Positions 1-35,113 of a stretch of 35,113 nt of DNA are shown here, piece after piece; position 1 is the stretch's first letter; every line of letters starts with the position of its first letter. The DNA is from a virus: positions 1-35,113 of the IMG/VR virus record IMGVR_UViG_3300041809_000076; one strand, given 5' to 3'. The notes beneath the pieces are model-generated. The model worked only from the letters and a program-made list of their open reading frames with translations. It made no database searches and was not told where the DNA came from. A program made the position numbers and the translations under genes.

Positions 1-53
1 GTCTCACGCAGATAATCCGGGCGCCCGTCGTCTATAACGCAAGCGACGATCAC
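1..53 (-). CDS. Start of a gene cut by the window edge, possibly a glycosyltransferase
   Basis: A GTG at 53 follows an AAAGGA Shine-Dalgarno sequence and opens a frame that stays open to the window edge. The 17 visible residues start hydrophobic and contain DDGRPDYLRE. This resembles the first strand and the N/GRPxYLRET signature of GT2-type glycosyltransferases, including the one at 18896-19681 in this window. The upstream neighbour ends 19 bases before it on the same strand. With so few residues the family call is only a suggestion. Confidence 0.4.
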   Translation of the reverse strand, partial: MIVACVIDDGRPDYLRE

Positions 54-72
54 TGGGTGTTCCTTTGTTTGG

Positions 73-333
73 TTACTCGACAACCTTGCGCAGATCCGAG
101 CTATCACACTTGCTGCAATGGTTGATGTTGCAGTCCCTGTCGCATGTGTCACAGACCCAATAACGCTTGCCTCGGGCGACGGCTCCGACCACAGTGTAGC
201 CGCCCGCTTTGAGGGCCTTGATGTCGGTGGGGTTCTCCACGTGGATCAGTCCGCTGCGGTCGGAGTCGTACCTGCGGCCGTTGCCGAGAGTGACACCCTG
301 ACAGTTCTGCGAATCAAAGGCCAGTCTCGCCAT
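73..333 (-). CDS. Small zinc-ribbon protein of the head operon
   Basis: An 86-residue protein. The ATG at 333 overlaps the TGA of the upstream gene by one base (TGATG), which fixes the start better than the longer open frame. The N-terminal half (RYDSDRSGLIHVENP) looks like a small beta domain seen next to capsid genes of actinobacterial phages. The C-terminus carries CDTCDRDC and CSKC, two cysteine knuckles that probably bind one zinc ion. It belongs to the structural transcription unit. A head-tail joining or accessory head role is possible but not shown; I do not recognise a named family. Confidence 0.7.
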   Translation of the reverse strand: MARLAFDSQNCQGVTLGNGRRYDSDRSGLIHVENPTDIKALKAGGYTVVGAVARGKRYWVCDTCDRDCNINHCSKCDSSDLRKVVE

Positions 334-809
334 CAGACGGGGTTGGCCACGATCGTGAGGGCGCCGGAGGGAACACTGGCGCCGTTGGCCTGGACGACCT
401 GCCACGAGAAGTAGTAGTTCGCTGGCACGTAGGCGCTGAACGACTCCACGGCGGTAACGGTGGCGCTGCTGATGGGACCGGCAACCGTGACCATGGCTGG
501 GGTGGCTGACGAGCCGACGCCAACCAGGAACGAGGCCACCGAGGCTGCACCCTGGAAGTATGCGACGAACTGGGCGTCATAGCCGAGCGTGTTCTGTACC
601 ACCGTGGCGACCGACGCTGTGGCGGCCGTATACGACGCCGGGGCGAAGACCGACGCCGAGTTGGGCGGGGCGGTGACGATGGTCGGGACCTGAATTGAAT
701 CGGCGCCAAGATTCCAACCAGCCCCGTTCGCGGATGTGTCCGTAACTACGCCGTTGATGCTGGTGGATGAGAGTGTGTTGGGCTGGCTGAAGAAGCGTGA
801 AAGTGCCAT
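333..809 (-). CDS. Probable virion structural protein, unknown family
   Basis: 158 residues, preceded by AAAGGTAAC and ATG. The sequence is rich in Ala, Ser, Thr and Val and poor in charge, with alternating hydrophobic beta-strand patterns and aromatic residues near the end (YYFSW). This is the composition of phage decoration or fibre proteins. It lies between two other structural-type genes downstream of the capsid gene, 11 bases after the preceding stop. A decoration or tail accessory role is inference from position and composition. Confidence 0.7.
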   Translation of the reverse strand: MALSRFFSQPNTLSSTSINGVVTDTSANGAGWNLGADSIQVPTIVTAPPNSASVFAPASYTAATASVATVVQNTLGYDAQFVAYFQGAASVASFLVGVGSSATPAMVTVAGPISSATVTAVESFSAYVPANYYFSWQVVQANGASVPSGALTIVANPV

Positions 810-820
810 GTTACCTTTCG

Positions 821-1147
821 TTACGAAGTGGCGCGGGCGGACTGCACTTCCACCATGTACTGCGTGGGTGCGGTCGAGATTAGCTGGACAATGGCACCGA
901 ACTGGAAGTCGCCCTCGCGGGAGTTGACCGCGGTGCCGGCGACGGATGCGGAGCAGAATGCGTTGTGGCCGCCGACCGTTGGGGCGAAGCAGGCGCCGCC
1001 GGGGGAATCGACGGTCCAGAACAGCGGGGAGGTGCCGGACACGTTGGTGACCTTGACGGAGTAGCCGGGGCTGGACATGACAACGGTGTCGACCGATGCG
1101 CTGCCGGTGGTGCCGACGAATACGTTATTGGCTCCGTAGATGGACAT
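821..1147 (-). CDS. Probable virion structural protein, unknown family
   Basis: 108 residues; a good AGGAG precedes the ATG at 1147. It begins MSIYGANNVFVGTTGSAS and continues as a beta-rich chain (PGYSVKVTNVSG, SPLFWTV, QYMVEVQS). This suggests a small jelly-roll or Ig-like decoration protein. It starts 9 bases after the HNH gene and precedes a similar small protein, so this looks like a run of capsid accessory proteins interrupted by the HNH gene. No named family recognised. Confidence 0.7.
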   Translation of the reverse strand: MSIYGANNVFVGTTGSASVDTVVMSSPGYSVKVTNVSGTSPLFWTVDSPGGACFAPTVGGHNAFCSASVAGTAVNSREGDFQFGAIVQLISTAPTQYMVEVQSARATS

Positions 1148-1156
1148 GTGGGGCTC

Positions 1157-1696
1157 CTAAGATTGAAAAGATTTCAGGTAGGCGATAGCAGATTCAAGAA
1201 TCTCAATCTGATCATTTGCCAGACCAAGCATTCGGTTGTGTGCATCGCAGACCAGCCCACGCACGCATTTCCCACAAGAAAATTTGCCGGGACAACAGGA
1301 ATGGTCATGGTCAAGAGAGAGACGCCAGGGTTTCGATTCTGGCTTGCCACAGATGGCGCAGCAGCCGTTTTGCTTGTGCTCCAAATCAAGCAAGAACTCA
1401 ACTGACACGCCGTACTTGCTTGCCTGCTTGGCATAGCTCATACACATTTTGCATCGACCGACCTGGCGATAACCATCGTCTTGCGACCGATCAAAGTCGA
1501 TTAGTGGCTTTTCGCATTTGCATACGCCGCACCACAGGAATCCCCTGGCTGGTGGGTGGGGCATGTCAAATCGCTTGCGGCGCTTGCGGCCCTCTTCGCC
1601 AGGATCGCCATACTTGTAGTATCGCTTGCCGTGAACAGCGCAATATCCAATCGCCCAAACGGGTTCATGGCATATCTCTAGTTTGCATTCAACCAT
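1157..1696 (-). CDS. HNH endonuclease, recombination endonuclease VII type
   Basis: 179 residues; AGGAGGG sits 7 bases before the ATG at 1696. The N-terminal third has paired Cys/His (CKLEICHEP, CAVHGKRYYKYGDP), a pattern common in phage-borne HNH proteins. The middle has CGVCKCEKP and CKMC. The C-terminal part carries the endonuclease VII signature: CCAICGKPE, then LSLDHDHS, then VRGLVCDAHNRMLGLANDQ. Members bind zinc through the cysteine pairs and cut DNA with a beta-beta-alpha-metal site. It sits between the intron-rich capsid gene and two structural genes, where a free-standing homing endonuclease would be expected. Homing as opposed to junction resolution is inference. Confidence 0.85.
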   Translation of the reverse strand: MVECKLEICHEPVWAIGYCAVHGKRYYKYGDPGEEGRKRRKRFDMPHPPARGFLWCGVCKCEKPLIDFDRSQDDGYRQVGRCKMCMSYAKQASKYGVSVEFLLDLEHKQNGCCAICGKPESKPWRLSLDHDHSCCPGKFSCGKCVRGLVCDAHNRMLGLANDQIEILESAIAYLKSFQS

Positions 1697-1727
1697 CTGA
1701 TTCCCTCCTGCAATGGGGTCATTAGAT

Positions 1728-1774
1728 GCTGGCTAGTGCCAATATGTTTGCAGGCCATACTGACACTAGCCAGC
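1728..1774. repeat. Long hairpin upstream of the HNH gene
   Basis: A perfect 11-bp inverted repeat (GCTGGCTAGTG at 1728-1738, CACTAGCCAGC at 1764-1774) encloses 25 bases that can extend the stem imperfectly (AATATG against CATACT). It lies between the capsid stop and the HNH start, with no T-run. It could be an RNA processing site, a weak terminator insulating capsid mRNA, or a boundary of an inserted HNH segment. Confidence 0.5.
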
Positions 1775-1794
1775 GGTCTGTATTGTATCACAAG

Positions 1795-1837
1795 TTCCCG
1801 CCGCCAGAATTGAACTGGCGCTTGAACCATTGCGGGA
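1795..1837 (-). other. tRNA-like minihelix (T-arm plus acceptor-like stem)
   Basis: On the minus strand a 5-bp stem GCCAG/CTGGC closes the loop TTCAATT, which matches the T-loop consensus including the G53-C61 closing pair. The flanks TCCCGC and GCGGGA pair as an acceptor-like helix. D and anticodon arms are absent: only 11 bases join the 5' acceptor strand to the T-stem. It may be a tRNA remnant, a T-arm mimic, an attachment core derived from a tRNA, or a chance hairpin in the capsid 3' untranslated region. Confidence 0.3.
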
Positions 1838-1840
1838 GCC

Positions 1841-1860
1841 AGGATTAGTAGCCTAATCCT
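1841..1860. repeat. Perfect 8-bp hairpin in the capsid 3' untranslated region
   Basis: AGGATTAG and CTAATCCT pair perfectly around a 4-base loop, 16 bases past the capsid stop codon. Together with the minihelix (1795-1837) and the long hairpin (1728-1774) it makes the 179-base gap to the HNH gene almost wholly foldable. There is no T-tract, so intrinsic termination is uncertain; mRNA stabilisation is an alternative. Confidence 0.4.
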
Positions 1861-1875
1861 TAGTTTAATGCTAAA

Positions 1876-1950
1876 TCAGGAATCACCGAAACTAGGTGGG
1901 GTGGTCCCTATGCCCACCCCTTGGATTCCCTGAATAAGCGCGTTCCACGT
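1876..1950 (-). CDS. Major capsid protein exon 5 (residues 576-599 and stop)
   Basis: 75 nt encoding TWNALIQGIQGVGIGTTPPS and four more residues, then TGA at 1878-1876. It is too short to be seen as a gene alone. It was found by following the reading frame across intron 4: the join CCT|ACG is in phase 0 and gives a plausible flexible capsid C-terminus. The DNA also holds a 7-bp hairpin (GGGGTGG/CCACCCC). Confidence 0.8.
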   Translation of the reverse strand, partial: TWNALIQGIQGVGIGTTPPSFGDS

Positions 1951-4900
1951 CAAATTTGTTACCGCTGTCGCGGGCCACGTCATTTCTGCATGGCTCTGTG
2001 TATCTCTACACAGTTCAGACTATACCATCACCCGTCATGGGTGCTCAGTACCTAGTCGTTGAACCTTCCTCATTTTACAGAGGCTCGGCTGCTGATTGTC
2101 CATACCGTTCGCTTTTTGAACTATCACGATTGCGTTTTCACGCTGCGTTGTAGTGCGAACGTCTAACTGGACTTCCCAGCAATTCTCTGAGTTGTCATCT
2201 GCGTATTCCTACGCAGCGTCCCCGAGTTGAGGAGCGTAGTGGCAAAAAGTGCCAATCTCGAACGTGCTTGCATCGTAGGTGAATTGCACCACTGGCCATT
2301 GCACGGCGACGTAGTCCTGTGGTAGAACCATGACGCTCGTCTCCGAGACATTGCTGTCAGGAATCGGAAGCGTCTTCTGCCGAATCAATGAGTTGCCCTG
2401 CGTATTGTTACTCACCTTGCAGGTGGGCTGCGTCATTTCTGCGCAACTCTTACTGTCTCCAGTAAGTCCAGACCATATCACCATCCCAGAGGGATGCTCA
2501 GTACATGGTCGTTGAACCTTCCTCAGCTAAGAGGCTCGGCTGCTGATTGTCTCTACCGCATGCTTTTCAAGCAATTCACGTTCGCACTTTCGTGCCACGT
2601 TGTAGCGCATACGTCTAACGAGATGTTCCAGCAATTCTCTGAGTTATGCAGCAACACATTGCTGTGTTACGGCCCCAAATTGAGGCATCCACGGGTGGAC
2701 CGTCAACGGCACCTCGCTACCGGTCACTTCGTTCAGAAGCGACTGGACGACCGTACCGGCCTTGACCCCGCCCATGCCCGTGTCGTTCGGAATGTAGACA
2801 CGGTAAGCAGAGTTCGCAGCGTTGTTGACGATAGCGTTGGACAGCTGGAGACGATCGAAACCGTTCAACCAGATTTCCTCCGGGTCACCCTTAACCTGCT
2901 CGTACAGCGAACCGAAAGCGGTCTGGAACTCAGAGCCAGGGTTCGTCGTAGAGAAGGGGGCGTTCAGCCGAGTCACGTAGCCACCAGAGGCGGCGGTGTT
3001 CGTCAGCAGACCGTCGTAGTTGTTGGCGTTGGCCGACTGGTCCGCGCCGCCAGAAGCGACCTCTGGACCATAGATTCCTTGTCCGGTGATGTAGCCAACG
3101 TTTGATCCAGACCTACCGCTATACACGTAAGGTCCACCAGCAACTGAGGCGCAGTAGTAGTTATACCCCAGCGCTCCAGCCACGTCGGTACCGACAGTAA
3201 CCTGAATGGCCTGACCGGTTGTCACAGACAGCGAGGTCGCGGCGGTAGCCGGTCCCTGGTGCATGCTGTAACCGTTGGTGCCAAGCAAGTCGCCGGCATC
3301 GGCTGCAACAACAACGAACACCGAAGCGGCAAACGCCTGGGTGTTGCTTGTCGGACCCTGGGGTGCCAGGGATGCCGACACTGCCTTCACAGTCACGGCG
3401 CCGGGGGTGCCAAGGGCGCCCGCATAGCCGGTCTGTGATCCGCGCCCGTAAAGCATCAGGCGCTCGTCCAGAAGCATCGTCGAGTAGAGCAGGGCGGTGT
3501 TACTGAGAGAACGAACGTCCTCAACGTTTTGTTACTCGTCATCTCTGACGGGTCGCATCATTTCTGTGCGACTCTCCACATCTCTGTGAAGACCAGACTA
3601 TACCTTAATCTGTTATATCCAGATTCCGCGTACCTAGTCGTTGAACCTTCCTCTACGCCTGGCGGCGGTGGAGGCTCGGCTGCTGATTGTCTCTATCAAC
3701 CGCTTTTCAGACCCTCACGCTCGCCCTTTGGGGCCACGTTGTGGTGCGGTTGCCTAGCGAGATGTTCCAGCAATTCTCGCGGTTATTGCCCGCATATCGC
3801 TATGCGGCGGACCCTAAAACTGAGCCCTGACCCTGGTACTCTGCTTGCCAAGACACACTGTCCGACAGTGACGTAGTCACGTACGGAAGCGCCACGTCGT
3901 AACCGGCGTAGCTGATGTATGGTCCACGAACGTACGAAAGACCACCAGGGCCAGCGTTCGTGTTGCTAGATCCAGCACCGGCCTCACCCTGTCCTGGCTG
4001 CGTGGTGGTAATGCCACCCGTGCCAGTACCGGTGAATCCGCTGATGACCTTGAACCTGCGCAGACCACCCTGACCGCGCACTCTAGGAATACTATTCCTG
4101 AGTGGAGTCGGACGAGGGGTGAGCAGTTTTGCCTTGCTTGTTACCGCATTTCTGCGGGTCAGATCATTTCTGTCTGACTCTGCATGTCTCCATGCAGAAC
4201 GGATCATATCTTAATCTGTATGTTGGCCGCACCTACACGGCTTACCACAGTTGATGCTCCAACGTTGACACTGAGCCTTTACAAGCGATGGACGAAACCC
4301 TAAAGCCTTACGGGTTTTGCTCATCTTTTGACGCGTTTCCAGCGTGTGTGGCTTAGATTCTTTGCCGCGTGTCGGAATGCTACGCTCTTTGAGCGCTCGA
4401 TAAATCGGGCTGCGGGTCACCCCGCTGATTTGAGCAGCATCTTCTACGGACAAGCCAGATTGGTAAAGCGCCACGGCGTGGTCAACCATTGCCGGATCGG
4501 TTTTGTTGACCTCACTCATCTTGGCACGGGTTTCTGGAGTCCGCTTCATGCCCTTCCGAGATCTGCCCATCTTTTGACGAGTTTCTAGCGTGTGCTTATA
4601 ACCCTTCAATGTGGTGCTGCACTTCAGGTGTGGGTGAATCTCCACCATCGCCACCTTCGGTGCCATTCGTCAAATCACATCCCAACGAGCGATAGTAGCC
4701 GATCCAATATGGTTCAGCTATGCGCCAATCGTGTGACCCAACAGTTTGAATCAGTTCAATGCGTGGGCGGTATCCCAATCGCAGCAGCTGCGTTATCCAA
4801 AGCGACCGATGGTCGGTTCTAACTTTCGATTTGTCGACATGCCCCTTAAGCCTGTCTCGCAAAGACTGGATTGTTTTGCCCACGTAGCGAATCTCGTTAT

Positions 4901-5527
4901 CTCGTGGATCTATCAAAATGTAGATGTTTACAGATTTCACGTACATGATCTCTGAACCTTCCCCATCTGACAGGGGCTCGGCTGCTGATTGTCCTATACT
5001 ACCACATTTTCAAACCATCACGCTCGCCCTTTCGGGCCACGTTGTGGTTGTGGTAACTTCAGGATGTTCCAGCAATTCTCGTGATTTTCATCTGCGTATT
5101 GCTACGCAGCGGCCCGCGATAAAACAGGCGCCTCAAGATCATACGGAACCAGCCCCGTTGCAACGGGGGTTGTAAGGCTCCACTCCTTTTCGAACTCACC
5201 CCACGAGGAGGTGGTTCCGGCCGACTTGGCCATCTCGTAGTCGTCCTGGGCCTTGCGGACCTGGGCGCTGCGAGATACTTCATGACGAATCGGAGCAACC
5301 TGAGAGTTACCCACGAAACCGTGGGCCTCATGCTTCTCGTCCCACTGGGTTTCCCCAGTCAGACCAGCAATGGTTGCCTTCATCATCTCAGCGGTGAACT
5401 CGGCGTACTCATCGGAGACCTGGCGAGCAGACTTGCTGACTCGGTTCAGTGATCCGCGCTCGGCCAATTCTGCAGCCGAAGTAACGCCATCGGTGAGTTC
5501 ACGCGCAGAGGGGACAGGATATCCCAT
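1876..5527 (-). CDS. Major capsid protein gene, five exons and four group I introns
   Basis: Coding sequence, in order: 5527-5126, 4132-3823, 3524-2683, 2400-2230, 1950-1876; 1800 nt, 599 residues. The exon frames join exactly when each intron is cut after the U of a P1 U.G pair and after its terminal G. The protein directly follows the maturation protease and the scaffold-like gene, as expected for a major capsid protein. Exon 1 has a charged helical N-arm. Exon 2 has PLRNSIPRVRGQ and RFKVISGFTGTGTGG, an E-loop-like region. Exon 3 has an alpha region (LLYSTMLLDERLMLYGRG) and an Ig/Fn3-like insert (ALGYNYYCASVAGG). Exon 5 ends in a TTPPSFGDS tail. Unspliced RNA would stop 6-12 codons into every intron, so no full capsid protein can be made without splicing. 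The family call rests on position and general resemblance. Confidence 0.85.
1951..2229 (-). ncRNA. Group I intron 4 of the capsid gene (no ORF)
   Basis: 279 nt, the smallest. P1 pairs exon UCCU(C) with intron GGGGA. P2 is CTGCGTA/TACGCAG with a GGAA loop. P3 is CTCAG/CTGAG. P5-region stem is GCGT/ACGC with GAAA. P6a is CCTC/GAGG. P7 is GACTA (2057-2053) with TAGTC (2022-2018). P8 is CACCC/GGGTG. P9 is CTGTGTA/TACACAG with GAGA, then GCCATG/CGTGGC around CAGAAATGA. It ends at G 1951 and interrupts after CCT in phase 0. Only four bases separate P7 from P3, so P7.1/P7.2 are absent, which argues against subgroup IA. Confidence 0.9.
2230..2400 (-). CDS. Major capsid protein exon 4 (residues 519-575)
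   Basis: 171 nt, exactly 57 codons, phase 0 at both ends. It starts QGNSLIRQKTLPIPDSNVSE and ends STFEIGTFCHYAP. The VQWPVVQFTYDAS stretch is beta-rich, as in the A-domain of capsid proteins. Because both ends are phase 0, skipping this exon would keep the frame. There is no ribosome-binding site or start codon of its own. Confidence 0.8.
2401..2682 (-). ncRNA. Group I intron 3 of the capsid gene (no ORF)
   Basis: 282 nt. P1 pairs exon GCCU(C) with intron GGGGC. P2 is GTAACACA/TGTGTTGC with a GCAA loop. P3 is CTCAG/CTGAG. P5-region stem is GCAC/GTGC with GAAA. P7 is GACCA/TGGTC, a third compensated version of this helix. P8 is CATCCC/GGGATG. P9 is CTTACTG/CAGTAAG with GAGA, then TTGCG/CGCAG around CAGAAATGA, then CACCT/AGGTG. 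It ends at G 2401. It interrupts after a CCT codon in phase 0 and contains no ORF. Confidence 0.9.
2683..3524 (-). CDS. Major capsid protein exon 3 (residues 238-518)
   Basis: 842 nt, beginning TT (completing the split Phe codon), then EDVRSLSNTALLYSTMLLDE, and ending VHPWMP. The segment has an alpha helix, then about 110 residues of Ig/Fn3-like beta sequence (QAIQVTVGTDVAGALGYNYY), then a region with IWLNGFDRLQLSNAI typical of the capsid P-domain helix. The frame is open upstream of the first Met back to a stop within intron 2, as expected for an internal exon. Confidence 0.85.
3525..3822 (-). ncRNA. Group I intron 2 of the capsid gene (no ORF)
   Basis: 298 nt. P1 pairs exon GGGCU(C) with intron GGGUCC. 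P2 is CCGCATA/TATGCGG with a GCGA loop. P3 is CCGCG/CGCGG. The P/Q core matches the other introns. P6a is CCTC/GAGG around a longer, GC-rich loop. P7 is GACTA/TAGTC. P8 is AATCTG/CAGATT around 7 bases, the same stem that carries the ORF in intron 1. P9 has a GAGA loop, and the following hairpin is GTCGCA/TGCGAC around the conserved loop CAGAAATGA. It interrupts the gene in phase 1, the only one of the four to do so, and ends at G 3525. Confidence 0.9.
3823..4132 (-). CDS. Major capsid protein exon 2 (residues 135-237 plus one base)
   Basis: 310 nt starting after the terminal G of intron 1, reading AKLLTPRPTPLRNSIPRV and ending EYQGQG plus the first base of a Phe codon. It includes a Gly/Ser/Thr-rich loop (GTGTGGITTTQPGQGEAGAG) and SYAGYDVALPYVTTSLSD, typical of E-loop and P-domain strands. 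There is no initiation signal of its own: the ATG-led frame across it begins inside intron 1 at the conserved S element, which argues against a separate gene. Confidence 0.85.
4211..4666 (-). pseudogene. DNA-binding C-terminal part of the intron 1 endonuclease, out of frame
   Basis: From about 4620 this frame encodes repeated NUMOD3-type motifs: YKHTLETRQKMGRSRKG, MKRTPETRAKMSEVNK and, later, PHTLETRQKMSKTRKA. Between the second and third lies a resolvase-like helix-turn-helix (ALYQSGLSVEDAAQISGVTR). These are the DNA-recognition modules that normally follow a GIY-YIG domain. The region is offset by one base from the catalytic frame, so the enzyme is broken unless frameshifting occurs. It ends at TAA 4213-4211, five bases before the 3' strand of P7, so the ORF occupies just the P8 loop. 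The apparent ATG at 4666 lies within the catalytic frame and is probably not a real start. Confidence 0.7.
4596..4946 (-). CDS. GIY-YIG homing endonuclease, N-terminal catalytic part (intron 1)
   Basis: 116 residues in this frame. The catalytic module is visible: YILIDPRDNEIRYVGKT (the GIY and YIG strands), SLRDRLKGH (Arg and His), AEPYWIGYY (the metal-binding Glu) and LTNGTEGG (Asn). Such enzymes cleave intronless alleles and drive intron homing. The ATG overlaps the last base of the 5' P7 strand, so the coding region starts inside the ribozyme core. After GGDGGDS the frame runs into nine codons that do not match the family and stops; the expected C-terminal region lies in the next frame (4211-4666). 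One surplus base around 4600-4660 would explain this, as would a sequencing error or programmed frameshifting. Confidence 0.8.
   Translation of the reverse strand: MYVKSVNIYILIDPRDNEIRYVGKTIQSLRDRLKGHVDKSKVRTDHRSLWITQLLRLGYRPRIELIQTVGSHDWRIAEPYWIGYYRSLGCDLTNGTEGGDGGDSPTPEVQHHIEGL
5126..5527 (-). CDS. Major capsid protein exon 1 (residues 1-134)
   Basis: The ATG at 5527 lies 18 bases after the stop of the scaffold-like gene; the ribosome site is weak (GAGATAAC). The exon encodes 134 residues ending LVPYDLEAP. The last codon CCT supplies the U that pairs with G in P1 of intron 1 (GCCU against GGGC). Without splicing, translation continues seven codons to TAG in the intron's P2 hairpin. The segment is mostly helical and charged (SDEYAEFTAEMM, RKAQDDYEMAK), like the N-arm or delta region of HK97-fold capsids. 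Confidence 0.85.
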
Positions 5528-5545
5528 AGCGTTATCTCATTTCTA

Positions 5546-7630
5546 TTAGAGCTTGGCCAATTGCTCTGAAAGCTCTTTCGCCTCCTCGCGCTTGGCCTTG
5601 CGAATGTCTTGATCGGGCGTCGTGCGGGCGACGTGCTCGACTTGCGCGAGGCGCATTTCAAGCTCGTCCTTCGACTTCGCCACGTTCTGCGCCTCTACGG
5701 GCGCGGTCCGAGCAATGTTGCTCGGTGCCGCCATCTTCTCAACCGTTGCCAGGCGCTCCTCTAGCACCGCGTTCGCCTTGCGAACCTCTGCGGTAGCATC
5801 TTCGATTGCCTTCTGCATGGCTGCGCGATCTGCAGCTTCCTTCTCTGCCTGCTCGGCCTCACGCAGCGCCTTCTTGGCGGCCTTGCGAGCCTGCTTGGCT
5901 TCGATCTCTTCGGGCGTCGGCTCAGCCTTGACGGCAGCCTCAACCTCGGTCGACTCGTCGGCGTCTTCGCCCTCGGCCTTCGCCGCACCACTCGGTGAGG
6001 AATTGGCGGAGTCGCTGTCGCCCTGATCGGCCTCGTCCTCAAGGTCGGTGTTCTCGTCCTTGGGACTCTTCTTCTTCGACTTGTTGTTGGCGTCCTTGGC
6101 ATTGGACTGCGCGTCCATTTCGTCCATCGCAGCCTTACCCTTCAGCGCCTCAGCGAGAATGCCGACGAGCTTGTCTTCGCGCGCGTCGAGCACCTTCGTC
6201 AGCTCGTCAGTAGTCATATTCTCAATCTCCTCGGACAGTTTGTCCTGGTCTATTTCGACGGACTTGGCAGTCGCGTCGTTCTTCTTGGCTGGGTCGTCGT
6301 CGCCGAGTACCCCGCCAATATGATCAGCCAAATCCTTGGCCTTGTCTCTCGCAGCGGCGAGTGCCGCCACAGTCTTTCCAGCCAGGCGGCGCCCGGCCTT
6401 TTCAATCAACTCATCATCGGGCAGCGACTTCGCAGCCTCTAACCCTTCGTGGAACGCAAGTTGGCTCATAATGCCGAGTGCCTGACTCACGCCGCACAGC
6501 GCCTCGGTAGCGGTGTAAGCGTCGAAGATGTCGTTGCCCATACCCACCGCAGCCTCGGTCGACTCGCGCTGGGCAAACGTGCGGATCAGTTCCGCCGCTG
6601 TCATCAGCGCCAGGGCCGCATCGGTTGCGGTCTGGGCGTCGACAGCCTCCCACGCCGGGGTACCGGGTGCGCCTGCGTTGGTGTCGTCAGTGCCATCACC
6701 AGTGTCAGTAACTTGCGAAGCGGCTGCGGACAGCGCCGGGTTTGGAGCCGAGAACACGTTGCTCGTAGCCTTCTCGGCATCGTCATCCTCCACACTCTTG
6801 GCCGACACTTCAATGCCGAACTTCTTCGCCGCCGTCTTAATCTTCGGCATCGCCTTGTCGCCGAACGGCGACTGCGGTGCGCGTGACAGGGCGTTACGGG
6901 CGTGGGACTCGTCATGGACGGGGAAGTGACGCAACGAGCGGGGCGTGGTCTTGCCCTCGCTGTCCTTCTTGCCACCTGGCTCGATATAGGCGAACGCGGA
7001 GTCGGGCAGGTCGTTGATGTCGGCAGAGGACATCTGGGCTTTGGCGACAAGTTCGGGGTCGTCACTGTTGGCAAGACAGGCATCGCAACCACACGCTTTG
7101 TCCATCGTCTCCCGACCACCAGCGCCCTCGGTAATCTTGCCGCCATCGGCATCCATCGTGTTCAGTTCGCTCGCTGACGGCATGTCACCACACTCGCCAG
7201 TACCAGCGCAGGCGGTGCATTCGTTGCCCTGATCAACACCAGACCCGTCGCACGCCGGGCACTTCGCCGGCACCGGGACGGGTGCGCCAGACGCGGCCGA
7301 ACCGGCCACGGTTTTGCGTGCGGCGAGTTCCATCAGCGACTTCTCGGTGTCGCCGGGCATCGGCTTCAGCCCTGAGCCATGACATGTGGGGCATTTCATG
7401 TTGCCCTGGCGAATGGTCTTTTCTCCATGGCAGGTCGGGCACTGTGGTCGGTCATCGTCGTCGGCCTTGGCGATTTCTGCAAGGACACCATCGGTGTCGG
7501 TGACAGTCTCGGTGTCGTCAACAGCTTTGAGGATCAGCCACTCGGTGCCGTTGGCCGGAGTGCCGACAGCATCAACGCGTTCGGGGTCGATCTCCAGCAA
7601 TTCAGTAATGGCTACGGTCTCGTCGGACAT
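5546..7630 (-). CDS. Scaffold-like capsid assembly protein with DnaJ-type zinc motifs
   Basis: 694 residues. The ATG at 7630 overlaps the protease stop (TGATG) behind AGGAG. The N-terminus (ITELLEIDPERVDAVGTPAN) resembles the segment found at the end of phage maturation proteases. Then come four CxxCxGxG-type motifs at about 64, 80, 124 and 138. Residues near 210-270 (FAYIEPGGKKDSEGKTTPRS, then ARNALSRAPQSPFGDKAMPK) match a domain of unknown function common in actinophage proteins. An acidic central region follows, then a long charged coiled coil (about 570-690, repeated A, E, K, R) typical of scaffolds. Its position between protease and capsid genes supports a scaffold role. The zinc motifs are unusual for one. 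Confidence 0.75.
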   Translation of the reverse strand: MSDETVAITELLEIDPERVDAVGTPANGTEWLILKAVDDTETVTDTDGVLAEIAKADDDDRPQCPTCHGEKTIRQGNMKCPTCHGSGLKPMPGDTEKSLMELAARKTVAGSAASGAPVPVPAKCPACDGSGVDQGNECTACAGTGECGDMPSASELNTMDADGGKITEGAGGRETMDKACGCDACLANSDDPELVAKAQMSSADINDLPDSAFAYIEPGGKKDSEGKTTPRSLRHFPVHDESHARNALSRAPQSPFGDKAMPKIKTAAKKFGIEVSAKSVEDDDAEKATSNVFSAPNPALSAAASQVTDTGDGTDDTNAGAPGTPAWEAVDAQTATDAALALMTAAELIRTFAQRESTEAAVGMGNDIFDAYTATEALCGVSQALGIMSQLAFHEGLEAAKSLPDDELIEKAGRRLAGKTVAALAAARDKAKDLADHIGGVLGDDDPAKKNDATAKSVEIDQDKLSEEIENMTTDELTKVLDAREDKLVGILAEALKGKAAMDEMDAQSNAKDANNKSKKKSPKDENTDLEDEADQGDSDSANSSPSGAAKAEGEDADESTEVEAAVKAEPTPEEIEAKQARKAAKKALREAEQAEKEAADRAAMQKAIEDATAEVRKANAVLEERLATVEKMAAPSNIARTAPVEAQNVAKSKDELEMRLAQVEHVARTTPDQDIRKAKREEAKELSEQLAKL

Positions 7631-8163
7631 CAGTTACTCCTAAGATTTGCCAGCGCTTCTGGCGTAGGCGTCCCACGCTTGGCTCTACCTTGTGGGCTGA
7701 ACCCGTTGAGACGCTTGGCTTTGATCAGATCCCAGGTTGGCTGATCCCACTGAACAGCCATCACCCAGTCCCCGTCGACTATGGTTTTTGTCACAACCCC
7801 GTCGTCATCCTTTATTTCCCAATCGGGACCGCGGTGTATGCCAGATTCAACGACGGTGCCATGGCCCTCCGTGGAATCCTGATGTTGTAAACCAATGGAC
7901 CTAGATTTTGACGTAAACGCCCAACACGCGCGCTCTACGGCTGTACGACCCGCGAAATCAATATGCCCGTCGGCCGCTACAGCCTTGTCTGCCTTGGTAT
8001 GCGGATAAGCCAACCCGACCGTGACTCGTGACTCCTCGACGGCCTTGAAGATCGCACACGCGGCGGTGTCTGATGATGGGTTGTCGGTCACGTTCTTCTG
8101 GACTGTCGTATCCGTCTCTGGTTCAACCGCGATTCGGATGCGGAACGTCGCCTCTTGCGCCAT
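7630..8163 (-). CDS. Head maturation protease, XkdF-like
   Basis: 177 residues from the ATG at 8163, with GAGG in the upstream gene's last codons. The pattern VTVGLAYPHTKADKAVAADG, HIDFAGRTAVERACWAF, SIGLQHQDSTEGHGTVVES, and DGDWVMAVQWDQPTWDLIKA, ending LNGFSPQGRA, matches the XkdF-type phage serine protease family. These enzymes process scaffold and capsid N-termini in the procapsid. The conserved His (GLQHQD) and the terminal GFSPQGRA signature are present. Upstream of scaffold and capsid is the standard position. Confidence 0.8.
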   Translation of the reverse strand: MAQEATFRIRIAVEPETDTTVQKNVTDNPSSDTAACAIFKAVEESRVTVGLAYPHTKADKAVAADGHIDFAGRTAVERACWAFTSKSRSIGLQHQDSTEGHGTVVESGIHRGPDWEIKDDDGVVTKTIVDGDWVMAVQWDQPTWDLIKAKRLNGFSPQGRAKRGTPTPEALANLRSN

Positions 8164-8165
8164 AC

Positions 8166-8405
8166 TCAAACCTCTTCAATAGAAATGCGGTAGCGAAAGC
8201 CATCGCCGTGCATATGGACGGACTTGGTCGCGTCGCCCTGTTCGGATAGCCAGTTATCCAGACCGTCTTTGATGTTGGCGACCATCTGTGCCGGCGTCAG
8301 GTTGCCGTCGTTGGCGTCAAGCGCTCCCGAGATATTGACGGTGGCGACGTGGCGAATGTCGCCATGACAGTCGTCCCACTGGCCGCACCCACAATCGAAG
8401 CACAC
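8166..8405 (-). CDS. Small unknown protein with an N-terminal Cys cluster
   Basis: 79 residues from a GTG one base after the preceding stop. The N-terminus is CFDCGCGQWDDCHGDIRH, four cysteines and histidines that could bind zinc. The rest (LTPAQMVANIKDGLDNWLSE, then DGFRYRISIEEV) is an amphipathic helix and a beta hairpin. It lies between the HAD-like gene and the protease and overlaps neither by more than a few bases. Function unknown. Confidence 0.65.
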   Translation of the reverse strand: MCFDCGCGQWDDCHGDIRHVATVNISGALDANDGNLTPAQMVANIKDGLDNWLSEQGDATKSVHMHGDGFRYRISIEEV

Positions 8406-8406
8406 G

Positions 8407-8787
8407 TTACTTGTTCTTCACTCGCGTCGCCTGTGGCACGAGGACCATAGGTACCCCCGCGTTCACTGCGGCCTTAGCATTGGCGACATTGTTCTCTATA
8501 AAGAGCGCAACGCCCAGTGATTTGCATGCGTCACTTTTCGCTACGGCCAACTTCGGACCATCGGGAATGTCAAACACCATCATGGAGTCCCAACAATCGT
8601 CGCAATCCAATCCGTGCAGCTGCTGTACCTTGGCCGCCCACGCCGCCTTCGGGTCGGACGGATCGCTGGCGGCAATGGCCGTCAAAATCACCACGGTATG
8701 GCCAGCTTCGCGCAACGCCCTAAGCATTGGCCCCAGTTGTCCGGGAGCGGCGTCTAGGGTTCCGTTGAGATCCGTCGCGCACAACAA
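8407..8787 (-). CDS. HAD-superfamily-like protein with altered motifs
   Basis: 126 residues starting at TTG 8787, six bases after a perfect AGGAGG (8799-8794); the longer open frame upstream lacks any signal. Motif I is DLNGTL where phosphatases have DxDGT, so the general acid/base Asp is Asn. Motif II is VVILTA. The Lys motif is in PKLAVAKSDACKSLG, followed by FIENNVANAKAAVNAGV in place of the usual acidic pair. The fold is that of small phage HAD or nucleotidase-like proteins, but phosphatase activity is doubtful. It sits among head genes; a binding or regulatory role is possible. Confidence 0.65.
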   Translation of the reverse strand: MLCATDLNGTLDAAPGQLGPMLRALREAGHTVVILTAIAASDPSDPKAAWAAKVQQLHGLDCDDCWDSMMVFDIPDGPKLAVAKSDACKSLGVALFIENNVANAKAAVNAGVPMVLVPQATRVKNK

Positions 8788-8800
8788 GGTCCGCCTCCTA

Positions 8801-8880
8801 AAAATTGCCCACGGGGGTACCGGCGCGAAGTCTGTCGGGAGCCAGCACTTTCGCTGAAACCGTTGACACGCCCGTGGGCA
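8801..8880 (-). promoter_or_regulatory. Structured leader before the HAD-like gene
   Basis: TGCCCACGGG (8880-8871) pairs perfectly with CCCGTGGGCA (8815-8806), enclosing 55 bases with smaller stems (TTTC/GAAA, CAGC/GCTG). TTTTT and then AGGAGG follow at once. The arrangement resembles a riboswitch-like domain or an attenuator whose terminator would lie next to the ribosome site. It lies in an 101-base gap, unusually large for this operon. No known class recognised. Confidence 0.4.
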
Positions 8881-8888
8881 GAAAAACT

Positions 8889-9344
8889 TTAAGCCTCTAA
8901 CGCCTCGCCCCATGCTGCTCTGAACACATCAACCAGCAATGGGGTGGACTTGTCCAGCCCAGGTTTCATATATGGCCTCGGTCGTAGTGTGACCTGCTGG
9001 GCGAAGTGACGATTGCCGTCCGTGTCAACCCAGCTCAACATGTTGGCCCGCACGGGATGGATCGTGCCGCCCAATTCTTGAATGCGCCCGTAGATCACGG
9101 TCGGCGCGATCCTCGCTTGCCAAGTGTCGGCACCAAGCTCGGCAACCTCAAGCACCTCGATGCTGCGCCGCAGTGTCCCCGTGCGCACATTCGGCCCCGG
9201 TCCGTTCATGGACAACCGTGCCATGTTCTGAATCAGCGCTGCGCCGCGGGATACGCCGACCTGGGTAGCGGCGCGAACGGCGTCCTGAATTGCGTCGATA
9301 CCAGCGTCGAATCCACTGACGCCGGATACTTCAAATCCAGCCAC
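8889..9344 (-). CDS. Neck or head-closure protein, HK97-gp10-like
   Basis: 151 residues from a GTG at 9344 overlapping the upstream TAG by one base. The sequence has an N-terminal helix (AIQDAVRAATQVGVSRGAAL), then GPNVRTGTLRRSIEV, TWQARIAPTVIYGRIQELGG, and RPRPYMKPGLDKS near the end. This R-T-G-x-L-R-x-S plus Y-x-x-x-x-E-x-G plus R-P-Y-x-x-P pattern is the signature of the HK97 gp10 / minor tail family at the head-tail joint. Its position among head genes fits. Confidence 0.8.
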   Translation of the reverse strand: MAGFEVSGVSGFDAGIDAIQDAVRAATQVGVSRGAALIQNMARLSMNGPGPNVRTGTLRRSIEVLEVAELGADTWQARIAPTVIYGRIQELGGTIHPVRANMLSWVDTDGNRHFAQQVTLRPRPYMKPGLDKSTPLLVDVFRAAWGEALEA

Positions 9345-9529
9345 TAGAACTTGAACCCAGCCTGGATCGCCATCCACGCGTCCACGATCAACCTGCGATC
9401 ACGTTCGTCTAGGCCGTCAAACTCGTCCCGTTCAGACTTCTCCAGCGTCTTGCGGTAGCGCCACTCGGAGTCGTTCGACGGATTCCAGCCCATTAACGAG
9501 TTCCTGTAGCGGATGACGTGCTTAGCCAT
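9344..9529 (-). CDS. Small head-operon protein, unknown
   Basis: 61 residues: ATG 9529, with GGGAGA upstream, overlapping the end of the MuF gene by 8 bases. It is highly charged (SEWRYRKTLEKSERDEFDGL) and ends AWMAIQAGFKF. No family recognised. The stop overlaps the start of the neck gene, so translation is probably coupled. Confidence 0.65.
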   Translation of the reverse strand: MAKHVIRYRNSLMGWNPSNDSEWRYRKTLEKSERDEFDGLDERDRRLIVDAWMAIQAGFKF

Positions 9530-10724
9530 TATCTCCCTCACCGGTCGTGCCCGTGTCGGCTCCCGGTACAACAGCGAGGTACGTACAGCGGCAGTTCGTG
9601 TGCTGCGGCACGGTCGGGGAGTCGTCACCGCCCACGTCGTACGGGCCGTTGTCCTCGTTGTCCTCGCACGCGATGCAGGTCTTGTCGTCGTCCTCGGCCA
9701 GCCAGTTGTACTGCTCGATCCCGGCGGCGTCATACGTGTCCATGTTGGCGGTCGACATGGCCCGAGCCGTCTCGGTGTTGGCGATCATCAGCGCCCGGCT
9801 GTCGTCAACGCCGCCGACCATGTCGCCGATGTTGGTCGACATCGTCTGCACGGAATCGCCAGCCGACAGTCCGTCAGCGATGGCGTTGCCGATGCGGGTG
9901 ACGTTCGTGTCGGTGATGCCGTCGAGCGTGGCCGGGATCTGGTCCAGTACCGCCTGCAGCCCGGCGGAACGGATCGTCGCTGCAGCCGCTTCGGAGCCGG
10001 GCTCCCACGTATCCCAGTTGACAGCGTCATAGGCGTCAGCCAAGTCCGCCGGAACCGTGCCCATCGACCCGAGCTGCGTGATGGCCGACCGCACGCCGGC
10101 GAGGTACGAGTCCGCCGTCATCTGTCCGAGCAGTTGCTTCAGCTCAGACTGCGACGCCCCGATGCCAGATGCCGCGGCGCGGGCAATCTGCTGCGCTAGC
10201 GTTTCGCCCGCAGCCACGTCTTCGCCAGCCTTCTTCGTCTTGGCCTGGGCGGCTGCGTACTTGTTCTGCGCCGAGGTGATGGCGGCGCGTACGTTCGTGT
10301 TCATGTTCTTGAGCGCGGTAGCGATCTTGGGCGTGTAGTACGCCACGATCTTGTCGTGCAACGCGTGGTTCGGGTGCTTGGCCCAATCGGACTTCGCAGC
10401 CTTCTCGGCTTCCTCGCCTGGAGCGTGTCCTGGTGGCGCACCCGTCGCATCCTGATGGCGTTCGTTACAGTAACCCTCGGGGTTATCGATATATTTGCTG
10501 GCAACGGCGATGCACGCCTCGAAATCGCCCGGCTCGCCCCAGTTGATAGCCCCGTCAGCGCCGTTGTTGTACCATTCGCGCAGCGCCTCGGTGCCACGCT
10601 CGCCATAATCTGAGTCCTTGGCGAGCGCATGGACGGTTAGTTCGGCAGCCATCCGCTCGACCTTGGCAACACGCACGCCCACTTCGTCGCGCAACGTCTT
10701 GGTGATAACGTCGGCAATGGTCAT
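9522..10724 (-). CDS. MuF-like minor head protein
   Basis: 400 residues from ATG 10724, which overlaps the upstream stop (ATGA). The C-terminal part holds the Mu gpF-like head morphogenesis domain: RALMIANTETARAMSTANMD, EQYNWLAEDDDKTCIACEDN, and VPQHTNCRCTYLAVVPG, with the CxxC and H-x-N-C-R-C pattern of this family. Upstream lies a CHAD-like helical region and, near the N-terminus, a YGERGTEALREWYNNGADG module. MuF proteins are packaged inside the head near the portal. It lies downstream of the portal gene as usual but is separated by several small genes. Confidence 0.8.
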   Translation of the reverse strand: MTIADVITKTLRDEVGVRVAKVERMAAELTVHALAKDSDYGERGTEALREWYNNGADGAINWGEPGDFEACIAVASKYIDNPEGYCNERHQDATGAPPGHAPGEEAEKAAKSDWAKHPNHALHDKIVAYYTPKIATALKNMNTNVRAAITSAQNKYAAAQAKTKKAGEDVAAGETLAQQIARAAASGIGASQSELKQLLGQMTADSYLAGVRSAITQLGSMGTVPADLADAYDAVNWDTWEPGSEAAAATIRSAGLQAVLDQIPATLDGITDTNVTRIGNAIADGLSAGDSVQTMSTNIGDMVGGVDDSRALMIANTETARAMSTANMDTYDAAGIEQYNWLAEDDDKTCIACEDNEDNGPYDVGGDDSPTVPQHTNCRCTYLAVVPGADTGTTGEGDNG

Positions 10725-11332
10725 GTCGACACCAGCGGTACGGGGTCCAATCCGTGGATTAGCAAAATACCGATCCACTCCTCTTCACTAATCTCGCCCA
10801 TCTGCAACAGGGCGTCGTATTGCGCCCGCAGCGGGATCGGCCCGAGCTTCGGCTTGTACTCCGGCTCTGGCGGCTCGTCCTTCTTCTTCGGACGAACGAC
10901 AATGCCCGCTCCGTCGTTGATCGCCGTCGTGATAACAGGCGGTGTCGGGATGGGCTTCGTGGCAATGTTGTACGCCGTAGCGGTGACATTGGCCGTGCCG
11001 GGAAATACACTGGCACTCGTCTTGATCGACGGATTGTACGCCGTAGCGGAAACGCTAGCATGTCCCGCTGCGGCGTTGACGTGTGCCGCTGGGTTGTACG
11101 CGGCGACGGTAACAGCGCCCACGCTGGCGTGGACATTGACCGATGCCGTAGCGGCGTAGGCTGCGGCTGCAACCGTGGATGTGCCGGCATTCGTATTGAT
11201 GCTAGCTGCGGCATTATACGCTGCAACAGTGACGTTGGCCGTACCCGCTTGAGCGTTTACGCTTGCGGCAACACTCCCAACGACGCGCCCGGCGTAGATA
11301 TCACCCGCGTACTGGGGGCCACCGTATGGCAT
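10721..11332 (-). CDS. Repeat-rich virion protein (about 20-residue repeats)
   Basis: 203 residues. Residues 20-130 consist of about five tandem units of roughly 20 residues with consensus A-S-V-N-x-x-A-G-T-A-x-V-T-V-A-A-Y-N-x-A, alternating small and beta-branched residues, so a beta-solenoid or fibre segment is likely. A Pro/Lys-rich linker (VVRPKKKDEPPEPEYKPKLG) leads to a C-terminal helix (RAQYDALLQMGEISEEEWIG). The stop overlaps the MuF start. The helix could dock on the portal or MuF protein. Family not recognised. Confidence 0.65.
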   Translation of the reverse strand: MPYGGPQYAGDIYAGRVVGSVAASVNAQAGTANVTVAAYNAAASINTNAGTSTVAAAAYAATASVNVHASVGAVTVAAYNPAAHVNAAAGHASVSATAYNPSIKTSASVFPGTANVTATAYNIATKPIPTPPVITTAINDGAGIVVRPKKKDEPPEPEYKPKLGPIPLRAQYDALLQMGEISEEEWIGILLIHGLDPVPLVST

Positions 11333-11336
11333 GAGC

Positions 11337-11555
11337 CTACGAGAGTGCTATTGGTGTGGGGGTAACCACCGTAGCCAGCGCCGCCTGTTGCGCCGCACCC
11401 TCTTGCTGCGCCTGTACCTGCTGGGTAATCCAAGCAATCACGGCAGCCTTCGCCGCAGATAGGTTCAATCCAGCCCCTGGACAGATGGCATTACAGATCG
11501 CCTGGGCCGTCGCTTGGTCTGGGATGTTGAACGTCACGGTTGCATAGGCTGCCAT
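11337..11555 (-). CDS. Small unknown protein
   Basis: 72 residues with CCGGAG before ATG 11555. It starts with a beta strand (YATVTFNIPD) and continues as Ala-rich amphipathic helices (AKAAVIAWITQQVQAQQEGA), ending in a Pro/Thr tail. It lies between two other small genes of the structural unit, separated by 3-4 bases. No family recognised. Confidence 0.6.
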   Translation of the reverse strand: MAAYATVTFNIPDQATAQAICNAICPGAGLNLSAAKAAVIAWITQQVQAQQEGAAQQAALATVVTPTPIALS

Positions 11556-11558
11556 TGA

Positions 11559-11744
11559 CTACTCCGGTTGTTCTCGCTGCGCCGCCATTGGTACTCCGCC
11601 AGCAGCAACGAGGGCGTCCGTTACCTCCTTGCGTGCGGTGCTAATCGTTCTAGCTTGTTCGTCAAAATCAGGGGCCTGTGCCGAAAGTGTGACCCCATCA
11701 ATCAGCCAGTCGCAAAATTGAAGGGTTGTTTTGCTCAACGTCAT
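11559..11744 (-). CDS. Small unknown protein
   Basis: 61 residues behind a strong AAGGAGATAT site. It is hydrophilic and helical (DFDEQARTISTARKEVTDAL) and ends PMAAQREQPE. The ribosome site is one of the best in the window, so high expression in the structural operon is likely. Function unknown. Confidence 0.6.
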   Translation of the reverse strand: MTLSKTTLQFCDWLIDGVTLSAQAPDFDEQARTISTARKEVTDALVAAGGVPMAAQREQPE

Positions 11745-11772
11745 ATATCTCCTTTTTGTGAGACGTTTTTAT

Positions 11773-13221
11773 TTACCCGAAGAAAGGGAGGAACACCCCG
11801 GCCGGCACGTAGACGAAGGTGGCACCGATGAGGTTAACCACCCGGGACTGGGTCCAGGTATTCTCAAATAGGTTATCCGCAGCAGTAGCTGATCCTTCGA
11901 CTCCACCGCCGTACTGGTTGGCCAGGGCGAGGTCGTTAGTGGAGATGCCATTGACGAGGTTAATTGCAGAGTTCGTGCTGCTGAATGTGTTGGCCCCCGT
12001 CAAGGGGGCGGTGCTGTTGGAAGAACTCAGCGTCGTGATCACCAACGCATCAGCGAAGCCCGAGTAGGAGGATCCACCCGATGGGCTCCACGCATGACTC
12101 GTACCAGAGAAGGCAGTAGCCACACCCGCCATGTCAATCCCAATGACCGCGTAACCAGCGGGGAGTCGGAAGACATCGCACTCGATGTATCCCGTATACG
12201 TCGAAGAACCGCCTGTTGATGTTGTTGTGATGGTGATGCCGCCCGTGTCGGCAGCCGTGGCTAGTCGCCACCACGCCTGGGTGGTCAGGTGGGTGGAAGT
12301 TTGCATGGCCGCAACCGCTGTCCACCCAGAGTTGGCACCCGTGTCAGCAATCGTAAAAGCGGTTCCCGCCGTGGTCGAAGCCACGCTGCGGGTAGAGCAA
12401 TACAGGAGATCACCGACGTTTGGGGTAACCGTGCCCGTGGTGGTCGCTGCCGCCGCCGATGATCCAATCGCACTCACCGCGGACCGGAATGTCCAGTTCG
12501 TGGCGTAGGCATAGACGAAGGTGGCGCCGAAAAGGTTTCCGCTGCGGCTGGTGGCCCAGGTGTTCTCAAAGGTGTTGGAGTTCGTCGTGGCCGAGGCCTG
12601 CACGCCGCCGACATACTGGTTCGCTAGGCGGGAGTCATTCGTGGTGAGGCACAGAGCCAAGTTGGTAGCGGCGGAAGTCCCTGTGAATGTGTTGGTGCCA
12701 GTGAGGCCCCCGTTGGTGTTATCCGTGTTGAGAGCCGTGAAGGCTAGGGCGTCGGTAAACCCCGAATAACTCGATCCAGCACTTCCATGGAACGACGAGG
12801 TCGTGGTAGCCGTGAAGAATGTCTCGTTGTGGATGTCCAGCCCGAGGACGGCAAACCCAGCGGGGAGCCGGAAGATATCGCACTCCACATAGGTGGCGTT
12901 CGTGCCCGAACCACCGCTGGCCGTTGCGGTGACGGTGATGCCCGAGCCGCTGTTGTTGTCGTTGGCGTTGGCGACCTTGTACCAGCCCCGAATGATGGCC
13001 AGCCCGTTTGTCCCTACGCCGATAATCGGCGTCCACGACGCACCACCCACTGAGGAGTCGCTGATAGCAAACGCAGTATTGACCGTGGTGCCCGCTATGT
13101 TCGCGGCAGACACGACCATGAGGTCGCCGACGTTTGGTGTGACAGTTCCAGTTGAGGCCGCGGCGGCGCTGCTGCTGCCTACGTTGCTGACCGCAGACTC
13201 GAAAGTCCAACTCGTCGCCAT
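11773..13221 (-). CDS. Duplicated beta-rich virion protein
   Basis: 482 residues made of two copies of a roughly 240-residue domain. Each copy begins (S/T)WTF-SAVS-(N/A)-(V/I)-GSS and carries TGTVTPNVGDL, YxECD(I/V)FRLPAG(F/Y)AV, GSSYSGF(T/A)DAL, TNDxxLANQYxGGV and NxFENTW. The C-terminus of copy two is GATFVYVPAGVFLPFFG. Composition (Ser, Thr, Gly, Ala) suggests a beta-sandwich surface or fibre protein. The start follows the upstream TAG directly. Decoration or receptor-binding is inference. Confidence 0.7.
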   Translation of the reverse strand: MATSWTFESAVSNVGSSSAAAASTGTVTPNVGDLMVVSAANIAGTTVNTAFAISDSSVGGASWTPIIGVGTNGLAIIRGWYKVANANDNNSGSGITVTATASGGSGTNATYVECDIFRLPAGFAVLGLDIHNETFFTATTTSSFHGSAGSSYSGFTDALAFTALNTDNTNGGLTGTNTFTGTSAATNLALCLTTNDSRLANQYVGGVQASATTNSNTFENTWATSRSGNLFGATFVYAYATNWTFRSAVSAIGSSAAAATTTGTVTPNVGDLLYCSTRSVASTTAGTAFTIADTGANSGWTAVAAMQTSTHLTTQAWWRLATAADTGGITITTTSTGGSSTYTGYIECDVFRLPAGYAVIGIDMAGVATAFSGTSHAWSPSGGSSYSGFADALVITTLSSSNSTAPLTGANTFSSTNSAINLVNGISTNDLALANQYGGGVEGSATAADNLFENTWTQSRVVNLIGATFVYVPAGVFLPFFG

Positions 13222-14058
13222 CTACGCGACCGCCAGGCATCTCCACTTGCTGGTGTTCCCGTTGTACTGGAACCCGACAGTGGTGGGAAGTGTCGCCGAT
13301 CCGGGCGAGATCAATGGAGCAGACACCGTACTGTTCTCTGTGTTGACCCACGACAGGGTTTGCCCGGTTCCGCCATCGGTGATGCGCACGATCACCATCT
13401 CGCTGTCCACCGCGCCTGACGTAGACATCGTGATAGCCGTGCCCGCCGATACGACCACGTTGGACACGCGGGCGTTGGAGATGACCGTGACAGAACCCGA
13501 AGTGACGGCTGGAGTGTTGACGGTGAAGATGGCGTTGCCGGGGAACAGCGTGGTGTGGTTGGTGGTGCCGAGAACGATCTGGTCCTGCACCGAAGTCGTC
13601 GCCCCGGCACCGGTGTGGTCGGTGCCGATGGCGACGCCGCCCGCTGCCCCGACCGTTGTGTAGTAGCCGAGGCAGGTGATGTAGTTCGGTGCGGTTGCAG
13701 AGACGACGGCTTGGCCTGTCTGGTAGCCGATAAGGGTCTGACCTGTCCCGGTGGTGGTGGCGTAAGTCGTACCGAGGGCGGCGGGAGAATAGCCAGCCTG
13801 GTAGCCGAGCATGGTGTTGATGCCAGAGATGTTGGAGTTCCCCGCAGCCGCGCCGACAAAAGTACAGCGGCTCGCCCCCCGCATCGACTGTCCCGCCGAG
13901 TCACCGATGACGACGTTGGCCGTCCCGCTCAGCTGTCCCGACTGGTTGTCGCCCAGGTTCGTATTCGACGACCCCTGGCCGGGGTTCGTGCCGCCGATCG
14001 AGATGCCCCGGAACGACGGGAACTCGCAAGGAAGCCCGCGAGGCATGCCCCTGTTCAT
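13222..14058 (-). CDS. Tail-fibre-like protein with YadA-head-like repeats
   Basis: 278 residues from ATG 14058 (ATGA overlap with the upstream stop). After a short N-terminus the central part has repeated glycine motifs (VIGDSAGQS, FVGAAAGNSNISG, MLGYQAGYS, LIGYQTGQAV, VAIGTDHTGAGA) in the style of left-handed beta-roll repeats of trimeric adhesin heads. The C-terminal third is beta-rich and ends GFQYNGNTSKWRCLAVA, as in many phage fibre proteins. Trimeric fibre or spike is the likely role. Confidence 0.7.
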   Translation of the reverse strand: MNRGMPRGLPCEFPSFRGISIGGTNPGQGSSNTNLGDNQSGQLSGTANVVIGDSAGQSMRGASRCTFVGAAAGNSNISGINTMLGYQAGYSPAALGTTYATTTGTGQTLIGYQTGQAVVSATAPNYITCLGYYTTVGAAGGVAIGTDHTGAGATTSVQDQIVLGTTNHTTLFPGNAIFTVNTPAVTSGSVTVISNARVSNVVVSAGTAITMSTSGAVDSEMVIVRITDGGTGQTLSWVNTENSTVSAPLISPGSATLPTTVGFQYNGNTSKWRCLAVA

Positions 14059-14693
14059 GCGTTTAGGCCCGTGGCTACGACATTGGCCAGCTGACTGGCC
14101 GTGAACGACCCAGCGACCAGGAACCAACCAGGCGGGAGCCATAGGTTCTGATAATCCCGAACCAATCGGAACGGCGCCGTTGATGTAGATGGCGTAACGG
14201 CCGTGACGATAAACGAATCGTGGAAGTGATACGTCCCCGCAGACTCATAATCGCCAAACGAGTCGTATAGGAAGGTGTTGCATATGGCGGCAATCGTGGT
14301 GCCGGTACCAATGACTGCGATCTCCTGAATGAGCGTGCCGATGCCGCCGCCATACGTTACAGACACGCTTGCGGCGGTCGCCGTAGCGGGAGCGCTGAGC
14401 GTACAGACGCTTGCTGTGGTTCCGACGACGGCTCCGACGCCAGAGATAATCGTGCCAGTCGGGATACCCGACCCCGACACGGGGCGACCGATATCACCGG
14501 AGTTGTATGCTGATGCAACCGATGTCAGCGTGGTGGAGTTCAGTGTGGTTGATCCGTCGACCACCTGACGCGGACCTTGACCACCGAGCAGCGTGACCGT
14601 GTTGGACGGTGTGGCGTAGACGCTGGCCGCAAAGGCACTGAGGGCGGCTGATCCGACCACCGGGATGGCCGCGAACTGTGGGTCGATTGCCAT
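14055..14693 (-). CDS. Virion protein of unknown family
   Basis: 212 residues; ATG 14693 overlaps the preceding TAA (TAATG). It is Thr/Ala/Val-rich with a motif GDIGRPVSGSGIPTGTIISG resembling beta-roll segments of phage structural proteins, and ends LPPGWFLVAGSFTASQLANV. Tight overlaps on both sides put it in the fibre and decoration block. Not recognised further. Confidence 0.65.
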   Translation of the reverse strand: MAIDPQFAAIPVVGSAALSAFAASVYATPSNTVTLLGGQGPRQVVDGSTTLNSTTLTSVASAYNSGDIGRPVSGSGIPTGTIISGVGAVVGTTASVCTLSAPATATAASVSVTYGGGIGTLIQEIAVIGTGTTIAAICNTFLYDSFGDYESAGTYHFHDSFIVTAVTPSTSTAPFRLVRDYQNLWLPPGWFLVAGSFTASQLANVVATGLNA

Positions 14694-15067
14694 TATCTAA
14701 ACGCCATCCTTGCCAAAACGGGGGTGGATCGAGTGATGTGCCAGTCCTGTGCGGTGGGTCCGTGCGTCCATGCGACGGCCGTATGCGTAATGGCACCGGC
14801 GCCGTAGGCACTGGGCTCAGCGTTGCGAATCACTGCGCCGGTCGTGCTGCCGGGAACGAAGCCGATCAAGTAGACGATCTCTTCATTGCTGGTATTTGGC
14901 TCAAGAACGAGGACGGCTAGGTCCGGCGGGGATATGAGGGGAAGCGGCGGCGACACCGACCAGGTGCATACGTTTGTCGTTGCACTGGACAGCGTGATCG
15001 GGTTGACCGAGGCTGACGCAGTTACGCTTGCCGCCCCAGAAACGTTGTTCGTCCTGATGCGGCTCAT
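14693..15067 (-). CDS. Virion protein of unknown family
   Basis: 124 residues with start and stop overlapping both neighbours by one base (TAATG). A beta-rich sequence: TASASVNPITLSSATTNVCT, then PPDLAVLVLEPNTSNEEIVY, then GAVIRNAEPSAYGAGAITH, and DWHITRS near the end. The pattern resembles short proteins lying beside phage fibre genes. Function unknown. Confidence 0.65.
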   Translation of the reverse strand: MSRIRTNNVSGAASVTASASVNPITLSSATTNVCTWSVSPPLPLISPPDLAVLVLEPNTSNEEIVYLIGFVPGSTTGAVIRNAEPSAYGAGAITHTAVAWTHGPTAQDWHITRSTPVLARMAFR

Positions 15068-15528
15068 TATGTCGTGAACGTGAAGATACCGCTAGCGTTC
15101 CACACAACGGTGAGTGCTCCGTCCGACACAGACTGCACGCCACCAAAGTAATTGAACGACAATCCAATCGAACTGACGGTCGAGTCGTACACCAAACATC
15201 CGTAGACGTTCGCCAGTGTGGCTGCACTGCCCGATGACGTATTGGCACCCGTGAACGTATCCACATTGCCTGATTGGGTCCACGTTTGCGATCCCAACGC
15301 CACGCCACCTTGCGCCCATTGACCAGCCTGATAAACCTCGTTAGCCGTAAGCCACTGCGACCCCGAACCGTTGTACTCGGTCAGCGCCGACGTTGAAACG
15401 GTGTTGTCCGGCGTAATGGAGTTGTTGTAGAGCGCGACGTTGACCGTGTCCGCCACCAAGTCGAACTGCGTGCTGGTTAGCGATAGCAGGATCGTGTGTG
15501 CGAAAACCTTTGATGCAGACCAGGCCAT
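15067..15528 (-). CDS. Probable virion protein
   Basis: 153 residues from ATG 15528 (TAATG overlap). It begins SASKVFAHTILLSLTSTQFD and continues LVADTVNVALYNNSITPDNT, a recognisable start of small structural proteins in actinophages, then beta strands rich in Ser, Thr, Gly and Val, ending TVVWNASGIFTFTT. Probably a decoration or fibre-associated protein; no assigned family. Confidence 0.65.
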   Translation of the reverse strand: MAWSASKVFAHTILLSLTSTQFDLVADTVNVALYNNSITPDNTVSTSALTEYNGSGSQWLTANEVYQAGQWAQGGVALGSQTWTQSGNVDTFTGANTSSGSAATLANVYGCLVYDSTVSSIGLSFNYFGGVQSVSDGALTVVWNASGIFTFTT

Positions 15529-15851
15529 TACATAATCCCTTCGCCACGCACGGTAGCCGTGGGCGCGTAAATCGTGCAGTCGTTGCTGCCGTCTGGGCGT
15601 TCCGTGCGCACCGACATGATCCGGTCAGCGGTCTCGTCACCGATATAGTCTTCGCGCTCCATGACAACGTGGCGAGCGTCAGATACGGCGTCAGGCCCAT
15701 TCACCTCACACAGCGGTATGTTCAGCCCATTCAATGCGGGACAATCGTGCATGCGGGCGTGAGCATCGTTCCGCTCGGTACGGTCACGTGCGTCACACGA
15801 CGGACAGTGCCACCAACGGATGACGGGTCGCAGCAGGACACCGTCAATCAT
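15528..15851 (-). CDS. Zinc-ribbon protein after the portal gene
   Basis: 107 residues; the ATG at 15851 overlaps the portal stop by eight bases. The N-terminus has WWHCPSCDARDRTERNDAHA, then HDC, giving a CxxC...H...C metal site, followed by strands (ARHVVMEREDYIGDE). Translational coupling with the portal gene suggests a head role, but none is demonstrated. Confidence 0.6.
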   Translation of the reverse strand: MIDGVLLRPVIRWWHCPSCDARDRTERNDAHARMHDCPALNGLNIPLCEVNGPDAVSDARHVVMEREDYIGDETADRIMSVRTERPDGSNDCTIYAPTATVRGEGIM

Positions 15852-18800
15852 TTGACCGCTCGATTACGATATTGCCATCTTCGTCGCGACTGATCTTGGA
15901 GTTGCTCGGCGTCGCAGGCGGCACGTTGACCGTGATGTTCGGGTCCTGCTTGGGCACCCTGACGCTCACGTTCGGCGCTTCCACGTTGTGCGTATGGGTG
16001 CTGGTCGCGTCAACGTGGACCTCAGGAGCGGCGACGTGGACTTCAGGAGCGGCGACGTGGTGGATCTGACTGGCGTCAACGTGGACCTCGGCCGGCGGCG
16101 GCGGCTCGACGTGAACCTCGATCGGCCGCTTCGCCTTGGTCAGCGCCTCTAGGAATTCCGACACGATCAGCTGCTGGTTGGCTGCCGACATGCGCTCAAG
16201 GTCGGGAGCGAGTGCTTCCTTGACCACATTGGCGATGTCCACAAGTTGGGCCTGTGCCTTCGCCGCCCACTCGGCCTGGTCCCGTTGGTCAAGCAGATTA
16301 ATAAGGAGTTCGTTCTTGCGCATATTGAACTCCGCATCCTGGTCGTATTTTGGCCAAATCAGTTCGGTGGCGGTTGGGGTGCCATCAAACAGTTCTAGGG
16401 CCTTAGACGCAACCACAGGGGCCTCTGGCGGGATTGTGGCAGCCTTCTTGGCTTCCGTTAAGAGCGACCAATCCAGAGATTGGGTCTCCACACGCACGGC
16501 GGGGTTGCCGGCCAGCGCACCGGGGCGCCACCAAGCGGCGTTCTCGACCTCTTTACCCTTGCGGTTGTCGCCGCTCAGGTCGATATCGGTCTCGTGGGGG
16601 ATCGTGTAAATGAACCCCTGATACGTCCCGGTGGGCGTCGTCCATGACGCGCCCTTGTCGCCTTTGGGCAAATCGCAACCAACCTCTTCGGTCCACTCGC
16701 GTTGTGCCGCACCCCAGGCGTTCTCGCCATCTTCTAGAATGCCGCCAGGGATTTCCCACTGTCCGGCTGCCGACGACTTGTTGTCAATGGAACGCTGGAC
16801 CATGAGCACGCGGCCCGTGTCGGCGGCCTGGACCAAGATGCCCGCAGCTGTCGGCGTGGCCTTGCTGAGAGAAATGAGGGACTTTACGACAGCGGCGTCA
16901 CCCGCACGCACGGCGTCGTTGAGCTGCTCGGCCATGGCGGCGTCGACCGCGGTGAACTCGAAGTCACGTACGCCCTTGCCCATGCGGGTGCGAGCCCACT
17001 TGGCGAACGATGCCAGTTCCTTCTCGGCGTCGGCGTCGGCGTCGGGCTGACGGTTGTCGTCCTTCGGCGTGATGCCACCCGGCGCCTCGTTGTCGGGCGC
17101 TGGCGGCTTCGGCTTGGGCTTGGCAGCAACGCTGGCAGATGTCGGAGCGACGCTGGCGGACGAGGATGGCGATGTTGCGGCCTCGGGCACGGTGCCGTCG
17201 GGGTTGGCCATGACGTGGACTGGCGCCGGCGGATTCGCCGCCGCCTCGGCTGCCTGTTGCTGCGCGGCAAGTTGCCCCTGGAGGAACGATATGCCCGTGC
17301 CCGTCGTAATCCCCAGTTGGTCGGCCTCTGGCTCGCTGATCAGCGGCACGCCACGCTCGGCGCGGATCTCATTGCGCGTGCGGATGCCGGCATTGACGTC
17401 GATCTCATCGGCCTGGGCGCGGGTCAGATCGTCCTGATCGTCGCCACCGCCAGTAGCGGTCATGGTCAACTCGGGACCAACGCCCATAAACCGACGCGCC
17501 GCGTCGTTGATGCAGTCGATCAGGAAGTTGCGCAGCGCGTCCGTGGCGAACTGCTCGGCCTGGTCCGACTGCTGCTTGCCTGCCGCCCCACCACCAATGG
17601 ACGAGTGCATCTGGATGCCAAGCAATGACTGGGGGATACCGAACTTGGCACCCATCTGCATGACGAGCCAGGCGTCGTAATCCGACTTGTACGCCTCGTC
17701 AACGCCCTTGAGCTGATCGACCTTCATACCGGGACGCATGAGCATGAACTGCTGACGGCGCTGGTTCTGGCCCGACCACTGGTCGTTATACATCCGCTCG
17801 TAGTACCCGAGCTGCTCGGGCGTCCACATCTCGGCGCCCTCTGTGGTGATGACCATCTTGGGCGTGACGCCATGGCTGTACTCAGCATGCAGCCACGACT
17901 GGCGCTGCATGTAGATCGTGGCGATGTTCACGCACTCTTCGACCTGGCTGTAACCGTACAGCGAGGACGGGTGCGGGCGACGGATATAGTACGCCAGCTG
18001 ATCCGTCTGGAATCCGTTGGGAATCTCGCCATCACGGTCCATCGGCTCGGACTGATACTCGCCACGAGGGAAGCCGTAGAGAATCTGCTGATACGCCGGC
18101 GACGGCGGTTGGGGAATGAACCCCTGATTGTCGAGCAGGATCTTGATCGTCGGCGTATCGATGGTGGACAGCGAGATCAGTTCGCCACCGAGATTGTACC
18201 GCGGTGCAATCACCACGCCGTCGTATACGAGGTGACTGTATAGAACGTCAGTCAACCACTGCGAGAACGTGAACCCCATGAGCTTGTCGGGGTAGTCGAA
18301 GAACTCCTGTACCCGCTGCAGCTCGTCGCCGTACTTCGCCCGGGCGATGGCTGTCGCCTTGGCGCTGTTCGTCAGATCCTGATCCGCCATGATCTGGTTG
18401 ATGATTCCCTGCGAGAATCCCCACGACCAGTCAAGGCCGACGATGGCGTCTTGGACTAACTGGATGCACCTGGCGATCACGTCAACGTCTTCGGCCAGTC
18501 CGCGTAACACCGACCACGGCAAGCGTCGATCTATGAGGTTGATATTTGCCGCTATGAGGTATTGCGCACGACGCGGGAGCGTCCGACCCGCCTCGTCAAG
18601 CGGGTCGATCGCGTCGGGGAACAGCGGCATCGCTGGGCCGAAGCCCGAGTCGAAGACGCCGGGCGGACGTGGCAATGGTTGGAACCCTTGACCCGGTCCC
18701 ACCTGGTTGAACGGTGACGACTGGTTGATGCCCACTGGATATGTTGCACCCGAAGTCTGCTGCGCCGCCATCGCCACTGCGGGCGACATGGCCTTTTCTA

Positions 18801-18876
18801 TGGCGGCGTCAACCGCTGCGTCCAGTTCCGCCTGTCTGCGTTCGCGCCTACGCCCAAGGATGGGGATGCTTGCCAT
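15844..18876 (-). CDS. Portal protein fused to a NUDIX hydrolase domain
   Basis: 1010 residues; GAAGGGG precedes ATG 18876. Residues about 100-530 are a phage portal core: YLIAANINLIDRRLPWSVLR, RCIQLVQDAIVGLDWSWGF, LYGYSQVEECVNIA, KFGIPQSLLGI, SDQAEQFATDALRNFLIDC and RTRNEIRAERGVPLI. Residues 545-620 form an Ala/Pro linker. A NUDIX domain (about 676-800) has a complete Nudix box at 712-734 (G-x5-E-x7-REWTEEVGC), with GQWEIPGG before it and VENAAWWRPG after it. Residues 845-915 are helical, and 918-975 repeat E-V-H-V. Portals form the dodecameric DNA gate; NUDIX enzymes hydrolyse nucleotide diphosphate derivatives. Both parts are in one uninterrupted frame with catalytic residues intact. Confidence 0.85.
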   Translation of the reverse strand: MASIPILGRRRERRQAELDAAVDAAIEKAMSPAVAMAAQQTSGATYPVGINQSSPFNQVGPGQGFQPLPRPPGVFDSGFGPAMPLFPDAIDPLDEAGRTLPRRAQYLIAANINLIDRRLPWSVLRGLAEDVDVIARCIQLVQDAIVGLDWSWGFSQGIINQIMADQDLTNSAKATAIARAKYGDELQRVQEFFDYPDKLMGFTFSQWLTDVLYSHLVYDGVVIAPRYNLGGELISLSTIDTPTIKILLDNQGFIPQPPSPAYQQILYGFPRGEYQSEPMDRDGEIPNGFQTDQLAYYIRRPHPSSLYGYSQVEECVNIATIYMQRQSWLHAEYSHGVTPKMVITTEGAEMWTPEQLGYYERMYNDQWSGQNQRRQQFMLMRPGMKVDQLKGVDEAYKSDYDAWLVMQMGAKFGIPQSLLGIQMHSSIGGGAAGKQQSDQAEQFATDALRNFLIDCINDAARRFMGVGPELTMTATGGGDDQDDLTRAQADEIDVNAGIRTRNEIRAERGVPLISEPEADQLGITTGTGISFLQGQLAAQQQAAEAAANPPAPVHVMANPDGTVPEAATSPSSSASVAPTSASVAAKPKPKPPAPDNEAPGGITPKDDNRQPDADADAEKELASFAKWARTRMGKGVRDFEFTAVDAAMAEQLNDAVRAGDAAVVKSLISLSKATPTAAGILVQAADTGRVLMVQRSIDNKSSAAGQWEIPGGILEDGENAWGAAQREWTEEVGCDLPKGDKGASWTTPTGTYQGFIYTIPHETDIDLSGDNRKGKEVENAAWWRPGALAGNPAVRVETQSLDWSLLTEAKKAATIPPEAPVVASKALELFDGTPTATELIWPKYDQDAEFNMRKNELLINLLDQRDQAEWAAKAQAQLVDIANVVKEALAPDLERMSAANQQLIVSEFLEALTKAKRPIEVHVEPPPPAEVHVDASQIHHVAAPEVHVAAPEVHVDATSTHTHNVEAPNVSVRVPKQDPNITVNVPPATPSNSKISRDEDGNIVIERSND

Positions 18877-18895
18877 TCAGTCCCCTTCGGGTGTG

Positions 18896-19681
18896 TTAGC
18901 CAAGGATGCTGTTGGCGTAGCCCTGCAGCGGGCAACCGTCACCAAACATCGCCTTGAAAGTCTCCGGACGATTATCTCGCCAGTAAATCAGCCCGTTGCG
19001 AATGTTGTCCGACCAATCTGGCATCGGCCGGATGGACGAACGTTCGATGCTGCCGGGAATCTCGGCGAGGTACCGATCCGATCCGGCGATGTCGGGAAAC
19101 ATGTGCGGTTGCACGCCTAGTCGTAGTTCGTGTTCAACGTGCTCCCACGCCCTGACAAAGTTCTCGTCCAGTAGCCCGTGGGTCATTAGGTCGTCGCGGT
19201 GGAACAGGCACCACGCGCCAATGGAGTGGTAGTAATACTCGACCTCACCCTTGTCTGCGATCTTGCCGCCAGCGTTTGCCGGCCCGTGGTGGGCAAACGA
19301 AAGGTGCCGCACGCCCGACTCCTGTGCGATGCGGACGTACTCTGTCACGGCTTCGGGCGACTGGACGATGATGTCGTCCTCCGCGAGAATGATCCACTCA
19401 ATGTTCGGGTCGGCCAACAGGTGTGTGATGAGCGCGTTCTTCGCAACGGCACAGCCCCTGTTGACCGTGCCTTCGATAACGCGCCCGCCCATCGCACGAA
19501 CAGGTTTGTAGGCCCGCTCGTATGCGCCGTGGTGCTTGGCGGCGTCGCTGCCGTCGTTGTAAACGGCCAGCTTCCAGAAGCACGGCACGCCATTGGTGTA
19601 GAGATGGCGCTTCATTGCCTTGGCGCAACGTTCTAGATACTCGGGACGGTTGAACGTCGTGATACCGATGCCGATGGTCAC
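18896..19681 (-). CDS. Glycosyltransferase, GT-A fold (GT2-like)
   Basis: 261 residues from GTG 19681, which overlaps the recombinase stop (GTGA). The N-terminus is IGIGITTFNRPEYLERCAKA, the typical nucleotide-binding strand, followed by VYNDGSD. EWIILAEDDIIV carries the metal-binding acidic motif. The C-terminal half has GAWCLFHRDDLMTHGLLDEN. It lies just before the portal gene and with two other glycosyltransferases. The likely role is glycosylation of virion proteins or of the host envelope; substrate unknown. Confidence 0.8.
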   Translation of the reverse strand: MTIGIGITTFNRPEYLERCAKAMKRHLYTNGVPCFWKLAVYNDGSDAAKHHGAYERAYKPVRAMGGRVIEGTVNRGCAVAKNALITHLLADPNIEWIILAEDDIIVQSPEAVTEYVRIAQESGVRHLSFAHHGPANAGGKIADKGEVEYYYHSIGAWCLFHRDDLMTHGLLDENFVRAWEHVEHELRLGVQPHMFPDIAGSDRYLAEIPGSIERSSIRPMPDWSDNIRNGLIYWRDNRPETFKAMFGDGCPLQGYANSILG

Positions 19682-20529
19682 AGGCTAAGACCATTAATGA
19701 TCGCCGCTGATTGAGTCATGTCGGCTGCGGCGTATCCTGCTGTCGTTTGTGGCGAACTATGCCCCATGAGTTCCTGTGTCGCGCGTAAATCGTGGCAACT
19801 TCTGTAAACACGTGTGCCAAACGCGTGCCTCAACGTGTGCGCCGTTGACTTCGTGCCAACCTCGTTATGGAGAAACCTGTTCAACTTACGCGACACGCTC
19901 GCCGGCGTTTCATCAGCCCACAGACGACCCTCTGCTGGCATGCCCCACTCAAACAGTGCTTGCAGCACTTCAGGATGCAACGGCAAAAACCGTTCCTTGT
20001 TGCCCTTCCCAATGAGATGCAGTGTCATGGTTGCTTCGCGAATGTCCTCCCGAACCAATCCGGCGATTTCCATACAACGGCAACCCTGCAAATGTCCTAA
20101 AACGATCCACGTCTTCATGCGAGGATCTGCCAGCTGCAACGCTCTACGAATGTCGTCATCTGGCATTGGTCGTGGTGTACGTGCGTGCAAGCGAGGCTTA
20201 CCGATGTCTTTAACCGGGTTGAAGTTATCGCCCATCTCGGTATCTGCGAACATGTGGTTGTGACTCGCCCAGTCGTAGAAAGCGTTGATCGTGGAGATCC
20301 ACATCGCTCTCGATTTTGGCTGAAGACTTGAACGAGACAGCCACTGAGTAATCTTCTGTTCGGTTGCGGTATAAAATCCAACCTCGGCTATGAACTTGCG
20401 AAAATATCGCTGACGCACCAGCACCGTTGACTCGCTCAGATTACGGAACCGCATATCAGCGATATACGCCCGCAACAACTCGTCATCGGTCATTAGTTGC
20501 CCACACTTCGTGCGTTGCAGCTCGGTCAC
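19678..20529 (-). CDS. int: Tyrosine recombinase (XerC-like integrase)
   Basis: 283 residues if started at GTG 20529 (GTGA overlap with the glycosyltransferase stop), or 271 from the ATG at residue 13. The N-terminal SAM-like core-binding domain spans about 15-100. The catalytic set is complete: R151 (GCRCMEIAGL), a Lys in GKGNKERFLPL (175 or 178), H231 and R234 (HTLRHAFGTR), H257 (LMGHSSPQTT) and Y266 (AGYAA). There is no N-terminal arm-binding domain, as in simple XerC-type enzymes. It lies inside a glycosyltransferase cluster of the late operon, with no adjacent regulator or visible attachment site, which is unusual for a phage integrase. Confidence 0.85.
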   Translation of the reverse strand: MTELQRTKCGQLMTDDELLRAYIADMRFRNLSESTVLVRQRYFRKFIAEVGFYTATEQKITQWLSRSSLQPKSRAMWISTINAFYDWASHNHMFADTEMGDNFNPVKDIGKPRLHARTPRPMPDDDIRRALQLADPRMKTWIVLGHLQGCRCMEIAGLVREDIREATMTLHLIGKGNKERFLPLHPEVLQALFEWGMPAEGRLWADETPASVSRKLNRFLHNEVGTKSTAHTLRHAFGTRVYRSCHDLRATQELMGHSSPQTTAGYAAADMTQSAAIINGLSL

Positions 20530-21677
20530 TTAATGAACTGTTTGTAGACCACATCCCAGTCCACCCACCTATCGGTGATGTCGTGGCGTTCAGCGATGCT
20601 GCGGTTAATCTTGCCTTCGGCCCGACGGACTTCAGGGTCTAGCAATTCCTCCAGATGCCCGATCCATGATGACGGCTTATCATTCCGGGCGACCCGCCCA
20701 GCACTTCCCTCGTTGATCAGGATCTGATGCTCAGGAAATCCGGCCGACACAATATACGGAACACCCGCGGCGCACGCCTCAAGTCCCTTGAGGTACGACT
20801 TGGCCTCATTGAATCGACACCGCTCGAGCGGAATCAACATCACGGCCACTGGACCCCATAGTTGAGGATACGCGGCAATGTGGGACAACGGCGCTGAAGC
20901 ACAGGGCGTTTCCTTGGGATCAATGCCGATCAACTCCCAGAACTTCGGCACACCCGGAACCTGCGACTCGCCGCCGTGGTACATGCCCTGACCAGTTCCC
21001 TTGAGGAACTGTGGCAGGCCAACGGACCGCAAAATCTGAAGATCGTGAGCACGCCACTGGATGCCGCCAATCCACGAGATGAACTTCTCATCCTCGGCAG
21101 GATCGAGCTGCGGCCACCGCTCCAACTGGATGGCGTTGCGGACAGTAAACGCAGGAACGCCCAGGCGCTCCATCTCTTTGCGCAACGGCTCGGTTGACAC
21201 GGTAACAAAGTCACACTCAGCCAACATCTTCCAGTAATGATCGCGATTAAAGTCGGGGTTGTTCTTGGCATCCGTGGTTGAATGTGCGATGTTTGACTTC
21301 GGAAGGCTGTGAAAAGCGTCGTCAAGATCCGCCAAGCAACGTTGCCCCGCGGCACGCGCACGCCTCATCTGCTCAACGCCGTCTTTGTGCATCCACCGCT
21401 GGGTATAAATCCAGTCGGGATCGTGCCAGTTGCCTTCAAGATCAAGCGTGCGGATGTGCCCGTCTGGTGCGACCTCAAAGCGCCACGCCAGATGGTTGTC
21501 ATACCCGTGCTTGTTCAGTTCCATCGCCGGCATGGCGCCACGCTGCAGAAACGTGCCACCGAACGAGATCCGCTGTTGGCCTGGGACGAAGACCTGCTTG
21601 CCCTGGATGCGGGACTGTGTCTCGTCCACAACGGGCTCACTAGAGAAGTCCGTCGAGAAGAAGCCAATGCTTGTCAC
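20526..21677 (-). CDS. Glycosyltransferase, probably GT-B fold
   Basis: 383 residues from GTG 21677, eight bases after AAAGGGGA; the longer open frame overlaps the upstream gene and lacks a signal. Features include the N-terminal ISFGGTFLQRGAMPAMELNK, DDAFHSLP, CDFVTVSTEPLRKEMERLGV, and the C-terminal CRFNEAKSYLKGLEACAAGV PYIVS region with a following INEGSAGRVARN. This is the donor-binding half of GT4-type enzymes. It starts in the same cluster as the pyruvyltransferase and ends overlapping the recombinase start. Confidence 0.75.
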   Translation of the reverse strand: MTSIGFFSTDFSSEPVVDETQSRIQGKQVFVPGQQRISFGGTFLQRGAMPAMELNKHGYDNHLAWRFEVAPDGHIRTLDLEGNWHDPDWIYTQRWMHKDGVEQMRRARAAGQRCLADLDDAFHSLPKSNIAHSTTDAKNNPDFNRDHYWKMLAECDFVTVSTEPLRKEMERLGVPAFTVRNAIQLERWPQLDPAEDEKFISWIGGIQWRAHDLQILRSVGLPQFLKGTGQGMYHGGESQVPGVPKFWELIGIDPKETPCASAPLSHIAAYPQLWGPVAVMLIPLERCRFNEAKSYLKGLEACAAGVPYIVSAGFPEHQILINEGSAGRVARNDKPSSWIGHLEELLDPEVRRAEGKINRSIAERHDITDRWVDWDVVYKQFIK

Positions 21678-21705
21678 GCAATCCCCTTTGTTCGGTGCGT
21701 GTCTA

Positions 21706-21978
21706 TTACTGAGTTGCAAGCGGCGTGACTGTCGGTAGCGAAGTAATCCCCGATTCAAAAGCAGCAACAATCTCTTCTGCTGGCTCGTCTTCCTCGGCAG
21801 GCACCAACGCCGCAATCGTCGCCAGATCACCGGCCACACTGTTGACCGTCGCCATTGCCGCAGCAACGGCAGCACGACACTTGCTCAGATCGCCAGCCAG
21901 GTTCGCGATGGACAGGTCATCGCTGACCGTGTGCAGGTGGTCCTGTGCGCGGGCAACCGCTGTCTGCAGATCTGTCAT
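21706..21978 (-). CDS. Small helical protein, unknown
   Basis: 90 residues; ATG 21978 overlaps the upstream stop (ATGA). It is mostly Ala/Leu/Val amphipathic helix (LQTAVARAQDHLHTVSDDLS), followed by an acidic segment (EEDEPAEEIV) and a Thr/Pro tail. A coiled-coil or chaperone-like role is possible. It lies between two glycosyltransferase genes. Confidence 0.6.
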   Translation of the reverse strand: MTDLQTAVARAQDHLHTVSDDLSIANLAGDLSKCRAAVAAAMATVNSVAGDLATIAALVPAEEDEPAEEIVAAFESGITSLPTVTPLATQ

Positions 21979-22790
21979 CGTTTTCGCCCTTCGTCAACCA
22001 GTGAGCGCATAGCGTCAGGCTTGCCAATAGCGTTGGCGTAGCGGGCGCCGAGACGGTTGTTCACGCCGGGCTTCGTCTGGTTCGCCCACATCTTCACCGT
22101 CCACGCCGGCCCGGAGCCACCCGTAAACGATGGATGCCACAGGTGCAGGATATCGTTCGGTGTATTGTGGCGCGGCCCCCACAGCTCATCTAGCGCCAGG
22201 GCGAAGGCATAATCCTCAGCACCCCAGCCGCGGAAACGGGGATCCATACCACCGACTGCGATGAACGCCTCACGCGGCATAATTTGGCACATGGCGCCGA
22301 ACACGTTGATCGGACCGGAACCGTCACGCCCGTCAACGTCCTGCGGTGGTGGCGGCGTCGATAACCGCAACGGGTGACGCGGATCCGACTCAACGATGAG
22401 CTTCGTGATCTGACGAGTCAGGCGGTACAGGTGATCGTATGGCACGAACCACGACCGCACGCCGGTCTTCCGCTGCGCCCGCAACCGTTCGGCACAGTGC
22501 TGGACAACCTTGGCGTCGAGATATGCGTCGCTGTCGAGCAGTACGATAACATCGCCCCGCGACCTCTTGAACGCATTGTTGATCGCTACGGCCTTGCTGA
22601 ATGGCAGCGGCCTGCGACGATGCCACCGACGCTGGCTCTTGCGGTCACGACCGATCACGATCTCAGCGTGCGGTAGTTGATCGCGCCAATAGCGCTCCAA
22701 CCACGCCCAGTTACGAGCCCTGATCGGATCGTCGCCACCGAGCGGAACGAGCAACGAAATCTGCTGGCGAACTCGACGCCTACGCAACAT
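21975..22790 (-). CDS. Glycosyltransferase, GT-A fold (galactosyltransferase-like)
   Basis: 271 residues from ATG 22790, inside the end of the pyruvyltransferase gene (11-base overlap); the longer frame upstream encodes an Arg/Cys-rich stretch unlike protein. The motifs are ISLLVPLGGDDPIRARNW, RGDVIVLLDSDAYLD (the DxD metal site), and GGMDPRFRGWGAEDYAFALA, the signature of the C-terminal domain of GT7/GT27-type enzymes. Part of the sugar-modification cluster. Confidence 0.85.
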   Translation of the reverse strand: MLRRRRVRQQISLLVPLGGDDPIRARNWAWLERYWRDQLPHAEIVIGRDRKSQRRWHRRRPLPFSKAVAINNAFKRSRGDVIVLLDSDAYLDAKVVQHCAERLRAQRKTGVRSWFVPYDHLYRLTRQITKLIVESDPRHPLRLSTPPPPQDVDGRDGSGPINVFGAMCQIMPREAFIAVGGMDPRFRGWGAEDYAFALALDELWGPRHNTPNDILHLWHPSFTGGSGPAWTVKMWANQTKPGVNNRLGARYANAIGKPDAMRSLVDEGRKR

Positions 22791-23565
22791 GCAACACACC
22801 AGCGTTCTCCCGCAGAGTAATAAATGCCTCGAATAGATCGTGTTGCATCTGGTCAACGCGCACCTTCGGCGCCGTCTGCAGCGTACCAAACTCAACGCGC
22901 TGGCCGAGCGAACTCCCGTAGTCGGACCACTTGAATCGTCCGCCCTCCCACGCAGCGTTGGTCATCATCGACGGCGCCAACTCCGCACGCCGCGGAATCC
23001 CGAACGCGTCAGCGACCACTACTCCGTGCAACGACGACGTGACAACCTTGCGGCAACTGCCGATCTGTCGGATCACGTCCAGCGGATCACCGGTGATATC
23101 GATCAGCGTCGGCACGGCGTACTTGTACTTCAGTGCGTTCGCCTGTTCAAAAAGCCATAGTTCGTGGTCCGACCAGTGCGGCAGAACCCCGAGTTCGATG
23201 CTGTTCGGCACCGGCGTGACCAATTCACTCGCCAACAGCCCCGGATCGCCGACAACCGGCGTACCCGCACACTGCACGCGCTCCCGTGTCAGCATGCCCC
23301 GTACCGCCAGAACGTTAGCGTCGCGCAGGTCGGTCACCGTGCCGCGGTGGAGTTGGCCGGCGCCGATAACCGTGCCGCGCCAACCCGAGCGCGGCAACAC
23401 GTCGAGCACGCTGCCGCAACAGACAATGTCCGCTTCGGCGGGTGGCGCCCACTGAACATCTAGTCCCGCGAAATGCTTAAGCAGCAATGGCGTGAGCTGG
23501 TCGCCCAGATTCGCAACGGCTCCGGTGCGCTCATCTCCACGCCAGTAGTAAGCCCGAGGGATCAC
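22780..23565 (-). CDS. Polysaccharide pyruvyl transferase-like protein
   Basis: 261 residues from GTG 23565, five bases after GAGGAG. The sequence YYWRGDERTGAVANLGDQLT is the family N-terminus (N-x-G-D motif), followed by IVCCGSVLD, VIGAGQLHRG, VLAVRGMLTRE, VVGDPGLLAS and, late, VTSSLHGVVVADAFGIP, which contains the conserved S-x-H-G motif. Family members transfer pyruvyl ketals or related groups to glycans. Its place with three glycosyltransferases suggests a joint pathway decorating a glycan. Confidence 0.85.
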   Translation of the reverse strand: MIPRAYYWRGDERTGAVANLGDQLTPLLLKHFAGLDVQWAPPAEADIVCCGSVLDVLPRSGWRGTVIGAGQLHRGTVTDLRDANVLAVRGMLTRERVQCAGTPVVGDPGLLASELVTPVPNSIELGVLPHWSDHELWLFEQANALKYKYAVPTLIDITGDPLDVIRQIGSCRKVVTSSLHGVVVADAFGIPRRAELAPSMMTNAAWEGGRFKWSDYGSSLGQRVEFGTLQTAPKVRVDQMQHDLFEAFITLRENAGVLHVA

Positions 23566-23573
23566 CGTTCTCC

Positions 23574-24035
23574 TCAAGTAATCAAACCCTTGATATACTC
23601 CGACGCCGTCCAATCGGAATGGCTCGCTGTGTGTGCCCCGGCAGCGCCTCGGTGATGCCAGCAACACAACCACCTGAAGTTCGTGCCACTCTCGACCCAC
23701 GCGCCGACACTGGCGGCAGAAATGCCGGGGTAGTCAATCTCAAGCGCTGCGAGGTCTATCCCGTTTTGGAGGGAGAACTCAACGATGGCGTGGTGTAGTT
23801 CGAGCCCTGGCTGTACTCCGTCGTCAGTTGGTGGAACGGCACCATTCCCGTGTTGATCCCTGCACTCGTCATAGCCGATTCGCTCGCCGATGTAGCACCG
23901 GGCGGTGGCCCGAGTCTTGCGATGATATGCCTCAAAGTCGACGTAATGCGGATCGTCAACTCTCGGCGGATGCGGTGGGTAGTGAACGAGATAGTGGTGC
24001 GTCTGCTTGGCATCATGCGCTGGTGTATCCGCCAT
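23574..24035 (-). CDS. HNH-like protein near the terminase genes
   Basis: 153 residues from ATG 24035. After an extended His/Pro-rich N-terminus comes GERIGYDECRD, then LELHHAIVEFSLQNGIDLAA, then NFRWLCCWHHRGAAGAH and WTASEYIKGLIT. The paired HH motifs and WHHRGxxGxH form a beta-beta-alpha metal-like site. HNH proteins beside terminase genes take part in DNA packaging in several HK97-type phages; that role is plausible here and not shown. Confidence 0.7.
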   Translation of the reverse strand: MADTPAHDAKQTHHYLVHYPPHPPRVDDPHYVDFEAYHRKTRATARCYIGERIGYDECRDQHGNGAVPPTDDGVQPGLELHHAIVEFSLQNGIDLAALEIDYPGISAASVGAWVESGTNFRWLCCWHHRGAAGAHTASHSDWTASEYIKGLIT

Positions 24036-24066
24036 ACCTGACCGCCTGTACTAAAATACCCGCCCG

Positions 24067-24249
24067 TCATTTGACCGGCACCCACCCCGCAGCAAGATCC
24101 AACGCACCACGCGGGCGCCACTGCCAACGCAGCCCACAGTCCTCGCACCGAACGATCGTACCGAGTTCCACACCGAGCCGGCGCCGCAGCCGCCAACGTG
24201 GAAGGTCGCAGTAGTGAACCGGCTTGACGGGTATCACTCTGATGCTCAT
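24067..24249 (-). CDS. Small zinc-binding protein
   Basis: 60 residues; ATG 24249 overlaps the terminase stop (ATGA). The sequence is basic with CDLPRWRLRRR and RCEDCGLRWQWRPRG, a CxxC knuckle plus a single cysteine. Too short for a function. Coupled to the large terminase by overlap. Confidence 0.55.
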   Translation of the reverse strand: MSIRVIPVKPVHYCDLPRWRLRRRLGVELGTIVRCEDCGLRWQWRPRGALDLAAGWVPVK

Positions 24250-25934
24250 CGCCTCATCCAGTCCCGCTGTGCGAACGGGTCGTACTGTTGGCTCGGCCCG
24301 TACGTGCGGATCGCTTCCATCGTTCGCTCGATATCTGGCGGCACAGCATCTGGAGTTTTGACGTCGCTCGTCAGCGAGAACTCTTCTAGTTGCTTTTCGT
24401 CGTATTCGGGCACATCAAGCTCAGCACCACACGTACTGCAGTGGGTGGCTGTCAGTGGATTCGGAATCGGACAGCCCTTCAGGCACATGATGGACTGAGA
24501 CTCCAACCATTCACGTCCCTGCCAGCCACTGCCTCCGTTATAGAACGCAAGACAACCGGCATCGGCCAGGTCGGGGGATGTCACTCCGCGCTTTTTCGCC
24601 TGTTCCTTGGACTCCACCTTGATTCGTCCACGCATGTCGTAGTCGTAGAACAGCGCCGACACCTGCAATCGCAAGATGGACACTTCCCGCGGATCGCAAT
24701 CCGGGTGAATTGTCAACGACTGATCACGGAACCGATCCCGGAACGACCACCACAACTCGTCACGCAATATCACAAAGTCTTCGGGGTGGTGCGTTTTCGA
24801 TCCGGCGTTTACGTCGACAACGTTCAGACCGGCGGATCGCATAAAATCGAGTACCGGGCCACCGAGCCCACCGGAGTCACCCCAAATGCGGGTAACGCCA
24901 TATTCTCGCGCACGATTCGCCGCCCACCCGCCGACCTCTGGACCACTGGCGCCATGAATGCGCTCAAGGTGCAGGATCTGCGGACCGCGACGAATGCACA
25001 TGGCCGAATCGTCATTACCGAATCGAGCGATGTCCAACCCCATTTGTGGACGATCGGTCTTGTCGAACTCAATGATTTCGGTCTTGTTGATACGGTCGAA
25101 CCAGGCGAGCGGCACGATGATGCGCGTGCCAACGTCGGGGAATTGGCCAAGGACCTTAGAGATCCATCGCGGATCATCCTCACCCCACTCGTCGCGGCGT
25201 TCCTCAACCCATTCACGGGTAACGAGCTTCGGATATGGGACTTCACCATCTGGGGCCAGCAGGTTCGGCGTATCAAACGCCGAAATCGGTATGCACTTCC
25301 AGCGCGGGTTCTGTGCAGCCTCGTAGAACGGCCCCGATGATTCAATCGGGTTACCGATGAGCAAACAGGCGCTATCGCCGCCGGCAAGCAGTCCGTTGAT
25401 CGCTTCGTAAATTGGAGCCTCGACGCCGGCGGCCTCGTCGACAACGACGAGAACGCGCCCCTCATGGTAACCCTGCAAGTTCGTTGGGTCCACAACGGAC
25501 AAACCACGCGCCCAGTTCGATGGCGATATGACCCACTCGGGGGCACGCGGCAACAGGCGACCGGGCAGCGACGGCTGCCACCCCTTGCGAATCTCACCCC
25601 ACAGAATCGTCTCGACCTGATTCCAGGTCGTCGCCGTGGTGATGGCAATGGCGTCGGGCGCTGTTGCCACCCACGCCATAACGACTCGGGCAGCGGTCCA
25701 CGACTTGCCGGACGCGAAACAAGACGGGACGACGACGCGGCCACGATCCCAGAGCGTGGACATAATCTCACGCTGAACCGCCCACGGCTCCTCGCACAGA
25801 ATCTCGTCAACGAACTCGACCGGTCGATCCCTGTACGAATACAGGCGTCGATTCTCAGCTGTCGCTAGCTGTTGCTTCAGTTCCTTCAGCCGGGCCAATT
25901 TCTCCGGTGGCGCTTCGATCCTGACGTTCGGCAA
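24246..25934 (-). CDS. terL: Terminase large subunit
   Basis: 562 residues from a TTG at 25934 behind GGAG. The ATPase domain has a Walker A variant SCFASGKS (71-78), Walker B VLVVVDEAAG (161-170), and a coupling motif region LLIGNP (191-196). The nuclease domain has D301 (GLDIARFG), D353 (WGDSGGLGG) and SPDLADAG (453-460). Near the C-terminus C484, C488, C499 and C502 form a zinc-ribbon-like knuckle, an unusual addition. The enzyme pumps and cuts DNA at the portal. Its start overlaps the small subunit by 80 bases. Confidence 0.93.
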   Translation of the reverse strand: MPNVRIEAPPEKLARLKELKQQLATAENRRLYSYRDRPVEFVDEILCEEPWAVQREIMSTLWDRGRVVVPSCFASGKSWTAARVVMAWVATAPDAIAITTATTWNQVETILWGEIRKGWQPSLPGRLLPRAPEWVISPSNWARGLSVVDPTNLQGYHEGRVLVVVDEAAGVEAPIYEAINGLLAGGDSACLLIGNPIESSGPFYEAAQNPRWKCIPISAFDTPNLLAPDGEVPYPKLVTREWVEERRDEWGEDDPRWISKVLGQFPDVGTRIIVPLAWFDRINKTEIIEFDKTDRPQMGLDIARFGNDDSAMCIRRGPQILHLERIHGASGPEVGGWAANRAREYGVTRIWGDSGGLGGPVLDFMRSAGLNVVDVNAGSKTHHPEDFVILRDELWWSFRDRFRDQSLTIHPDCDPREVSILRLQVSALFYDYDMRGRIKVESKEQAKKRGVTSPDLADAGCLAFYNGGSGWQGREWLESQSIMCLKGCPIPNPLTATHCSTCGAELDVPEYDEKQLEEFSLTSDVKTPDAVPPDIERTMEAIRTYGPSQQYDPFAQRDWMRR

Positions 25935-26430
25935 GTTGCGACTCCAAGCGACTGATCTCTTCGTCCACCAGATCCTCGGTGATTACCTGAACCGTTGCGC
26001 GTGTCGGTGCGTCATAACCCATCAACCGTGAACGCCGTTCTTGAACACGCAGCAACGAATTGGCGGCAGTGACGCCGGGACCATCATCGAGAATGCGATT
26101 GCCGGTGTCGTCATAGATAATCTTGCCGTGGTCGACTTTGATGTGGTCACGCTCCATGACCCCGAGCAGATGCGCCTCGATGCGGTCGAGCTTTTCCAGT
26201 TCGAGACGCTTGGCCTCTTTGCCGCCCTCGGTCGGGATCTGAGCGAACCCACGCTGCACGCGGTCATACGCTGTCGACAGGGCAATGCCCATCTCCGCGG
26301 CAATTTGCGGATACGTCATGGACCGGGACCGCATTTCCGCAGCACGCATGGCGTTCTGGGCGTCTTGTAGCGTCGTGATGTTGCGCCCCCGACCGTCTCT
26401 AGCCTTGATTCGGTCGGTCATATCCTTCAC
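25855..26430 (-). CDS. terS: Terminase small subunit (probable)
   Basis: 191 residues from GTG 26430, or 188 from ATG 26421; neither has an ideal ribosome site. A helix-turn-helix is visible near residues 37-63 (MTYPQIAAEMGIALSTAYDR). A helical oligomerisation region follows (EAKRLELEKLDRIEAHLLGV), then a segment with GVTAANSLLRVQERRSRLMG typical of small terminase subunits, and a variable C-terminus. Position immediately before the large subunit supports the call. Confidence 0.8.
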   Translation of the reverse strand: MKDMTDRIKARDGRGRNITTLQDAQNAMRAAEMRSRSMTYPQIAAEMGIALSTAYDRVQRGFAQIPTEGGKEAKRLELEKLDRIEAHLLGVMERDHIKVDHGKIIYDDTGNRILDDGPGVTAANSLLRVQERRSRLMGYDAPTRATVQVITEDLVDEEISRLESQLAERQDRSATGEIGPAEGTEATASDS

Positions 26431-26570
26431 CCAACATCACTTTTTCGCAGGTCACAGAACTTACACAGACGTAATTATTGGCGTGTGCGTCACTTATCCC
26501 CAACCAACTGGTAACATAAATAGCGACGCCCACCAGAGTGGGGAAGCGTCACGAAAGGAGAACCAGCAAC
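26431..26570. promoter_or_regulatory. Divergent intergenic promoter region
   Basis: The only divergent gap in the window, between the small terminase (minus) and the winged-helix gene (plus), and AT-richer than its surroundings. On the minus strand TTGGGG and AATAAT are 18 bases apart; on the plus strand TTATCC precedes CATAAAT-type sequence. Both are plausible sigma-70-like elements but poor matches. The late operon probably starts here. Confidence 0.35.
26525..26550 (+). promoter_or_regulatory. Hairpin in the leader of the plus-strand gene
   Basis: GACGC (26525-26529) pairs with GCGTC (26546-26550), and inner CCAC pairs with GTGG around CAGA. The hairpin ends four bases before the AAAGGAG ribosome site of the winged-helix gene. 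It could modulate translation or be bound by the product. Confidence 0.4.
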
Positions 26571-27035
26571 ATGCCAAGAACCAAGGAACTGTCAACCCCG
26601 GTTGACCTCTTGGGTGGACTGAACCGAACTATCGATGACTTCAAGTTGAGCATCGAACAGAAGCGGGCAGAGGCAGACGAGATGGAGCGCATCCTAATTA
26701 TCGCCGAGTCAACGCAAGAACAACTGGCCAGCACGATGCTGACGACAACGGCCACCGTTTTACACGGTCCCAAGCGTCGTCGGCGTCCACGGCACAACAG
26801 CCACAACGGCAGCGGAGTGACGCGCAAGCAGATGCTCCAGACGATCATCACCAATGCACCAAGACCGGTGACAGTGGATGAGATCGTTGCCGAAATGGCC
26901 AAGCACGGACGTGAAGACGACCGTGCCCTCGTCAGCTCAACCCTCAGCTACCTCAAGCGCATTGGTGTGGCCAAGAACCTGGAGCGTGGCCTGTGGACTG
27001 GCGTGACAGAGGTGAAGCAGAAAAAGGCTGCATGA
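26571..27035 (+). CDS. Coiled-coil and winged-helix regulator-like protein
   Basis: 154 residues; AAAGGAG lies ten bases before ATG 26571, which is better than the upstream start. The N-terminal half is a coiled coil (DDFKLSIEQKRAEADEMERI). A basic linker (GPKRRRRPRHNSHNGSG) follows. The C-terminal half reads as a winged helix (TRKQMLQTIITNAPRPVTVD to LSYLKRIGVAKNLERGLWTG). This is a dimeric DNA-binding architecture. It is the only convincing gene on the plus strand and sits where replication and late modules meet, so it is a candidate regulator of the switch to late genes. Confidence 0.75.
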   Translation: MPRTKELSTPVDLLGGLNRTIDDFKLSIEQKRAEADEMERILIIAESTQEQLASTMLTTTATVLHGPKRRRRPRHNSHNGSGVTRKQMLQTIITNAPRPVTVDEIVAEMAKHGREDDRALVSSTLSYLKRIGVAKNLERGLWTGVTEVKQKKAA

Positions 27036-27040
27036 CGGGT

Positions 27041-27084
27041 GGGGACGGTCGGGTCACATCATCCAAAGTGGTCCGACCGTCCCC
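27041..27084. terminator. Bidirectional terminator-like inverted repeat
   Basis: A perfect 12-bp GC-rich repeat, GGGGACGGTCGG (27041-27052) and CCGACCGTCCCC (27073-27084), with a 20-base loop, five bases past the stop of the plus-strand gene and 13 bases beyond the stop of the converging minus-strand gene. No T-run on either side, as often in GC-rich actinobacterial terminators. Confidence 0.6.
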
Positions 27085-27097
27085 GTTCCCAAATCGG

Positions 27098-27292
27098 TCA
27101 AACCAATTCCAGCTCGCGCACCCCGTACGCCTGCGTTCCTTCGCTGATGTCGTCATGAAGAACCAACGCCATCGTCGGGGGACGCCCTCGCTTGCCCGGA
27201 GTCTTCTGTGCCGTCAACGAGATCACGCGACCGGTGCGACCGGTACCCCGGATCTTGACCACAGACCCTTCACTTACCTTGATTGCTGCCAT
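27098..27292 (-). CDS. Small basic beta-barrel-like protein
   Basis: 64 residues behind GGGAGGGCA and ATG 27292. The sequence KVSEGSVVKIRGTGRTGRVI resembles a KOW or SH3-like turn, followed by a basic loop (KTPGKRGRPP) and strands (TMALVLHDDISE). It may bind nucleic acid. The last gene of the minus-strand block before the convergent terminator. Confidence 0.65.
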   Translation of the reverse strand: MAAIKVSEGSVVKIRGTGRTGRVISLTAQKTPGKRGRPPTMALVLHDDISEGTQAYGVRELELV

Positions 27293-27485
27293 TGCCCTCC
27301 CTTATTTTTCGGAGATCATCCCACCATAAATGCCAGGCCAATGCTACCAAGAGTGCCGGCGCAAGCCAACGATGACGCCCGGCCAGGTTGCTGAACGTCG
27401 GCACCTTCTCCCTGTGCCAGAGAATGGCAACGCATTCGTAGCCACAGACAGCCGCCGTCGCCAGCCGCAGGAATCGGTAGAACAC
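27270..27485 (-). CDS. Small membrane protein
   Basis: 71 residues from GTG 27485. An N-terminal hydrophobic segment (FLRLATAAVCGYECVAILW) and a second near residues 41-55 (WLAPALLVALAWHLWW) flank a loop with KVPTFSNLAGRHR. Small two-helix membrane proteins of this form occur in actinophage early regions; function unknown. The end overlaps the next gene by 23 bases. Confidence 0.6.
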   Translation of the reverse strand: MFYRFLRLATAAVCGYECVAILWHREKVPTFSNLAGRHRWLAPALLVALAWHLWWDDLRKIREGNGSNQGK

Positions 27486-27489
27486 GTCG

Positions 27490-27723
27490 TCACTTCAGTT
27501 GCATCAGATATGTCAGGGCTTGGTAACTCATGCCGCGGAGCTTCCAACTGGTCATGTCTGCTGACACTGATGGATGCAAGATATGTTCGAACTCATCATC
27601 AACATTTTCCGCCACCACAAAAAAATCAACAGTAACCAACGACCCGTACATGGCACGCATGTGTTTCTGTACGGCGTCGTGTAGCTCGCTCCTCGTCCGC
27701 TCGATCAGTTCCTCGTCAACCAC
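27490..27723 (-). CDS. Small unknown protein
   Basis: 77 residues from GTG 27723, six bases after AGGTGGG; the longer frame upstream reads through the zinc-ribbon gene in another phase and is not protein-like. The protein has a helix (EELIERTRSELHDAVQKHMR), a strand (LVTVDFFVVAEN) and an acidic segment (DDEFEHILHPSVSAD). No family recognised. Confidence 0.55.
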   Translation of the reverse strand: MVDEELIERTRSELHDAVQKHMRAMYGSLVTVDFFVVAENVDDEFEHILHPSVSADMTSWKLRGMSYQALTYLMQLK

Positions 27724-27862
27724 GCTTAACCCACCTGTCGGTTCGCCCTGGGTCTCCGTAGCGCCTGCACCCGTTGCAAGCCTGCCAGTGGCACCCCCCG
27801 TAATCGCAATGGGGGACAAGCGGAGAACTGCACGTAGGACACCTGATAGCCACCGACGACAT
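27716..27862 (-). CDS. Small zinc-ribbon protein in an overlapping frame
   Basis: 48 residues from ATG 27862: CPTCSSPLVPHC at 8-19, then GGCHWQACNGC. Six cysteines and two histidines in 25 residues form two knuckles, which strongly suggests a real gene though it overlaps a longer open frame. GAGG lies upstream. It ends 8 bases inside the next gene. Other small zinc proteins surround it. Confidence 0.55.
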   Translation of the reverse strand: MSSVAIRCPTCSSPLVPHCDYGGCHWQACNGCRRYGDPGRTDRWVKRG

Positions 27863-27865
27863 AAA

Positions 27866-28237
27866 TCACTCATCACCCTCAGCCGGTGGCACCGCTCCGT
27901 CACGCGTCCGCACCATGTCCAGTACCATCACCCACAAGTCCAGCGACATCTCTAGGTCAACGTCGGTGATGATGTCATCGTCCTCTTCGGTCAACGCCCC
28001 GCCACACTCAGAGCACGTCCCGTGTGGTGCCTCACGCCTCGCCGCCTCCTGCGCCGCCTCCACGTTGGGGTCCTCGTTGAAGAAGTCCAGCGCACGATCG
28101 ATAGCCGCAGCGATATCCGCCGGAGCGAAGTCGACGTCATCGGTATAGCGGCAAAAGGCCACGACCTGCTCGGCATCGTCCAACGTGATGCAGCGAAGGG
28201 CTACCATGGCACCGAGAAGCGTCAGATCGTCAGCCAC
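27866..28237 (-). CDS. Small unknown protein with a CxxC motif
   Basis: 123 residues from GTG 28237 after GAGGAGGG. Helical N-terminus (LTLDDAEQ-like TLDDAEQVVAFCRY), then an acidic segment with CSECGGALTEEDDD and a C-terminal helix (LEMSLDLWVMVLDMVR). Acidic throughout. No family recognised. Confidence 0.6.
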   Translation of the reverse strand: MADDLTLLGAMVALRCITLDDAEQVVAFCRYTDDVDFAPADIAAAIDRALDFFNEDPNVEAAQEAARREAPHGTCSECGGALTEEDDDIITDVDLEMSLDLWVMVLDMVRTRDGAVPPAEGDE

Positions 28238-28248
28238 CTAGACCCTCC

Positions 28249-28473
28249 TCAAATTTCAACAACGTGGAAGCCGAACTCCAGGTCTTCTGGATCAACCTGA
28301 TCCCTGGTCAGACCATCCCAACCAACCCGACCGGACCTGGCACCGTGGGACCTACTAGATGCAGCAATCGCATCTTCATGCTTCATTCCGCACGCCAGGC
28401 AATAAGCCGGATATGTGCCAGGTTCGGCGAGATCATCGAAACAGCCGAGGCATAGCAGCGGTTCATCACTCAT
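28249..28473 (-). CDS. Small zinc-ribbon protein
   Basis: 74 residues from ATG 28473, which overlaps the stop of a short upstream ORF (ATGA); an alternative ATG lies at 28485. It has CLGCFDDLAEP and CLACGMKHED, a four-cysteine ribbon, and a C-terminal VDPEDLEFGFHVVEI. Role unknown. Confidence 0.6.
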   Translation of the reverse strand: MSDEPLLCLGCFDDLAEPGTYPAYCLACGMKHEDAIAASSRSHGARSGRVGWDGLTRDQVDPEDLEFGFHVVEI

Positions 28474-28520
28474 GCCCTCGCCCATTCAATATCTACCCGT
28501 CCAAACAGATCATACACCAT
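28470..28520 (-). CDS. Possible 16-codon leader ORF
   Basis: MVYDLFGRVDIEWARA, with AGGTGG just upstream and a TGA that overlaps the next start as ATGA. The tight coupling suggests a translated leader or mini-gene, but this short an ORF may be chance. Confidence 0.3.
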   Translation of the reverse strand: MVYDLFGRVDIEWARA

Positions 28521-28579
28521 GTCCACCTAAATCGTTAGAAGGATTTTCAACAAAACGTTCGTACCCAGGGAGTATTCAT

Positions 28580-29089
28580 CTATTTTGTGTCCACCTCTAC
28601 CACGACATCCCTCGCAGCTTGCGTCTTTGCTATAAATGCCGCCCGATCTCCCCGACCACCGCGAGTCCAGCGCTTGTAGCACTTCTCGTCGAATCCGCTT
28701 AGGACTCGATCTACGCACTGATCACCACACGCCAGGCAATCGGGCATGGTCTTCTTGGCGCGCACCCTCACGTCGGTATTCGACAAATCGTGAATGCTCA
28801 ATGCGGCATTCAGGCACTCGTTGAGTTTCTCGCACAGCCTGTTGATAGCCTGCCCCGTGGCGTCGGACATTTCCTCCCAACAGGCCTCCTCGCCGGTAGG
28901 GTCACCGTAATGCGGCGCCGGCGTACCGGTCATCCCGCCGAGTTCTCCCGGTCGATGCAATCGCTGGCCACTCGAAAAGTCGTTACGCAGAATGACGTGC
29001 GTAGACTCCCTGACCAATGCAGGCATGAGTTCAGCGAGCGTCTGAACGTTGCGTAGTGCCCTGTTCTGTTCTTGCCGCCGAGTCGTCAC
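28580..29089 (-). CDS. Unknown protein with a C-terminal Cys cluster
   Basis: 169 residues from GTG 29089, four bases after GGGGAAC-type sequence. Helical N-terminal half (VQTLAELMPALVRESTHVIL), a middle helix (AINRLCEKLNECLNAALSIH), and DCLACGDQCVDR with FDEKCYKRW near the end, a likely metal site. It lies downstream of the putative origin. The 60 bases after it hold no gene besides the short leader ORF. Not recognised. Confidence 0.6.
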   Translation of the reverse strand: MTTRRQEQNRALRNVQTLAELMPALVRESTHVILRNDFSSGQRLHRPGELGGMTGTPAPHYGDPTGEEACWEEMSDATGQAINRLCEKLNECLNAALSIHDLSNTDVRVRAKKTMPDCLACGDQCVDRVLSGFDEKCYKRWTRGGRGDRAAFIAKTQAARDVVVEVDTK

Positions 29090-29150
29090 CGTTCCCCTAG
29101 CATACTATGAATAATCACACCGTTGTAACTTGAAGTGGGGGCAAAAAAAA

Positions 29151-29297
29151 TCAATCGCCATTCGCGTCATCCACCTCGGCATCCAAAAAATTCAGCCCGC
29201 AAATCTTCTCCAGCCGGGTGAGGAAGTCCCGCCGCACCTTTGGCGAGTCTTCATGAGTGTTTATACGGACGATGTAAGTCAGCTCTGTTTGCTCCAT
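29151..29297 (-). CDS. 48-residue unknown protein
   Basis: ATG 29297 is preceded by AAGGGGAATAG. The protein begins MEQTELTYIVRINTHEDSPK and continues VRRDFLTRLEKICGLNFLDA, a beta strand plus amphipathic helix, ending in an acidic tail. The stop is followed at once by TTTTTTTT, which could help termination. It lies between the iterons and the next gene. Confidence 0.55.
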   Translation of the reverse strand: MEQTELTYIVRINTHEDSPKVRRDFLTRLEKICGLNFLDAEVDDANGD

Positions 29298-29409
29298 CTT
29301 TCTATTCCCCTTCGTCGTTTATTCCAAATCCAATCTGTTCATTCCCTAGGGAGAGGTCAAATTGAACATATTGGACATATTGGACTGACCTGCGAGAATG
29401 GCGTTATTG

Positions 29410-29601
29410 ATGGACAGATTGAATTGTCCAATCTGTCCAATCTGTCCAATCTGTCCAATCTGTTGTCCTGGGCAAAATGAACAGATTGGCCAATCTGTCC
29501 AATCTGTCCAATCTGTCCACGTCGAGAACAAATTGAACAAATTATCCAATCTGTCCAATTTGTCCAATCTGTCCATGACGTGAACAAATTGGACAAATTG
29601 G
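29410..29601. repeat. 9-bp iteron array and palindrome, putative replication origin
   Basis: Perfect 9-bp units TGTCCAATC run four times in tandem at 29425-29460. At 29481-29498 ACAGATTGG meets its exact complement to form an 18-bp palindrome, followed by two further CCAATCTGT units to 29516. Three more units (one variant) lie at 29546-29572, and two inverted ACAAATTGG units at 29584-29601. The block is AT-rich and begins three bases after the stop of the primase-helicase gene. Iterons beside a replication initiator are a known origin layout. The 9-bp period leaves open frames that encode only Trp/Asp/Gln/Ile repeats. Confidence 0.65.
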
Positions 29602-29603
29602 AT

Positions 29604-31763
29604 TTAGAACGGTTCATCGGCGAACCTTGTCTCATTATCTGTGGGTGTGGATAATGGCAATCGCCACCCTTTGGCCGCCGGCTTGCCAATCTGTGGCATG
29701 GCAAACGTATCAACACCAAGAGCGAGTGACGCTTTGCGTAGCGTCGATTCGCTATGTCCAAATTCCTTGCCTGCCGCAATAACGAGCTGGCGGTTCCTAC
29801 CTTCGGGATAAATGGTGAGATACTCCTCAAGCCATTCATTCGCCTCTTCGCGTCGAGATCGGGACTCGGGACGATCCTCAACCGATTCTTCCCATATCTC
29901 AGATATCTCTCGGCTGTACTCTTTCCCCCAGACGAGTTTGCCTGTCACGATATCATGGGTATTCATGACTGATTCAATTCGATAGGAGAACGTCGGTACA
30001 ATTTCTGGGTCAATGGGTCCTAGGTTCGATTTTCCAAGACCGAGAAGACGATCCCCAGTGGTAGGTGATCGCATCACCGTCAATACCGCACGAGCCACGG
30101 CGGTAAATGCCCGGCTGCCCATAACGGCGGTCAGCGGATCACCGCTACCGCCCTTATTGACGTGAATGAGGCCGAGTACAGCGACGCCCGTAGCGTGTGA
30201 CCACGCAACAAGGGGTTCAAGGGCTTTGCGAACGTCCCCGTCGCGGTGCGTATCAAGCTGGGCTGAAAGTCTGGATATGAGGGGATCGAGAATCAATAAT
30301 CCGAAGTCGCCATGCTTCAGGGCTTCGTTCAGGATTTCAATATCGACAGGAAGATCGATTTCGGTTTCTAGTCCCCGATCTATAACGTCGAGTCGCGCTA
30401 TACGGCTCAGATCGGCCCCAGCTGCCTCAAATCGGGGGCGGATTGTCTTCGCCCAGCTGTCCTCCGTTGCAACGATCAGGGCACTCCTCGGTTTACCGTG
30501 GAAGTCGCCATAAAGCGTACCTGTCGTCAGATAGGCTGCCAATGTATAGGCTATGGTCGTTTTTCCAAGTCCCTCACGTCCAGCGAGTAGCGTTAGCTCA
30601 CCAGCTGGGATTCGGTTTTTCCATGTCCAGACGGTTATCTGCGGTTCAATATCGCTTGCCCAAGTAATTCTGCCGTGCCGCTTCTCGGGGTCAACTTCGA
30701 CTGATTCTGGCGGCTCCACATTCCCAGATTCAGCCACATCATCACCAATGACGATCATGTCGCCCTTGGGCGCCAATCGTTCTGATGGTTGTTTGCCGTA
30801 TTGTCGTCCCGCTGCCACGAAGTCCCCATTGAACCCATGGCTCGGACTCCGCACCATGTATCCGAACTTGTCAAAACCTCTCTCTGTAGGCAGCCAAGGA
30901 ATTGACGTAGAAAAATTGTAGAGGATGTCTTGACCACGATATCCGGTTGTGGCAGACGTGCCATCCCTGGAATTCTTCCCTGGCCGGGTCCATTCCCGTT
31001 CTCCGTTCTGCCGTACGCGAGTCAGTGTCCAACCATCGCGGAGCAGTAACTCATCCCACGTCGTTCGCTCGTTATATTCTGTAGCGAAATCCGCATTTTT
31101 ATTGAGGACCTTATTTGCCTCAGCAACAGCCAACAGTGATGGTCGCAGCGGTATCGCTTCATCCTTTTCGTCAGATGTTGTCGGTACCGGCGACGCTGTA
31201 TCAACGACGAGTTCAAGCAACCACTCGGGAGCATTGGCTAATGGTATGTCGTCCATCGGACCGCGATCCTTGATCCAAGAATACGCACCATTTGCTCCTA
31301 TCGTCGGAGCCGCGATAACCTGACCGCCCTCACCGCGAACGTCAAGACCCGCACCCAGCCGACTCGATGCATTATTGTAGATATCCCGATCATTGGGATA
31401 GGCGAAGAAGAAATGCATTCCACCCGAATGGGTGCGAGCCGTCCAGGTCTTGGGGAGTTTCTTATCCCCGTATTTCTCCAAAAGGGCTTTCAGGGTACTG
31501 ATTCCGGGTTTTCCCGCAGCGACATCAACGTCAAGAACCCAACATCCGCTTTGCCGTCCGGTAACTATGCATACGCCATCGTTGGAATGGGCGAGCCGAT
31601 TCCACCAATTGTTGATGGTCTCGGGATCTGTCGTTGCAGCCCGAACCCAGTCGTTAATTGATGGGACCTTTGTGCCTGGTCTGACCGGGGCTACACGTAA
31701 CCCACGCGGGGCATAGACGTCCTGAGCCATATCGAGTGGGATGGTGGGATAGGTTTTGGTCAC
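29604..31763 (-). CDS. PrimPol-helicase replication protein
   Basis: 719 residues. The N-terminal primase-polymerase domain has CWVLDVDVAAG (D78, D80), SGGMHFFF (113-120) and GLDVRGEGGQVIAAP (139-153), the motifs of the bifunctional primase/polymerase family. The C-terminal RecA-like helicase domain has Walker A AGREGLGKTT (394-403), VATEDSW (431-437), Walker B FGLLILDPL (487-495) and GLIHVNKGGSG. Such proteins prime and unwind phage DNA. The start overlaps the HNH stop by four bases. Confidence 0.88.
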   Translation of the reverse strand: MTKTYPTIPLDMAQDVYAPRGLRVAPVRPGTKVPSINDWVRAATTDPETINNWWNRLAHSNDGVCIVTGRQSGCWVLDVDVAAGKPGISTLKALLEKYGDKKLPKTWTARTHSGGMHFFFAYPNDRDIYNNASSRLGAGLDVRGEGGQVIAAPTIGANGAYSWIKDRGPMDDIPLANAPEWLLELVVDTASPVPTTSDEKDEAIPLRPSLLAVAEANKVLNKNADFATEYNERTTWDELLLRDGWTLTRVRQNGEREWTRPGKNSRDGTSATTGYRGQDILYNFSTSIPWLPTERGFDKFGYMVRSPSHGFNGDFVAAGRQYGKQPSERLAPKGDMIVIGDDVAESGNVEPPESVEVDPEKRHGRITWASDIEPQITVWTWKNRIPAGELTLLAGREGLGKTTIAYTLAAYLTTGTLYGDFHGKPRSALIVATEDSWAKTIRPRFEAAGADLSRIARLDVIDRGLETEIDLPVDIEILNEALKHGDFGLLILDPLISRLSAQLDTHRDGDVRKALEPLVAWSHATGVAVLGLIHVNKGGSGDPLTAVMGSRAFTAVARAVLTVMRSPTTGDRLLGLGKSNLGPIDPEIVPTFSYRIESVMNTHDIVTGKLVWGKEYSREISEIWEESVEDRPESRSRREEANEWLEEYLTIYPEGRNRQLVIAAGKEFGHSESTLRKASLALGVDTFAMPQIGKPAAKGWRLPLSTPTDNETRFADEPF

Positions 31764-32215
31764 AAACTGTTCGACTTACCGAGGTTGCAATCAGAACACA
31801 GCGTCCACAAATTTTCTTCATCATCGGTGCCACCCCTGCTTATCGGCTGTTGGTGGTCGACATGAAGAGTTACCCCGTCACTGACTGCTGAACGTCCACA
31901 CAATGAACAGCGGAAGTCATCGCGACGCAGGATGGAAAACCGAATTCGGGATGACAGGGAAGATCGAGATGATTTCTTGGGGGGCTGTTTCGACCGAGAA
32001 TTTTTGACTTCCCTAGGCCACCTGAGCCTAGCATCGTTCAGCGCATCCATGAAGTCGGGCATACAACACCACGTCTTCGTTGATGACATATGCGCTATCC
32101 AATCCGGTTCATGAACTCGCCCGCGGTCGAAAAAGTAGGTCGTAACAAGGCACTCGACTCCGTATTCAGTAACGGCCCACGTACCGTATTGTTGAAGTAT
32201 TGGTGAATGTCCCAT
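31760..32215 (-). CDS. HNH endonuclease-like protein
   Basis: 151 residues from ATG 32215. The N-terminal half (AVTEYGVECLVTTYFFDRGR) is a phage-type wrapper domain. The C-terminal part is a standard HNH: RFSILRRDDFRCSLCGRSA, LHVDHQQPISRGG and ENLWTLCSDCNLGKS, with both CxxC pairs and the catalytic His. It overlaps the primase start. A role in recombination or as a homing-type nuclease is possible. Confidence 0.8.
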   Translation of the reverse strand: MGHSPILQQYGTWAVTEYGVECLVTTYFFDRGRVHEPDWIAHMSSTKTWCCMPDFMDALNDARLRWPREVKNSRSKQPPKKSSRSSLSSRIRFSILRRDDFRCSLCGRSAVSDGVTLHVDHQQPISRGGTDDEENLWTLCSDCNLGKSNSL

Positions 32216-32231
32216 ATGGCCCCCTCAGCGG

Positions 32232-32266
32232 GTGGGGTGCGGCGTCATCCTCGTTCCACACCCCAC
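32232..32266. repeat. Inverted repeat between HNH and SSB-like genes
   Basis: GTGGGGTG (32232-32239) and CACCCCAC (32259-32266) can form an 8-bp stem around 19 bases, without a T-run. It lies 16-50 bases upstream of the HNH start in the only sizeable gap nearby. It may attenuate transcription toward the replication gene. Confidence 0.35.
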
Positions 32267-32284
32267 TCGCGAGAGTTGATTTCC

Positions 32285-32734
32285 TTATAGCAGTTCGTCT
32301 ACGTCAGGCGTGATGACTGACACTGGCTGCTTGTACTGACAAACGTAAAGCTTCGGGGCGTTGAATCCGACCTTTGTCGGAGTCCCGTCCCCGGTGTACT
32401 TGATGGCAAGTGTGCCACCCACTTCGATGCTCTTGGCTCCCGCCTTCTTCAATGCATCCTTGAGTGCGGTGAGCATTTGCCCCTTGATGAAGACGCGGCG
32501 TGCGCCGTTGTCATCGTCAATGGTCGAATCACGCTCATCCGTAGTCAGGGTGACGACGAGCTGCTGGCGTGGGTTCCCGTCATCCCAGACCCTCGGCTTG
32601 CCGTCCAGGTCTGTCTGCTGCGAAACCGCAGCCTCCTCGATGGTGCCCTTGATCGTTGCACCGGGCTCCGGGAACTTGGCACTAACCGCTCCCCCCCCAC
32701 TGAGGAAGCCTTCTACTGATGGGTCAACTGTCAT
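32285..32734 (-). CDS. Probable single-stranded DNA-binding protein
   Basis: 149 residues from ATG 32734, after AAAGGAG; the longer frame lacks a signal. The chain is an OB-fold-like run of strands: GATIKGTIEEAAVSQQTDLD, QQLVVTLTTDERDS, GARRVFIKGQMLTALKDALK, and LAIKYTGDGTPTKVG FNAPKL near the end, finishing acidic (VDELL). The acidic C-terminal tip is usual in ssDNA-binding proteins. It lies between the exonuclease-like gene and the primase-helicase, as in other phage replication modules. Confidence 0.65.
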   Translation of the reverse strand: MTVDPSVEGFLSGGGAVSAKFPEPGATIKGTIEEAAVSQQTDLDGKPRVWDDGNPRQQLVVTLTTDERDSTIDDDNGARRVFIKGQMLTALKDALKKAGAKSIEVGGTLAIKYTGDGTPTKVGFNAPKLYVCQYKQPVSVITPDVDELL

Positions 32735-32777
32735 TTGTTTTCGTTGTCTCCTTTGCTTGGTTGTTTTATTTTTGTCA

Positions 32778-33839
32778 TCAGAACTTCTCCAGTCCCCGCG
32801 GATCTGTGAATTCAGGAAAGGCCATTTTATGACGAGCCTCGATAGTGTCACATGCATCCAAAATAGCATCCAACTCGGCTTCGGAGTGGTCCTCGTTTGC
32901 CTTGAGCGTTGCCACATCATCGGGCCAGGCGCGGGCCAACTCTGCTCCATGCCCCCCGTCGATGACGTACTGGCAGCGCTTTTTGGTGTACTCACGGACC
33001 TCGGCGTGAGCGGAGAATCGGGGTATCGTCGCTGTCGTCACAATCCCCCTGGTCCGCTTGCGCCACTCCAGCAATTCGCTGACCAGCGCGATGCCACGTC
33101 GTCCGTCTTCCAGGTTGATCCAGTATGGGGTACAGGTTGCGGTACTGGCTCGGAGGTGGAAGACCAGGGCCCGTTCTTGATTCACCTCGGGCATTCGACG
33201 GTGACGCTTCGTTTCTGGATCGTAGATCGTCTCCGCTCCGGCATAGAGGGCCAGTTGGATGGCTATGGACCCCCAGGAATAGGACAGGTCCCGGCCAGTT
33301 TTAACGTCCATTATGTAGCGCTCGTCGCCGATCAGTACCGTACGATCGAAGCGCCCCGCCAGTCCGAGCTTCGGACAAACGACGACCTGCTCGATCTCTT
33401 CAACCGTGGCCCCGAGATCGGCGAGACAGGTGATGTACGCCTCGATATCGGACTGCCACGGTTCGGGTAGGGTTAGTTCTTCACCGGCATCGACACATTC
33501 GCAGAGTTTGTGCAACGCCGATCCCGTATCTCTCGCCGCATTGGCTTTTGCCGCCTCCTTGGCTGCCTCAGCCAGACGATTGAGTTCTTTCGCGTCATCG
33601 CCGGCAGCGAGAGCGGCAACGGTGATGTCACTGCGGTGCGCCGCTCCGATAAGGACCATACGCTCTTTCCACAATGTGAGGGTGTACTGATCGCTGAGCT
33701 TCTCGGAAAAATTAGTGACACGGGTATGTGCCTTCGTCTTGTCTGCCCCATCGGGGATGATCTGATAGCGACCAGCCTTGATGAGTGGATCGGGCGGCTC
33801 ACCGGTAAGGATCGTATCGACGGCGGCAGGAATGCTCAT
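32778..33839 (-). CDS. PD-(D/E)XK exonuclease, RecB/Cas4-like
   Basis: 353 residues from ATG 33839, with GAGGGG upstream. Motifs are GSALHKLCECVDAGE (the N-terminal G-x-x-x-H), KLGLAGRFDR, YIMDVKTGRDL (the D-x-K metal site) and SIAIQLALYAGAE (the Q-x-x-x-Y motif), in the order of RecB-family nucleases. Such enzymes process DNA ends in phage recombination or replication. The overlap with replication genes supports the role. Confidence 0.85.
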   Translation of the reverse strand: MSIPAAVDTILTGEPPDPLIKAGRYQIIPDGADKTKAHTRVTNFSEKLSDQYTLTLWKERMVLIGAAHRSDITVAALAAGDDAKELNRLAEAAKEAAKANAARDTGSALHKLCECVDAGEELTLPEPWQSDIEAYITCLADLGATVEEIEQVVVCPKLGLAGRFDRTVLIGDERYIMDVKTGRDLSYSWGSIAIQLALYAGAETIYDPETKRHRRMPEVNQERALVFHLRASTATCTPYWINLEDGRRGIALVSELLEWRKRTRGIVTTATIPRFSAHAEVREYTKKRCQYVIDGGHGAELARAWPDDVATLKANEDHSEAELDAILDACDTIEARHKMAFPEFTDPRGLEKF

Positions 33840-33843
33840 AACG

Positions 33844-34056
33844 TTAGTGTACCCCTCTTCGCTTCTCTATGTATCCGTACTCCCGAGCGTGTTCCACGAG
33901 CCGTTCGACCATCTCTCGCATCGTCCCCGCGTCGGGATGGTACTGCGGCCAATGGCCGGCACAACACTCGAACTGGACCAGAGCGTGGCTCAGCACGTCG
34001 GCCGTCGTTCTAAGCAGGACCGCCTCGGACTCAGCGCTGTCTGGGCGATCAGCCAT
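33844..34056 (-). CDS. Small unknown protein
   Basis: 70 residues, helical (SEAVLLRTTADVLSHALVQF) with CCAGHWPQYHP in the middle and a C-terminal helix (MREMVERLVEHAREYGYIEK). The stop lies 4 bases before the nuclease start. No family recognised. Confidence 0.55.
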   Translation of the reverse strand: MADRPDSAESEAVLLRTTADVLSHALVQFECCAGHWPQYHPDAGTMREMVERLVEHAREYGYIEKRRGVH

Positions 34057-34111
34057 CGGTTTCCGGGGTGGTGAAGGCGGCGAGGACGTCGGCCACGGTG
34101 GGACGCCTCAC
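34049..34111 (-). CDS. Possible 20-codon ORF between small genes
   Basis: GTG at 34111 overlaps the upstream TGA, and the frame encodes RRPTVADVLAAFTTPETDG before TGA at 34051. It overlaps the start of the next gene. It resembles the Ala/Leu-rich tails encoded by the nearby repeats, but may be fortuitous. Confidence 0.3.
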   Translation of the reverse strand: MRRPTVADVLAAFTTPETDG

Positions 34112-34323
34112 GGCTTCCCATCTAGGGCAGCGGCGGTGGCGAGACGGTTGAGGTGATCCCATTCGTGCTTACCATCTGACAGGCGTCCCCATTTGGCTAT
34201 GACCTGCCGGGCAGCCTCCCGAAGCTCATTATTCTGCGCTTCAAGTTCTTTGATGCGCTTAGACAGACCAGCGACGGTGCGTTCTGTGCCGAGATACTGG
34301 ATCTGGCCTTCAATCGGACTCAT
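34108..34323 (-). CDS. Small coiled-coil protein
   Basis: 71 residues from ATG 34323, overlapping the upstream TGA (TGATG), after AGGAGGAG. It has a heptad-like helix (LSKRIKELEAQNNELREAAR) and ends in a charged segment (SDGKHEWDHLNRLATAAALD). Likely dimeric. Role unknown. Confidence 0.6.
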   Translation of the reverse strand: MSPIEGQIQYLGTERTVAGLSKRIKELEAQNNELREAARQVIAKWGRLSDGKHEWDHLNRLATAAALDGKP

Positions 34324-34661
34324 CACGGCTCCTCCTGGGTAAGGGGGAATGGAAACGGCTCAATGCAGGGTCCATCGTGTCCCCTCGGCAAGTCGCAGGC
34401 TGGACACTCAGGCTGCGGTCGCTCCTCCTGGGTAAGGGCGGCGAGATTGGTAAGGATGGCGGCGTGAGCAGGTGAGCCGTATCCCACCCATTCGACGGTT
34501 GGGGAGAGGATTGGGTATCCGTCCTCAGCGTCGGCTATGGCCTGCATCTCACCCATGTCCGAGATGACGAACCCCTCCAGGTCCCGGATATGGCGATGCA
34601 CGACGCGCCGGTAGAGGTTGCCCCAATCGTTGCGGCCAAGTTCGATTGTTTCCTTAGCCAT
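34323..34661 (-). CDS. Small protein with a C-terminal zinc motif
   Basis: 112 residues from ATG 34661. N-terminal RNDWGNLYRRVVHRHIRDLE helix, central VEWVGYGSPAHAAILTNLAA, then ALTQEERPQPECPACDLPRG and HDGPC, which hold a CxxC...H...C site. The LTQEE stretch is encoded by one copy of the repeat described here, and the C-terminus LTQEEP by another, as if two gene ends were joined. Confidence 0.6.
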   Translation of the reverse strand: MAKETIELGRNDWGNLYRRVVHRHIRDLEGFVISDMGEMQAIADAEDGYPILSPTVEWVGYGSPAHAAILTNLAALTQEERPQPECPACDLPRGHDGPCIEPFPFPLTQEEP

Positions 34662-34882
34662 CAGGCTCCTCCTTGGTAAGGGTGGCCGCGGCGTTCAGGG
34701 CGTTGACGTGGGTTTCCCACTCCTCGATGGCTCCGCTCCGGTTCTCGTAGTGCCAGTAACGCCCCTGCCAGCCGCACGAACAGGCGGCGGACCAGCCAGC
34801 ATCACCCGACCAGTCGTTGTCAAGCCAAACGTCGCGGGTGTGGGTCTCGGTGGTCACGGCTCCTCCTGGGTAAGGGCGGCGA
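34324..34882. repeat. Four-copy intergenic repeat with a built-in ribosome site
   Basis: Copies at 34324-34345, 34421-34444, 34664-34687 and 34855-34882 share GCTCCTCCTGGGTAAGGG (one copy has one change), often extended by CGGCGA. On the coding strand each reads CCCTTACCCAGGAGGAGC, so it carries a strong AGGAGGAG ribosome site and encodes LTQEE at the end of the preceding gene. Three copies stand just before a start codon; one is inside a gene. Confidence 0.6.
34654..34857 (-). CDS. Small zinc-binding protein
   Basis: 67 residues from GTG 34857, directly after the repeat's AGGAGGAGCC. It contains DVWLDNDWSGDAGWSAACSC and GWQGRYWHYENRSGAIEEWE, with a CxC pair, then a helix (THVNALNAAATLTKEEPDG). 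The end is encoded by another repeat copy. Function unknown. Confidence 0.6.
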   Translation of the reverse strand: MTTETHTRDVWLDNDWSGDAGWSAACSCGWQGRYWHYENRSGAIEEWETHVNALNAAATLTKEEPDG

Positions 34883-34885
34883 GGG

Positions 34886-35113
34886 TCAGTCACTTGGATT
34901 AACCGCCTTCCATGCTCGCATCGGCAGACTCTTGCTCGGCATGTCGGGACCGCCGCCGTGGGTGACTTTGTTCGTGGCGCTGCCGTCGCCGTCGAACAGA
35001 AGGTGCCTCTGGTCGTAGTACCGCACCAACACGGCCTTGACCGTGATGCCGCTCAACGGCTTCCACCAGGCCAACGGCGGGTCGCCTTCCCGCCATTCGG
35101 GCCCGACGACCTC
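34886..35113 (-). CDS. C-terminal part of an unknown protein, cut by the window edge
   Basis: The frame is open from the window edge to TGA at 34888-34886, 75 residues. It reads EVVGPEWREGDPPLAWWKPL, then SGITVKAVLVRYYDQRHLLF, then GDGSATNKVTHGGGPDMPSK and a basic end. The residues near the edge (PEWREGDPPLAWW) suggest the true start lies outside the window. Twenty-eight bases separate it from the next start, and these hold one repeat copy. Confidence 0.55.
   Translation of the reverse strand, partial: EVVGPEWREGDPPLAWWKPLSGITVKAVLVRYYDQRHLLFDGDGSATNKVTHGGGPDMPSKSLPMRAWKAVNPSD

Follow-up and report, generated by a model that had tools for sequence, protein, structure and literature searches.

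Four predicted self-splicing group I introns in the major capsid gene of a bacterial virus, and relatives with up to five

The DNA analysed here (the window) is a metagenomic virus contig, IMG/VR record IMGVR_UViG_3300041809_000076, positions 1 to 35,113. On the minus strand, positions 5527 to 1876 are occupied by a single 599-codon capsid gene, which consists of five exons and four group I introns (Table 1). Cutting at the U|...G sites yields coding exons of 402, 310, 842, 171, and 72 nt, the last of which is followed by the stop codon, and removes introns of 993, 298, 282, and 279 nt (1852 nt in total) at phases 0, 1, 0, and 0, respectively. An exon-terminal U and an intron-terminal G are present at all four introns, and the choice of the 3' splice sites was aided by homologous sequences. 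An earlier note on this DNA, made from the sequence alone, had proposed the same 599-codon gene, junctions, phases, and excised length, and its model was reproduced exactly by spliced translation and by alignment with homologues.

Table 1. Components of the split capsid gene in the window (positions are those of the window)
Feature	Position	Strand	Description	Basis
Capsid exon 1	5126..5527	-	402 nt, start codon at 5527	Spliced translation and homologue alignment
Group I intron 1	4133..5125	-	993 nt, core at 5086-4929	Rfam RF00028 and core profile
P2-apex stop of intron 1	Intron nt 22	-	TAG, in frame	Stop position
Endonuclease, N-terminal part (in intron 1)	4596..4946	-	GIY-YIG	Pfam PF01541, E 1.5e-6
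Endonuclease, C-terminal part (in intron 1)	4211..4666	-	NUMOD3 and helix-turn-helix, in the other frame	Pfam PF07460, E 2.4e-9
Capsid exon 2	3823..4132	-	310 nt	Spliced translation and homologue alignment
Group I intron 2	3525..3822	-	298 nt, phase 1, no ORF	Rfam, 57.4 bits
Capsid exon 3	2683..3524	-	842 nt	Spliced translation and homologue alignment
Group I intron 3	2401..2682	-	282 nt, phase 0, no ORF	Rfam, 61.1 bits
Capsid exon 4	2230..2400	-	171 nt	Spliced translation and homologue alignment
Group I intron 4	1951..2229	-	279 nt, phase 0, no ORF	Rfam, 67.1 bits
Capsid exon 5	1876..1950	-	75 nt, including the stop codon	Spliced translation and homologue alignment

The capsid gene follows, in this order, genes for the terminase (TerL), the portal, a minor head protein, and the maturation protease. 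Its product matches only an unnamed PHROG; no family was matched in the Pfam search, and no relative was found in a sequence search of solved structures. The capsid assignment therefore rests on fold, gene position, and distant annotation, the last being a distant homologue annotated as a major head protein. The mature part of an uninterrupted homologue (L006) was modelled by AlphaFold with 50 relatives, in a run that replaced one with 20 sequences (pLDDT 50). The model (pLDDT 75, pTM 0.73) was compared using Foldseek and VIA-align, which gave Z scores of 20.6 with SPO1, 18.4 with phi812, and 17.8 with HK97 prohead II, the alignments with SPO1 and HK97 spanning 228-273 residues. The fold prediction suggested in the earlier note thus returned an HK97 fold for this homologue. 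Encapsulins have the same fold and scored similarly, so that fold alone does not discriminate between the two, whereas gene order does. Taken with the gene order, the homologue model indicates that the 599-residue product is an HK97-fold major capsid protein.

Several other features were observed in this neighbourhood. A 694-aa frame (5546-7630, minus strand) between the protease and capsid genes carries CXXC-type repeats and a charged C-terminal half; it gave a weak DnaJ zinc-finger match and occupies the scaffold's place. The portal protein (15844-18876, minus strand) seems to carry a NUDIX hydrolase-like domain as a C-terminal fusion. Just past the capsid stop codon (1842-1793, minus strand) lies a conserved tRNA-like minihelix, in which an acceptor-like stem (UCCCGC/GCGGGA) is set on a T-arm-like hairpin with the loop UUCRANY, the D and anticodon arms being absent. 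It is found at the equivalent place in L006, L009, L011, L013, L015, L019, L020, and L215. In the alignment of the nine phages, 98% of the cells pair and 16 cells change on both sides, a result matched by none of 500 shuffles. A T-arm-like hairpin with a longer insert is present in L012, L014, and L016, and the pattern was not found in more distant relatives. A tRNA search of the window identified none. The minihelix could serve as a signal for processing, by RNase P or otherwise, at the end of the capsid mRNA.

When the spliced protein was used to scan viral contigs, 79 loci were identified, most of which encode it in a single frame and only two of which (L019 and L020) are split. The uninterrupted homologues (L006, L011, and others) are 72-78% identical to the spliced protein and align without gaps through all four junctions, as expected for a single capsid gene. 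Homologues that align with intron-encoded residues, named in the earlier note as grounds for rejecting its model, were looked for, and none contains such residues. Between the joined exons and L006, divergence is 0.19, 0.16, and 0.57 at codon positions 1, 2, and 3, respectively; the joined exons are therefore under purifying selection as protein. Matches in bacterial genomes (40-48% identical) are mostly from Streptomyces and other actinobacteria, so that the window phage probably has a host in this group.

The inserts themselves were assigned to the group I family by cmscan with the Rfam model RF00028 (Intron_gpI). On the minus strand, the matches at 2239-1996, 2692-2449, and 3839-3574 all exceed the cut-off of 50 bits, and that to intron 1 (5135-4180, 46.2 bits, E 7.8e-9) falls slightly below it because an ORF splits this intron. 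No further Intron_gpI match was found by cmscan in the whole 35 kb window, and the intron core profile gave no match in 50 sequences generated with a first-order Markov model to resemble the window in size and composition. The pairing of each internal guide sequence (IGS) with its own exon scored higher on average than that with the exons of other sites (P1 score per IGS, 7.4 vs 5.3), and none of 5000 shuffled IGS-exon reassignments reached the observed sum; P1 is weak in intron 4 of L019. For 11 ORF-less introns, including three from the window, RNAalifold predicted 67 pairs, 42 of which show compensatory change. The Infernal/Rfam check proposed in the earlier note, covariation, and own-exon pairing thus all uphold its four group I introns, and the exon U paired to G in P1 and the terminal G that it described were found at every one of them. 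With conserved sequence and compensatory pairs retained in their ribozyme cores, the introns look functional. A gene spread over several frames may also resemble one interrupted by inteins or read by programmed frameshifts, but the inserts match a ribozyme family, in-frame stops occur shortly past the 5' junctions, and the homologues lack the insert residues; we give such explanations practically no weight.

We consider it very probable that the locus is a 599-residue HK97-fold capsid gene whose transcript carries four self-splicing introns, and we infer that splicing takes place in the cell. Each intron would bind its own 5' exon through the internal guide sequence, the last exon U pairing with G in P1; guanosine would attack the 5' site, and the freed exon would then attack after the terminal G. 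Autocatalytic excision is predicted to leave a joined capsid mRNA. Guide sequences resemble one another between introns (GCCU pairs with GGGC in both intron 1 and intron 3), and the ribozymes might consequently use each other's exons and give rise to exon-skipped capsid forms. Such forms are conceivable, since P1 cores are shared between introns, both a direct join of exon 1 to exon 4 (a loss of 1152 nt) and a skip of exon 4 (171 nt) would stay in frame, and skipping by similar group I introns has been reported for phage Twort (cited in PMC3073962). They are nonetheless distinctly unlikely, given that each IGS on average fits its own exon best, that most of the HK97 fold is lost without exons 2 and 3, and that intron number and position vary among the five split genes described below, so that no skipped form is conserved.

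The 16-base intron core AATCAGCAGCCGAGCC was used to scan for further split genes and was found in at least 119 stretches; among the AATCAGCAGCCGAGCC matches listed, 12 stretches carry pieces of the capsid family. A joint search for intron cores and capsid fragments, followed by resolution of the splice sites, gave four introns in the window gene, four in L019, three in L020, three in L215 (same contig as L166), and five in L218. The five phages together contain 19 introns at 13 sites, and frame and conserved residues are restored at all 19 joins. Their spliced proteins are 67-76% identical to one another. Four sites, three near codons 231, 237, and 564 and one at 575, are common to two or three phages, and the others are private; intron 2 of the window shares its site with introns of L019 and L215, and intron 4 with intron 5 of L218. 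At least 11 more distant contigs have an intron core within or adjoining the capsid frame, and Rfam independently confirms introns in L019, L020, L215, L218, L180, L193, and L156. The core-based scan biases the apparent prevalence of split genes, which was 2 of 79 in the protein-based scan. The unusual intron load to which the earlier note drew attention is real as regards the four introns, but it is not peculiar to the window phage, as relatives carry up to five.

These relatives also bear on whether the window gene could be a decayed or misassembled capsid copy, with the four blocks as dead intron remnants at a non-functional locus. The metagenomic origin of the contig and the frameshifted endonuclease ORF of intron 1 might be read in that way. 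However, the exons are free of stops and frameshifts over 599 codons and diverge mainly at third positions, sequence conservation and compensatory pairing persist in the ribozyme cores, five independent contigs share this type of organization (at several identical sites), and no second capsid gene was seen in the available 35 kb of this incomplete contig. A decayed copy is therefore very improbable.

Two departures from the common pattern were observed in the relatives. At the WQA|EYQ site of L019, a 222-nt intron (5079-5300) has the usual P1-P2 and P9 ends and an Rfam score of 50.9 bits, but lacks the AATTGCTGG-type P4-P6 core present in the others; it may be a chimaera that combines two group I introns. 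In L180, which has three other intron cores within or near the capsid gene, an extra core (9322-9158, minus strand) is situated upstream, approximately 1.1 kb from the capsid frame that was detected, and may belong to an adjacent head gene.

According to a review (PMC3073962), an in-frame stop directly past the 5' junction is present in most group I introns. In the introns of the capsid family, this stop is mostly built into the P2 hairpin, which has a GNRA-type loop whose start is UAG or UGA in 15 of the 19 introns. All 15 of these P2-apex stops are in frame with the upstream exon, whatever the phase (0, 1, or 2): the stop lies at intron nt 19 or 22 in phase 0, at nt 18 or 21 in phase 1, and at nt 20 in phase 2. 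Introns 2 and 4 of the window both have an in-frame TAG at this place. By chance, one-third would be in frame, and with ten sites counted once the probability is (1/3)^10, or approximately 2e-5, a figure weakened by the common ancestry of the phase-0 introns and by the fact that it was these very introns that first revealed the pattern. In the four introns without a P2-apex stop, the exon frame is first closed at nt 22, 37, 69, or 105; intron 3 of the window, which has CAG at the apex and TAA at nt 37, is one of them. The in-frame stop is the earliest of the three frames in 11 of the 19 introns (p 0.02, a weak signal), and in the more distant capsid genes an early stop is mostly at or near the splice site, with one exception. 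A ribosome on unspliced RNA would thus run into an in-frame stop, in most cases that of the P2 apex, roughly 20-40 nt past the 5' splice site, and translation would be halted upstream of the ribozyme core.

Intron 1 encodes GIY-YIG (PF01541) and NUMOD3 (PF07460) parts in two frames with a frameshift between them, so that its endonuclease does not occupy one intact frame. Related ORFs in L215 and L218, which are 66 and 62% identical, respectively, to the GIY-YIG part of the window, are single frames. Unless a sequencing error accounts for the frameshift, the window copy is therefore likely to be in decay. Mutually related LAGLIDADG-like ORFs occur in introns of L019, L020, and L218 at three different sites, and one L019 intron has an HNH-like ORF (both classes assigned by eye). 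All the ORF-bearing introns are located within the 5' group of sites. A free-standing endonuclease VII/HNH gene (Pfam PF02945, E 6e-17) was also observed directly past the capsid gene (1157-1696, minus strand), and a counterpart with 59% identity lies past the three-intron capsid gene in L215, there on the opposite strand.

The related GIY-YIG introns of L218 (3189-4170) and the window (5125-4133) are inserted 10 nt apart, at codons 130 and 134, respectively, as if the intron had moved to a neighbouring site. This offset, found in different phages, together with the many close sites, the similar guide sequences, and the single ribozyme family to which all but one of the introns belong, might point to one founder that multiplied within each genome through ectopic repair or reverse splicing, and not to repeated transfer between phages. 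The identity comparisons show no recent multiplication of this kind: identity among introns within a genome (67%) does not exceed that among introns across genomes and sites (68%; p 0.89, by shuffles that ignore relatedness), whereas similarity tracks the region of the gene (p 1e-4, shuffling uncorrected for relatedness) and introns at the same site are slightly more alike (71%, p 0.03). We regard within-genome multiplication as unlikely, although an ancient round of it may have occurred. That similarity follows region and site and not genome favours an old intron pool that would have spread between phages over recent multiplication in one genome. We infer that the introns are mobile elements, with putative GIY-YIG, LAGLIDADG, or HNH genes of the relatives sitting in introns of the same ribozyme family, and repeated invasion of highly conserved capsid codons would have produced a hot spot.

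Introns of this kind are already known in phages. The HK97-type capsid gene of mycobacteriophage LittleE carries a group I-like intron that has the same exon-end U and intron-end G and contains a homing-endonuclease gene, and its splicing was demonstrated by RT-PCR and N-terminal sequencing (PMC3706429). LittleE belongs to another capsid lineage and has a single intron of approximately 0.8 kb with a reverse-strand LAGLIDADG-like ORF, whereas the window gene has four introns and that of a relative five. In Bacillus phage SP-15 (KT624200), a joined capsid CDS is annotated around an insert with an endonuclease gene. This insert matches part of intron 4 of the window (71.5% over 134 nt), but it is the only one, its endonuclease is unrelated, and the capsid is T4 gp23-like. 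The earlier note was right to cite the three-intron gene of Twort as a precedent but left out the single capsid introns of LittleE and SP-15. Three related group I introns and exon skipping are described for Twort orf142/orf182 (PMC11878797, PMC3073962), and up to three group I introns per gene occur in the Pol and TerL genes of Bastillevirinae (PMC11878797). These genes have at most three introns and do not encode capsids, in contrast to the present major capsid gene with its four to five introns. A higher number is found in the major capsid gene of Faustovirus E12, where five of the 12 introns are group I and two hold GIY-YIG genes (PMC6247863); this is a eukaryotic giant virus, and spliceosome-like introns are mixed in. 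Among the open-access papers found, no phage gene carries more than three group I introns and no phage capsid gene more than one, so that four to five in one phage capsid gene exceeds the cases reported there. As for Faustovirus, we take its capsid fold to be unrelated to the HK97 fold.

Taken together, these data raise the possibility that, in bacterial viruses, this family of capsid genes serves as a dedicated hot spot for group I introns, with at least 13 sites, up to five introns per gene, movement to neighbouring sites, P2 stops fitted to phase, and capsid output that passes through serial ribozymes, a reading to which we give slightly less than even weight. Late in infection, hundreds of copies of the major capsid protein are needed for each virion, and the product of the split gene would presumably be made in comparable abundance. 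Given this demand, four or five introns in series constitute a severe test of what group I introns cost a phage. The intron-free genes and those with three, four, and five introns, at shared and private sites, form natural replicas in which it may be asked how sites are chosen, how endonucleases are lost, and how introns avoid collision with ribosomes; the phase-matched P2 stop would offer a simple, testable sign that introns have adapted to the frame of the host gene. Gene finders break or miss such capsid genes, and capsid-based classification of viruses is affected as a result.
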